Below are positions 1-50,862 of a stretch of DNA of 50,862 nucleotides, piece after piece. This DNA comes from a virus. The notes beneath the pieces were generated by a model. It was not told the DNA's origin and made no database searches. It saw nothing but the letters and a program-made list of their open reading frames with translations. The position numbers and the translations under genes are program-made. Within the stretch, counting starts at the first letter, position 1. Each line of letters starts with the position of its first letter. The stretch covers positions 1 to 50,862 of IMG/VR virus record IMGVR_UViG_3300013131_000061; one strand, written 5' to 3'.

Positions 1-894
1 ACTCGCCGACGGTGAAATTGTTGGTGTGATCGTCGGTGTTGGTGTTGGCGTCAAAGTGATCGTAGGGGTCGGTGTCGGAGTGGGGGATGGTGATGGACTT
101 GGGGTAAGACCACAAGGGTCACCCGTACAAGATGAAATTGTTGTAGCGCTGACCTCACCTGGAGGTCCGGTGAACAAAGGATCCCATGGATATGTTGTCG
201 TTGAAAATGGCGATCCTCCGACAGTGAATGATGTCGTTATTGTTGTACCAGACTCGTGACAGATATTGAACTCATTTGTCACAGAAGTTGCTGTTATGGT
301 TTCAGAACTTCCTGAACATGATGTATAATCAACAAAAACATTCCCTCCGTCAGCAAAACCAGGTAAGAATAGTGCTGGACCTATGTTCATTTCCACACAT
401 TCACAACATGGGAAATAAAGATTACATTGGATACACCCATCGTAGGCCCCTAATAATTCAAGTCCACCCGAACCTCCGAATGATTGTACTATCCAACATT
501 TATCATTATATCTTATCGATATTGTTCCAGGTGTATATGTGTCTGGTACTCTCGCCTCTAAAGTATCTGTCGGATCACAACAATTTACAAGGATTGCGTC
601 CGCGAATGTCGTAACCAAAGGTGGACAACCTGCAGCATAGTCATACTGACAGGTAGCACAATCAGTGGTACTCAAGTATATATTATTCTCATAATTAATT
701 ACAGTACCGACTGGTGTTGAACTTGCTGAATAACATATACCAACGCCAGGAGAAAATGAAGGATCAATACCAACATAGTGATTTCCCGGTGTGAATGATG
801 AATTCGGAACACCATCAATATTTGGGTTACAGGCTAAAAATGATCTTGTAGGATCATAACAACAAACTAAATAAACTGAATTATTACAAGCCAT
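1..894 (-). CDS. Cys-rich tail/baseplate-distal protein with Thr-Pro linker (partial)
   Basis: An open frame of 298 codons starts at ATG 894..892 and has no stop before the left edge, so the C-terminus is missing. The start overlaps the stop of the upstream gene (TAATG), which shows translational coupling. The first 260 residues are rich in cysteine, often as CC or CxxC (for example near residues 11-12 and the CCEC around residue 165), in short Gly/Ser/Thr-rich repeats. From about residue 260 the chain becomes a Ser/Thr-Pro linker (SPSPSPTPTPTP, then TPTPTPTITPT). I do not recognise the family. As the last visible member of the baseplate operon it may be a fibre or adhesin-like protein; that is inference. 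Smaller plus-strand open frames here are shadows of this gene. Confidence 0.75.
   Translation of the reverse strand, partial: MACNNSVYLVCCYDPTRSFLACNPNIDGVPNSSFTPGNHYVGIDPSFSPGVGICYSASSTPVGTVINYENNIYLSTTDCATCQYDYAAGCPPLVTTFADAILVNCCDPTDTLEARVPDTYTPGTISIRYNDKCWIVQSFGGSGGLELLGAYDGCIQCNLYFPCCECVEMNIGPALFLPGFADGGNVFVDYTSCSGSSETITATSVTNEFNICHESGTTITTSFTVGGSPFSTTTYPWDPLFTGPPGEVSATTISSCTGDPCGLTPSPSPSPTPTPTPTITLTPTPTPTITPTISPSAS
3..115 (-). repeat. Degenerate ACC/ACA/CCN repeat encoding a Thr-Pro tract
   Basis: On the plus strand this reads as GGTGTT/GGTGTC-like units. On the minus strand it encodes alternating Thr/Ser and Pro with occasional Ile. The third codon positions vary, so the repeat appears to be held at protein level and is not a fresh microsatellite. 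It continues beyond the left edge. Confidence 0.7.
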
Positions 895-3848
895 TACTCA
901 CAAGTTATATCAATATTTATCCCGACATTGATTTGTAGAGTACTCGGAATATTATCTTCCGCACAGGCTAAATTGTAAACCGTCACAACATTTCCATTCA
1001 CATAGAAATAGTAACCATCATTTACCAATTGTGAAAGGTTTAATAACAGGGCAGCTTTCCATTGGTTATTTGTTGGAACTTGTCCAGTACCGTATCCTGT
1101 AAAGAAAGGTGTTTGGAACATAATATTACCATCAATCCTAACATCGACAAACCATTCAGAAGTCAGTGAAGAGGCATTACACTCACTTAATGTCAAACCT
1201 TGTGAATTCAAATAAGAATTCAGAACCGAATATAGAATTTGAGAAAAAGATGTAATACCATTTGATGGACCTATCCAAGGATAAATGAAACAATTGGCAC
1301 TTTCAGTAGTACAATCAAAAGCAAAAAGAGTACCTGTAGCCAAACAAGGGTCTTTCTCAATTGGAATCAATTGACACCCACTCTGTCTTCTATAAACAAA
1401 TTTTTGTCTTTGTAATGCCGAGTTCTCAAATTTTACACCTGTATTCCAAATAGTTGACGCTGCAATCATTTGTTGGGTAAGTCTAATCCAATATGGACCG
1501 ATACCTTGTACATACTCGATAAGTTTTTGATAAGTAAAATTATCATTTGGTATTCCGACCAATTGGTCAGAAAGTAAGTAATTATAAAAAATATTCAAAA
1601 GGTCCGGATATCCCGAAGTTTTACCATCTGTAGAGTACCATCTGTCTCTAACATTTATGGTGTTACTTATGAACGTTTGTGCAAACTCGAAAAATGTTTT
1701 CTTGTTGGCTTGAGGGTTAATGAATGACCAATCTGTACTACCAAAACTTGGGAAATATGGTGTCATACCCGAATTAGGAATTGGGTAATTACTATTACGT
1801 GACATCTCCCAAACATTATATAGAATACCTTGTCCAGGATTCAAAAACAGTTCTACATTTTTAGCATTCAAAACTAATCTTTCATCCGCAGCAACATAAT
1901 ATGCTTCATATCCAGCATTTCGAGCAACTCTGAACACTGGTGGTTGCCAACTTTTTTTGTTATCTATAGTGTATTTCAATCTATATCCCAAATTCATAAA
2001 TGGGAATTGTCTGAACTTATCAAAGTATTCCTGACCGTAAGTGAAGGGTTGTAATATCGTTTGGACGTTTGGACTACTTCCTGTAAATACTGAAAGACTT
2101 TGGCTAACAATTTCAGGACTTCTGTGTTGTGGTGTCGATTCAAACCATCCAGCACCTTTTTCGAAATAATAATCATCAGTCTCAATTGGTGCTTCAGGGT
2201 ATCCAAGGTCATCAACAGGATAGTCTTCCCTAACTTGATCCACAATAAACACGTTGGATTGTGAGGTGAAACCAGTATATTGAACACCCTGAATTGTAAA
2301 CACATCGCCAGGAACAAATACTGTTGATTCTTCAACATAAGTACCACCAGTTATTTGTGCAAACTGTGTGTTGAATTGTCTCATGTTAATTCTTTGGTCG
2401 GCCAAATAAACATGCTCATTAAATTCAATTAGTGCTTCTGGTGCACCAACTAATCTCAAGGTAAATTCAACCGCTCTTCGTGTTCCTTTTGATTTGAATA
2501 GATAGGCAGAATTGAGTATCAAATTTCTATAGAATTGGTAATTCAATTCTGACGGTGTGAGTTCTCTTGAGAAACCGGCGTATTGAGTCACTCCAGTACT
2601 CGAATATACGGAACTCAAAAAGTTTTCTTCTGTTATTGGTGAAATGTTTGTACTCCAACCTAAAGTTTGAGCCAAATTTTTCAATAACATAGAAGGAATA
2701 TCATTTCCCGGATTATAATTTACCGAATTCATGTATGCCAAGGCATCTATGAATTGTTTAATTTGATCAAAACTTCGACCATAAATTTGTAAAACTTTAC
2801 CAACTTTGTGATCAGGTGTATCAAATTCCAATAAAGATTCTGTAACTAAAAATCTGACAACTAAATTTGTTTTAAAAGCATCAAACTCAACACCAATTTC
2901 GTTGAGTCGTTCTAAATAGTCTGAGAACGCTTGGGTTCGAATATCAAGGTTCCAAAGACCATCTTTTTGCCAAGTAACACTTCGAGAACTTACCGTTATT
3001 ACGCCATTGTTATTCTCAACCGGGACACTAAAAGTGGCTGTGTAGATTGGAAGTGCCAATCGATTGAGTAAGAACTTTTCTACTTCATCAAAATCTTCGG
3101 TGAATGATTTCTCTGTCCAATAGTCGTTAGGTTTAATAACCAAAGAATCTAAAGTTGACGTCACACCCTTGAACGCGTCTCCGGTTACTATCAAAGTTAT
3201 TTGTCCTGTGGATAAATTACTTGACGGTATAAAATCTATAATATTATAAGATACCCCACTGACTACTAGAGCATAATCTCGGTATCTATTAGTCAAGTCA
3301 CGCAAAGGTGAAAATTCCTGTTCTCTGTTTTGTAAATTTATTACAGAGTTTACGGAATATTCAATTGAAAATGGATTCTTAATTCTACTGACGTTTATTG
3401 TCAATTCTGTTTCATCAGAAATAGAATCATAACTTATGTTATAGGCCGTGACTCCAGTTGAGTAGTCATAATAAATTTGATCTATTTCTAAACCCGCAGG
3501 AAAAAAATTTAATATTCTTTGAACCGATACTTCTAACCTTTTTTGTAAAGACCCAAATATAGTAAAGTTTGTAACTTGCGATAAATCATAATTTGGATAA
3601 ACACGATATTCTTTAGCCAATAGTAGTCTAGCCTCGTTTACTGACTCAATATCGAGACTTTCCAAATTAATTGGATCTTGGAAAACCCCGATGTTAAAAG
3701 TTCTATTAACTTTTTCAGATAATCCTGTCGAAAATTCGAAATTACCTTGCGTAAGTCCACCCCCTTGTACAGTCTGAAGACCTACAATATTATCAAATGG
3801 AGTGCCTGATCCAGATGCCGCAGTGTTCGGGATAAACTTTTTAGCCAT
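894..3848 (-). CDS. Large baseplate protein, gp7-like candidate
   Basis: 984 residues. The length is close to T4 gp7 (about 1030), and the gene lies downstream of gp25 and gp6 homologues in the same direction. Around residues 440-490 is the segment YLFKSKGTRRAVEFTLRLVG, which resembles the 'KGT ... lrllG' signature of phage tail protein I / baseplate wedge proteins. The C-terminal 150 residues carry several cysteines (SGCQLIP, FDCTTESANCF). It begins two bases after the stop of the upstream gene and its own stop overlaps the next start, so it belongs to one translationally coupled operon. A wedge role is inferred from position and this motif; no full-length homology could be tested. Confidence 0.5.
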   Translation of the reverse strand: MAKKFIPNTAASGSGTPFDNIVGLQTVQGGGLTQGNFEFSTGLSEKVNRTFNIGVFQDPINLESLDIESVNEARLLLAKEYRVYPNYDLSQVTNFTIFGSLQKRLEVSVQRILNFFPAGLEIDQIYYDYSTGVTAYNISYDSISDETELTINVSRIKNPFSIEYSVNSVINLQNREQEFSPLRDLTNRYRDYALVVSGVSYNIIDFIPSSNLSTGQITLIVTGDAFKGVTSTLDSLVIKPNDYWTEKSFTEDFDEVEKFLLNRLALPIYTATFSVPVENNNGVITVSSRSVTWQKDGLWNLDIRTQAFSDYLERLNEIGVEFDAFKTNLVVRFLVTESLLEFDTPDHKVGKVLQIYGRSFDQIKQFIDALAYMNSVNYNPGNDIPSMLLKNLAQTLGWSTNISPITEENFLSSVYSSTGVTQYAGFSRELTPSELNYQFYRNLILNSAYLFKSKGTRRAVEFTLRLVGAPEALIEFNEHVYLADQRINMRQFNTQFAQITGGTYVEESTVFVPGDVFTIQGVQYTGFTSQSNVFIVDQVREDYPVDDLGYPEAPIETDDYYFEKGAGWFESTPQHRSPEIVSQSLSVFTGSSPNVQTILQPFTYGQEYFDKFRQFPFMNLGYRLKYTIDNKKSWQPPVFRVARNAGYEAYYVAADERLVLNAKNVELFLNPGQGILYNVWEMSRNSNYPIPNSGMTPYFPSFGSTDWSFINPQANKKTFFEFAQTFISNTINVRDRWYSTDGKTSGYPDLLNIFYNYLLSDQLVGIPNDNFTYQKLIEYVQGIGPYWIRLTQQMIAASTIWNTGVKFENSALQRQKFVYRRQSGCQLIPIEKDPCLATGTLFAFDCTTESANCFIYPWIGPSNGITSFSQILYSVLNSYLNSQGLTLSECNASSLTSEWFVDVRIDGNIMFQTPFFTGYGTGQVPTNNQWKAALLLNLSQLVNDGYYFYVNGNVVTVYNLACAEDNIPSTLQINVGINIDITCE

Positions 3849-3850
3849 TA

Positions 3851-4759
3851 TTATTGTTCAGTAATATTTTGGAAGTTTTTACTAAAGTCTATATTATCAC
3901 CACGATTTTCCTTAACTTCGTAAAGAAGATTATTGAAGTCATCTTTGATTTCATATAGATTGAACTGTTGGTAAATATTGTTCTGTTCGTCGTAAATAGT
4001 GTAAATTCCGTCTTCCATACTCTTAGTTTGATTACCGTAAAGAGCAATCCCCAAAGTATCCAAGTCATATTGACTTAGATTGATTTCCAAGGTAAGTGGA
4101 TTGAAATATGTATTTGACAATATAATACTCTGAGCAGGTTGTCCAATAAACGGGGTCGCATTGGGTTTGTTGGTTGGTGCCGAACTCGGTGAAAGAGTAC
4201 AGAATACCAAATTTGTTTGACCTTCTGTGTATCTATAACGTACCGCCTTTTGTTGCGTATTTGTAAGATTTTGAATTACTGGTTCACAGAAAAAATTAGA
4301 AGTAATGATTCTAAAAAAGTTTGGAATTTTACTTCCGTCAGCATTTAGATATTCTACTCTAAAACCAACCAATCCTTGAGCAACGAACTTATTCACAAAT
4401 TGATTAGGTACGTTTGATAAATCTATTACAATCCCCTTAACATTCGGAAGTGCAGATAATACCCCACAGTCAGTAATTGTTGTTCTTATTTCCGCAGGTC
4501 TGATGTATAATGTGTATATACCAAGTTGTGTAAATACATCTGCGGGTAATCTCAAATTGTACAAACCTCCCAAAATTTCATTGGGATTTCCACCCGTTTG
4601 ACTATTATTGAAGTAAGGTCTTAGAATCGAGGCTGCGTCAAGTTGTGTCAAGACAAAATTGTCTGTAACGTCCCTTGATGGTGTGTAATTCATAATGATT
4701 TGAACGTCCTCGGGAGATACATCTGCCGGTCTAATCGTTCCATAGGTTCCTGTTGCCAT
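3851..4759 (-). CDS. Baseplate-operon protein, 302 aa, unknown
   Basis: 302 residues, close in size to T4 gp8 (334), and located in the baseplate operon. It is a soluble, beta-rich looking protein without signal peptide or membrane segment. Residues 75-125 include YTLYIRPAEIRTTI and KGIVIDLSNVP, strand-like blocks of the kind seen in virion proteins. The C-terminal 60 residues (from SMEDGIYTIYDEQN) are acidic. The start lies one base from the stop of the preceding gene. I cannot assign it to a family; a wedge gp8 equivalent is only a positional guess. Confidence 0.55.
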   Translation of the reverse strand: MATGTYGTIRPADVSPEDVQIIMNYTPSRDVTDNFVLTQLDAASILRPYFNNSQTGGNPNEILGGLYNLRLPADVFTQLGIYTLYIRPAEIRTTITDCGVLSALPNVKGIVIDLSNVPNQFVNKFVAQGLVGFRVEYLNADGSKIPNFFRIITSNFFCEPVIQNLTNTQQKAVRYRYTEGQTNLVFCTLSPSSAPTNKPNATPFIGQPAQSIILSNTYFNPLTLEINLSQYDLDTLGIALYGNQTKSMEDGIYTIYDEQNNIYQQFNLYEIKDDFNNLLYEVKENRGDNIDFSKNFQNITEQ

Positions 4760-4760
4760 G

Positions 4761-5840
4761 TTAGGTTACGTTAAAAAATCTATATCCATATTTTATGAGG
4801 TCCCCAAGATTATCAACTTCCCCAATTCTTTGGACTCGTTCATAAGCAGAGTTTTTACCCCTTTCTATAAATACATTTGATTGTATTTCTGCTTGAGCGG
4901 ATACACCCAATAATAATTCATCTTTTACCAAAGGTTCTGCAACCATCCAATCGGCAGACAATCCTGACGAATATATCGAATATATTGTGGTTCCATTTGC
5001 ATAATCCACATAACTTACATCTTGAATTGTGTATGCGGTGTATAACAAATTAATTTCTGTGATGATACCATAATCTACACCTTCACGTTGAATGGGTACT
5101 AACAACTGATAAGTATTCGGACCATACTGAGCCAATTCGGTTATTCTTGAAGATGTCAATCCCGTAATCAAGAAAGGAACAGAAACGTAGTTATTTGATG
5201 TTTGAGCGTTTACAACATTTTCACTATCACCAGTAAAGATATAATTGTAAGAGATCGGCGTTGCTGTCCATGAACCCACATTAGGTGTAAAATAAGCGGT
5301 ACCTTGTGGATTGAAGTTTGGAACATTTACAAATGGTGTTTCTATAACTTTGGATACACTTGTATTTCCCCAAGGGTTATTTTGTGACAAAGTAATAGTA
5401 TACTCACTTGGTGTCGATGGATAGGTATGTACTAAAGAATTAGGAGTAAAAACATTGATACTCTGAACGGGACTTCCATCTCCCCAATCTAACGAGTATG
5501 AGGATAATTGTAAGAAGTTGTTGAACTCGATATCAGATGTATTATAAACATTCCAAGTATATGGATTTTGAGTTGTTGATGAAAAAATAAAATTGTTTAC
5601 AACATCTTTTTGTAATATAGCACCATCAAAGACTGAGTAATATCCAATATCGACGGTATTTTCAACCAATAAGATTGGTATTGTCAAACCTGTGAGTAAT
5701 GAAGTTCCATTTGGCCCACCTGTCAAGGTTTGTGTCATACCTGAATACACACCAAAAGTTTCCCCTGAATAGGTTACTTGATGTATAATGGTTGACAGGT
5801 CACCTGGTGAAACCCTTACTTTCATTACTTGAGTGTCCAT
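4761..5840 (-). CDS. Baseplate/fibre protein with PKD-like domain
   Basis: 359 residues. Residues 115-175 look like a PKD (immunoglobulin-like) domain: YSLDWGDGSPVQ, followed by VHTYPSTPSEYTITL and N-P-W-G. The WGDG and HxY..pgxYtVtL pair is the hallmark of that fold. PKD domains are common on surface and phage virion proteins that bind glycans or other proteins. The ATG shares one base with the stop of the upstream gene (TAATG). The rest of the protein is not recognised. It is likely a peripheral tail or baseplate component; that part is inferred from the operon. Confidence 0.6.
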   Translation of the reverse strand: MDTQVMKVRVSPGDLSTIIHQVTYSGETFGVYSGMTQTLTGGPNGTSLLTGLTIPILLVENTVDIGYYSVFDGAILQKDVVNNFIFSSTTQNPYTWNVYNTSDIEFNNFLQLSSYSLDWGDGSPVQSINVFTPNSLVHTYPSTPSEYTITLSQNNPWGNTSVSKVIETPFVNVPNFNPQGTAYFTPNVGSWTATPISYNYIFTGDSENVVNAQTSNNYVSVPFLITGLTSSRITELAQYGPNTYQLLVPIQREGVDYGIITEINLLYTAYTIQDVSYVDYANGTTIYSIYSSGLSADWMVAEPLVKDELLLGVSAQAEIQSNVFIERGKNSAYERVQRIGEVDNLGDLIKYGYRFFNVT

Positions 5841-6625
5841 TATGGGTTCACGTATTCATACCATTTTATCGGGTTTGACAAAGTACCCGTGAGAACTGAG
5901 ACCGGATATTCAAACATTTCATATGTTTGTGTTGGATAATCAAGTTTCACCCTATAATAGAAATATTCCTCAGGTGGAAAATCATTCGGATTCGACAGAG
6001 TATTTTGTGGTCTATTCATCATTTTCACAAATTGTCCTGTGCTCGCATCAAAAAACTTAGCAGTCATAAAAAATTCATCGACATTGATGAAATCTCTTTT
6101 TTTCAACCAATAAATAAAGAACCCTTCTTTATCTCCGATGTAATCCAAAGTGTATTTTGGTCTTTTTACTAAAACCGAAGTTGTTCCATTCAAATTCACA
6201 TTTTCAGTTAAACCTTGTTGTACAGGTAAAACAATTGTGATGTATGCCTGTTGATCTCTATTGAGAGGGGTTGTATATAAATCCAATTTCCAAAAAGATT
6301 TGGTAAAAGGCGGTTCATAATAATAAATTTGGTTTACAGAAAACTTCGGTGTGTATGAATTAAGATACTGTCCCGAAGGGTTTATCACATTATCCCACAA
6401 ATAAAATTCATAATTTAAAGATGACCTAGTGTTGTTATACTGTTTGTGTTCAAATCTTGTAACTTCAAAATCTTCATCTTTATTGAGTATCTCTTCGAGT
6501 ATACTCACTTCATATGTCTCAATAGCTTGTTGCTGACCTTGGAAATCCCATGTCTGTTCAATAGGGATCTGCAGATCAGCACCCCCTTGATTTCTTATTT
6601 CCAATCTGATATTATTCACACCCAT
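5840..6625 (-). CDS. Baseplate-operon protein, 261 aa, unknown
   Basis: 261 residues, rich in Tyr, Phe and Asn, with no membrane segment and no motif I recognise. The start overlaps the end of the 575-residue upstream gene by 14 bases and its stop touches the next start, so it is translated as part of the 13654-to-1 operon. Aromatic-rich stretches such as FYLWDN and EEYFYYRVKLDY suggest a beta-sheet virion component. It was probably acquired or diverged with its neighbours, since base use looks the same. Confidence 0.55.
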   Translation of the reverse strand: MGVNNIRLEIRNQGGADLQIPIEQTWDFQGQQQAIETYEVSILEEILNKDEDFEVTRFEHKQYNNTRSSLNYEFYLWDNVINPSGQYLNSYTPKFSVNQIYYYEPPFTKSFWKLDLYTTPLNRDQQAYITIVLPVQQGLTENVNLNGTTSVLVKRPKYTLDYIGDKEGFFIYWLKKRDFINVDEFFMTAKFFDASTGQFVKMMNRPQNTLSNPNDFPPEEYFYYRVKLDYPTQTYEMFEYPVSVLTGTLSNPIKWYEYVNP

Positions 6626-8339
6626 CGATAATAGGGTCAGGTATGACCGAATAAATTTCTGTTATGTCAAATGACGCACCCTCAGGGTATAATCTGAAAG
6701 TAATATTGGTAAAAGGATAATGAGATTCATTCAAAAACGGATAATCAACACCTTGATCATTTGTATCAACAAATCCGAACGGGTATATATCCCTCCAATA
6801 CCATAACTTTTGGGTATTACTAAAATATGAATAACTAGGAACACCATCCACGAAATTTTCCTCAGCGGTTTCAACATAATCAGAAAAAACTTTCAACCTG
6901 ATAGGGAAGTGTACTTGATAGTAATAACCATTTGGGTTAGATGTGGGTGATCCTGATACATCGAAAGCCTTACCATTGTAGGTAATTTTGTTCATATATC
7001 TTGAAATTACCCTTTCTTCTTGGGTGATGTTATTCCATTCACACCAATCTCCGTACATGGTGTCACCACTAACTCTTGGCAAATTAACATTGAAACTATA
7101 ACAATCAAATGGATTATTACAAACTGGTGATCCATCTATGTTTCTCACATATGAGGTGGTCAAATTGTTTTCAACCGCATTACCATTTGTCAAGTCCCAC
7201 CACGGATTTGTCTGCTCAGGTAACATATTGAATTCCCAACCTCTGCGGAGTTTATTCCACCAGCCAAAATACCCCAAATTTTGTAGGGTAACGAAGATTT
7301 GAGTTACTGGTTTTTTATTATTATCCAATTGATTTATGATTTCCAAATCTCGGGATAATGTAAGATTATAAGTGTTTGAACTCTGCCATTTAGCAATTCT
7401 CGAAACATTATTGGGAGTTAGTGATGAGAATTGATATGCGGCTTTGTCACCGAACGGATTTAATTCAAAACCATTTCTGGTTATGATAGATTCACTCGGA
7501 TTTGTAATTATCCTATGTTTTCTAACATAGTAAATTGAAGTGGTCTCACCTGAATTGTTTATATCCACAATCCTTTTGAAAGTTCCATCATTACCAGTAT
7601 TGAATGTGGTTCCAGTGTATCCCACATTTACCAAATTGAATACATACTCATCTGAACCCAAATCACCATTTCCCAAACTGAATACCTGAAATGTGTTGGT
7701 TCCATTATAATCAAAGGATAAAAGCACATAATCGAATTCCCTCAATCCATGTTTTACAGGACAGTTGAATTGTAAAATAGGTAATCCATTATCCGAACCC
7801 GCCGTGATGTAAAACGGAATACCATCTCCAGAGGTCCATGGTGAAAGGGAACTACCATCAGAAAAATAATACTCCATCGGAAAGGAATAATCATTTTCAT
7901 ATGGATAGGACATAACAACACTCCAATTGTAACTCGAAGCACTTTTGGTAACAAAATTTATTTGAGGATTTGTAACATCGGTTCTTATAAATTCGAACTC
8001 CTCGTAAGAAGGTAAACCACTCCAAGAATTATTACCCCCCAATAATGGTACGGACGCCTCAGGGTTTACATAGTACAACTCATTCAAATATGGTTGGTAT
8101 TTTGTTGTGCCAACAATTGTATTGTCATAAATGTATGAGAGTTTGACAATCGGTCTGAAAGTTGTTGATTTGTTTCTTTCGGCATCGAAAAGTGTTGCCA
8201 AGTTTACCGTTACAGTCCTGTCATAATCAATCAATTCAGATTGAGTTTGGTTCAATTCAGTATTGATACTAATATCACTATTAGGTGACGACTGATATTG
8301 TAAATCAGGTTTTATTACTATGTATTCATTCTGACTCAT
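6612..8339 (-). CDS. Baseplate/tail-operon protein, 575 aa, unknown
   Basis: 575 residues. The sequence is Asn/Tyr/Ser-rich and beta-like, typical of fibre or baseplate proteins, and lacks cysteine clusters or membrane segments. A short cysteine pair occurs near residue 410 (VCNNPFDCYSF). The start overlaps the stop of the 1772-residue gene by four bases (ATGA). The protein ends DPIIDGCE. No family is recognised. Placement between a very large baseplate-type protein and several smaller operon members suggests a structural role at the tail tip. Confidence 0.55.
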   Translation of the reverse strand: MSQNEYIVIKPDLQYQSSPNSDISINTELNQTQSELIDYDRTVTVNLATLFDAERNKSTTFRPIVKLSYIYDNTIVGTTKYQPYLNELYYVNPEASVPLLGGNNSWSGLPSYEEFEFIRTDVTNPQINFVTKSASSYNWSVVMSYPYENDYSFPMEYYFSDGSSLSPWTSGDGIPFYITAGSDNGLPILQFNCPVKHGLREFDYVLLSFDYNGTNTFQVFSLGNGDLGSDEYVFNLVNVGYTGTTFNTGNDGTFKRIVDINNSGETTSIYYVRKHRIITNPSESIITRNGFELNPFGDKAAYQFSSLTPNNVSRIAKWQSSNTYNLTLSRDLEIINQLDNNKKPVTQIFVTLQNLGYFGWWNKLRRGWEFNMLPEQTNPWWDLTNGNAVENNLTTSYVRNIDGSPVCNNPFDCYSFNVNLPRVSGDTMYGDWCEWNNITQEERVISRYMNKITYNGKAFDVSGSPTSNPNGYYYQVHFPIRLKVFSDYVETAEENFVDGVPSYSYFSNTQKLWYWRDIYPFGFVDTNDQGVDYPFLNESHYPFTNITFRLYPEGASFDITEIYSVIPDPIIDGCE

Positions 8340-11300
8340 TGATCAACACCTAAATATTTTTCTCTGAATTTATCGATAGCGCTCGCACCTGACCTCAAAC
8401 CAAAATAGAAATACCATGGAGCCCCTGAAAGAGTTCTCAAATTATTTCCACCCAAATTTCTTGGTTCGTATTCACCCAATGAATTTTTTTGGAAAATATA
8501 TCCCGTACGATTTTCAATCTGACCATTTATACCTATAAAGTAGGGGATATTCAATCTATCTAACTCTTGGTATTTTGTTGAGAAGATTGGTTGATTAGTA
8601 ATGGTGTACCATGTATTCCCCTCGTTTCCAAAAATTGAATTATCTGCCGGTGGTGGGGGTGGTGGAGTACAAGAACCTGTTTGTGTGACCGTAGCCTGTT
8701 GTGTTGTTACTGACCCTTGACAAGCACATATCGAAATTGTTTGTTGTGCGGGAATCGATACACTAATCAAATTACCTGAATTACAATCTTGATAAGTGTA
8801 TGAATCAGGTACGTTGTTGGCACTATTATCTATAGTGTAAGTCTCACAAACACATCCACCAAAAACTTGGCTGAATGATGTTGTATAAGCATTATTCCTC
8901 CATAGATAAAATGGGACATTTTGTGATTTGGTTCCCAAATAATCAGCAAGTAAAACTGAACCAGTCAAATTCCTGTCAATCCTTCTCGGGGTAATGATAT
9001 CTCTATCACTTTGGAATGAGTCATAGAATATACCGAAGATTGGATTACCATTTATATCTTTAGAAATGTATATTGGATTGTCACCTGGTATCGCAGGGTC
9101 ATCAATATAATTTCCTTCATTGAAAGGTTTGATACCGTATTGTGAGTTTATTTGTAGCATTTGAGCATAATCTCCGTCAACTCGTTGTGATGTTCGACTG
9201 AAAAATCCTGTGATGGACGCATTACCAGTACTCAGAACACGGTTCCAAAAATTCGAATTGATGAGTCTGGATATAACAAAAATTTGGAATATATTCCCAA
9301 CGTCATTCCATGTAGACGGGTTTAATTTGTCTGCCGTGTATCCATAATAATCTTTACTAACAACCACATCTTTAGTCCAAAAATATTTTGGACCCAAGTC
9401 CATTACAGTAGTTGGGTATAATAAATTATAAGAATTTAATATAGGTTGAGTGATTCCATCAATAATTCCAAAAGGGGTTCCAGTAGTATTGGGGGCTCTC
9501 TTTCCAACAAAATTGTTACTAACCAAGCTATACGGACTTGACCTATAGTAAAAATTGTTAGATTCCTCATCAAAATACAATAAGTCCGCACAATAAGAAT
9601 AACTTACCACATTATTTACCACCACCCTGGTGACTAAATCACCATTGGCATTAAATGCCGGTCTATTCCTGAAAGGAAACGCAAACAAAGTACCGTTAAC
9701 CCATGAATTTACAAACACGTGTGAAAAAACACCTCTACAAGCACCAAATGTCACACGGAACCTTTGTAACCATTCTAAATAGTTGTTAATTAATGTAGGT
9801 ATGTTTCTCAAATACGAACCTTCTACATCGGGACTTACAACATCATAACAACCATCAACAACTAATTGTGGATTTTCATTTGTAGGGCATGGAGATAAAA
9901 CCTCAAGTCTACCATCAACATCAGTTGTGTAACAAGACAATGGTACCATTCCTTGACATCCAAATGAACCAATTACTCTATCCAAGTTATTATCAAGTCC
10001 ATCACCTAAAGTAGGTTCAAAAAATCCTAACGAACCACCTGTTGTAATTGACAAACTCGATTGACCAGCACTTCCAATAACAAAAAGACTAAGTCTTGGA
10101 TTCTGATATAACATAAAATAGTTTTTACCATTTGGTGTTGTGGTAAGACTCAAATCTGAAGCAGGTAATCTGTCAGATCTTAATACTAATTTAGCGTTCG
10201 CAACAGAGGGGTCAAAAGTGATTGTATGTACCGCCGTAGTTTGTCCTGGTAAACCAGGTTGGTAATACCATGGAGAATATAATCTAACGTTAGGTAATTG
10301 ACCTCCATTCTGTGTGACGGTACCCTGAGAATCTGAACCAGCAATAAAGGTTCCTCCTTCAATTACACCCTGATATTCAGTACCATAGAACTTTATAAAT
10401 TGATTGTTCTTTCCGTTATCACTTACAGATCCACCACTTTGCCAAGAATTGTTTACGTAATTGGATATAGGTTGATCTCCAGGAAACGGAAAAAAGGATA
10501 GTGTGGACTTGTCTAACGATGAATAATATGACAATCTATCCGTATTTACACCTTGGAATTGACTTTGATTTACTATGAAATTATATGGTTGGTGGAACAC
10601 CGGTGATGTTGAATAACTTGTTAGGTGACTTTCAGGTGTCTTGAAATTTGTATACCAATTTCCTGACCCACTATTAGGTTGGATAGGAATATTCATCCTG
10701 TAAGGTCCTTCGAATATCAAAGAATTTTGAACCCCAAAATTATAACCAAATAATTTATTCAAATCATACTTTATATTTTGAGGTTCAGTATAAACATCAA
10801 CCCCTCTAACTAAAAATAAAAAATTATATTCTTTCCAAGAATCACCTATAGCGAAGAAAGATCCGAAGGTCTCACTTCTAGTCGTTCCGTTACTATCGAC
10901 ATAGTATAGTTTTTGTAATTTACGTAAGAAATATTTTTCAATTAGACTATCTTGACCCAAATTCAAAATTGTATCCGCTTCAACCGCCGATATCTGATTA
11001 ATAACTTGAAAATATTCGATACCCGTCTTATACAAGTATTCAGATTCTGTGGTTGTAGAATTTAGATTAACAGATGCTGTTTGTGTCTGACCATTTTGGT
11101 CAATATAAGTTACTGTTCTGTTTACCACTCCTGAAACCGAGCTTCCAGTCAAAGTATAATTACCAAATTGATTCAGAGTAGTTGACGAGTAATTAAGGTC
11201 AATAATATTATCAGGATCATTAAATGACAGGATCGCACCAGGAACGAAGTTGTTCTGTGGGACTAACAACACCATCACATTATCTGTAAAAGACTGTGAA

Positions 11301-13654
11301 GGGTTATTCGGGTTATTTACGGTTGTTTGTATTATATTTTTTCCTTCAAAATATCTTTCCCTGATATTCGCTAAATTCATAGATTGTGAAAGGGTAATAT
11401 CAGGACCCACATATACTTTATCGGTGGTATAGCTTATAGTAATCGGTGTGTTAGCCAATTTGTTAATTTCAGCTTCTAACTGTGTTGCTGATGGTAAAAC
11501 ATAGTTCATACCACTCAACCCATATCTAAAACCTGTTAAGTCAGCCAGGTACTTTTGATTGCGTTTATTACTATTACCCGAATAAGAGTCCGGATCCAAA
11601 CCTACAGGAAGACCATCGTTAACATCACCAGTTAACACACCCCATGTATCCTGATTGTAGGATGGAAATAATGGGGAAGTACCAGATGTAGTGAATATGG
11701 TATATTCACCAATTTTGTTAGTACTAGCATTACCACCGGTAAAAGGGTTACCTTCAATTTCTTGTAACAATAAATCTGAAGCAGAACAATCACAAGCTTC
11801 ACAATCAGGATAAGATATCATAGGTAATTTCAGATCTTTGAATGTAAATTTTGTAAAAAGAGGAAAGACTTTTATAAAAACAAAAATCGCAACCCCAAAC
11901 CAAATTGCCGCCTGAACTCCCAAAGTAATCCCCAAAGCAACTTGGGGTACTGGGTTTGCGACGGCAGCGATAGCATTTACAGTATAAATCACACCATTAT
12001 AGGTTAACCATGAAGACAATAAAATTGTTATTACATATTTTGCAATTGGCCAAAACTGAGCTAAGAAATTCAAAATTGGTATCAAAACCAAACCTATTGG
12101 GGCTAAAATTGTTAGAAATACGTTAACTATAAAAAACAATAAATCAAAATTTCTAACAGCATCTGTTGCTGGAAATCTGTTATTTTCACTAGCACATGCG
12201 GAATCAGTTATTTCTTTGATACCTATAAAGTTTCCTCTTGAAAGTCCCCTGAAATATTGGTCAACAAGACCTGATACAGTGTAAACCTTATTGTAAATAA
12301 ACTCGTAGAATGTATCTTCACAGTCAACAATTTCTTGTTGTCTATCCAAAATTTGTTGTTGAGTGGTAAATCCATTAGTATATCCAGACCAATCCAATCC
12401 AAAGTAATATGAACTATTCTGTTGGTTTCTCAAATTTGTACTTGTCGAATATGCAGGATCTTGAGATGATGTTATCCAACCGTATTCCTTGATATTGGGT
12501 ACTAAGAAATACCCTTTCCTTGTTTCATTAATTTCTATTGAATTGGGTTGACCGTATTTTACCTTAAATCGATACTTTCCTTTCGTTGGTACACCAACTT
12601 TGGGATCGTTACTTAATATTTGTTCTCCGAATTCATTAGTAGTCACATAATCCAAATTCATGGGAACCTCCAGTAACCAAGTACCATCTTCGTCAATAAC
12701 TTTTCCAGCCTGAGGTAATTGAGCTTGCTCCAAAATTGGTAACCCATTCGTGTCTTGGAAAATTGTTTGTCTAATAGCAATAATTTCTCCAGAACCAGTT
12801 GTTAGGTTACATAAATCCCCCATTTCGGTAGGTGGTCGACAACCCAAACCTACAGCCCTATCAGGATTATTACTCAATAGAGATCCCATAAACAAAGCGG
12901 TCGGTTCTATTGAAACCCCAACCTCGTCTAAATTGAAATCATGTCGAGCAATTCCGATTTGACAAATTTCAGGTTGACCCCAAAAAGGAAATACTTCTAT
13001 CGATTGGGAAAGACTCACAATTTGTGGTAAGGTCGATAGATCGGTTGAACTCTGAAATTCTGCACCTTCTACTTGATCTGAGGTCGCCCTTCCTATTCTA
13101 ATAAGATCTTGTGGACTCATGGAGAATGGACCCATATCAGATAGATCAAGATCCATAACTAGCGTATGAGTACCAACAGGTACACCCATAATCATAAAGT
13201 CGCCACTTCCATTTGTTTTGACAGTATACTTGTAATACTTGTCGTAAACCTCGATTAAAGCAGGATTCGTAAGAATATCTTGTTTGCTTGGGAAGGTCCC
13301 TGTTGGTGTATGTCCCCCGTGACTTTTTTCATAGGGTAAAAGATTATACCTATAACCATCCGAATTTACATCATCTATTTCGGAATATGGGTATAAATCT
13401 CTAATAATTTCGTTATTTAGGTCTTGCTCTGTGATTGGAACAAATACTGATACTCTCGCATTTGGAATTCCATAACCACCATTTGAAAATACACGCCCTA
13501 CAACCACACCATAGTCAGCACACATTCTTGTATAGACATCCTCACTCCTAACCTTGAGAGATAGGATCTCAATTTGTTCGAAGTCTTGCTCTAATTGAAC
13601 ATTGATCTGTCTGTCGACTCCAATCTGTGTACGTAACCTATATGATTTTGACAT
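8336..13654 (-). CDS. Giant tail-tip/baseplate protein with hydrophobic segment
   Basis: 1772 residues, the first gene of the large baseplate operon, with a TATTTAT box 18 bases upstream. Residues 50-180 resemble a carboxypeptidase-regulatory/CNA-B-like beta domain (VVVGRVFSNGGYGIPNARVS, later DFMIMGVPVGTHTL). Residues about 505-605 hold three or four strongly hydrophobic stretches (LLFFIVNVFLTILAPIGLVL; AALGIT-type; AAIWFGVAIFVFIKVFPLF), unusual for a virion protein. They are followed by a cysteine cluster, CEACDC, near residue 615. The C-terminal 200 residues contain a second Cys-rich patch (GCVCE, ICACQG) and a PPPPPP run. A membrane-interacting role during infection is my inference. It could alternatively replace part of T4 gp7 or gp10. 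Confidence 0.6.
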   Translation of the reverse strand: MSKSYRLRTQIGVDRQINVQLEQDFEQIEILSLKVRSEDVYTRMCADYGVVVGRVFSNGGYGIPNARVSVFVPITEQDLNNEIIRDLYPYSEIDDVNSDGYRYNLLPYEKSHGGHTPTGTFPSKQDILTNPALIEVYDKYYKYTVKTNGSGDFMIMGVPVGTHTLVMDLDLSDMGPFSMSPQDLIRIGRATSDQVEGAEFQSSTDLSTLPQIVSLSQSIEVFPFWGQPEICQIGIARHDFNLDEVGVSIEPTALFMGSLLSNNPDRAVGLGCRPPTEMGDLCNLTTGSGEIIAIRQTIFQDTNGLPILEQAQLPQAGKVIDEDGTWLLEVPMNLDYVTTNEFGEQILSNDPKVGVPTKGKYRFKVKYGQPNSIEINETRKGYFLVPNIKEYGWITSSQDPAYSTSTNLRNQQNSSYYFGLDWSGYTNGFTTQQQILDRQQEIVDCEDTFYEFIYNKVYTVSGLVDQYFRGLSRGNFIGIKEITDSACASENNRFPATDAVRNFDLLFFIVNVFLTILAPIGLVLIPILNFLAQFWPIAKYVITILLSSWLTYNGVIYTVNAIAAVANPVPQVALGITLGVQAAIWFGVAIFVFIKVFPLFTKFTFKDLKLPMISYPDCEACDCSASDLLLQEIEGNPFTGGNASTNKIGEYTIFTTSGTSPLFPSYNQDTWGVLTGDVNDGLPVGLDPDSYSGNSNKRNQKYLADLTGFRYGLSGMNYVLPSATQLEAEINKLANTPITISYTTDKVYVGPDITLSQSMNLANIRERYFEGKNIIQTTVNNPNNPSQSFTDNVMVLLVPQNNFVPGAILSFNDPDNIIDLNYSSTTLNQFGNYTLTGSSVSGVVNRTVTYIDQNGQTQTASVNLNSTTTESEYLYKTGIEYFQVINQISAVEADTILNLGQDSLIEKYFLRKLQKLYYVDSNGTTRSETFGSFFAIGDSWKEYNFLFLVRGVDVYTEPQNIKYDLNKLFGYNFGVQNSLIFEGPYRMNIPIQPNSGSGNWYTNFKTPESHLTSYSTSPVFHQPYNFIVNQSQFQGVNTDRLSYYSSLDKSTLSFFPFPGDQPISNYVNNSWQSGGSVSDNGKNNQFIKFYGTEYQGVIEGGTFIAGSDSQGTVTQNGGQLPNVRLYSPWYYQPGLPGQTTAVHTITFDPSVANAKLVLRSDRLPASDLSLTTTPNGKNYFMLYQNPRLSLFVIGSAGQSSLSITTGGSLGFFEPTLGDGLDNNLDRVIGSFGCQGMVPLSCYTTDVDGRLEVLSPCPTNENPQLVVDGCYDVVSPDVEGSYLRNIPTLINNYLEWLQRFRVTFGACRGVFSHVFVNSWVNGTLFAFPFRNRPAFNANGDLVTRVVVNNVVSYSYCADLLYFDEESNNFYYRSSPYSLVSNNFVGKRAPNTTGTPFGIIDGITQPILNSYNLLYPTTVMDLGPKYFWTKDVVVSKDYYGYTADKLNPSTWNDVGNIFQIFVISRLINSNFWNRVLSTGNASITGFFSRTSQRVDGDYAQMLQINSQYGIKPFNEGNYIDDPAIPGDNPIYISKDINGNPIFGIFYDSFQSDRDIITPRRIDRNLTGSVLLADYLGTKSQNVPFYLWRNNAYTTSFSQVFGGCVCETYTIDNSANNVPDSYTYQDCNSGNLISVSIPAQQTISICACQGSVTTQQATVTQTGSCTPPPPPPADNSIFGNEGNTWYTITNQPIFSTKYQELDRLNIPYFIGINGQIENRTGYIFQKNSLGEYEPRNLGGNNLRTLSGAPWYFYFGLRSGASAIDKFREKYLGVDQ

Positions 13655-13672
13655 TAAAAAGTACTTTCTATG

Positions 13673-13679
13673 ATAAATA
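13673..13679 (-). promoter_or_regulatory. TATTTAT box before the baseplate operon
   Basis: On the minus strand this reads CTATTTATCATAG, 18 bases before the ATG of the 1772-residue gene and in the only gap (75 bases) upstream of that operon. It is a member of a recurrent set of twelve boxes; promoter function is inferred. Confidence 0.5.
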
Positions 13680-13729
13680 GTTTATTCACTATTTTATAAA
13701 AAGTAATGGAATTTCGATAAAAATATATA

Positions 13730-15571
13730 TCAGGAGAAATTTGTAGTTTGGAAGTTCTTAACTCTGACAGTAATATCTTTGGCCGGAAATCTAATCTGAT
13801 AAATTTGATTCGGTTCAGCGAAGATTGTGTTGTCAACTAAACTTATTTTTCTTGTAACAACATCAGAATATGGCATTGATGTTTGTGCTGAACTATATTG
13901 ACCACCAACTTTGTTAAAAATGGAAATTTCTCCGACACTTATAACTCCGTTCTCTGATTGGATTATTCTATTCAATTCTGACACTAAAATGTCCTCACCC
14001 AAATTTCTGAGTGTTGAACTAAAAAATGTTGTGACTCTATCAATTACATTTGAAATGACTGCACCTTGGTTTTGAGTAGCATCAAGAACAACTTGAACAT
14101 CCACCCCTAAGTCAATCACTTGGGCACTTCCGATTTGAACATAATCATTTATCATGCGATAGTTTGATAAATATTCCGCTAAATTTTGCTTCATAGTTTG
14201 TGAAACTTCCGATGTCAAATTACCTGAAGAATCATATGATAAAACATTTATAATAATTTTGTTGTTGTTCTCTGTAATCGAGACCTTAGCCGGTGCTCCA
14301 AACTGTCCTGGCATATTTCTTATGATAGCCTCGTAGTCATTGATTGTAACAGCCCTGTTTTGAGCCGCGAAATTGAATGTAACGTAATTTCTGACTTCCT
14401 CAGTCGATGGATATCCCGCACCACCAATTGCCGCTGTTATGTTATTACACGTCAATGAATTGATAACTGACGTGTTGATAATATCAGAGGGTCCATTTAC
14501 AAAAAAATCTACAGCTCCGATTTGGTTAATAACATTGACACCCAAATTAGTTCCAAGTCCACCACCAATTCTATATTGAATAAATAATGTAGTATTTGCC
14601 TTGGGAGTTGAACCCAAAGACATCATGTTGTTTTGGTATCTTTGAATTTTCAAAGGTACATCTATTGCCGTAAATTCTCTTAATTGATCTTCAGCAGTAT
14701 TAGTTCCACCTCCAAATGTTATTTTTAAAAATCCTTCAGGAGTATATTCTGTAACAAACCTTTGTTGAGTTTGAATATATCTACCTACTTTGATTGCAGG
14801 ATCATCAGATGGTTTAGTAGGGTCTTCGATAAATACACGATCATCCGCCAAGGCTGGAACCTCATACCATCTACCCGCCGCCCCCAAAAATTCTTGTGGT
14901 GTGGGTACGTTGGAATATGCTGTACCATCTCTTTGTATTATTGATGTAACACCCAATACGTTCTTTTCAGGTAAAAAGAATTCAAAGAAAGGTCTTACAT
15001 CATTTGGTGTAATAACTCTTTTGAAAACTTTCGTAATACCATTGACAACAGTTTCCCTTTTTGTAATGGTATAATTTATGAGGTTACCGTTTTGATCGAA
15101 ATTTGGTATTTTTAATCTATTAGGAAAACCATCTTGATTGAATGGGGAGGCAAAATTTACATCATAGAGAACTTCAAATATTTGACCCGACCCTATTACT
15201 TGACTACCTCTACGAAGTATACCCAAATATCTTTCATCTTCTTTGTCTCCGAAAGCTGGTACTGTGATTGAAAAATCTACTAATGCAATCGAAGGTCTTT
15301 GTCCTGGAATCTTTAATCCGTAAGTTCTCGCAATATTGTAAATCGAAGATCTTTGTTGTGCATATTGAAGGACAGTTTCTTGAATGCTTCTATCGATGTG
15401 GTAATGAAGATTATCGGCCACCGCAGCATTCAAATCCAAGAAAACCGAGAATACCGAAGCATCATTGAAGTTATCAATAAGTTCGGGGTAAAAAGTTTTA
15501 GTGTAATTTATTAATTCCTGTCGTATCGCAGCAAAATCTCGTACTGTATAGGATATTCTTCTTTCGGCCAT
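13730..15571 (-). CDS. 6: Baseplate wedge protein, gp6-like
   Basis: 613 residues against about 660 in T4 gp6. The N-terminus (RRISYTVRDFAAIRQELINY, followed by TFYPELIDNFNDAS) is the typical opening of gp6 / baseplate-J-type wedge proteins, and the central GGAGYPSTEEVRNYVTFNFA plus 'AVTINDYEAII' region matches the conserved J-like core. In T4, gp6 dimers form the iris ring that ties the six wedges together. The gene follows the gp25-like gene with a four-base gap, so the two are co-transcribed, and these two proteins also contact each other in the T4 wedge. No membrane segment or cysteine cluster is seen. Confidence 0.85.
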   Translation of the reverse strand: MAERRISYTVRDFAAIRQELINYTKTFYPELIDNFNDASVFSVFLDLNAAVADNLHYHIDRSIQETVLQYAQQRSSIYNIARTYGLKIPGQRPSIALVDFSITVPAFGDKEDERYLGILRRGSQVIGSGQIFEVLYDVNFASPFNQDGFPNRLKIPNFDQNGNLINYTITKRETVVNGITKVFKRVITPNDVRPFFEFFLPEKNVLGVTSIIQRDGTAYSNVPTPQEFLGAAGRWYEVPALADDRVFIEDPTKPSDDPAIKVGRYIQTQQRFVTEYTPEGFLKITFGGGTNTAEDQLREFTAIDVPLKIQRYQNNMMSLGSTPKANTTLFIQYRIGGGLGTNLGVNVINQIGAVDFFVNGPSDIINTSVINSLTCNNITAAIGGAGYPSTEEVRNYVTFNFAAQNRAVTINDYEAIIRNMPGQFGAPAKVSITENNNKIIINVLSYDSSGNLTSEVSQTMKQNLAEYLSNYRMINDYVQIGSAQVIDLGVDVQVVLDATQNQGAVISNVIDRVTTFFSSTLRNLGEDILVSELNRIIQSENGVISVGEISIFNKVGGQYSSAQTSMPYSDVVTRKISLVDNTIFAEPNQIYQIRFPAKDITVRVKNFQTTNFS

Positions 15572-15575
15572 AATC

Positions 15576-16037
15576 TTAAATATTCAGAATAATAAAATCT
15601 TTAGTGTTGAACACATCGTTTGATATCGCATAATCAACCCTGACAGTTGCAGTATATTCAGCAACATCTTGATTGAATCTTGTGATTGCAGGGTCAATAA
15701 CCCCACCAGCACCTGTGGCCGTTAGACCCGCTTCTTCACCTGTAGGTGCCGTTATTGTTATACTTGTGAGTTGAAGTTGAGGCATGTATTTGGTTACAGA
15801 GTCTCTGATCTCAGCTTCAATACTTTGGAATGTTGGTCCATCTAAAGGTTCAAAAATATATTCCAATAATCTTGTACCGAAATCTGGTAAGAAATATCTA
15901 GATCCTTTTCTCGTCAGTAGTAAATGAATAAGATTACTTCTGATTTCTTCCGCAGTGTAATCTGTTAAATCCAAGTATTTTCCATCGAATGAATCGATAA
16001 AAGGAAAAGTTAAACCATATGTCCTACCATTTGCCAT
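15576..16037 (-). CDS. 25: Baseplate wedge protein, gp25-like
   Basis: 153 residues (T4 gp25 has 132). Residues 42-57, TRKGSRYFLPDFGTRL, are the signature of the gp25-like (GPW/gp25) family, a sheath-handshake-fold wedge protein that nucleates sheath assembly. The C-terminal 50 residues, with AGGVIDPAITRFNQDVAE, extend the family core. The gene is first in a two-gene unit with gp6. A TATTTAT box ends only five bases before the ATG, so the transcript would be nearly leaderless if the box is a -10 element. Confidence 0.9.
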   Translation of the reverse strand: MANGRTYGLTFPFIDSFDGKYLDLTDYTAEEIRSNLIHLLLTRKGSRYFLPDFGTRLLEYIFEPLDGPTFQSIEAEIRDSVTKYMPQLQLTSITITAPTGEEAGLTATGAGGVIDPAITRFNQDVAEYTATVRVDYAISNDVFNTKDFIILNI

Positions 16038-16042
16038 ATCTG

Positions 16043-16049
16043 ATAAATA
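16043..16049 (-). promoter_or_regulatory. TATTTAT box before gp25-like gene
   Basis: Minus strand GTATATTTATCAG, five bases before the start codon and just downstream of the nrdA terminator. It is one of twelve boxes in coding orientation. Confidence 0.5.
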
Positions 16050-16073
16050 TACTTTAATATTTTTTTTAAGACA

Positions 16074-16107
16074 TAAAAAAACCCAACACCTAAGTGTTGG
16101 GTTTTTC
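16074..16107 (-). terminator. Rho-independent terminator after nrdA (bidirectional form)
   Basis: A 10-base stem AACCCAACAC / GTGTTGGGTT (16080-16089 and 16094-16103) with a four-base loop. On the minus strand it is followed by a run of T; on the plus strand a shorter T run follows as well. It separates the nucleotide/replication block from the gp25-gp6 unit. Confidence 0.85.
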
Positions 16108-16132
16108 AGTCATGAACTCTTGTTTAGAACTT

Positions 16133-17839
16133 TTATGCCTGACAAGCCACGCATTCAAGGTCATTTAGATTCAACTTCTTTCTAGCGAAAGCTTGTGCAG
16201 AATTCATCGAATGTTGATAGTATAAAGTCTTAACACCCAACTGCCATGCGTCTATCAACAATTTGTTGACATCCTTAGTAGGCATGTCTGGTGAAATCAT
16301 AAGGTTCAAAGATTGAGCCTGATCAATATAATCTTGACGAATCGCCGCCTGATTGATTATTGAAGATTGATTGATTTCTGCGAAGGTTCTGAATACATCC
16401 TTCTGTTCATCAGTCAAAAACTCCAAGTGTTGGACTGATCCATCATGTTTTTTAATACTATCCCATACTTCTTTAGTATCTTTACCGATTTCAGCTAGTA
16501 ACTTTTGAAGAACGGGATTTTTGATTGTTACCTTCAATTTAGCAACGTCTTTTACATAAGCATTTGACCAAATTGGTTCGATGGATTGAGATACCTGACC
16601 CAAAATAAATGCTGATGAAGTCGTTGGTGCGATTGCATTCAATGTGACATTTCTTCGTCCATACCCTACTAAATGTTCAGGCTCTCCGAACATTTCTGCG
16701 AGTTCTTCTGAAGCTTTGTAAGACTTATCTTTGATAAGTTTGAACACCTGTACGTTCAGACGTGCTGTATCTTTACTATCGAATGGGAGATTTTTGGATT
16801 GTAAAAATGAATGCCAGCCCAAAACTCCAAGACCTAGAGCTCGTTGTCTTTTAGCAAAATTATAAGCCTTTTCTAAATAGAAGAATGCTCGTTGACCTTC
16901 TAGGGTTCCGTTGTGTCTGAGACTGTCAATTTTTTCAACAAATTCAGTAACCACAGCATCCAAGAAATAAATCATAGTTTCAACAGCATCTGTATCCTTC
17001 CATTCGTCGTAGTGTAATAAATTCATAGAAGATAAAACACACACAAATGACTCTTCTTCTGAATTATGAAGAGCAATTTCAGAACAAAGGTTTGAGTTAT
17101 GAATTTTCATATCCTTGTCCTTATAAACCTCAGGAGCCTTGTTATTCATAGTATCGGTGAACATGATATAAGGATATCCAATTTCACCTCTTCGTTGAAT
17201 TACTTTTGCCCATATTGCTCTTTTTTCATCATCTCCAGCAATCATTTCTTTCATGAACTTATCTGTCACGGTAACTGCGTGAGTCAGGTCTTGGATGGGG
17301 AATCCCTCGGTTCCAATTTCCAAGAATTCCATAATGTCAGGGTGTTCGACAGGTAGGTATGGTGAGAAACGACCTCTACGAGTTGATCCTTGTGAAATAT
17401 TATCAACAACACTTTGGAACAAATTCATAAAGTGAACTGAACCAGGTGCGTGTCCATTGTCTGTAATAGTGGCTCCACGACCACGGATATTTCCAAAATA
17501 TCCAGAAGTACCACCACCCATTTTACTCATCTCTCCGACCTCAGCTTGAGTATATAAGATTGATTCAATATTATCACCAATATTAGAACCAAAACAACTC
17601 ACAGGTAAACCTCTTTGTTTACCAAAGTTTGCCCATACAGGAGAAGACAATGAATACCATCCTTTACCCATATAATCATAAAACTTATCAGCAAATCCTT
17701 CAATTCCCAAAAGTTTTTCAGCATGATCAGCAATAACTCTGATTCGCTCCAAGGGTTGTTCACCCTCACTCAAATATCCACGACGGAGAAAAGTAATTGA
17801 CTCTTCGTTGATCCATTCGAATGGTTTTCTATTTTCCAT
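16133..17839 (-). CDS. nrdA: Class I ribonucleotide reductase, catalytic alpha subunit
   Basis: 568 residues, shorter than E. coli NrdA (761) because there is no N-terminal ATP-cone. All catalytic parts are present: C82 and C267 as the redox pair, the N250-C252-E254 set in SNLCSEI (C252 the expected thiyl residue), Y540-Y541 in TLYYQHSMN for radical transfer, and a C-terminal swinging CxxC (C563, C566). It reduces ribonucleoside diphosphates to deoxynucleotides for phage DNA synthesis together with NrdB, encoded 16 bases upstream. The start has an A-rich leader without Shine-Dalgarno sequence. A strong terminator follows the gene. The allosteric activity site is carried by NrdB instead. Confidence 0.95.
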   Translation of the reverse strand: MENRKPFEWINEESITFLRRGYLSEGEQPLERIRVIADHAEKLLGIEGFADKFYDYMGKGWYSLSSPVWANFGKQRGLPVSCFGSNIGDNIESILYTQAEVGEMSKMGGGTSGYFGNIRGRGATITDNGHAPGSVHFMNLFQSVVDNISQGSTRRGRFSPYLPVEHPDIMEFLEIGTEGFPIQDLTHAVTVTDKFMKEMIAGDDEKRAIWAKVIQRRGEIGYPYIMFTDTMNNKAPEVYKDKDMKIHNSNLCSEIALHNSEEESFVCVLSSMNLLHYDEWKDTDAVETMIYFLDAVVTEFVEKIDSLRHNGTLEGQRAFFYLEKAYNFAKRQRALGLGVLGWHSFLQSKNLPFDSKDTARLNVQVFKLIKDKSYKASEELAEMFGEPEHLVGYGRRNVTLNAIAPTTSSAFILGQVSQSIEPIWSNAYVKDVAKLKVTIKNPVLQKLLAEIGKDTKEVWDSIKKHDGSVQHLEFLTDEQKDVFRTFAEINQSSIINQAAIRQDYIDQAQSLNLMISPDMPTKDVNKLLIDAWQLGVKTLYYQHSMNSAQAFARKKLNLNDLECVACQA

Positions 17840-17855
17840 ATTGTTTTTTTATAAA

Positions 17856-19136
17856 TTAAAATAAGTCGTTAAGTGTAATTGATTTTTGTTTTTTACTGTA
17901 ATTGATACTTCTTTTATTGAAGAAGTCGGTGTGTTTTGTTGTGAGAATTTCATCATCAAACCACTCTGTTGTTTCCAACACCTTTTTATCAACTTTGAAT
18001 ACATTTTCAATACCAATAGAATTCAAAGATAGATTGAATCTGTGTTTGATAAACTCTAAAGTTTGTTCTTTGGTAAGAAAATCTAAATCCCCCTCCTCGA
18101 AAATCCAGTTGACAACTTCAACTTCAGATTCATACGCCTCCAATGTAGCATCTACTAAGTCTTCGATAAGGTCTTTGGTCCACCAACTAGGATTTTCTTT
18201 TTTGATAAGATTTACCAAATCAAATCCGAATTCCGCATGGATGTTTTCTTCTTTGGAAGTAGCCTCAACAGCATTACTAATACCTTTCAAAACATTTTTG
18301 TGTTTGTTGAAAGCCATAATAACCAAGAATTGAGAGAAAAGGGATACGTTTTCAATAAACATAGAAAACAGGATCACGGATTCGAAATAGTCTTGGTTAT
18401 CCAAAGATTTAGAATTAGAAATGGATTTTTCCAAATATTTGATTCTTCTGCGAATAGCTGAAACTTGAAGTAAATTTTCAAATTCTTTGTTCAGTCCTAA
18501 CAATTGAATCAAATGTGAATACGCGTCAGCGTGTCTAACTTCGGACTCTGCAAATGTTGCACCGACATTTCCGATTTCTGGTTTTGGTAGTCTTTTGTAG
18601 ATATCCCCCCAAAAGGTTTTCACCGCGATTTCAATTTGAGAAATTGCCAACATGGCTCTCTGTACCGCAGTTTGTTCCTTTTCATTCAAATGAACTTTGA
18701 AGTCTTGGATGTCGGAAGTAAAATTAAACTCGGTGTGTACCCAATATGAGTGTCTGATAGCATCCACGTATTCCAACAAATCAGGATATTCGTATGGTTT
18801 CAAATTAACTCTTTTGGTAAAAATATTTGGTTGATGTTTCGAACGGTAAATAATATATTCTTTCGCAACATCGTTTAGACCATTGTCCATAAGTTTGTTT
18901 TCAACCATATCGTGAATCTCATCTACGTGAGGAAGGTGGTGTTTGTTACCTCTGAATATACTTTTTTTGGTTAGTCGTGCAATTTTTTCAGCCATTTCAA
19001 CATCTGTTTTACCAGCACTATTCATTGCCTTCAAAACCGCATTTTTGATTTTTTCAATCTCAAATACAACACGGTCACCACTTCGTTTGATAACAAAACG
19101 TTGGTCACCACCAATCATATCTATTAGATTATCCAT
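17856..19136 (-). CDS. nrdB: Class I ribonucleotide reductase beta subunit with N-terminal ATP-cone
   Basis: 426 residues: an ATP-cone at about 12-100 (VIKRSGDRVVFEIEKI ... VENKL ... AKEYIIYRSKHQ) followed by a ferritin-like beta subunit. Likely metal ligands are E169, E199 and H202 (SEVRHADAY), E262, and E297/H300 in EENIHAEFG. Y206 sits where E. coli has radical Tyr122. An ATP-cone on the beta subunit has been characterised in Leeuwenhoekiella blandensis (Flavobacteriia), where it gives dATP-dependent shut-off through beta oligomerisation. The cone on NrdB and its absence from NrdA fit that system. The sequence does not settle whether the cofactor is Fe2-tyrosyl or the Mn2 class Id type. 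It precedes nrdA in the same transcript. Confidence 0.93.
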   Translation of the reverse strand: MDNLIDMIGGDQRFVIKRSGDRVVFEIEKIKNAVLKAMNSAGKTDVEMAEKIARLTKKSIFRGNKHHLPHVDEIHDMVENKLMDNGLNDVAKEYIIYRSKHQPNIFTKRVNLKPYEYPDLLEYVDAIRHSYWVHTEFNFTSDIQDFKVHLNEKEQTAVQRAMLAISQIEIAVKTFWGDIYKRLPKPEIGNVGATFAESEVRHADAYSHLIQLLGLNKEFENLLQVSAIRRRIKYLEKSISNSKSLDNQDYFESVILFSMFIENVSLFSQFLVIMAFNKHKNVLKGISNAVEATSKEENIHAEFGFDLVNLIKKENPSWWTKDLIEDLVDATLEAYESEVEVVNWIFEEGDLDFLTKEQTLEFIKHRFNLSLNSIGIENVFKVDKKVLETTEWFDDEILTTKHTDFFNKRSINYSKKQKSITLNDLF

Positions 19137-19172
19137 AATCTATTTAATTTTTATAATTTTATTTTTTACAAG

Positions 19173-20552
19173 TTAACCTTGCTGTCTTTCTCTTTGTTGT
19201 CTCTTTTCCATAAGTTCTTTGATACGATCACGTTTCTGCTCTTCTTTTTTCTCTTCGAAACCTAAGAAGGTCACAGAACTTTCCGTATCAATTTCCAACA
19301 ATTCGTTGTTGAACTTACAGTTCTCAAATACAACACCATCTTTACCAACACGAGACTTGGTTATGGCGATGGTAGCCAAGTTCATTTCTTTTTGTTGAAG
19401 GGTCTTTGCCACGGAAATGATAACGTGACCTACTTGAGCCTTTTTAATACTACCACCCATTTGGTCGGTGGTTACAACCTCAGAAGATATAGAGCTTCTG
19501 TTTCCCTGTGTTGCAGTCCAACCCACAACGTTCAATTCATGACAAAGGGCTTCAAACCCTCTCATGACTGAACCTTCACTTTTCCATTCATCACCTAAGT
19601 TTTTGTCAGGAACGATACAATCAATATAGTCGACTAAAAGCATATCGATCTTATGACCATCAGCAATCATCTTACGAATCATATTTTTGATTTGGGTCAT
19701 AGTGTGAGTGTCAGAAGGAAGTTTTTTCAAATATAATTTATTTGTCATTTCCTCTCTTACTTGACGTGCCTTCTCAAGAACTTCATCACGGTGAGTCGGT
19801 AATTCATCGGGAGCAATTCCAGTCCACATAGTGAAGTGTTTTCTTTGGATAACCTTTGGATTGTCCTCGAAAAACAACTGTAACACATTGTATCCATTGT
19901 TGAAAGCACTGTTGGCAATCTTGGACAAGATCGTAGTCTTACCCACACCCGTAGGTGCCAAAATTACTCCTAACTCACCCTTAGCCAATCCTCCCTTAAG
20001 AAGTCTGTCGATACCCTCGATTCCCATTGGGATGGGATGCCTGAAATCCTCATTTAGTACATCATCCAAGTTGTTGAATACATCTTCAACTTTGTTGTTG
20101 TTTTCTCCAATTTGAATTGCCGCCCTGAAAAGTTCTTCAAGTTTCTCGTAGTTCTCAAATTCACCGTTGTCGAGAATTTTTTGAGACTTAACGATCGCTT
20201 TTTGTAGTTCTTGTTGTTTACAAAATTTAAGTGCCTTTTCTTGAACAAAATCACCACCATCTATCGGAGAGTCCTGTATTTGCTTGATCGTATCATTCAA
20301 AATCTTGAGCATCATTTCCTGTGGAAACTCACTTTTTACGATCTGATATAGTGTCTCAAATGATGGTGAACAATCGTATTTCACATAATACTCCTTCATT
20401 AATTGAAGAAGAGTTTTGAAATATTTGTTCTCAAAATGTGAGGGCTCAATCACGTCAATAATAGAGTGTGCGAAATCCTTATCGAGAATAATTTGATTTA
20501 GTAATTGTAATTGAAAAGTATTTCCGAGGTATTCGAAGTTCCTATTTGACAT
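19173..20552 (-). CDS. 41: Replicative DNA helicase, DnaB family (gp41-like)
   Basis: 459 residues (T4 gp41 has 475). Walker A is APTGVGKTT at 199-207, Walker B MLLVDYID at about 304-311, and the sensor-like TQGNR motif is at 348-352, the set of a RecA-fold hexameric 5'-3' helicase. The N-terminal 150 residues form the helical collar domain. The C-terminus is a Lys/Glu/Arg/Gln-rich tail (from EEKKEEQ), probably for primase or loader contacts. No primase (gp61) or loader (gp59) gene is in the window. A TATTTAT box lies 26 bases upstream, within the gap to the next gene, so it may have its own promoter in addition to read-through. Confidence 0.9.
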   Translation of the reverse strand: MSNRNFEYLGNTFQLQLLNQIILDKDFAHSIIDVIEPSHFENKYFKTLLQLMKEYYVKYDCSPSFETLYQIVKSEFPQEMMLKILNDTIKQIQDSPIDGGDFVQEKALKFCKQQELQKAIVKSQKILDNGEFENYEKLEELFRAAIQIGENNNKVEDVFNNLDDVLNEDFRHPIPMGIEGIDRLLKGGLAKGELGVILAPTGVGKTTILSKIANSAFNNGYNVLQLFFEDNPKVIQRKHFTMWTGIAPDELPTHRDEVLEKARQVREEMTNKLYLKKLPSDTHTMTQIKNMIRKMIADGHKIDMLLVDYIDCIVPDKNLGDEWKSEGSVMRGFEALCHELNVVGWTATQGNRSSISSEVVTTDQMGGSIKKAQVGHVIISVAKTLQQKEMNLATIAITKSRVGKDGVVFENCKFNNELLEIDTESSVTFLGFEEKKEEQKRDRIKELMEKRQQRERQQG

Positions 20553-20578
20553 AATTTATTTTCCCTTTTTCTGTAAGA

Positions 20579-20585
20579 ATAAATA
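20579..20585 (-). promoter_or_regulatory. TATTTAT box before gp41-like helicase gene
   Basis: Minus strand GTGTATTTATTCTTAC, 26 bases before the ATG. It slightly precedes the end of the upstream small gene. It is the only box of the set that precedes a replication gene. Confidence 0.4.
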
Positions 20586-20588
20586 CAC

Positions 20589-21038
20589 TCAAGCGAGGGT
20601 ATAATTCATGTAGTTAGTAACAAAATTTTGTGATGAAAATATGTCAGTCAAGTGTCGAAGAACACTTTTTGCTTGCTGGCGTATGTCTACGGTGTATCTT
20701 ATTTTAGGCGGGAAAAGTTTTGCATCTAAAATTCTGTGACAAATTGTCTGATCACCAATTTTCACGTAGAAATTAAAATATTCATTGCTGTCGGTATTGT
20801 CAGTATCCAAAATTGTTGGATCTTCTAAAATATCATATTGATTGTCCATCATATAGACAACAGTACGCATTTTTTGAGTTTGCTCAAAAGCATCAACGAG
20901 GTCTCTCATATATTCATGTAACTCCATAGATGAACGAGCAGTTGAGTTGTACCCTCTCACATTAAAGTATCTTTGGATTACGATGTTGTTATTCAAAGTG
21001 ATGAGAAACTCCATCTTTACGATATCTTGTTCTTTCAT
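20589..21038 (-). CDS. Replication-block small protein, 149 aa, unknown
   Basis: 149 residues, beginning six bases after the stop of the exonuclease gene and ending 36 bases before the helicase. The sequence is a mixed alpha/beta soluble protein without recognisable motif; the middle is acidic (EDPTILDTDNTDSNE) and the C-terminal half basic (PPKIRYTVDIRQQAK). Position in a replication operon suggests a DNA-metabolism accessory role, for example a helicase loader, but no gp59 signature is visible. Function unknown. Confidence 0.6.
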   Translation of the reverse strand: MKEQDIVKMEFLITLNNNIVIQRYFNVRGYNSTARSSMELHEYMRDLVDAFEQTQKMRTVVYMMDNQYDILEDPTILDTDNTDSNEYFNFYVKIGDQTICHRILDAKLFPPKIRYTVDIRQQAKSVLRHLTDIFSSQNFVTNYMNYTLA

Positions 21039-21043
21039 AAAAT

Positions 21044-22048
21044 TTAATTTGATTGTTTGAATTGTCTTTTTTCTTTTCTTGTTAGTTTTGTGAACGGTTT
21101 GACAAAGTTTAAAAATGCTTCGTCGGTTTTAGGTAAAAACTTGAAGAAACCATCGTCTGTCATCATTCTGATTAGATTCTTCGACCCCCTACCCTCGGGG
21201 TCAATTGTTTCACGATAATAAAGTTGGACAAGTTCTTTACCTTCTTCAGTGATCATCGGATTAGACAAATCCACGATCTGTTTGTTGACATGAAAGAATG
21301 CCACACCCAATTCTCCGTCTTTTGTCTTTCCTTTGACCAAATTCTGTAGTGCCTTGTTGGTTTCATTTTCCTGAAGAAGTTGTTTCGATTTAGATAAAAT
21401 ATCATCTACAGAAACCTCTCGGTCAAGTACCTCAGGGAAAAACTTCAAAAAAGTCTTTTCACCGAGTCTTTCAATACCATCAATATTATCACTCTTATCA
21501 CCCATTATCACCTTTAGTGTCAGGATGTTCTGATGGGGAATATGGTTACCCATAATGGATACTTTATCCCCCATCTTATACATCACTTTGATCATCGGTG
21601 AATAGATGGATGTGGTTGAATCTATGAGTTGTAAAAGGTCTTTGTCGGCGGTAAAGATGGTTTTATCTTCATCTTTAGCTACCTGACAATAGTATGCAAT
21701 TAAGTCATCAGATTCATTATTGTCAACTCTGAGTTGACGCACGAAACATTCTTCCAAGTACTGTTTTACTCGCTCCTTTTGAATATGATATGACTCGAGT
21801 TTAAACTCGTTCATATCTTGTCTTCGGTTCAGTTTGTACTTGGGGTATATGTTACGTCGTTGGGATGAGTTGCCGTCACCGTCCCAAAAGACAATGACTT
21901 TGTCGTAGTTGTGCTCATCCAACTGTTTTCTAAGTGTGTTGAGAAAGTGGAAGACTCCGCCGATGTGATTTCCATCAACGAAGAATTCTCGAACTCCGTG
22001 GAATCCGATTTTAAATAAATTATCTCCATCTACTAAAAGAGTTTTCAC
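21044..22048 (-). CDS. rnh: FEN-family 5'-3' exonuclease (T4 RNase H-like)
   Basis: 334 residues, near T4 RNase H (305). It starts with GTG inside a four-base overlap (GTGA) with the upstream 35-residue peptide. The metal-binding acids of the family are present: D7/D9 (VDGDNL), D56/D58 (FWDGDGN), E112/D114/D115 (NESDDLIAYY), D135/D137 (TADKD), and D184/D187 in GDKSDNIDGIERLGEKT, which also forms the helix-hairpin-helix-like H3TH DNA clamp. The expected role is removal of lagging-strand RNA primers and flap processing. The basic C-terminal tail (TRKEKRQFKQSN) may contact DNA. Confidence 0.88.
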   Translation of the reverse strand: MKTLLVDGDNLFKIGFHGVREFFVDGNHIGGVFHFLNTLRKQLDEHNYDKVIVFWDGDGNSSQRRNIYPKYKLNRRQDMNEFKLESYHIQKERVKQYLEECFVRQLRVDNNESDDLIAYYCQVAKDEDKTIFTADKDLLQLIDSTTSIYSPMIKVMYKMGDKVSIMGNHIPHQNILTLKVIMGDKSDNIDGIERLGEKTFLKFFPEVLDREVSVDDILSKSKQLLQENETNKALQNLVKGKTKDGELGVAFFHVNKQIVDLSNPMITEEGKELVQLYYRETIDPEGRGSKNLIRMMTDDGFFKFLPKTDEAFLNFVKPFTKLTRKEKRQFKQSN

Positions 22049-22152
22049 TTCTTACCTCTTGAAAGGTTCGACATAGTGTAAATCTGATAAACGGTGTGCA
22101 GAAATCCTGCTAGACCAAAACCCATAAGGAATATACCTAATCCTAACAACAT
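22045..22152 (-). CDS. 35-residue single-pass membrane peptide
   Basis: ATG at 22152..22150, stop TGA overlapping the GTG start of the exonuclease gene. Residues 1-21 are hydrophobic and glycine-rich (LLGLGIFLMGFGLAGFL), followed by a short polar, basic tail ending SRGKK, as expected for a type I/II single-pass membrane peptide. It begins directly after the uvsX stop codon, so spacing on both sides is coupled (one base and GTGA overlap). Function unknown. Coupling at both ends supports it being a real gene despite its size. Confidence 0.6.
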   Translation of the reverse strand: MLLGLGIFLMGFGLAGFLHTVYQIYTMSNLSRGKK

Positions 22153-22153
22153 A

Positions 22154-23164
22154 TTAGAGTGTTTCAGGGTCTTTCTCTTCATTCAGGGAAAAGTCCCCGT
22201 CTGAACCAATAATCTCCTTCCAGTAGTCAGAATGCTCCTTCTTGTAAGACTCGATGGAAGCTTTCTCCTCGGCGGTATCCTTTCCTGCCAAGAAACCATG
22301 TGGAGTAACAATAATCTTTCCGTCTTCGTAACCCAATCCATTGATGTGATTCTTCATAACAGAAATTTTTGAACGGATAGCGAACTTCACAGTTCTCTTA
22401 TCTTTGGTCGCAGTGATCTTTGTTGTACCAGCACCTTTTTGGTTTCCGAAAAGAAATACCAATGATGAGTTCAACCAAACTGATTCACCACCTTTTGCTT
22501 TGATCTTTGGTTGTCCAAATGGATTGTCAGGAAGTTCAACCCAAGGTTGATTTACAATCACTAAGGTATTCTCGTATTTTGAATCGGCCTTTCGTGAACC
22601 CGAAATTCTTTGGTTGATACCCATACCAATCTTGTCAGCGAGAGTGGCTGCGTTGTGTTGTTTTCCACCCTTACCTTCATAAGTCATCTTTGAGGGTACC
22701 GATCCAATTGAGTCCCACAAAAACAACAAATCATACTCCAATTCACCTTTCTCTTGAGCATCTAAAAGATCATTGATGTAGTCAGTAATTTGTTCAATGT
22801 AACTAAAGTTATTATTGAAGATGAAGAATCCATCCCAATCGATCTCACCCGTTTCTTGGTCAACAACTTCTTCACACTCAAATCCCATCAGACGTGCATG
22901 TTCAAAACTCCACTTCTGTTCTGTGATAATAAACACAGGAAGAACATTTTGTTTCTGAGCACTCACAGCAGTTTTAACAAGTGCAGTAGTTTTACCAGTG
23001 TCGCTGTGTCCCAAAAACATGTTGATATGTCCAATAGCAGGACCAGGGAGACCTACCGCCTCCAAGAACTCTTTACCCAAGTCAAAGAAACGTTGGGGTT
23101 TGTATTTTGCTGAAGTAGAGAACTTCTTCTTCAGTGATGAGAAATCATTTTTCTTTAGTGCCAT
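22154..23164 (-). CDS. uvsX: UvsX/RecA-like recombinase
   Basis: 336 residues from the ATG at 23164 (MALKKNDF). An upstream in-frame ATG at 23209 exists but would overlap the preceding gene by 44 bases, so the downstream start is preferred. Walker A is GHSDTGKTT at 52-60, Walker B LLFLWDS at about 146-152, and a RecA-type QPW segment (VIVNQPWVELPDNPFG) follows. T4 UvsX (391 aa) catalyses strand exchange in recombination-dependent replication and repair. The C-terminus is acidic (NEEKDPETL), as in UvsX. It is transcribed with the 58-residue gene upstream. Confidence 0.9.
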   Translation of the reverse strand: MALKKNDFSSLKKKFSTSAKYKPQRFFDLGKEFLEAVGLPGPAIGHINMFLGHSDTGKTTALVKTAVSAQKQNVLPVFIITEQKWSFEHARLMGFECEEVVDQETGEIDWDGFFIFNNNFSYIEQITDYINDLLDAQEKGELEYDLLFLWDSIGSVPSKMTYEGKGGKQHNAATLADKIGMGINQRISGSRKADSKYENTLVIVNQPWVELPDNPFGQPKIKAKGGESVWLNSSLVFLFGNQKGAGTTKITATKDKRTVKFAIRSKISVMKNHINGLGYEDGKIIVTPHGFLAGKDTAEEKASIESYKKEHSDYWKEIIGSDGDFSLNEEKDPETL

Positions 23165-23165
23165 G

Positions 23166-23345
23166 TTATTTTTTAAATTCGTATTCGTCTGATCCGACAG
23201 TACTTTCAATATAAACCCAATCTTCGTCTTTTACAATATCAATTAGAAATTCATTAGGATTTTCCTCATAAATTTTTTCTTGTTCTTCAGTCAATTCAAT
23301 TTCGTAATAACGATACACTGGTGATACTCTTAATATTTTCGCCAT
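23166..23345 (-). CDS. Small acidic protein, 59 aa, unknown
   Basis: Start taken at ATG 23345 (MAKILRVSPVY); a longer in-frame version would begin inside the terminator hairpin of the preceding gene. The protein is acidic (LTEEQEKIYEENPNEF), small and soluble, and its stop lies one base before the uvsX start. No family recognised. The gene sits immediately after the terminator of the ssb gene, so its expression depends on read-through. Confidence 0.6.
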   Translation of the reverse strand: MAKILRVSPVYRYYEIELTEEQEKIYEENPNEFLIDIVKDEDWVYIESTVGSDEYEFKK

Positions 23346-23350
23346 TTTAG

Positions 23351-23390
23351 ATAAAAAAAGAAATGGTGCCGACATCGCCGGCACCATCGT
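23351..23390 (-). terminator. Terminator after ssb (gp32-like) gene
   Basis: Nine-base stem ATGGTGCCG / CGGCACCAT (23363-23371 and 23379-23387) with a seven-base loop. On the minus strand it is followed by TTTCTTTTTTTAT, a clear U-tract. It would let the abundant ssb message end, with partial read-through into uvsX. Confidence 0.88.
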
Positions 23391-23394
23391 TTAT

Positions 23395-24237
23395 TTAGAA
23401 GGGTAGATCCTCATCAGGGTCTGCCCCTGCCTGTGGATCAGCCAACTCGTTTGATTTACCACCTCCCATAGAAAGAAGGGCATCATCTCCATAAACATAC
23501 TTACCTGTTTCAGAGTCCCAACGTGGTTCTTCACCACGAACAATTGCCTCCAAATACTCAACAGGTTTCTTTGAGTAAACATCCTGCCAAGTCAGTTCAT
23601 CAGCCAACCATTCTTTCATCACTGATTCATCAGTATGAAGTAAAGAAGGGTCATCATGCATAATAGTTTGAATTGATGTGTAATCCTTACCACCTGGGGT
23701 TTTTTGTTTCACTAATTGGATGATTAGGTCGCGACCTTTTTCGGGATCGGTGATATCACCTTTTTGTCTCCAAATAGGAATAATTTTGTCAAGAATACCT
23801 TCGTTCTTGTAGTTGTGTTTGAAACGCCAAAATTTTACACCTTCTTCTTCAGCATCACGGTCAACAACCTTTACGATGTAGAATTTGCGTGATTTGTATT
23901 GACGAGCAAGTTCTTTATCAGAATCTTTTCCCGTGGACATAAGTTCTTCGTAAACTTCGTTCAAAGGTGAACGTTCATTGTCATTTTTTCCCGGATCATA
24001 GAATTTCTGCCATTTACCACCAACTTGTAGTTCGTGGTAGTAGACCTCTACGAAAGGTGATGATCCGTCTTTAGTGGGGAGAATTCGAACTCTTCGTTGA
24101 CCTTGAGCCTGACCTTGCGGTAGGATACAAGCGAAGTACTTCTTCATTCTTTCTTCCTGAGACATCTTCCCTGAGTTGTCATAGGATTGGGTGTTTTTCT
24201 CGTATTGAGCGAGAACTGCGTCAAGTGGACTAGCCAT
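23395..24237 (-). CDS. 32: Single-stranded DNA-binding protein, gp32-like
   Basis: 280 residues (T4 gp32 has 301). The N-terminal basic/aromatic region and the central core (YKSRKFYIVKVVDRDAEEEG, then KFWRFKHNYKNEGILDKI) follow the gp32 layout, and the protein ends in an acidic tail DPDEDLPF like bacterial SSB and gp32 tails that recruit partner proteins. Unlike T4 gp32 there is no zinc-binding Cys/His set; only one cysteine (C37 region, YFACIL) is visible. It protects replication intermediates and organises helicase, UvsX and polymerase. It has its own promoter and terminator, consistent with high expression. Confidence 0.85.
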   Translation of the reverse strand: MASPLDAVLAQYEKNTQSYDNSGKMSQEERMKKYFACILPQGQAQGQRRVRILPTKDGSSPFVEVYYHELQVGGKWQKFYDPGKNDNERSPLNEVYEELMSTGKDSDKELARQYKSRKFYIVKVVDRDAEEEGVKFWRFKHNYKNEGILDKIIPIWRQKGDITDPEKGRDLIIQLVKQKTPGGKDYTSIQTIMHDDPSLLHTDESVMKEWLADELTWQDVYSKKPVEYLEAIVRGEEPRWDSETGKYVYGDDALLSMGGGKSNELADPQAGADPDEDLPF

Positions 24238-24267
24238 AGTTGTAAAAATTAATTGTTAGACATAAGA

Positions 24268-24296
24268 ATTATACGCCAAGTTTATTGTTTCGTCAA
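24268..24296 (-). promoter_or_regulatory. Sigma70-type promoter of the ssb/replication transcript
   Basis: Minus strand -35 TTGACG (24296..24291), 17-base spacer, -10 TATAAT (24273..24268). The predicted start is near 24261, about 24 bases upstream of the ATG at 24237. It matches the E. coli consensus far better than the Bacteroidetes TAnnTTTG element. It is the best promoter of this class in the window and precedes the early-type genes. Confidence 0.75.
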
Positions 24297-24307
24297 ATTA
24301 TTCGCCA

Positions 24308-24337
24308 AATAAAAAGGGTCACAATGTGACCCCTTTA
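24308..24337 (-). terminator. Terminator after the 213-residue gene
   Basis: Hairpin GGGTCAC/GTGACCC (24316-24333) flanked by AAA/TTT pairs. On the minus strand it is followed by TTTTTATTT. It separates the late structural transcript from the ssb promoter. Confidence 0.85.
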
Positions 24338-24360
24338 ATATAATAAACTATATTTCAAAA

Positions 24361-25002
24361 TCAACGCATTCCAAACCTAGTGTCTGTAGGTTCAGGTAAA
24401 GCAGTATCAAAAGATTTTTTTATTTCACTTGGAACGATTTGTTCAACTTCATCGGATGTCAATACATATTCGTTCTTACCAGATTTTTCCATGTCTTCTT
24501 GTTTGTCATCGAAAAAATCTGTCAATTTTTGATGGAACGGACCTGAATCCAAACTACGTAACTCCAATTTTTCTTGAGCCGATTTTGGTCTATACTTTTC
24601 AATTTTTTCTTCGATATCATTCAACTTTGAAACTAAACCTTCCATTTCAGACAATTTACTTTGTAGTCCCTCAAGTTGTTTGAACATCATGTCAAAATAC
24701 TCATTCTGTTTAGATTCTATTCCTTTTTGTGAGTTCACCAAATCAGTAATATCAAGCTCTTCAGATCCAGTTTCAGTTTCCACAGAATCCGACTCGTCAC
24801 CAATTTTTTCAACTTCATCATCTTGCGCAACATCGATAATCTCGGGTTCTGGTGTTTCCGCAGGTGCTAACATTGGATCCTCGGCAGGTACTTCAGCCGC
24901 AACCTCAGCCCCAACTTCAGGGGCTACTTCTTGTTCTGTAATATATTTGTTGATAGAATTGTGTCTTGTCAATTCCTCCAAGATTTTCTTGTCAATATTC
25001 AT
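24361..25002 (-). CDS. Acidic, coiled-coil protein, 213 aa, unknown
   Basis: 213 residues. Residues 24-90 are very acidic and Ala/Pro/Glu-rich (EVAPEVGAEVAAEVPAEDP), residues 92-150 form a predicted coiled coil (heptad-like FDMMFKQLEGLQSKLSEMEG), and the C-terminal part is charged. This composition recalls phage scaffolding or internal core proteins, but it lies by baseplate genes and no family is recognised. The start is two bases from the end of the 74-residue gene, and a terminator follows 24 bases after the stop. Confidence 0.55.
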   Translation of the reverse strand: MNIDKKILEELTRHNSINKYITEQEVAPEVGAEVAAEVPAEDPMLAPAETPEPEIIDVAQDDEVEKIGDESDSVETETGSEELDITDLVNSQKGIESKQNEYFDMMFKQLEGLQSKLSEMEGLVSKLNDIEEKIEKYRPKSAQEKLELRSLDSGPFHQKLTDFFDDKQEDMEKSGKNEYVLTSDEVEQIVPSEIKKSFDTALPEPTDTRFGMR

Positions 25003-25004
25003 TG

Positions 25005-25229
25005 TTATCCGTTTAATAATTGTTTAACCCCTTGAGGTGTTTCAACCTGAACTCTTCTATTTGTTCTCATTGTGTTGTCTACTCTTTCGATCAAACCATC
25101 ACGGTCTCTGACAGTATAGCAATTACCTGTGTCCAAATCACACACTTCAGTATATCCGTTACCTGTAGTTTTTTCACTATATCTTGAATTTTTTCCAAGA
25201 TAATTGTCTAAATGGGCTTTAATATTCAT
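25005..25229 (-). CDS. Small protein, 74 aa, unknown
   Basis: 74 residues, basic, with a possible C14-type pair at CDLDTGNCY. It starts 14 bases downstream of a TATTTAT box and is followed with a two-base gap by the 213-residue gene, so it opens a two-gene unit ending in the 24308 terminator. No motif recognised. Confidence 0.55.
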   Translation of the reverse strand: MNIKAHLDNYLGKNSRYSEKTTGNGYTEVCDLDTGNCYTVRDRDGLIERVDNTMRTNRRVQVETPQGVKQLLNG

Positions 25230-25243
25230 AATATTTTTTCTCT

Positions 25244-25250
25244 ATAAATA
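25244..25250 (-). promoter_or_regulatory. TATTTAT box before the 74-residue gene
   Basis: Minus strand GATATTTATAGAG, 14 bases before the ATG, in the gap after the 2161-residue gene. One of twelve. Confidence 0.5.
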
Positions 25251-25253
25251 TCA

Positions 25254-28200
25254 TCAAAAGTTAATAAGTCCCAAAGAAATACATTTATCAACTACTTCAG
25301 AGGCTTGTTGTCTCAAGGCAATAACCGATTGTTGGTTGGCACTATACCAATTATTTCTTTGTTGTGGAGTTTGGAATCTCTTGGTTGGCCACCATTCAGT
25401 CCAAACAAAAATGAGACTGTCAATAAATAAGTCTTTTTTATTCCATTTGTATAAACGATCCGTATTGTATATTTTGGAATAATATGTTGAAATGAAATCA
25501 ATTGATTTTTCAAAGTCGTTGAAAACTGCATATGGGACGGATACACCGTTAGATGTTGTTCTACACCCGTAAGTATCTGTGAAGAATTTTCGTCTTTCCC
25601 CGTAAGTGATGCCTGAATAAACCGTACCACCAAATGGAGTTCCACCTAAATCGTAATCGTAAGTAATAAATTTGTTATCATCGTGACCATTAGTATATGC
25701 CGTGAAGAAAACTAATCCACGTAAAATTTGGTTATTGACTCTGCTCTTCAACAACTTGGCAAGATCTGCGAATGTAATTTCACGTTTCACACTTTCAATA
25801 CCTACAAAATTTCTATACTTTTGGTTGGCAACTTGCATATCAGCAACACACCTTACAGGATCTGCCGGTGTGGAACTTTGGTTGGATTGTATTGAATTTC
25901 CGACCGCAATAACATTTTTGGATACAACTTGTGCTTGGGTGTCTTTCAGTCTTTGAATACTTTGTACAAGTTCATTCAATAGATTTTGGTTGAGACTTAC
26001 AATTTGATTTGTAATTTTTGGGACAGATGCAACAGGCATTCTTAGTCCTGTGAAGAATGTTTTGAAATCACCACCGTCAATTACGTGTTCCACAGACTGT
26101 ATCATATATGGACCATAAAACATCGGTACATGTTGAAGGTTGAAATACATTGTAGGTTGTATCATTGCATTACCTAACGATTCCACTCTACATTCATAAC
26201 TTCGAGTTTTGTAATAATTGTAAAGTCCAACACTTTGTCCAATAGCTCTTTTACCACCGGCCTGTAATGATATGTCGGTAAGTACCATGTTTGATTCGGC
26301 AGTGGCGGCTGCTCCATTCTGATCGAGTTGAATTGAATAGAAAACTCCTTGGTTTCTTGTTCCAAAATCAACATTGAATCCAACAACTTTATTTGATAAA
26401 GCAAAGTCTGTTTTGTTTTCCAATTTTCTAACTAAAGGTTGGTCACCACCACAATCAAATACAAAAGCGTCTGTTTTCCATCTGTAGTCTTGATTCTCTC
26501 TTAAATTTAGATGTTCTGAAGGCTTACCCACAAAATAACAAACAAGTTTGGGTGAGGACTCACGGTAATCAACTTCCAAATAAGTTCCGAATAATGAATT
26601 TGCTAAATCCTGAGAGGTTTCGGTTCTCGGTCTTTGACCATTCACAACTTCTCCAACACCCCAAAAGTTTACGTAGGCCGGCATTGGCATCATTTGGAAT
26701 TTATTGTCAGCAAATATTTTACTCACAAAATCAATTACTCGGGCGTTGGTCTGAGCAGTACCTGTCAAAAGAGTTTTTAGTTTTAAGACATCAACCAAAA
26801 CTAAATCACCAATGTCACGATTAGCTCTATCTAAAAATAAAACATCTTGGAATAGAGTTCTTTCTTGGAACTCACCACCCGCAATCCATTTGTCGTTGAA
26901 TGCCTTAAATGTTTCCCAGAACTCCAACTTTTGTTGATCACCATCCAATGCGGACAAAATCGGTTTTTCATTTGTCTGTTCAACATTTGGTAGACCTTTT
27001 TGTAAACTAAAAAACAATTGAGTTAAAATTCGTGAAATAAATTGGTCGTTCTGAGTGTAATAGGTGTTTATTTGTTCAGTAAACTGAGTAGCACCATAGT
27101 TACCGTTCGCCAACAATTTTTGTGTACCATAAATTTTAATCAATGGAGCAAATCTTTGAACATTTGTTTGATTGAATTCAACATTGAGATCGATAAAGAA
27201 GTCCGTATAGTAACTACCATTGTTAGAATATTCCAAACCTGAAGTTGTTGCGAAACCTACGTAGGTGTACATCGAGTTCCAAGCTTGTGGTGACAGGGCT
27301 TGTGATTGAGCTAATGTGATTGTACTTGTAGTGGATGGTAATGTGTTTTGTACATAAGGTCCATAAGTAAACGGATCAAAAACCCTATTTGTTGGTAATG
27401 TTGTGAATGATCCCCATAATCTTCTGTCGAAATTACTTGGATTTCCGTATCGGAAAACTACATCATAATTCAAAAATGTTTGAAGAGTATTGGTAATTTT
27501 AATAGCTTGGGCTTCAGAAACTCTTGATACATAATCTTCATAAGGAAGTTTATTATCAATCGTATCGATGGTCATAAGTTCCTGCATCAAAAATTGAAAA
27601 TTCTTATTTACAAAACTAACACCACCCACATCTTCGATCGAGGCGTCTTTTGAACTCACACTAAATTTGAGGAACTCTTGTTCGAATTCATCCAAAATTT
27701 CTTTCTTGAACGTACCGAAAATTTCTTCAATATTCGAATATTCTACACCTAATTTGAATGACTCACGGTTATTAGTATTTGGTAACACTTCTTTTATATA
27801 CTCATTGTATCGAGGCTTGATAATACTGGGTAATTCAAAATATCCGTAGTTCGGTGATTGCCAAAAAGTACGGGCACTACCATCAAATACGGCTCTGTTG
27901 TTAAAGACTTCCTGAGTCAAAGTTTCACCAGTAGGTGTATCAGTGAAACACTCATAATAAATTTGATTTGTGTTGGTCCCGAAACTGGGTAATACTATTG
28001 TTTGATTCTTTAGTGAAGGGATGAACTTGGTAGAATTTTTGGTATCGAAAGATGTGAACCACGTTCTTAGGGTCAACAATCTATTCAGGTTATTTGGATC
28101 GAATCCCAACGGTAATTCTATGTTACTGTTATTGATAGGACCCACGTTTAAACCCTCAACAACCGCAGCATCTATTTCAGCATCTGTGTAGGTTGAGAAC

Positions 28201-31200
28201 AAATTTTGTCCTGTCATAAAATAATAAACATCGTTTACCAATCCAGGATAGAATCCAAGGTTCATAACAGAGTTGGTAAGACCTCCAATAGTAAAGTTGT
28301 TTTGTCCAGTAATTGTTACGTTCAGACTCTTTTGGTTGGTAAATGTATAATTTTTAGTCAACGAGTTGGTCGTAGGATCGTATAAATTTGAGTAATCAAT
28401 ACTACCCCAAACCGAATCTAATATGTCAACATTCGTTTCAATAAATGTCTTATACCTGTGCCAAATAGAACCATATTTGAGAATCCAAGCATAAGGTAAT
28501 TTGTGAACCCCCCCAAACTTAGTGAGAGTTGAAAACATGAAATCCAAATCCTCAACCAACGAAGGTTGTACGTTTTTATATCTTTCTCGTAAAGTAATAA
28601 GTGGAAGTGAATTCAAAAACAGATAAGCTGGCTTGACATATGGATAAAGTGACCCACCAAGTCTGTCTAAATCTACACCTTGTGAAAGGGCATTTACAAA
28701 CATCGGAGTATTCAACATTGAAGTTGTTTGATCAACTCCCAAATTACCTGTTTTATTCTGATATAAAAGTGGACCTTCAGTCAATAACTGTTTACCCGAA
28801 ATCAATCGGTTTTCGTAGAAATCATTGAGGTCTTCAGTTTGTCCGTTGGAATTAGTCAGATTGGGTGAGTTGACTGAAAGTAAATCAGAATTGGTAAAAG
28901 GTCTGTTATCGTTTTGACTGAAGTTTGTCTGATAGTTGGTTATGAATCTTTTGGTGTCATTAACGTATAAACTTCTTGTAGTTGCGAACGGATTTTGTCC
29001 ATTAACAAAAGTCCCCAAATTGTTAGTTGTCCATCCACTGTAAACAAACGGATAGAGGTCGGCAAAGTCTGTTTGACTCGATGCCGTAGATTTTACAAAT
29101 TCACTAATTTTGCTAAAAGAGTCTACGTTTTGTTGAGTGGACTCTGAAGCATTTGAAATTGTGTTATTAGGTAAAATAGAAAAATCTTTGGTGGTAATTG
29201 CCCTTAGATAATCGGATGTAAATTCACCACGAATAAGTTGTTGCCAACTTGGACCAGTTCCATCATTTGATGCCGTTCTCAAAACATCCAAATAATTGAT
29301 CGGAGTAAAGGCTATGTTTTTGAGTATTTTTGTAAGACTTGGACTTGTACCTAAAAGAGCGGTTTGTATATTGATATTTTCAATATCGGACAATGATTTG
29401 TAAATTTCGTATTCAGCACCGGGTCCCGCACCTTTTGACAGTCTATCCCAATACGCAGCTAATAAAACACGTTCATAAATTTCGTAAAGGAATTTCACAC
29501 TCTGATAGTCAGAATATGGAATGTTGGTCATTGGGAATTCAATCCCGTTCACTGATAATCTAAGGATGGTTCTCGATAGATTAGCATTTCCATTTGGTGC
29601 TGGAGGACTGTCTGCAGTCCTTGTAATACCCTTGATATACTCCTCAACAAATTCAACTTCAGGCCATGCTTGGAAATCATTTGCTCCTGTTCTTGATATT
29701 TCAGTTCTATCACCAGGGTATCTCAATTCAAATGGCTCATCATCCTCGGCATTTGTATCAATCAAATACTGTGGCCATGGATAAACAGGTATGTCAGCCA
29801 AACTATCGTTGTTGGTAGTTGGGGTGTCTTGTTTGGTATCACTACTCGCAGAACTAAGGGTATTGTTAAAGATTGCTTGTCTTCTTTTTTTATTCATCCT
29901 TTGTTCCCAAGCAGAAGTGTGGACATCATCCAACATCAAATAAAAACCTTCCACCGACGCGAATATCATCGCCATAATATTTCTCATGGATGGTCTAAAT
30001 CCCAATCCATTCGGACCTTCAATTTTTCTTTCTAAGAACAATCCCAAAGCCGTGACAATTTTTTCTTTCTGTTTTGAAATCTCATCGTTGATTTGATTAT
30101 ACAAACCATCAAAGTTGTTTTCACCATCAAACACAAAATTGTAGGTTGGGTAACTAGCAACCTCACCACCAACTCTTACGGCGTTTGGTTGGAAAAATTG
30201 AGTATTGTCCGTTTTGAATTGTATCAGCTCCGCATCAGTGGGTTTTCTTTTATTTCTAAGTTCAAATGTTTTTTCCCAGTTGATTTCAGTTGGGGTGATA
30301 GCTTTCCTGAAAGTATCTTCAATCAAAACATCATCATTGTTGACACTGTTTGTTGGAAGATTAATCTTAATCTTTTGGATTGATTTTATCTGGGTGGTAT
30401 TGTTTGTTCTACCATCAATAGTAAAAGAACCATTCAGACCCAAAGTTGGGTTCTTCTCCAAAGCAGATTTGTAATTTTGTACAATCTGTACCAACTGAAG
30501 GTACGCATCCAATCTAGCTTGATTGGTATTGATGTTATTTTTATAGACGTAAGTTTTTAGTAATTCCGGTTCGGTGTTTTCCGCACTGTCTTCCTTACGA
30601 CTTTGAAATACAAAAACTTGATTATTATCTATGTACCTTGTAAACCATGAATTCTCACTATTCGAATAAACATCGTTATAAAAATCAACTAAAAGTTTTG
30701 TATAGTTTTGAATATCAGACAATGGTGTGAAATCAGTCTGACCAAACCCTTGAAGGATATTCTTTTCCAAAAGTTCGAGTCTTGCCAACAATGCCGGTAT
30801 TGATAGTTCAGGTAGATCAGGAGATATCAATCCGAGCCTTTTGTACTTCGCATACATATTTGTTATGTTAGATTGACCTTTTGTGGTTCTAACATTTGTA
30901 GTCAAAGTCAAATCGTTACCCAACGATGCCCTGGCGGCTTGTACAGCTGGTGGTTCTTGTCCTGAGGCTTGTACCCTGAAATCTGAGGTATACATATATG
31001 GTGCAGCAAATAATGCGCCCACCTGAGTTTCGGCCAAGATCGTATACTTGTATGAATAAAACTTGAGATTTATTCTATAGTTTCCCGTATTACCCTCGAA
31101 TGCCGCCGAGAAGTTTGTCAGAACCAACTGATATTTGATTGCCTTACCGTAAAAACCTTTCAGAGTAAGATAAAATATTGGATATGGTAGATTGAAGAAG

Positions 31201-31739
31201 GCAGCATATTCAGAGTTTTCTCCCTTTTCAAACAAAGCACGACCTTGGGTGTCAACCAATACCATATCAACGGTTGGAGTAGCACTTCGGGTGTTTTTGA
31301 TTCTGATCGATTCAATACCCAATAGACCAGTGTCAATAGAATTGATAACATTCTGACTGATGTAGAATTCATCCGTTTTATTCTCCTGAGTGATTCTTCT
31401 ACTTGGTTGGTTGGTACCTTTCCCACTGACAGTGTTTAGACCTGTTATTTCATCCAAATAATCGTTCCTTAGGGTAGTACGACCACCAGGTCTAAGGAAG
31501 TTCATGGTAGCCAACGGAATGTTTTGGATGGCATCGTTAATCGGAGCCCCCACCGCTAACTTGGTTCTTGGAATAACTCTGGCCTCCAAGTTGGCATACA
31601 TCACCAAATTTTCGTGTGCCAACCTTCTTTCTACCACCCTTCCGTCAGCACTTTGTGTCTTATTGGGATCAACTAAAATGATGTTTTGGCAGTCGAAATC
31701 AACAAAAATATTATCATTAGTCGTTACGTTATCTGCCAT
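25254..31739 (-). CDS. Giant baseplate hub-type protein with possible C-terminal lytic domain
   Basis: 2161 residues. The N-terminal part includes NLPYPIFYLTLKGFYG and NFSAAFEGNTGNYRINLKF, beta-rich blocks like those of tail hub/spike-anchoring proteins. The last 200 residues form a separate globular domain (ITFADLAKLLKSRVNNQIL, then VPYAVFNDFEKSIDFISTYY) that vaguely resembles glucosaminidase/lysozyme-type folds; I could not confirm catalytic residues. The start overlaps the gp53-like gene by 11 bases. T4 places gp5 (lysozyme) and gp27 (hub) here; a merged and enlarged version is possible but unproven. Confidence 0.5.
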   Translation of the reverse strand: MADNVTTNDNIFVDFDCQNIILVDPNKTQSADGRVVERRLAHENLVMYANLEARVIPRTKLAVGAPINDAIQNIPLATMNFLRPGGRTTLRNDYLDEITGLNTVSGKGTNQPSRRITQENKTDEFYISQNVINSIDTGLLGIESIRIKNTRSATPTVDMVLVDTQGRALFEKGENSEYAAFFNLPYPIFYLTLKGFYGKAIKYQLVLTNFSAAFEGNTGNYRINLKFYSYKYTILAETQVGALFAAPYMYTSDFRVQASGQEPPAVQAARASLGNDLTLTTNVRTTKGQSNITNMYAKYKRLGLISPDLPELSIPALLARLELLEKNILQGFGQTDFTPLSDIQNYTKLLVDFYNDVYSNSENSWFTRYIDNNQVFVFQSRKEDSAENTEPELLKTYVYKNNINTNQARLDAYLQLVQIVQNYKSALEKNPTLGLNGSFTIDGRTNNTTQIKSIQKIKINLPTNSVNNDDVLIEDTFRKAITPTEINWEKTFELRNKRKPTDAELIQFKTDNTQFFQPNAVRVGGEVASYPTYNFVFDGENNFDGLYNQINDEISKQKEKIVTALGLFLERKIEGPNGLGFRPSMRNIMAMIFASVEGFYLMLDDVHTSAWEQRMNKKRRQAIFNNTLSSASSDTKQDTPTTNNDSLADIPVYPWPQYLIDTNAEDDEPFELRYPGDRTEISRTGANDFQAWPEVEFVEEYIKGITRTADSPPAPNGNANLSRTILRLSVNGIEFPMTNIPYSDYQSVKFLYEIYERVLLAAYWDRLSKGAGPGAEYEIYKSLSDIENINIQTALLGTSPSLTKILKNIAFTPINYLDVLRTASNDGTGPSWQQLIRGEFTSDYLRAITTKDFSILPNNTISNASESTQQNVDSFSKISEFVKSTASSQTDFADLYPFVYSGWTTNNLGTFVNGQNPFATTRSLYVNDTKRFITNYQTNFSQNDNRPFTNSDLLSVNSPNLTNSNGQTEDLNDFYENRLISGKQLLTEGPLLYQNKTGNLGVDQTTSMLNTPMFVNALSQGVDLDRLGGSLYPYVKPAYLFLNSLPLITLRERYKNVQPSLVEDLDFMFSTLTKFGGVHKLPYAWILKYGSIWHRYKTFIETNVDILDSVWGSIDYSNLYDPTTNSLTKNYTFTNQKSLNVTITGQNNFTIGGLTNSVMNLGFYPGLVNDVYYFMTGQNLFSTYTDAEIDAAVVEGLNVGPINNSNIELPLGFDPNNLNRLLTLRTWFTSFDTKNSTKFIPSLKNQTIVLPSFGTNTNQIYYECFTDTPTGETLTQEVFNNRAVFDGSARTFWQSPNYGYFELPSIIKPRYNEYIKEVLPNTNNRESFKLGVEYSNIEEIFGTFKKEILDEFEQEFLKFSVSSKDASIEDVGGVSFVNKNFQFLMQELMTIDTIDNKLPYEDYVSRVSEAQAIKITNTLQTFLNYDVVFRYGNPSNFDRRLWGSFTTLPTNRVFDPFTYGPYVQNTLPSTTSTITLAQSQALSPQAWNSMYTYVGFATTSGLEYSNNGSYYTDFFIDLNVEFNQTNVQRFAPLIKIYGTQKLLANGNYGATQFTEQINTYYTQNDQFISRILTQLFFSLQKGLPNVEQTNEKPILSALDGDQQKLEFWETFKAFNDKWIAGGEFQERTLFQDVLFLDRANRDIGDLVLVDVLKLKTLLTGTAQTNARVIDFVSKIFADNKFQMMPMPAYVNFWGVGEVVNGQRPRTETSQDLANSLFGTYLEVDYRESSPKLVCYFVGKPSEHLNLRENQDYRWKTDAFVFDCGGDQPLVRKLENKTDFALSNKVVGFNVDFGTRNQGVFYSIQLDQNGAAATAESNMVLTDISLQAGGKRAIGQSVGLYNYYKTRSYECRVESLGNAMIQPTMYFNLQHVPMFYGPYMIQSVEHVIDGGDFKTFFTGLRMPVASVPKITNQIVSLNQNLLNELVQSIQRLKDTQAQVVSKNVIAVGNSIQSNQSSTPADPVRCVADMQVANQKYRNFVGIESVKREITFADLAKLLKSRVNNQILRGLVFFTAYTNGHDDNKFITYDYDLGGTPFGGTVYSGITYGERRKFFTDTYGCRTTSNGVSVPYAVFNDFEKSIDFISTYYSKIYNTDRLYKWNKKDLFIDSLIFVWTEWWPTKRFQTPQQRNNWYSANQQSVIALRQQASEVVDKCISLGLINF

Positions 31740-32049
31740 AGTAGAAGAAATAGTTATCTATACCGTTTTTATAGTCCTGTAATGAAGATATAAGGGGGAA
31801 TGGAATTGTCAACACAGAGTTATTTGGTATGTTCCACTCCAACCCACCGTATTGAGGGTTTGCTTGAAGAATCAACCACCCAAAAAACGGGGTCCCATAA
31901 AACTCTTGGGATACCTTATCCAATCGGCTAATTCCCGTTCTATAAACGTATCTCTGATCTGAAGTCTTACTCGGGAGTGGTACAAACGGAACTACGGTCT
32001 GCTCTCCATTGACAAAAAATTGTTGGTATCTGTTGTAATAAGCGTCCAT
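31729..32049 (-). CDS. 53: Baseplate wedge protein, gp53-like (LysM-like)
   Basis: 106 residues (T4 gp53 has 196). The segment YRTGISRLDKVSQEFYGTPFFGWLILQANPQY (residues 36-67) aligns by eye with T4 gp53 around 'YYIKGSPRPEEIANAIYGNP', a LysM-type fold used to clamp the wedge ring. The gene is shorter than in T4, lacking an N-terminal extension. It shares one base with the preceding gene's stop and overlaps the hub gene by 11 bases, so the three are translationally coupled. Confidence 0.7.
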   Translation of the reverse strand: MDAYYNRYQQFFVNGEQTVVPFVPLPSKTSDQRYVYRTGISRLDKVSQEFYGTPFFGWLILQANPQYGGLEWNIPNNSVLTIPFPLISSLQDYKNGIDNYFFYYGR

Positions 32050-35000
32050 TAGTTGAATTTACGTTTGAAGTTATACGGGTTCGTTTGAGCCGTGTTGTTT
32101 TTAGGTGAATAAATGTCCTGAAGAGTTTTCTTAATTTGAGCCGGTGGATTCAATAAAGTACTGAACAAAACTTTTCTCTCGAGACTTGTACCAAATGTGG
32201 GGGTATATTCCACATAATTCAACCCTTCAGGTCTAGTTCTGTAGTTAGTTACTAAAGCTTTGTTGTTATCGTTGATTCTTTTCCAAATACTAAATCGAGA
32301 TTTGGGATTATTCAAACCATTATAATAAAAATCAACCGCATTTCCGGTCGCTTGGTCAAGACCCACTTTCAACGCATCCACAAAACGTTGTCTGTTTGTT
32401 TCAAGAAGTAATGCCCTTGACATCATCATGTACTCCAATTTAGCTTGGACGGTACTCAACTCAGTGTTCGTAATGTTTTCAGAAGGTGGTGGAGTATATG
32501 AACCTGTTTTTTTATCATACGAACTTCCGATATACAAATCACCATTAGTCAAACTTGTTAGGAAACTATTGATGTTTGTTGCCAATTCTGTTGTATCATT
32601 TCCGAGTTTAGAGTATGTGTTGTACGAATTTCCATCTGCAACTTCAGTAGTTCCAGTGGTGGTATAAATCACTGAAATGTTTTGTGGATTTATTTTACCA
32701 TCGTATCCATTTGATCCTGGTGTAGGACCCTGTAACACAAAATTTATTCTATCCAAATTGAAAACCAATTGTTGTTCGATTTGTACCAACGTATTGATGT
32801 TTTCACTAATACCATATAGAAAATCATTTCTATATGTTGCGATATAATCCTTGTAATTTTTCTTGAATAATCTCTTTTGGGCGTTTGTTATCAGTGGGTT
32901 TTGGAATTCGGCACCAGTGAATATCGGCAAATCATTTCCATCTATCGCTTTGATTAATTCATCAAATGAATTATTTACATACGTCTGATATTGTAACGGC
33001 TTACCATAAATCAATGTTGTTGTTGTATTGACGGTTCCCGTATTATACCCCCTGTTATTTCTCAAATCACTATTGAGAAGTGATAAAATACCATAGTTGT
33101 AATTTCCAAGTATATTCTCAAAATACGTCAGAGTACCACTGAAATACTCTTGGGTTTGTGAAACTAAATTGTTCATAAAGTTTCTATAAACCAAAGTACC
33201 TGTTACGCCCGATGCTGTTTGGCCAGTAATACTCTCAATACCAATTGTGTTACCCCCATCAGTGGTAATATCTGTGGGTACATTTTTAGCACCGACAACA
33301 GGATTTTGTCTTGTCAAAGCATCAACAAGTTCTTTATCCAATCTGCTAGTGTCCTCGGTAGCTTCAGCTCTTTCATCATACATTTCCGTATTAGCATAGT
33401 AATTGAACGTAAGTGCGTTCTGTAATGTATCAATTGGGTTTTTCAAACCTGAACCTCCAACAAATTGAAATGAGAAGGAAACATCAACAATCATTGGTTG
33501 GAATCCAATACCCTCAGGGTTCATGTCAAATGTCTTATCATAGGTAAAACTGATGTTTTTTGGGATTACCTTTGTGTTGTAAAAATCTCCAACTCTAAGT
33601 ACTAAAACAGGTGGTGCACCAAATGACGTATTGATGGCATCGTTATACTTTTTTTGTGGTATACCATCAGGACCGGTTTCGATTGTTGGGATCGTATCTC
33701 CTGGTCTCATACATTGTTGTAGGAAGGTAAGTCTAGAATTCAAACCTTCAGGAGTCATAGAGTGAAATGAGGGTTGGAAATACTTAATTTTTTCTTTAAT
33801 TGAATCGTATATAAATGGATTGTCAACTTTTAGGACTTGGAAGTAATCACATTCACTCAACAAGTATCGTAATAGTTTTTTTGATGCACCTTTGTATAAA
33901 GATTGTGTGGGTTGGACCAAGTCTACCAAGTTCTGTGAACCTGGTTTGATTGCTTGTGGTTTCAAACCATCTTGGGCTAACACAGCCTCAACCCCAACGT
34001 TATTTGGTTGGGGGTCAACGGCAATTGGTTCGACAGTAATAGATTTTACTGTAACAGCACGACAAGCCATCGCTGTTACGGAGTATATCTTGTTTTTACC
34101 TGTCAAGTTTGTAGTACACCTAAAAGGTCCAAAAGTAGTAACTTTTCCCCTTGGGTTAGCAATACTAACTTCACCTTGTGGATCTGTTTGGAAAACAAGT
34201 TGACCCTGTGAAATATAACTCGCCAAACTTTTATTACCAGGAAAAGTGTAAGTGTTGAAAAATTTTATTACTGAGTCAATACGTCTTGCGGACAATTTTT
34301 CATTATACTCTTCTTCCTGTGGGGCTGAGGCACTACCAACTAAGTTTAAAACTATCCTTTGAGCCTGTTTTGCGTTCAATATATCATATATTTTACCACC
34401 CAAGGTTGTCAGTTGATTGAAATTTTCCTCGATAGTATCAGTAAAAAATAATTCTACACCTGTTGGTTCAGGAGACTGATTTTTATAAGATGCGATATTA
34501 GATGCCGACGTATAAGTCGTATAAGTTGTTTGGTAATTGACTGATGTAGTAAGTTGGGGATTTGTGCCTGGAATATCGTTGTCGAAATAAAAAGCGTAGT
34601 TTTCAAAGCTTTTCAAATCTTCGATGTTGGTCGCTTGTGTTGAACTAGGTCCGATACCACCTGAACTAGTATCAGTTCCTTGTTCTGTATTAATATTTCT
34701 TTCAGCGTTTTGATATTGTTCTGCAGAGACATTTGGATCATTGATAATTTCCTGCCATGCTTGAAGTTCTGTAAGTGGGATTGTATTATAAATTTTCGCT
34801 AACTCATACAAATCATACTTTTTACAACCCGCAAAGAAAGAATTTACAATCGAATCAACCTTTGGTCGGTCACCTTCATTAGCCAATACTTTATTGACAA
34901 TAAGGTTCAGAATTGAAGGGTGGTCAACAATTATTTTCCATTTCAAAGTTCCACTACGTGAAGTACTCTTATATGTATACACCGGTTCTGGTCTACCCAG

Positions 35001-36992
35001 AAAAGATGTATTATTGAAATCCGCGGTTGTATCTTCGTTGAATGTCAGATCGTACGGTGGGAACCACATAATTCTACCTCCGTTAGGTCCCTTTTCACAG
35101 TCGGGTAGATCGGATACTCTAAATCCTGGACGGCTTCCTGTTCTCCACGCCAAATTCTCAATTGAGAACATGTATTTGGTAACTTGACCATCAATTATAT
35201 TAGTGGAATCTTTACCTGTTGTAGGTGCAATGTTCAAATTGAAAGTCGAATCCAAGATTGAATATGCGGACTTTCTAATGTTACCTTCACTCTTTTGTAA
35301 GTCGTTGAAAGTGTAGTAAGGCGTGTCTTTAGTAAATGTTCTACAGTATTCGATACCAACATTTTCCTGTCCATCACTATACCTGATAACTTGTGAACCT
35401 TTGGTTATTTCTTTATAACCATCAAAGAAAACTTTAGATGTTTGGTCGATTGCATTTCCAACGTGAGCAAATCTAGCACCAGTATTGGGAACCGAATCAA
35501 CAAGTCTCTGAGTATTGTCGAGAATTGAACCAGGTCGGAACGTATATTGTATGGATTCTGTAGATTGAAATGGTCCCGCAATAAGTGGAAAGTCTGGGTC
35601 TTCGATAGCGTAATCACCTCCTGGTTTTTGTCTTTTACCAGCGTTTGGAGCCCACTTAGGACTTACCCATGAAAAACCACCACTCAAATTACCATCATCT
35701 TCAAAAGCACGTCCCGCTAATCCAAATTGGAAATTTTGATCCGCACCCTCGAAGTCAATTGCTAAAATATCAGGACCATAAACAGGTGCTAAAACTTGTT
35801 GACCCAAAGAGTTTACAGGTATCTGACCTGGAGGTGATACTAAATAGGTTGGTTCCCTTTCAGGACTACCAACATAATATGTTCCGTTACTAGCATTTCG
35901 AGCAAAACCACCCAAAATAGCATTACCTAAGGCTGAAATGATACCAGTACCACCTGTATTATATTGTGGTCTGTATCTGTTTAAATCCAAGTTATAGGTT
36001 AGTTGAGCTCTTTGTCCAGCACCTGTAAAGTCCAAAAATAATTGTGATGGAGACTTAGGTCTCGGGCCTCGTAGTCCAAACAATCCCCCAACAATTCTAC
36101 CCGCCAATCCTTGTTGTGAACGAACCAGTGATTGTGTAGAGTCAAAATCTCTTTGAATATTATCTTGATCAAAGTAATCCCCTGGAATAGGTGAGAATGG
36201 TAGTGTGAAACCAGCAATTCTCTGAACAATATCTTGACCTTGTGACAATATGGTCCCACCCCCTGAGGTAATTCTCCAATCTCTATCAATAATAGGTCTT
36301 CTGCCCGCCAAAACTTGTGACAAGTTAACGGGATCCTGTAGAGCATTTAGGATATTTACTCTACCAATAGTTTCTGATCTTACGTTCTGATCAACTCTTT
36401 GCTTAAAACTATATTTGGCTCTTTCTGCCGCGATTTGCATCATCCTCGAGTCATCAGACACTGGACCATTATCCCCAAAAGGATCCGCCTGTAAAAGGAT
36501 GGCAAAAGGTGAGTATGATGATGGTTGGAAACTTGGTGGTTCCCAATAGGTCGCATTTCTTTGTACACGGATTATATCACCAATGTCATAATATCTAATG
36601 AAACCTAAAGGTGGTGTATATTCATTTTTGATATATTGTGCCTTCTGAAATGTTGCAGAATAAATCTGAAGGGCTTGGGTATACGGAGGATATGCCCCGT
36701 ATGGACCTTGATTGGATAAATTTTGTGCCGTATTTATCAATCCATCTATGGTTAGTACATAACCACCGTCTGGACCGAATTCATTTTTTACACCCAACTG
36801 ATTGACAAATGGGTTCGCATCGATTAACACATCAGGAGAATCTAGAACATTGAAATCATTTTGCAGTAAACTTCCTGTAGCGGGTTGTGATGTGGGGACA
36901 AACACACCCGGTTTGGTGTAAGGCTTTAAATTTCTAAGAAGTAATTTATCTCTTAGAAATTTGGTTGCGGCAAATGATAATGGACTTGGCAT
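32049..36992 (-). CDS. Large baseplate/tail protein with OmpA-like segment
   Basis: 1647 residues, first gene of a three-gene unit with gp53-like and hub-type genes. Residues about 660-690 (FLGRPEPVYTYKSTSRSGTL) resemble the 'GRxEPxYtY..t.R' block found in phage tail/baseplate tube-end proteins. Residues about 874-920 (LNLVGSASAPQ ... NEKLSARRIDSVIKFF) match an OmpA-like peptidoglycan-binding domain; the conserved Arg is kept, but the Asp of the usual GxxD is replaced by Ser. A role in anchoring the tail tip to peptidoglycan is inferred. A Tyr/Asn/Gln-rich remainder is unassigned. A TATTTAT box precedes the gene. Confidence 0.55.
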   Translation of the reverse strand: MPSPLSFAATKFLRDKLLLRNLKPYTKPGVFVPTSQPATGSLLQNDFNVLDSPDVLIDANPFVNQLGVKNEFGPDGGYVLTIDGLINTAQNLSNQGPYGAYPPYTQALQIYSATFQKAQYIKNEYTPPLGFIRYYDIGDIIRVQRNATYWEPPSFQPSSYSPFAILLQADPFGDNGPVSDDSRMMQIAAERAKYSFKQRVDQNVRSETIGRVNILNALQDPVNLSQVLAGRRPIIDRDWRITSGGGTILSQGQDIVQRIAGFTLPFSPIPGDYFDQDNIQRDFDSTQSLVRSQQGLAGRIVGGLFGLRGPRPKSPSQLFLDFTGAGQRAQLTYNLDLNRYRPQYNTGGTGIISALGNAILGGFARNASNGTYYVGSPEREPTYLVSPPGQIPVNSLGQQVLAPVYGPDILAIDFEGADQNFQFGLAGRAFEDDGNLSGGFSWVSPKWAPNAGKRQKPGGDYAIEDPDFPLIAGPFQSTESIQYTFRPGSILDNTQRLVDSVPNTGARFAHVGNAIDQTSKVFFDGYKEITKGSQVIRYSDGQENVGIEYCRTFTKDTPYYTFNDLQKSEGNIRKSAYSILDSTFNLNIAPTTGKDSTNIIDGQVTKYMFSIENLAWRTGSRPGFRVSDLPDCEKGPNGGRIMWFPPYDLTFNEDTTADFNNTSFLGRPEPVYTYKSTSRSGTLKWKIIVDHPSILNLIVNKVLANEGDRPKVDSIVNSFFAGCKKYDLYELAKIYNTIPLTELQAWQEIINDPNVSAEQYQNAERNINTEQGTDTSSGGIGPSSTQATNIEDLKSFENYAFYFDNDIPGTNPQLTTSVNYQTTYTTYTSASNIASYKNQSPEPTGVELFFTDTIEENFNQLTTLGGKIYDILNAKQAQRIVLNLVGSASAPQEEEYNEKLSARRIDSVIKFFNTYTFPGNKSLASYISQGQLVFQTDPQGEVSIANPRGKVTTFGPFRCTTNLTGKNKIYSVTAMACRAVTVKSITVEPIAVDPQPNNVGVEAVLAQDGLKPQAIKPGSQNLVDLVQPTQSLYKGASKKLLRYLLSECDYFQVLKVDNPFIYDSIKEKIKYFQPSFHSMTPEGLNSRLTFLQQCMRPGDTIPTIETGPDGIPQKKYNDAINTSFGAPPVLVLRVGDFYNTKVIPKNISFTYDKTFDMNPEGIGFQPMIVDVSFSFQFVGGSGLKNPIDTLQNALTFNYYANTEMYDERAEATEDTSRLDKELVDALTRQNPVVGAKNVPTDITTDGGNTIGIESITGQTASGVTGTLVYRNFMNNLVSQTQEYFSGTLTYFENILGNYNYGILSLLNSDLRNNRGYNTGTVNTTTTLIYGKPLQYQTYVNNSFDELIKAIDGNDLPIFTGAEFQNPLITNAQKRLFKKNYKDYIATYRNDFLYGISENINTLVQIEQQLVFNLDRINFVLQGPTPGSNGYDGKINPQNISVIYTTTGTTEVADGNSYNTYSKLGNDTTELATNINSFLTSLTNGDLYIGSSYDKKTGSYTPPPSENITNTELSTVQAKLEYMMMSRALLLETNRQRFVDALKVGLDQATGNAVDFYYNGLNNPKSRFSIWKRINDNNKALVTNYRTRPEGLNYVEYTPTFGTSLERKVLFSTLLNPPAQIKKTLQDIYSPKNNTAQTNPYNFKRKFN

Positions 36993-37009
36993 TCTCTTAT
37001 CTTATTTCT

Positions 37010-37016
37010 ATAAATA
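37010..37016 (-). promoter_or_regulatory. TATTTAT box before the 1647-residue gene
   Basis: Minus strand TTCTATTTATAGAA, 17 bases before the ATG, in the 40-base gap after the tape measure gene. One of twelve; this copy is a near-palindrome. Confidence 0.5.
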
Positions 37017-37032
37017 GAATATATTTGTTTTT

Positions 37033-38883
37033 TTATTTAGTAGCGAAGTTCGGAAGTGCGGAATATTGAGGTTGGCTCATAGCATTTTGTAGGGCGTTCT
37101 GATTGAGTTTTTGGAAGGTAGGATTTTGGAATAAATCGTAGGCCATTTGGTCTGTGATTGTAAATGTCTGTGGTGTACCCGCCGGAGTATTCAAAGTAAC
37201 ATTCACATTACCTTGGTATTTTATTTCTGAAAACTCCACTTTTGTGGCACTTGGCACAATTTTCACTTCGGGTTTAGTCAATTCACTATCTTCAAAAAAG
37301 AAATTTTTTGCCTTTTCACCAAGTACATTTAGCCCATCTATGGCCGCTTGAGCACCTTGCACAACTAAATTACCTGATGATACATAATTTTTTGCAATCT
37401 CAGCATAAGGAACGTTTCCAAATATTTGAGCAACATTCACAGCACCTTCTTCCAAATCGGTTATAGCACCAGTAATGACACTCGATAATTTAGAAAAACT
37501 TCCTTCACCACTTATAAGTTCGTTGAGACTACCTCCAAAATCTTCCAAGAACTTGTTTATGTTTTCTTGAGCACCCCTTTGGTTACCTAATGACTGATCC
37601 ACACCAACTCTGATCCCTGAAATACCACCCCTAATAGCTTCTCTAACATCAGTAAATGCACGAGAGGCTGCGGTCGGTGCGGTGAAGGAAGCTAAGAATT
37701 GTTGTATTGTGGCATTCAATAGTTGTGATTCCGTAAGTTGTGCCGCAGCAAGTTCTTCAAGTGTTTTTGGTTGTTGAGATTCTTTTAGTGTTTCGATGTC
37801 CTTTGAGTCTATTTCAGATATCAATTTTTCATCTTTACCAATCTTGACTACAAATTCTCCTTTTTCCTTACTGAATGTGGCTACGTTCGCAATAAATTGT
37901 TTTGAGTCTTCATCAATACCGGCAACTCTGAAATCTTTGGCAATCATGTTCAGTTTCTGTTGTCCGATCGACATTTTCACCAACTCATTGTAGGCAATTC
38001 CAGTTTCTTTTTCAATTTCCCTAAGGTCTCGTTTAGCATTTGGAAATACTTTGAACTCTTTTGTTGTTTCATCAAAGTAGGTAAATTGTTCAGTCATTTT
38101 ACCTACTTGACGGTTCAACTCTTCAACATCTTCAGATGCCAAATACATAAGTCTGAACGGATCCGCTAAGTCACCAACCGCAACTCCGAGTCTTTGGAAT
38201 GTCGCAACAGCTTCTATGGCACTATCTGGATTGAAGACTCTCGCAGCGAAGTCGAATATTTGGTTCATATCTACACGAAGTCCTGCAGCGGTTGCCGCCA
38301 TTCTAGCTAAACCTATAGCACCATTTTGGAATCCAAATTCATTTAGTCGTGACAAGTTTTGTTGTACTAAATTGAATACCGTTGTGGTGTTTACACCGAC
38401 TCTTCGAGCCGCATCGACAGCCCCTTCTATATTATCACGAACAAAACCCGCAGAAATACCAGCATTTTCGAATGAAGCCACCATTTCTCCGACATTTTCC
38501 GCTGCGACTCCAACAGCTTTTGACGCAACAAATAAATCAGAAGTCTGTTCACCTAAAAGAATAATATTAGTTTGTAGTGCCTTGGTTACACCGAATTGTA
38601 TATTTTGGGCGTCAGCTAAACTACCTCCTAAACCAACTACTTTTGGTAACGCGATTGCGGTTTCTTCCCTAAGACCTTGGATCGCCATTTGGGTTTGACC
38701 CATAACTCCAGCTACCCTTGTACCGAACCTCGCAAAATCCTCGTCAAGAGTTCTCACCTCGTTTACCAAATTTCTGAACGAGTCCCTGACGGTTTTGTTG
38801 AAACTGTCAATAAGTTTTTGAGCATCCAATATTCCCCCGGTATTAGGGTTTGGTTGTGGTGGATTTGGTGGAGGAGTCTGCAT
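37033..38883 (-). CDS. 29: Tail tape measure protein
   Basis: 616 residues (T4 gp29 has 590), so a tail of roughly T4 length is expected. The N-terminus is a short Pro/Asn tract (PPPNPPQPNPNTGG), then long alpha-helical, alanine-rich stretches (AAENVGEMVASFENAGISAG and AVDAARRVGVNTTTVFNL), typical of tape measure proteins. It lies immediately downstream of the chaperone gene and its frameshifted extension, the arrangement conserved across tailed phages. No lytic domain or strong membrane segment is visible, unlike many siphovirus tape measures. A TATTTAT box is 18 bases upstream. Confidence 0.8.
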   Translation of the reverse strand: MQTPPPNPPQPNPNTGGILDAQKLIDSFNKTVRDSFRNLVNEVRTLDEDFARFGTRVAGVMGQTQMAIQGLREETAIALPKVVGLGGSLADAQNIQFGVTKALQTNIILLGEQTSDLFVASKAVGVAAENVGEMVASFENAGISAGFVRDNIEGAVDAARRVGVNTTTVFNLVQQNLSRLNEFGFQNGAIGLARMAATAAGLRVDMNQIFDFAARVFNPDSAIEAVATFQRLGVAVGDLADPFRLMYLASEDVEELNRQVGKMTEQFTYFDETTKEFKVFPNAKRDLREIEKETGIAYNELVKMSIGQQKLNMIAKDFRVAGIDEDSKQFIANVATFSKEKGEFVVKIGKDEKLISEIDSKDIETLKESQQPKTLEELAAAQLTESQLLNATIQQFLASFTAPTAASRAFTDVREAIRGGISGIRVGVDQSLGNQRGAQENINKFLEDFGGSLNELISGEGSFSKLSSVITGAITDLEEGAVNVAQIFGNVPYAEIAKNYVSSGNLVVQGAQAAIDGLNVLGEKAKNFFFEDSELTKPEVKIVPSATKVEFSEIKYQGNVNVTLNTPAGTPQTFTITDQMAYDLFQNPTFQKLNQNALQNAMSQPQYSALPNFATK

Positions 38884-38901
38884 AAATAAAATATCCTACA
38901 T

Positions 38902-38908
38902 ATAAATA
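38902..38908 (-). promoter_or_regulatory. TATTTAT box before tape measure gene
   Basis: Minus strand CCTATTTATATGTAGG, 18 bases before the ATG and 6 bases past the stop of the frameshift extension; the box lies in a short inverted repeat CCTA..TAGG. One of twelve. Confidence 0.5.
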
Positions 38909-38914
38909 GGATAA

Positions 38915-39070
38915 TTAATCTTTTTGAAAACTTTGAACCACTTTATCTATCAAATACCTTCGTGAGTAGGTTGGGATAGAGTTAAAGTCACTCCAAGTGA
39001 AGTTCAAATGTTTCGCCAATATGTAAAATTCGTCTAATAGGTAAGCCCTATACTCAGAAGAAAACCCGAA
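38915..39070 (-). CDS. Frameshift extension of the tail assembly chaperone (51 codons, no ATG)
   Basis: An open frame from 39070 to stop TAA 38917..38915 in the +1 (= -2) frame relative to the gp26-like gene, overlapping its last codons. It reads FGFSSEYRAYLLDEF, then YILAKHLNFTWSDFNSIPTY and RRYLIDKVV, and has no ATG or GTG. The 'LAKHxxFTWSDxxxIP' pattern resembles the C-terminal (T) domain of phage tail assembly chaperones. It fills the 170-base gap between the gp26-like gene and the tape measure exactly. Translation would require a shift at TTT-TTT-C (39074..39068), giving a 294-residue product. The frameshift is inferred from the layout; the open frame and missing start are directly seen. 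Confidence 0.65.
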   Translation of the reverse strand, partial: FGFSSEYRAYLLDEFYILAKHLNFTWSDFNSIPTYSRRYLIDKVVQSFQKD

Positions 39071-39800
39071 AAAACTCAACCCCGAAGGTGATGTTCACAT
39101 CTACCTTTTCTCCTGACGGGGCGGTTACACTTCTTGTTAGGTCCAAACGTGGTTCGTTCGCATCCAAGAAATTTCTGATGTATTTTGAATCCATAATCGG
39201 TAAAGACTCAACAAACTTGGAAATTACACTCATTTCTGAACTACCGTTCACAGATACAATTTGTTTCAATAATTTCCACGTCACCTTCGGAGCTACACGA
39301 CCAACAGGATACGCTTCGGCTTGTTTGTTCATATCCATTTGTTCTTTGTATGTCAATGGTCGTAATTCTACTTGAGCACCTGTCTTGGGGAGTGTTGTAA
39401 CAAAAGTCCCCTTTTCTGAGGGGTCGATTTCTCCTTTTTTGAAATCCAACTCATCCAACATAAGTGTTGTAGGGAATTTCTTACCTGTTTGGGGGTCAAT
39501 TACTTGGAGTTTGTATTCAGGACCGAACGCGGTATTTCTCAAGAAAATTAGAATAGCTTCAATATCCCCATTCAACATATCATCAGGGCGAAGGTCAGGT
39601 TCATATACCTTACTTCTAATCAAAGTCATAATCATATCTTCAGCGGATGAAGAAATAATTACATTTTCATCAGCTGCTGTCAGATAACCCACTTTGATCG
39701 ATTTTTTCTTAGATGTATAAAATTTACCCTCCGAAGGTAACTTTACAATATCGTGGGGTAGGGAAAAATCTTGTTGTCCGTAAATTGTTGTATTGTCCAT
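39054..39800 (-). CDS. 26: Baseplate-hub/tail assembly chaperone, gp26-like
   Basis: 248 residues from the ATG at 39800; the GTG three codons upstream lies in the U-tract of the preceding terminator and is rejected. It resembles the T4 baseplate family (T4_baseplate, gp26-like): LPSEGKFYTSKKKSIKVGYL, then DENVIIS and LRPDDMLNGDIEAILIFLRN ('LlxGDieailx..lR'). It is followed by the tape measure, and a TTTTTTC slip site 14 bases before its stop leads into a 50-codon extension. The 0-frame protein would be the G-type chaperone and the frameshifted one the GT-type. A terminator whose T run touches the ATG should keep expression low. Confidence 0.75.
   Translation of the reverse strand: MDNTTIYGQQDFSLPHDIVKLPSEGKFYTSKKKSIKVGYLTAADENVIISSSAEDMIMTLIRSKVYEPDLRPDDMLNGDIEAILIFLRNTAFGPEYKLQVIDPQTGKKFPTTLMLDELDFKKGEIDPSEKGTFVTTLPKTGAQVELRPLTYKEQMDMNKQAEAYPVGRVAPKVTWKLLKQIVSVNGSSEMSVISKFVESLPIMDSKYIRNFLDANEPRLDLTRSVTAPSGEKVDVNITFGVEFFRVFF
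39068..39074 (-). promoter_or_regulatory. Candidate programmed frameshift site TTT-TTT-C
   Basis: Minus-strand codons read GAG TTT TTT CGG. A +1 slip moves tRNA-Phe from TTT to TTC, a better match for its GAA anticodon, while the A site waits on CGG. The same UUU-CGN logic is used by influenza PA-X. A -2 slip, as in phage Mu tail genes, gives the same downstream frame with one extra residue. Confidence 0.6.
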
Positions 39801-39834
39801 AAAAAAAAACACAGGGAGTTAGTCCCTGTGTTTA
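39800..39834 (-). terminator. Terminator after tube gene, abutting the gp26-like start codon
   Basis: An 11-base stem AAACACAGGGA / TCCCTGTGTTT (39823-39833 and 39807-39817) with a five-base loop, followed on the minus strand by T6 to T9 and directly by ATG 39800. It should terminate most of the tube transcript and may also mask the chaperone start. Confidence 0.85.
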
Positions 39835-39880
39835 ATTATACCATCACAAAATTATTTATCAATAAAAAAGTAAATACTTT

Positions 39881-40369
39881 TTAGTACACCAAAATACAAC
39901 GGTCCATTTGGAGTGTAGCATCAAGTGTTGCTAAAGTATCAGTACCGTAGTTTGCTTCAGACCAAGCGGTCTTTGTAATCATAGTTCCCTCGAGAATCCA
40001 TTTTTCCACAACAACACCTGTTGGGTCTAACATCTCAAGGTCAACGTTTTTCTTGTAACCAGCTGCGTAACCCATACGACCTGTTACTGACTCCGCGTGT
40101 AGACGTACCCACTCCATAAGAGCTTGAGTTGCTGAAGGTCCGATTGGGTCACGGAATTTTACGTTGATTGAATTCCACTTAAATCTACCCGCCACAAATG
40201 TAGAGGTGTTTAAGAATGGAATTTCAACTGGGTTTATATCAATACTTGGACGACCTGTCGATTCAACAAACCATTCATTAATCCCCAAAGTGGAATCAAA
40301 ACGAAGGATGAATCGGTTCGTTCTTTTTGGTTCGTATGGAACCGGCATTTTCATTAATAAGTCTGCCAT
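39881..40369 (-). CDS. 19: Tail tube protein, gp19-like
   Basis: 162 residues, the same size as T4 gp19 (163). Signature parts of the tube family are present: PYEPKRTNRFILRFDSTLGI at the N-terminus, then KFRDPIGPSATQALMEWVR, and the C-terminal LATLDATLQMDRCILVY. It polymerises as stacked hexamers around the tape measure inside the sheath. It lies alone between a TATTTAT box and a strong terminator, as expected for a highly expressed tube gene. No oddities seen. Confidence 0.93.
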   Translation of the reverse strand: MADLLMKMPVPYEPKRTNRFILRFDSTLGINEWFVESTGRPSIDINPVEIPFLNTSTFVAGRFKWNSINVKFRDPIGPSATQALMEWVRLHAESVTGRMGYAAGYKKNVDLEMLDPTGVVVEKWILEGTMITKTAWSEANYGTDTLATLDATLQMDRCILVY

Positions 40370-40407
40370 GGTATATTATCTTTTTTTTCTTTTTATTTGT
40401 TTTCTAT

Positions 40408-40414
40408 ATAAATA
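40408..40414 (-). promoter_or_regulatory. TATTTAT box before the tube gene
   Basis: Minus strand GAGTATTTATATAG, 38 bases before the ATG, with a second AT-rich ATATAG further up. The leader between box and ATG is A-rich (AAAAAGAAAAAAAAGATAAT). One of twelve. Confidence 0.5.
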
Positions 40415-40467
40415 CTCTCTATATAAAAATTTTTGTCTTTACTTAATTTTGTAAAAATTTATAGTCA

Positions 40468-41277
40468 TTAATACCTAGTCTTTATGCCTCCAGCAGTGGA
40501 ATAAGTCTTAAGAACTGGTTCATCTTCAAAATGTTTCTTCATTACTTCTACATTTCTTATATCATCATCTGAAAATCCTATTTGAGGTATAAATCTGTTC
40601 TTTACATCGTCCTTTAAGAATACATTTTGTCCTAGTTGTTTTGCTTGTTGCTTTACATAGGAAATGAATTCTTTCATCGCCATAACTTTTAGTTCTTCAG
40701 GATTGGATGCCGAACCTTCACCATAGGTTACAGGATAGAACTTGATAAGGTCCATATATTCACGGATCATATCTTGTTTCCCTTTTTTTCCATTACCCAC
40801 AAAGTCACGGAATTTTTTTAGATTCTTTATCAATAAATCTTTATTCAGACCCATATGGTCAGACACGATCATATTGTAAACCGCTTCTTTTAGTGTGTTT
40901 GGATTGTGTCCTCTTGCAGTAATAATTGAGAAGATAGATCCGTTATTTACCGCCTCAACAAAATCAGCCCAAGCCGGTCCGGGTTTTGCCCTCATACTGT
41001 CAATCAAAAACTGTTTGTCACCCTTTGTAGTGAAGTTTCTGAACGGATCGGATGCAAAACCAGTAATGGTCTTACCTTTGTAATTGAATGATTCCTTACC
41101 GATCTTCGTTCTATATTCCGCAAAATCTTCAGTAGACATACCGACTTCATTTCCGTCATCATCCTGAACGATAATCCTGGTCGGCATGAACATCAAATTG
41201 TCATCCCAATCAAAAGCATAGTACTTGAGAGTTGGCATCCCCAAATCATCAAATCCCTCTTCTAGTATTTTACTCAT
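40468..41277 (-). CDS. HAD-superfamily phosphatase-like protein
   Basis: 269 residues. Motif I is YAFDWDDNLMF (D23-x-D25, residue 20-30), motif II SIITARGHN around residue 115-123 and motif IV-like GFSDDDIRNVE near the C-terminus, the order expected of a haloacid dehalogenase phosphatase. The usual DxDxT/V carries D-W-D-D-N. The substrate is unknown; nucleotide or polynucleotide 3'-phosphate ends are possible, as in phage PNKP-like enzymes, but no kinase domain is fused. It is encoded between tube and sheath genes, an odd place for an enzyme. No TATTTAT box precedes it; a hairpin lies in the 47-base gap upstream. Confidence 0.7.
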   Translation of the reverse strand: MSKILEEGFDDLGMPTLKYYAFDWDDNLMFMPTRIIVQDDDGNEVGMSTEDFAEYRTKIGKESFNYKGKTITGFASDPFRNFTTKGDKQFLIDSMRAKPGPAWADFVEAVNNGSIFSIITARGHNPNTLKEAVYNMIVSDHMGLNKDLLIKNLKKFRDFVGNGKKGKQDMIREYMDLIKFYPVTYGEGSASNPEELKVMAMKEFISYVKQQAKQLGQNVFLKDDVKNRFIPQIGFSDDDIRNVEVMKKHFEDEPVLKTYSTAGGIKTRY

Positions 41278-41296
41278 AAATTATTTTAAAGGCTAT

Positions 41297-41326
41297 AGGT
41301 GGGGATTTCTCCCCACCTTTTTTTTT
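41297..41326 (+). terminator. Plus-strand terminator hairpin behind the sheath gene
   Basis: Stem AGGTGGGGA / TCCCCACCT (41297-41305, 41310-41318), loop TTTC, then T8 on the plus strand. On the minus strand the same hairpin has a GAAA loop, follows the sheath stop codon and is not followed by T, so there it may act as a message stabiliser more than a terminator. Confidence 0.7.
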
Positions 41327-44300
41327 AGATATTTTCGAAAGAAGCTCCAGTCGGAGTAATCAAGAATTCAATATCAATGAATTCAAGAGCTTTCGTTGGT
41401 TTTAAGTAAATCTTACCCGACATGGTGTTTCTATCCAAGTCTTCTGGTGAGTTACTTACAGTGACACGGAAGTCATAAAGACCACGGTCTCTTCTGATTG
41501 CGTCAAGGATAGGGTTGACTGAGTCAAGGAAATCCTGACGAACCTTAGCGTCATTTTGTTCAAACAACAATCTAACCGCAACTGCCGAGATCAACTTACG
41601 TGCCTGTAGTAACAATCTTCTTACGTTGATTCTGTTAAGAGCAGTGTCAGCGATTTGAAGGGTCTTGTTACCCCAAATTACAGTGCCTACGTCAGAGAAG
41701 GTAGCGATTGGGTTAATACGACCTTGGTAAAGAGTATCTCTTTGGTCTTGTGTTAGTTTGATACGTGCCTTGACAGCATTTACCAAACCTCTTGTGTAAC
41801 CCGCAGTTGCGAACCAAGGGAATGAGATGTTATCTGTAAGAGCCAAGTTTCTACAAACCTCATTTGTTGGTGGGATGTATATTTGGGTGTTGTTTACAGT
41901 ATCTCTAACCAAGATCCATGGGTAGTAGGTTGCTGTATAGTTTGAATCAATTCCTGTTTGATCAAGTCTATCAACCGCTTGAGTTGGTGGAATAATGTTG
42001 TCCGTTTGGGTTGGTATATAAACATTACAATCAGGTGTGGTAACAATATAAATTGAATCAGCTCTTTGGAATGTAACCATATCAATCGCTTGTTCAACCA
42101 AGTTACTGTTGTTTACGTAATCAATACCTGGTGTTGCGAATACGTTGATGTTTACCGCTTCAGGGTTATTGAATGTTGCGATACCTAACAAGTAAGCGTA
42201 GTAGTCCGAGTTAGAGAATTCTGCAAAACCTTCCTGTGTTGTGGTCTTAAACGCTCCCCATCCTGTTGCTAAAGGATAACGAGTTGAGGGACACGCTCCT
42301 TTCTGCCATAAACTACCACCAATCATATATCGGTCGTCATTTGTTCTATTTTCTCTGTAGATGTCCCAACCATCAAAACCACCTTGTAACAAGAAAGAAT
42401 ATTTTCTAGCTTGGATAGTGTAGTAGGGGTTAGTAGGATTCTGAGGATCAGATTGGAAAGATGCGTCTCCACAATCAAATGCTGGTGTTCCTGCAGTAGG
42501 TCCAGTAGTAATGGTCACAACTGTCGCACCTGAGTCCATGTGGAAACCTTTAGTAACGTAATTCCAACGTAGAGCGTCAGTTTCAATACACAAGTTACTC
42601 GGAACTTGCTTTCCTTTGTATTGATAAAAATCAGGGTCATATCCAATTTGTGATGATATTCCCAAGAAAGTACGTCTTACGTTGTCCCCCGGAGAAATAA
42701 TTGGGTTAGGTCCTGCGGGTACGTTGAAAGGTGGGTTACCAACAACTTCACCCGGAAAATCATACGATGTTTTATAAACAGGATATGGTGGAGTTGCGTT
42801 TCCGTACTCACGAATTACATAACCCTCGAATCCACAAGGAAGTGCGTCGATCGGAGCTGTCTCGTTCAATTCCAGCATAATATACTTAGAATTCAACGCG
42901 TACTCCCCGTCCGCGGTACCCACTTGTACTCCAACATAGTTGTTGTTACCTGGATCCATACTACAGTTAGTGTACTTCTCTAAGTAAACTGGGTTAGCGT
43001 CAGTATCGAAGAAACTTCTAACACCAAGATCAAACGTACCATTGTTAAATGAAATGTTTTGAATTGAGATTTTTATTTGTGTGTTTGCCGTGTTACCATC
43101 CGCAATTGAAATAACTTTGAAAAGTCTATCTACTGTGGTACCACGGAGTTCAGAAACAACCCATGGAGATTCAGGACTTTGATATTTTTCAAGATAGTAA
43201 GCAATTGTATCAGTATTTGGTGAGTATCTCAGACCAGGTAAAGCTACAAAAGTAGAATTCAATCCACGGATGAGACCTTTGTTGTAACCCAAGTTTAGCA
43301 TGTTTTGGAATGTTTCCTCAACAAACAAAGGAACTTCATTTCTTGGTTTACCGAAATTAGTACCACCGAAAACTTTAGTAATATAATTTTGGTCGGAAGA
43401 GTTAAGGGACGTTGTGAACGCAAAGTCCGTACCGTCAGTGGTCATACCTGAAATGTTGAAAGTAGCGTATGGACTTGAGCTAATTCCTGAGTATATACCA
43501 CTATTATCTATTATAACATCTGTCAAACCTGATACAGTGTATTGAGGACCATCGTTAGACCCACCATATAAAGAAATTCCACGAGATCTCAGTGTAGCAA
43601 CAACAAGGTTATTCCAATCTGCGAAAGCAGTACCAGAATAACTGTATATATTACCCGTTACAGTACCTGAATAACAACCCGAACCTAAATCTTCAAAATT
43701 GTTTACAATACTATAGAAAGAATATCCTGAGTAGTTGTTACCAGTAGTTATGTCAAAATTAGAGTAATACCAAGCATCATTATTTGGTGAGGTGTAGTCG
43801 GCAACACTTTGTGAAAGTCCAGACACACCGAAAACGTTAGTTTCTGCGGTATAAACGGGTGACAAGAAATTGTAAGCCGCATCAGTCACAGTACCAAAGT
43901 AAGAAATTGAAGAACCTGAACCAACTCCACCATTATCAATCAAGTCTAATAATTGGTTATTCAAGTCATTAGAAATTGTTGTTTGTGAACCATTCAATTG
44001 AGTGTAAGGTTCTGTTAGGTTAGCGTTTATAATTGATGGAAACGCAGTTATGAATGAAACCGCAGTATCACCGGTACATCCTGAGAAATCAACTGACCAA
44101 GAAATCGGTGCTCCATTAAAACCAATTGAAGATCCGTCTACGTTAGCAATTGTGGTAATAGACCAAGAAGGTCCTGCATCATAACCAGATAAACCCAATA
44201 CTCTTGTTACGAATAGTTGGTTTGATTGTTGTAAATAAGATTTAGCGATATATGCCAACTCGTATTTTGGAATTTGTGTATTGACAAATTTCTCGGGTAA

Positions 44301-44486
44301 AGTACCTCCGAAAAATGCCTCGAATTCATCGTAGCTTGTGATGAAAATAGGTTCAAATGCTGGACCCGTGATTGTTTCACCAACCAATCCCAAAGTTGTT
44401 ACACCAACACTCTGAGATACGAAACTTAAATCTCTCTCAGAAGTGTAAACACCCGGAGAAACAAATATTTTATTTGATACTGCCAT
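41325..44486 (-). CDS. 18: Tail sheath protein, gp18-like
   Basis: 1053 residues, much longer than T4 gp18 (659). The N-terminus FVSPGVYTSERDLSFVSQSV and the C-terminal block with FSDVGTVIWGNKTLQ near residue 930, followed by NVRRLLLQARKLI, are the sheath-family hallmarks (Phage_sheath_1). The extra 400 residues lie in the middle (Gly/Ser/Asn/Tyr-rich, about 130-750) and probably form surface domains on the sheath. Contraction of this shell drives tube injection. A TATTTAT box is 35 bases upstream. The stop codon lies inside the A-tract facing the plus-strand terminator. Confidence 0.92.
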   Translation of the reverse strand: MAVSNKIFVSPGVYTSERDLSFVSQSVGVTTLGLVGETITGPAFEPIFITSYDEFEAFFGGTLPEKFVNTQIPKYELAYIAKSYLQQSNQLFVTRVLGLSGYDAGPSWSITTIANVDGSSIGFNGAPISWSVDFSGCTGDTAVSFITAFPSIINANLTEPYTQLNGSQTTISNDLNNQLLDLIDNGGVGSGSSISYFGTVTDAAYNFLSPVYTAETNVFGVSGLSQSVADYTSPNNDAWYYSNFDITTGNNYSGYSFYSIVNNFEDLGSGCYSGTVTGNIYSYSGTAFADWNNLVVATLRSRGISLYGGSNDGPQYTVSGLTDVIIDNSGIYSGISSSPYATFNISGMTTDGTDFAFTTSLNSSDQNYITKVFGGTNFGKPRNEVPLFVEETFQNMLNLGYNKGLIRGLNSTFVALPGLRYSPNTDTIAYYLEKYQSPESPWVVSELRGTTVDRLFKVISIADGNTANTQIKISIQNISFNNGTFDLGVRSFFDTDANPVYLEKYTNCSMDPGNNNYVGVQVGTADGEYALNSKYIMLELNETAPIDALPCGFEGYVIREYGNATPPYPVYKTSYDFPGEVVGNPPFNVPAGPNPIISPGDNVRRTFLGISSQIGYDPDFYQYKGKQVPSNLCIETDALRWNYVTKGFHMDSGATVVTITTGPTAGTPAFDCGDASFQSDPQNPTNPYYTIQARKYSFLLQGGFDGWDIYRENRTNDDRYMIGGSLWQKGACPSTRYPLATGWGAFKTTTQEGFAEFSNSDYYAYLLGIATFNNPEAVNINVFATPGIDYVNNSNLVEQAIDMVTFQRADSIYIVTTPDCNVYIPTQTDNIIPPTQAVDRLDQTGIDSNYTATYYPWILVRDTVNNTQIYIPPTNEVCRNLALTDNISFPWFATAGYTRGLVNAVKARIKLTQDQRDTLYQGRINPIATFSDVGTVIWGNKTLQIADTALNRINVRRLLLQARKLISAVAVRLLFEQNDAKVRQDFLDSVNPILDAIRRDRGLYDFRVTVSNSPEDLDRNTMSGKIYLKPTKALEFIDIEFLITPTGASFENI

Positions 44487-44521
44487 TTTATTTTATGTTC
44501 AATAAAATTTATTTTTATTAC

Positions 44522-44528
44522 ATAAATA
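44522..44528 (-). promoter_or_regulatory. TATTTAT box before the sheath gene
   Basis: Minus strand TGAATATTTATGTAA, 35 bases before the ATG, within the divergent gap shared with the small plus-strand gene. One of twelve. Confidence 0.5.
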
Positions 44529-44564
44529 TTCAGCAAAAAGACAAAAACTTTACTTTGTCTAATC

Positions 44565-44571
44565 TATTTAT
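44565..44571 (+). promoter_or_regulatory. TATTTAT box before the small plus-strand gene
   Basis: Plus strand ATCTATTTATAAAA, 36 bases before ATG 44608, back to back with the sheath box. If it is a -10 element the RNA starts near 44579, right at the leader hairpin. Confidence 0.45.
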
Positions 44572-44577
44572 AAAATG

Positions 44578-44606
44578 GGTAGATTTTATTCTACCTTTTT
44601 TCTACC
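44578..44606 (+). terminator. Leader hairpin with two alternative partners (attenuator-like)
   Basis: GGTAGA (44578-44583) can pair with TCTACC at 44590-44595, followed by T6, a compact Rho-independent terminator. It can instead pair with a second TCTACC at 44601-44606 that ends one base before the ATG. The choice would either stop transcription or cover the start codon. Confidence 0.6.
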
Positions 44607-44607
44607 T

Positions 44608-44763
44608 ATGGATAAAACAATCAAGAACCTCAAAATTTCAATAGAAACTCATAAAGTCTTAAAAGATTATTGTGATAAGAAAGGTATTAAGATGTATAGA
44701 TTCTTAGAAAACCTTATTTTAGAAAATTGTAAAGAAAAAACTGACATTTACGGAGAATCATAG
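44608..44763 (+). CDS. Small ribbon-helix-helix candidate, 51 aa
   Basis: 51 residues from ATG 44608 (MDKTIKNLKIS); an earlier in-frame ATG at 44575 would put the hairpin inside the coding region. The pattern is a basic beta strand (TIKNLKISIETHKVL) followed by two helices (KDYCDKKGIKMYRFLENLIL), as in CopG/Arc-type repressors. It is the only small plus-strand gene in this stretch and its stop overlaps the convergent neighbour by six bases. A DNA-binding regulatory role is likely but not proven; it could govern its own hairpin leader or nearby late genes. Confidence 0.6.
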   Translation: MDKTIKNLKISIETHKVLKDYCDKKGIKMYRFLENLILENCKEKTDIYGES

Positions 44764-45801
44764 TAACTTGATTCCATATTCTATTTTAGATTCTATGGAA
44801 GGATCTAAAGGCACTATATCGATTCTTAAGATATCGTTTGTGTTCACTTGAATAAAATTAACGTCAGTACCGTAGAAGTCCTCGTTGATGTAAATTTCAG
44901 ATGATTCAATATTATCATTGGCAAGTAAAAAGAAATCACCAGTGTAATCAACTAAGATTGACCTTGAGGTAACACCTGAATTGAATAATATATTTTTTTG
45001 AATTTCATCAGGATTTTCTGGAAACTGATTTCTTCTCGATTTTTTTTGAGTTAGGTTCACTTCAAACGTATTGAAAACTCGTGAGACTGCGGGAGCAACT
45101 TCGAACTCTTCTTCATCCAACAGGAAGGCTAACATAGTAAATTCGTAATTTTGAATATAAAATCTCCTACGACCTACATCAACAACAGACTCATCACTAA
45201 TGTTATTCAGAATAATTGGGATATAATGTCCATTTATTTTTCTATAGGCTTGTCGGGACGCAAATGTTTGGATTACATTCTTATTGAATTCATTTAGTTC
45301 ACGCATTCTGTTACTCAAAAGTTTCACATTATATGTGATATCAACAGGGACAGGTTGTGGGATTTTATATATATCCAACCCTTTTACATTACCATTCCAA
45401 GTAGGAACTGCAGAATAAAAATATTCTTTTCGGTTTGGGATATTATAAATAATGGCCGGATTACTACCATATTTTACATCAGGATTTCTAACAGTGGTGA
45501 TAAACGGTAGTTGAGGATTACCATTTAAATCTTGGAAGTCCCATGTCTGAGTAAATTGGGACCAGTTTTGAGTCGTGATAATAATATCAACAGGCGGGAC
45601 AATTTGACCTTCAACAATAGTTTGTAGATCCTCTTTTACAAAATCCAAAAAACCACGGTCTAAATCCGCATGTAATAATGACTTCGGAAGATAAGTTCCA
45701 TCTTCTGTAATATATTCTAATAATTGTTCCCTCCTTTGATATAATATTTTCTCAGGAGTAAGATTTATTGTTGGAATAACTTTTTTTCTAGGTAGTGCCA
45801 T
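44758..45801 (-). CDS. Tail completion/sheath-stabiliser candidate, gp15-like
   Basis: 347 residues (T4 gp15 has 272). It lies directly upstream of the sheath gene, and the middle (PVDITYNVKLLSNRMRELNE) resembles the gp15-like tail-terminator family by pattern, where a beta block is followed by a helix with NR/RE residues. No full signature is certain. An Arg/Lys-rich N-terminus (MALPRKKVIPT) is followed by charged helices. It shares its start with the stop of the 171-residue gene by one base, so the two are translationally coupled. The role at the head-proximal tail end is inferred from position. Confidence 0.5.
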   Translation of the reverse strand: MALPRKKVIPTINLTPEKILYQRREQLLEYITEDGTYLPKSLLHADLDRGFLDFVKEDLQTIVEGQIVPPVDIIITTQNWSQFTQTWDFQDLNGNPQLPFITTVRNPDVKYGSNPAIIYNIPNRKEYFYSAVPTWNGNVKGLDIYKIPQPVPVDITYNVKLLSNRMRELNEFNKNVIQTFASRQAYRKINGHYIPIILNNISDESVVDVGRRRFYIQNYEFTMLAFLLDEEEFEVAPAVSRVFNTFEVNLTQKKSRRNQFPENPDEIQKNILFNSGVTSRSILVDYTGDFFLLANDNIESSEIYINEDFYGTDVNFIQVNTNDILRIDIVPLDPSIESKIEYGIKLL

Positions 45802-46316
45802 TATAATCCTCTAAATTCATTTTCACTAACAGGAGTCGCCGTGTATGAAAAATAAAAACCTTTATACCCACCGTACGTGTGTTTATTATCCCAATCAGGA
45901 ATACCCGCATCAACAATTGAGTAATAACGTACTTGATCCTCAGTTATCCAATACCCAATGTAGTCACCCAAATCAATATTGACTTGTAAGTCCTCGAGTT
46001 CTTTCTTATAAACGCTAAATCGTAACAAACCGGGTTCATTCTGAATAATTTTGGAATTACCCAAAAATTGTTCGGTGGCTTCTTCAATTCGAAGGTAAAC
46101 GTTTATTGAGACTGGTGCCAAAAACTGAATACCATCTTTCACAACTTCACCATAAACATCATCGTTAACGGTTTTGGTTCTATCCACTTTGTATAAAACA
46201 ACTTGGAAATTCATATCTCCCTCCAACCATTCACGACCCATACCAATATCCAAGGCAAAGTCTTCACCCCCGAAGAATTTACCCAATCTTGTAATAGGAA
46301 CTTGTCTCTGTGCCAT
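45801..46316 (-). CDS. Neck/head-tail connector candidate
   Basis: 171 residues from ATG 46316 (MAQRQVPITRL). The longer frame from 46337 would place a TATTTAT box inside the coding region and is rejected. The pattern YGEVVKDGIQFLAPVSINVY, then RFSVYKKELE and DLGDYIGYWITE resembles connector (gp14-type) proteins with 'GDxixy' near the end; T4 gp14 has 256 residues and gp3 (tail terminator) 176, so either is possible. It is coupled with the next gene (shared base). The box is only 8 bases before the ATG. Confidence 0.5.
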   Translation of the reverse strand: MAQRQVPITRLGKFFGGEDFALDIGMGREWLEGDMNFQVVLYKVDRTKTVNDDVYGEVVKDGIQFLAPVSINVYLRIEEATEQFLGNSKIIQNEPGLLRFSVYKKELEDLQVNIDLGDYIGYWITEDQVRYYSIVDAGIPDWDNKHTYGGYKGFYFSYTATPVSENEFRGL

Positions 46317-46324
46317 CTTACTTG

Positions 46325-46331
46325 ATAAATA
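46325..46331 (-). promoter_or_regulatory. TATTTAT box before the connector candidate
   Basis: Minus strand TTATATTTATCAAG, 8 bases before ATG 46316, in the 42-base divergent gap. One of twelve. Confidence 0.5.
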
Positions 46332-46358
46332 TAACATAATTCATTATCTTTTTAGGTA

Positions 46359-48125
46359 TTGGAAGAACAAACTAACATATCATCAGTTGGGGTTTTAGAA
46401 CGTAAAGCCTTGGAGTTATTGGAAAAATACGATGGTGCCAATAACTATATTTTGCGTTTAAAAACTAAAATGTTGGACAATTCTAAATTTTATCCGACAA
46501 GATCCCAATCAGAATATATTATAAATTTCCATTCTAGAGTTCCGAAGGTTGCCAAAAAATGGGTTGATTTGGACCCGTATTTTGCCCAAAAATTTGCTGA
46601 TGATAAATTGTTTACTACCATTCCTCAGCAAATTTACATTGAAAAACTTCTTGTTGAGAAGGACACTTCTTATCACATTTGGGGTAAGTTTTTTGAAAAA
46701 GATTTCGTCCATGATTTTTGGATACCAAAAGTTGCTTTAGTTAGGGACAATACTGTAAAGAATGTTGAGATTGATTATTCAAAGTATTCTCATCGTCCTC
46801 CATTAGAGCATCAGAAGGAGGCTATTCAAAAACTATGTGAAAACAAAAAAATGATTTTGGCTGATGATATGGGATTGGGAAAGACCACATCTACCATTAT
46901 CGCAGCATTGGAGACGGGATCAAAGAAAATTATGATTATTTGTCCAGCATCTCTAAAAATAAATTGGCAAAGAGAGATTGAAAATTATACCGATCGATCA
47001 ACATCTATTATTGAGGGTAAGAAATGGGAAGACTCCGATTTTGTCATAATAAACTACGACATCATTAAAAATTTCCACAATGAAAAAAATAAAAAAGAGT
47101 CAGTTATTCTTAATTCTAAGTTTGATTTGGTCATTATCGACGAGGCCCATTACATTCAAAATAAACAAGCCCAAAGAACCAAACTCATAAACGACTTCGC
47201 GTCTAAAGTTGAACGACTTTGGTTATTGACTGGTACCCCCATCACAAGTCGTCCTATAAACTACTACAATCTTCTCAATTTAATTGACTCACCCGTTGCG
47301 GTGAATTGGATGGCGTATGTCAAGAGATATTGTAATGGATTTCAATTCCGAGCTGGTAAGAGAAAAGTGTGGAATGTCAGTGGAGCGTCAAACTTGGAAG
47401 AACTCCGAGATCGTACTAAACCACAAGTTCTTCGTCGTCTAAAGGAAAATGTACTTGACCTTCCCGATAAAATTATCACACCAGTATACCTGAGACTTCG
47501 TTCTAAACAATATGAGGAACTAATGGGTGACTATTACGATTGGTACGATAAAAGTGGTGAGGCAGACTCTTTGACACTTCAGTTTACCAAATTGACCCAA
47601 GTTCGTCAGTGTATCGCTCAAGAGAAAGTATCCTCAACCATTGAACTGTGTGAAAACATTATTGAACAAGACAAAAAGGTAATTGTCTTTACCAATTTTA
47701 CCAAAACCCTCGAGATGATTTTGGAACATTTCGGAAAGAAGGCGGTTAGACTTGATGGATCGATGAACCAAAGAGAACGACAAGAGGCTGTCGATAAATT
47801 TCAAAATGATGACTCGGTAAAAGTATTTGTGGGGAACATCAAAGCTGCCGGTACAGGTATTACCCTAACATCGGGTGAAGCGATAGTTATGAACGATTTA
47901 TCGTTCCTTCCATCAGACCACTCACAAGCGGAGGACAGAGCATACCGCTACGGACAAAAAAATAATGTATTGGTTTATTACCCCATTTTCGACAACACAA
48001 TTGAAGGGATTATTTACGATATCCTACGTAAGAAAAAGGATATTTTTGAAACCGTGATGGGGGACAAAGAATCAACGGGAGACTATGTTGAAGAAATTCT
48101 TAAGTCGATCAATAGTAGAAGATAA
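46359..48125 (+). CDS. SNF2-family ATP-dependent DNA helicase/translocase
   Basis: 588 residues if it starts at TTG 46359; the next ATG lies 38 codons in, and an N-terminal helical region upstream of it looks conserved, so TTG is preferred but unsure. Motif I is DDMGLGKTTS (169-178), motif II DEAH (261-264), motif III LTGTPI (about 293-298), and motif VI QAEDRAYRYGQKNNV near residue 530. This set is the SWI2/SNF2 class, closest in layout to short annealing-helicase-like or UvsW-like phage enzymes that remodel replication forks. It is transcribed divergently from the connector gene. It has no fused nuclease or bromodomain. Confidence 0.85.
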   Translation: MEEQTNISSVGVLERKALELLEKYDGANNYILRLKTKMLDNSKFYPTRSQSEYIINFHSRVPKVAKKWVDLDPYFAQKFADDKLFTTIPQQIYIEKLLVEKDTSYHIWGKFFEKDFVHDFWIPKVALVRDNTVKNVEIDYSKYSHRPPLEHQKEAIQKLCENKKMILADDMGLGKTTSTIIAALETGSKKIMIICPASLKINWQREIENYTDRSTSIIEGKKWEDSDFVIINYDIIKNFHNEKNKKESVILNSKFDLVIIDEAHYIQNKQAQRTKLINDFASKVERLWLLTGTPITSRPINYYNLLNLIDSPVAVNWMAYVKRYCNGFQFRAGKRKVWNVSGASNLEELRDRTKPQVLRRLKENVLDLPDKIITPVYLRLRSKQYEELMGDYYDWYDKSGEADSLTLQFTKLTQVRQCIAQEKVSSTIELCENIIEQDKKVIVFTNFTKTLEMILEHFGKKAVRLDGSMNQRERQEAVDKFQNDDSVKVFVGNIKAAGTGITLTSGEAIVMNDLSFLPSDHSQAEDRAYRYGQKNNVLVYYPIFDNTIEGIIYDILRKKKDIFETVMGDKESTGDYVEEILKSINSRR

Positions 48126-48136
48126 TAAGTTGGGGG

Positions 48137-48143
48137 TATTTAT
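48137..48143 (+). promoter_or_regulatory. TATTTAT box before the SOD-fusion gene
   Basis: Plus strand GGGTATTTATAATTTAT, 27 bases before ATG 48171, in the 45-base gap. One of twelve. Confidence 0.5.
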
Positions 48144-48170
48144 AATTTATAAAACTATAGTACCCGAGAT

Positions 48171-49700
48171 ATGAGAAATCTTAAAAAGAAGATTCATGAT
48201 ATAGAACAGAACCTTCAAAACAAACAAACCATCAAAGAAGAATCCCTTCACGAAGCCAAAAAAATTAGAGCAGAAAAACTACCTTACGGATATTCAGCAC
48301 TTCGTCAATTCATTGACCCTGAAACGATGAATATCCACTACAACAAACATTATAAAGGTTATATTAGCAAACTCAACGATGCTCTAGAAGGAAAAGACTT
48401 GGGTGATATTTCACTCGAGGAAATTATCAGAACAATCGAAAGATATTCAAAGGTTGTGAGAGACAATGCTGGTGGAGCCTTCAACCACGCGATATTTTGG
48501 AAAATGTTGTCCCCCACCGAAATGGAACCAAAAGGTGAAATCCTAAAGAAAATTGATTCGAATTTCGGGTCATTATCTGAATTCAAAAAGAAATTTGAGG
48601 ATTACGCAAAGAAAAGATTCGGTTCAGGGTGGGTATGGCTTGTTCTTACCAAAAGAGGAACTCTGAAAATTATGACAACGGCAAACCAAGACAATCCACT
48701 CATGGATGTTATCAAACAAGGTGGTTATCCACTTCTTGGTTTGGATTTATGGGAACACGCCTACTACCTCAAGTACAGAAACAAAAGGGATGAATACATC
48801 AAAAACTTTTGGAAGGTAGTGAATTGGGATTTTGTGGATAGTGAATACCAAAGAATCACCAACAAAGGTATCAAAGAAAGTAGTACAGTAAAAAAAATAT
48901 TATCAGAACAAAGAATTGCTAATCCTTGTTCAGAAAAAGATCGTGCGGTTATAAGAGAAATGTTCAATAACAATTCAGAGTTACTTGATTTGTATAGTGA
49001 TGGTATAAAAAAGATTTTATCACAAGCGTTTCCCGACAAATACTATGGAGCAGGTGAATACCAAAAAGGAACCGCACCTGGCATATACGATTTAGAAAAA
49101 CCAGGTAGATCAATTATCAACTACCTCAACACAAATTACAGTACATTTTGTCCCCTACTCAAAGATTTGAATAGGGTGTTGGAAGTTTATAATAAAAAAC
49201 CAATAGAATTTGAAGGTGTATCACCAGAAGAACAAATGTTCCAAATGAGAAGAATGCTCAAGTTCATTTCCGAACTAAAGGAAAGAATATTTGATCCAAA
49301 CGCAAGAACATTCCAAACCATATTTCAAATACTAAACGCAACATCAAACAAAGGTTCCAAAACCGAAGACATAGTTGAGAAGAAATTCAAACAAAAATTT
49401 GGTCCCGAAAATATAAAAAAAATTGGTGCTTTGGGAAGCAAAGAGGATATGATGGGGGTTGATATGAAAATTACCATTAATGGTAAAGAACATACTGCAC
49501 AGGTCAAACCCTTTAATTCAATCCAAGAAATTGACGAGATGTTCAGAATTGAAGGTACAGCGAATGTAAAAAAATATAAAACTGATTGGATGGTCTTTGT
49601 CAAAAGAGGAAGGGAGTTTGTAATCTTCGACAACCGAAATGCTCAGATAATAGACGGAACATATAATTTCCCAAAAGACTCTCTATTGTACCAATTCTAA
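48171..49700 (+). CDS. Mn-type superoxide dismutase fused to PD-(D/E)XK-like nuclease domain
   Basis: 509 residues. Residues 35-230 form an Fe/Mn superoxide dismutase: ligands H56, H106 (GGAFNHAIFW), D192 and H196 (LDLWEHAYYLKYRNKRDEY), gateway Y64, and G102/Q173 at the positions that are G77/Q146 in E. coli Mn-SodA, so Mn-type. Residues 235-385 form a linker/helical region. Residues 390-509 resemble a PD-(D/E)XK fold: E399, D431 (MGVDMKITING) and Q444-x-K446 (AQVKPF), with Lys/Gly-rich loops. The SOD would remove superoxide; the nuclease-like part may be structural or act on DNA. Joined without a stop. I know of no such fusion. Located between helicase and neck genes. Confidence 0.8.
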   Translation: MRNLKKKIHDIEQNLQNKQTIKEESLHEAKKIRAEKLPYGYSALRQFIDPETMNIHYNKHYKGYISKLNDALEGKDLGDISLEEIIRTIERYSKVVRDNAGGAFNHAIFWKMLSPTEMEPKGEILKKIDSNFGSLSEFKKKFEDYAKKRFGSGWVWLVLTKRGTLKIMTTANQDNPLMDVIKQGGYPLLGLDLWEHAYYLKYRNKRDEYIKNFWKVVNWDFVDSEYQRITNKGIKESSTVKKILSEQRIANPCSEKDRAVIREMFNNNSELLDLYSDGIKKILSQAFPDKYYGAGEYQKGTAPGIYDLEKPGRSIINYLNTNYSTFCPLLKDLNRVLEVYNKKPIEFEGVSPEEQMFQMRRMLKFISELKERIFDPNARTFQTIFQILNATSNKGSKTEDIVEKKFKQKFGPENIKKIGALGSKEDMMGVDMKITINGKEHTAQVKPFNSIQEIDEMFRIEGTANVKKYKTDWMVFVKRGREFVIFDNRNAQIIDGTYNFPKDSLLYQF

Positions 49701-49708
49701 TAATTAGA

Positions 49709-49715
49709 TATTTAT
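49709..49715 (+). promoter_or_regulatory. TATTTAT box before the neck gene
   Basis: Plus strand AGATATTTATTAGAA, 17 bases before the ATG, in the 32-base gap after the SOD-fusion gene. One of twelve. Confidence 0.5.
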
Positions 49716-49732
49716 TAGAAAAAAGTAGTCTG

Positions 49733-50851
49733 ATGGCAGTTATACCAGAACCAGAAAGAACCAGGTTATATAATAGAATCCTGAATTTATTGGGGGCTCC
49801 TCTTAGAGCCGTAGAATTGGAATACGAAATGATGGATTCCCTTTTAGAATTATCAATTCAAGATTATGCCGAATATGTTCAGGATTGGTTGATTGAATCT
49901 CAATGGACTACCCTTTACGGTTTGAACTTGGATACACAGTCTTTGGCAAATGCTTTGGTTAGAAGATCTTTGGATTGGGAAACACAATACACATACGCCT
50001 ATTCAAAAATTGCTGGTTTACAAAATGCCGGTCCGTGGGTACTAAAAAGGGATTATATCAGTTTGGTACCTAATCAACAAATTTATGAAATTCCGGCATG
50101 TAGGGAGATCAATCAACTATTATGGTATTCTCCAACTGAAATGAATAACATGATGTTTGATCCATGGTCTTTCGGTGCTCTTGGTGGTGCCGGAGGATTG
50201 GGAGGGCCAGGTGGTTTTGCTCAATCAGGATATGGTGGTGGGGGATACTTCTTTTTTTCATCATATGATGTAATGTCTCGTCTACAAGATATAAACGTAA
50301 AAAGAAGACTAATCCAACCCGATTTACAATACCAAGTAACTGCACTTCCTGACGGAAAACACGCGATTTGGTTGTTCAATACACCGGGTGGAAGGTTTGA
50401 TTTTGGAGATTCTGAACTTATGAGAGGTCAAGTTTGGTATTGGTATTATGAAGTATGTGAAGATGAAAGAGATCTTTGTCTACAAGACAATCCTGATATT
50501 GTAAGACTTCCATCGGACATTCCATTGGATACCATCAATTGGGACGATCTTAATGAACCAGCAAGAATTTGGGTTAGAAGATGGTTTACCGCATATTGTA
50601 AAGAAACTTTAGCACGTGTAAGAGGTAAATTTAGTGGTAATCTAAAAACACCTGATAGTGAGGTTCAAATGGACTATCAATCTTTACAAACTGAGGCTAA
50701 AGATGAAAAGGTAACTCTTTTGACTGAATTACAAGGAAGGTTAGAAAGATTACGACCTGAAAATCAAATGAAAAAAGAGGCTGAAATTGCAACCAATTTG
50801 AATACTCAATTGAAATTCAGACCTATGACAATACCAATTACTGTAGTATAA
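49733..50851 (+). CDS. 13: Neck protein, gp13-like
   Basis: 372 residues (T4 gp13 has 309). The N-terminal helices (LYNRILNLLGAPLRAVELEY), the segment PWVLKRDYISLVPNQQIYEIP (residues 101-121) and the C-terminal DDLNEPARIWVRRWFTAY, followed by LARVRGKF, match the gp13-like neck layout. Residues 148-171 are an extra glycine-rich loop (GGAGGLGGPGGF). It joins the portal to the tail with gp14. Its stop overlaps the ATG of the next gene (TAATG), so the two are coupled, as gp13-gp14 are in T4. Confidence 0.75.
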   Translation: MAVIPEPERTRLYNRILNLLGAPLRAVELEYEMMDSLLELSIQDYAEYVQDWLIESQWTTLYGLNLDTQSLANALVRRSLDWETQYTYAYSKIAGLQNAGPWVLKRDYISLVPNQQIYEIPACREINQLLWYSPTEMNNMMFDPWSFGALGGAGGLGGPGGFAQSGYGGGGYFFFSSYDVMSRLQDINVKRRLIQPDLQYQVTALPDGKHAIWLFNTPGGRFDFGDSELMRGQVWYWYYEVCEDERDLCLQDNPDIVRLPSDIPLDTINWDDLNEPARIWVRRWFTAYCKETLARVRGKFSGNLKTPDSEVQMDYQSLQTEAKDEKVTLLTELQGRLERLRPENQMKKEAEIATNLNTQLKFRPMTIPITVV

Positions 50852-50862
50852 TGGCCATTATA
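50851..50862 (+). CDS. Start of next gene (partial, only four codons)
   Basis: ATG at 50851 overlaps the gp13-like stop codon (ATAATGGCC) and reads MAII before the window ends. Coupled with gp13, so a gp14-like neck protein is expected by T4 gene order, but no sequence evidence is available. Confidence 0.4.

Follow-up and report, generated by a model that had tools for sequence, protein, structure and literature searches.

A phage-borne class Id ribonucleotide reductase with a conserved ATP-cone on its radical-generating subunit and a likely dATP switch

The stretch of viral DNA analysed here (IMG/VR record IMGVR_UViG_3300013131_000061, 50,862 nucleotides, referred to below as the window) carries an adjacent nrdB-nrdA pair. 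We consider it probable that this is a class Id ribonucleotide reductase (RNR) pair of the replication module and of a phage-borne lineage, in which an ATP-cone on NrdB provides a dATP switch of the Leeuwenhoekiella blandensis type.

Gene pair and domain layout

The genes and the parts of NrdB lie at the following positions of the window.

17856..19136, minus strand: nrdB, class Id (NrdBi) radical-generating subunit with an N-terminal ATP-cone, 426 aa, ATG start
18831..19097, minus strand: ATP-cone domain, residues 14-102 (Pfam PF03477 and residue mapping)
18825..18842, minus strand: shortened cone-core neck, residues 99-104, 6 residues (alignment)
17988..18812, minus strand: ferritin-like core, residues 109-383, with metal ligands and class Id residues (Pfam and alignment)
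16133..17839, minus strand: nrdA, class Id (NrdAi) catalytic subunit, 568 aa, C-terminal CVAC

Pfam detected both an ATP-cone (residues 14-102, E 4.9e-21) and a Ribonuc_red_sm domain (residues 109-383, E 2.4e-57) in NrdB above cut-off, whereas NrdA contains only the all-alpha and barrel domains and no cone. The sequence-only reading had placed the cone on NrdB instead of NrdA, as in L. blandensis, and the Pfam searches of both open reading frames and the alignment to PDB 5OLK bear this out; the motifs it had named were found at NrdB residues 15-20 (VIKRSG) and 94-99 (YIIYRS). Relatives of NrdB are encoded in 569 IMG/VR stretches and the cone is present in 80/80 of the nearest phage relatives (the best 80 of the 569, 83-100% identical), so that its presence on NrdB is not a matter of chance. 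The L. blandensis NrdB (5OLK) was the best solved relative in a phmmer search, with residues 13-426 aligned (E 5e-156), and was also the first match of an AlphaFold model of NrdB (mean pLDDT 73.5), followed by the class Id cores of L. blandensis, Aggregatibacter and F. johnsoniae. This bacterial protein likewise has an N-terminal cone, a class Id NrdBi core and a cone-less NrdA partner (eLife 2018, PMC5794259), and its nucleotide-site, interface and metal-site residues are the same as those of the window NrdB; the two proteins are 57% identical across about 392 aligned columns. The L. blandensis protein differs in being encoded on a bacterial chromosome, in its 10-residue neck, in belonging to a separate clade and in having Gln72 at the position of His75 in the window clade.

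Scans of the whole window with Rfam and for tRNAs gave no matches. A tail sheath protein of 1053 aa is encoded at 41325-44486 on the minus strand; it resembles known sheath families only in its C-terminal part, starting at about residue 680-765.

The NrdA partner and class Id identity

The nrdA gene starts 16 bases downstream of nrdB, and the two adjoin in 76/76 clade loci that hold both genes. Cones on beta subunits are found almost only where the alpha gene lies downstream of the beta gene (PMC9669993), a rule that the order of the phage genes fits. NrdA is assigned to TIGR02510 (NrdE-prime, NCBIfam) above cut-off, ends in CVACQA and, at 568 aa and cone-less, has the short form of a class Id/NrdBi partner (about 565 aa). 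By comparison, the NrdA of Salicola phage SCTP-2 (L165:5300-7969) has 889 aa and exceeds its relatives by roughly 320 residues, the extra length possibly being an intein or other insertion.

The six first-sphere metal ligands of the NrdBi pattern (E, E, H, E, E, H; PMC6370689) are all present in the window NrdB as E169, E199, H202, E262, E296 and H300, equivalent to L. blandensis E170, E200, H203, E263, E297 and H301, and are conserved in it and its 80 closest phage relatives (best 80 of 569). K173 and W176 are invariant in every sequence aligned; they correspond to L. blandensis K174, the helix-B loop lysine, and W177, the conserved Trp, the roles of which have been described (PMC6754362, PMC5794259). 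Further class Id residues are Y206 and T293 (L. blandensis Y207 and T294). Judged by these residues NrdB belongs to class Id, subclass NrdBi, every hallmark that could be checked being present, and a Mn2(IV,III) cofactor formed with superoxide is predicted for it. The records of Staphylococcus phages (L166, L163 and similar) give class Ia for RNRs that are NrdBi/class Id by sequence.

The window also encodes, at 48171-49700 on the plus strand, a protein of 509 aa. Its residues 35-226 make up an Fe/Mn superoxide dismutase domain in which the metal-site motifs are intact by eye, and the tail of roughly 280 aa looks, again by eye, like a PD-(D/E)XK nuclease. The fusion is near full length in 5/9 contigs of the window clade, broken by a stop in a sixth and absent from three distant relatives. 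A superoxide dismutase is an odd presence in this phage, given that superoxide presumably activates its class Id RNR.

Nucleotide site and tetramer interface of the cone

In cones that bind two nucleotides, the hairpin roof supplies a Lys-Arg pair, an aromatic residue stacks on the outer base and the last helix contributes arginines (PMC11226230, PMC9110341). By alignment the roof pair of the window cone is K17/R18, the base-stacking residue is Y94 and the helix-4 arginine is R98, and these align with Lys7/Arg8/Tyr83/Arg87 of PcNrdD, which have been implicated in twin-nucleotide binding (PMC11226230). The earlier impression that the cone domain is intact is upheld by this match of K17, R18, Y94 and R98 to known cone sites, and nucleotide binding by the phage cone is, on these residues, very likely.

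The dATP-tetramer interface and salt bridge of L. blandensis involve D73, E76, M80, K89, I92, I93 and R95 (PMC5794259, where residue 76 is printed as Asp76; the L. blandensis sequence shows Glu76). In the window NrdB these become D76, E79, M83, K92, I95, I96 and R98, giving a D76-R98 salt bridge by mapping and an interface made up of E79, M83, K92, I95 and I96. K17, R18, K29, D76, E79, M83, K92, Y94, I95 and R98 are identical in 80/80 nearest phages (of 569) and 80/80 bacterial homologues, and I96 is identical in all of the 80 nearest phages (best 80 of 569). Several of the interface residues are common to the PaNrdA and PcNrdD cones too and may thus be features of cones in general. Purifying selection acts on the cone in the phage clade, with a median dN/dS of about 0.09 compared with 0.05 in the core for clade-wide pairs (171 usable of 3240, restricted to pairs with unsaturated dS).

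From L. blandensis, in which the Ki for dATP is 20 uM (PMC8350387), we infer nucleotide binding, tetramerisation and inhibition in the phage enzyme as follows. The phage RNR would be a two-subunit NrdAi/NrdBi enzyme encoded by the nrdB-nrdA pair of the replication module. With ATP in the cone, NrdB would stay dimeric and able to form an active alpha2beta2 complex. As dATP rises each cone would take up two dATPs, and the dATP-loaded cones of two NrdB dimers would then pair via helices 3 and 4 to give beta4, in which the cone would sterically prevent a productive complex. A dATP off-switch via an NrdB tetramer is likely, although a neck 4 residues shorter than in L. blandensis makes beta4 formation and inhibition by dATP less certain.

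An intact cone does not guarantee inhibition, since the class I RNR cones of T4 and T. brucei bind dATP without the enzymes being inhibited (PMC3267527). With T4 as the precedent, the window cone might similarly bind nucleotides without switching the enzyme off, having been decoupled (for example by a shorter neck) so that dNTP synthesis continues in lytic growth. Loss of feedback is expected to benefit lytic phages (PMC6370689), and the neck has 6 rather than 10 residues across the phage clade. Against this, the interface and salt-bridge residues are conserved as strongly as the nucleotide site, and a decoupled cone would have no obvious need of purifying selection. We therefore regard a decoupled cone as unlikely and prefer the L. 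blandensis-type switch.

The cone-core neck

The neck, between R98 and I105, has 6 residues in the window NrdB and 10 in L. blandensis, in 80/80 bacterial cone-NrdBs examined and in the Staphylococcus and Sporosarcina phages examined. The 6-residue form was found in 80/80 phages of the window scan (best 80 of 569), in 78/79 cone-bearing loci from a scan with a Crocinitomix query, which overlaps the first in a few contigs, and in Salicola phage SCTP-2. Short-neck cones form a single clade in the cone tree (96/94).

The cone-core arrangement of L. blandensis is fairly rigid and its cone has been proposed to act as a steric block on the active complex (PMC8350387), and for this reason a shortening of the neck could matter. 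With 4 residues fewer, about one helical turn, the geometry of a dATP tetramer may differ. The AF2 monomer was set aside as a guide to cone-core geometry as its confidence at the neck is too low and the cone-core orientation in it is uninformative; the 12 A rmsd between this model and 5OLK arises from the way the domains are oriented. Rather doubtfully, it may be proposed that short-neck cone-NrdBs are a phage-specific regulatory variant in which the pairing of the cones or their clash with NrdA is altered, and whose dATP response is unlike that of L. blandensis. As it appears in the alignments, the shorter neck of the phage clade is one structural difference within a known kind of enzyme, cone-bearing NrdBs having been noted in viruses as early as 2018 (PMC5794259).

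Related enzymes show other combinations of these features. The NrdB of Salicola phage SCTP-2 (gp427) has the cone and the 6-residue neck of the window protein and in the cone tree it joins the window clade, although it is about 47% identical, comes from a phage with Salicola as host and sits on a very long branch, which makes its position in the core tree unreliable. A search of viral contigs with it gave one weak match. Staphylococcus phages Remus, CF5 and Golestan101-M, Mammaliicoccus phage MSShimriz1 and Sporosarcina phage Lietuvens also encode an NrdBi with an N-terminal cone and, like the window, have NrdA or pieces of NrdA downstream of nrdB; their NrdBs differ in being 48-52% identical to that of the window, in the 10-residue neck and in tree position. 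A cone-only tblastn missed the Staphylococcus and Sporosarcina phage cones owing to the insensitivity of so short a query. The idea that these cones are degenerate was rejected, as the IKKRDG and ILYR/IIYR motifs are kept in the alignment. In Facklamia ignava an NrdBi also carries a cone as an on/off switch (PMC6187632), with an extra N-terminal glutaredoxin domain that the window NrdB does not have.

Phylogeny and origin

In the NrdB-core tree the window protein falls in a phage-only clade (95/97). Beside it lies a clade (98/93) with the Flavobacteriia, which form a clade of their own (99/92), and with Patescibacteria, phages of the Staphylococcus/Sporosarcina type and a group of marine phages without the cone. 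The phage and flavobacterial clades are likewise separate in the NrdA tree, and with NrdA and the NrdB core concatenated they are recovered at 100/100 and 100/99 respectively.

A flavobacterial origin of the gene had been suggested from the sequence, and recent acquisition of nrdAB from a flavobacterial host would make the pair a marker of host lineage. The closest cellular homologues are indeed from Flavobacteriia and related Bacteroidota (58-62% identical), and the window, as in Bacteroidota, has no Shine-Dalgarno signals. However, the phage genes form their own clade beside the Flavobacteriia in both the NrdB and NrdA trees, the concatenated data reject a tree in which the phages nest with part of the Flavobacteriia (AU p 0.004), and the same kind of fusion occurs in Salicola, Sporosarcina and Staphylococcus phages. 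The NrdB core alone has little power in this respect (AU p 0.12 for the nested and p 0.32 for a sister-to-Flavobacteriia placement). Such an acquisition is thus very improbable, and on the trees the RNR pair is a phage-borne lineage.

The cone tree recovers the same groups as the NrdB-core tree, which is consistent with cone and core having travelled together. A separate fusion of a cone to an NrdBi core in the phage clade, independent of the bacterial NrdBs, might be suspected from the difference in neck length, from clade-specific residues such as H75 and from the existence of cone-less NrdBi in Bacteroidota and phages. Short-neck phage cones and bacterial cones nevertheless group together (94/84, cone tree), matching the core tree, and the position and order of the fusion are the same, so that we give this little credence and retain the common history of cone and core.

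The cone-less NrdBi of marine phages (loci L187-L248) nest among cone-bearing NrdBs in the NrdB-core tree (87/83), which suggests loss of the cone in a phage lineage, although the concatenated tree does not place them. Cone-bearing NrdBi were also seen in small Patescibacteria genomes (L083, L099, L137, L139, L335). In the three checked (L083, L099, L139) it is the sole NrdB match in a search limited to NrdB; in a 2018 paper all species with cone-NrdBs also carried other RNRs (PMC5794259).

Host

The cone on NrdB had also been read as a hint of host lineage, a reading that fails because the same fusion occurs in Salicola, Sporosarcina and Staphylococcus phages and the NrdB of Flavobacterium phage vB_FspM_immuto (Immutovirus) has no cone. 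A host reading from the RNR tree was dropped, the phage clade being separate from the Flavobacteriia.

Shine-Dalgarno motifs are known to be missing in Bacteroidetes (PMC6847099). Motifs of this kind were found at 2/27 ORFs of the window, 3/50 of a 171-kb relative and 3/132 in other clade loci. Corresponding figures were 1/49 for Flavobacteriia and 0/21 for immuto, but Patescibacteria loci were likewise devoid of the motifs (0/25). The motifs were common in a Microcystis phage (8/23) and, unlike in the window, in the Firmicutes-type phages of Staphylococcus, Mammaliicoccus and Sporosarcina (19/32). The replication module of the window is syntenic with that of immuto, the order in both being ssb, recombinase, exonuclease, DnaB helicase, nrdB and nrdA; the immuto NrdB (open frame of 332 aa) is 34% identical to that of the window. 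Baseplate and helicase proteins of the window are 25-28% identical to those of immuto, the Microcystis phage and an uncultured jumbo phage. The Bacteroidetes -33/-7 promoter motif had 3 matches in the window, with no excess over shuffles, and A-richness at -3/-6 was rejected as a host signal as it does not discriminate. The lack of Shine-Dalgarno signals and the immuto-like gene order make a host in Bacteroidota probable.

Implications for phage RNR regulation

Marine Flavobacteriia and some viruses were already known to place a cone on the radical-generating subunit, and the phage enzyme is a well-preserved branch of this layout. Escape from dATP feedback, or the need for a compact genome, has been proposed as the reason why viruses shed the ATP-cone (PMC6370689, PMC9669993). 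In contrast, the radical subunit of a large clade of uncultured phages retains a cone that is apparently intact and subject to purifying selection. If the short-neck form is a regulatory variant, it may form a different oligomer, or be inhibited less or not at all, as would suit DNA synthesis in lytic growth. As short-neck, long-neck and cone-less phage NrdBi coexist, and the cone sits on a subunit without the specificity site, the existence of a dATP off-switch in a lytic phage becomes testable.
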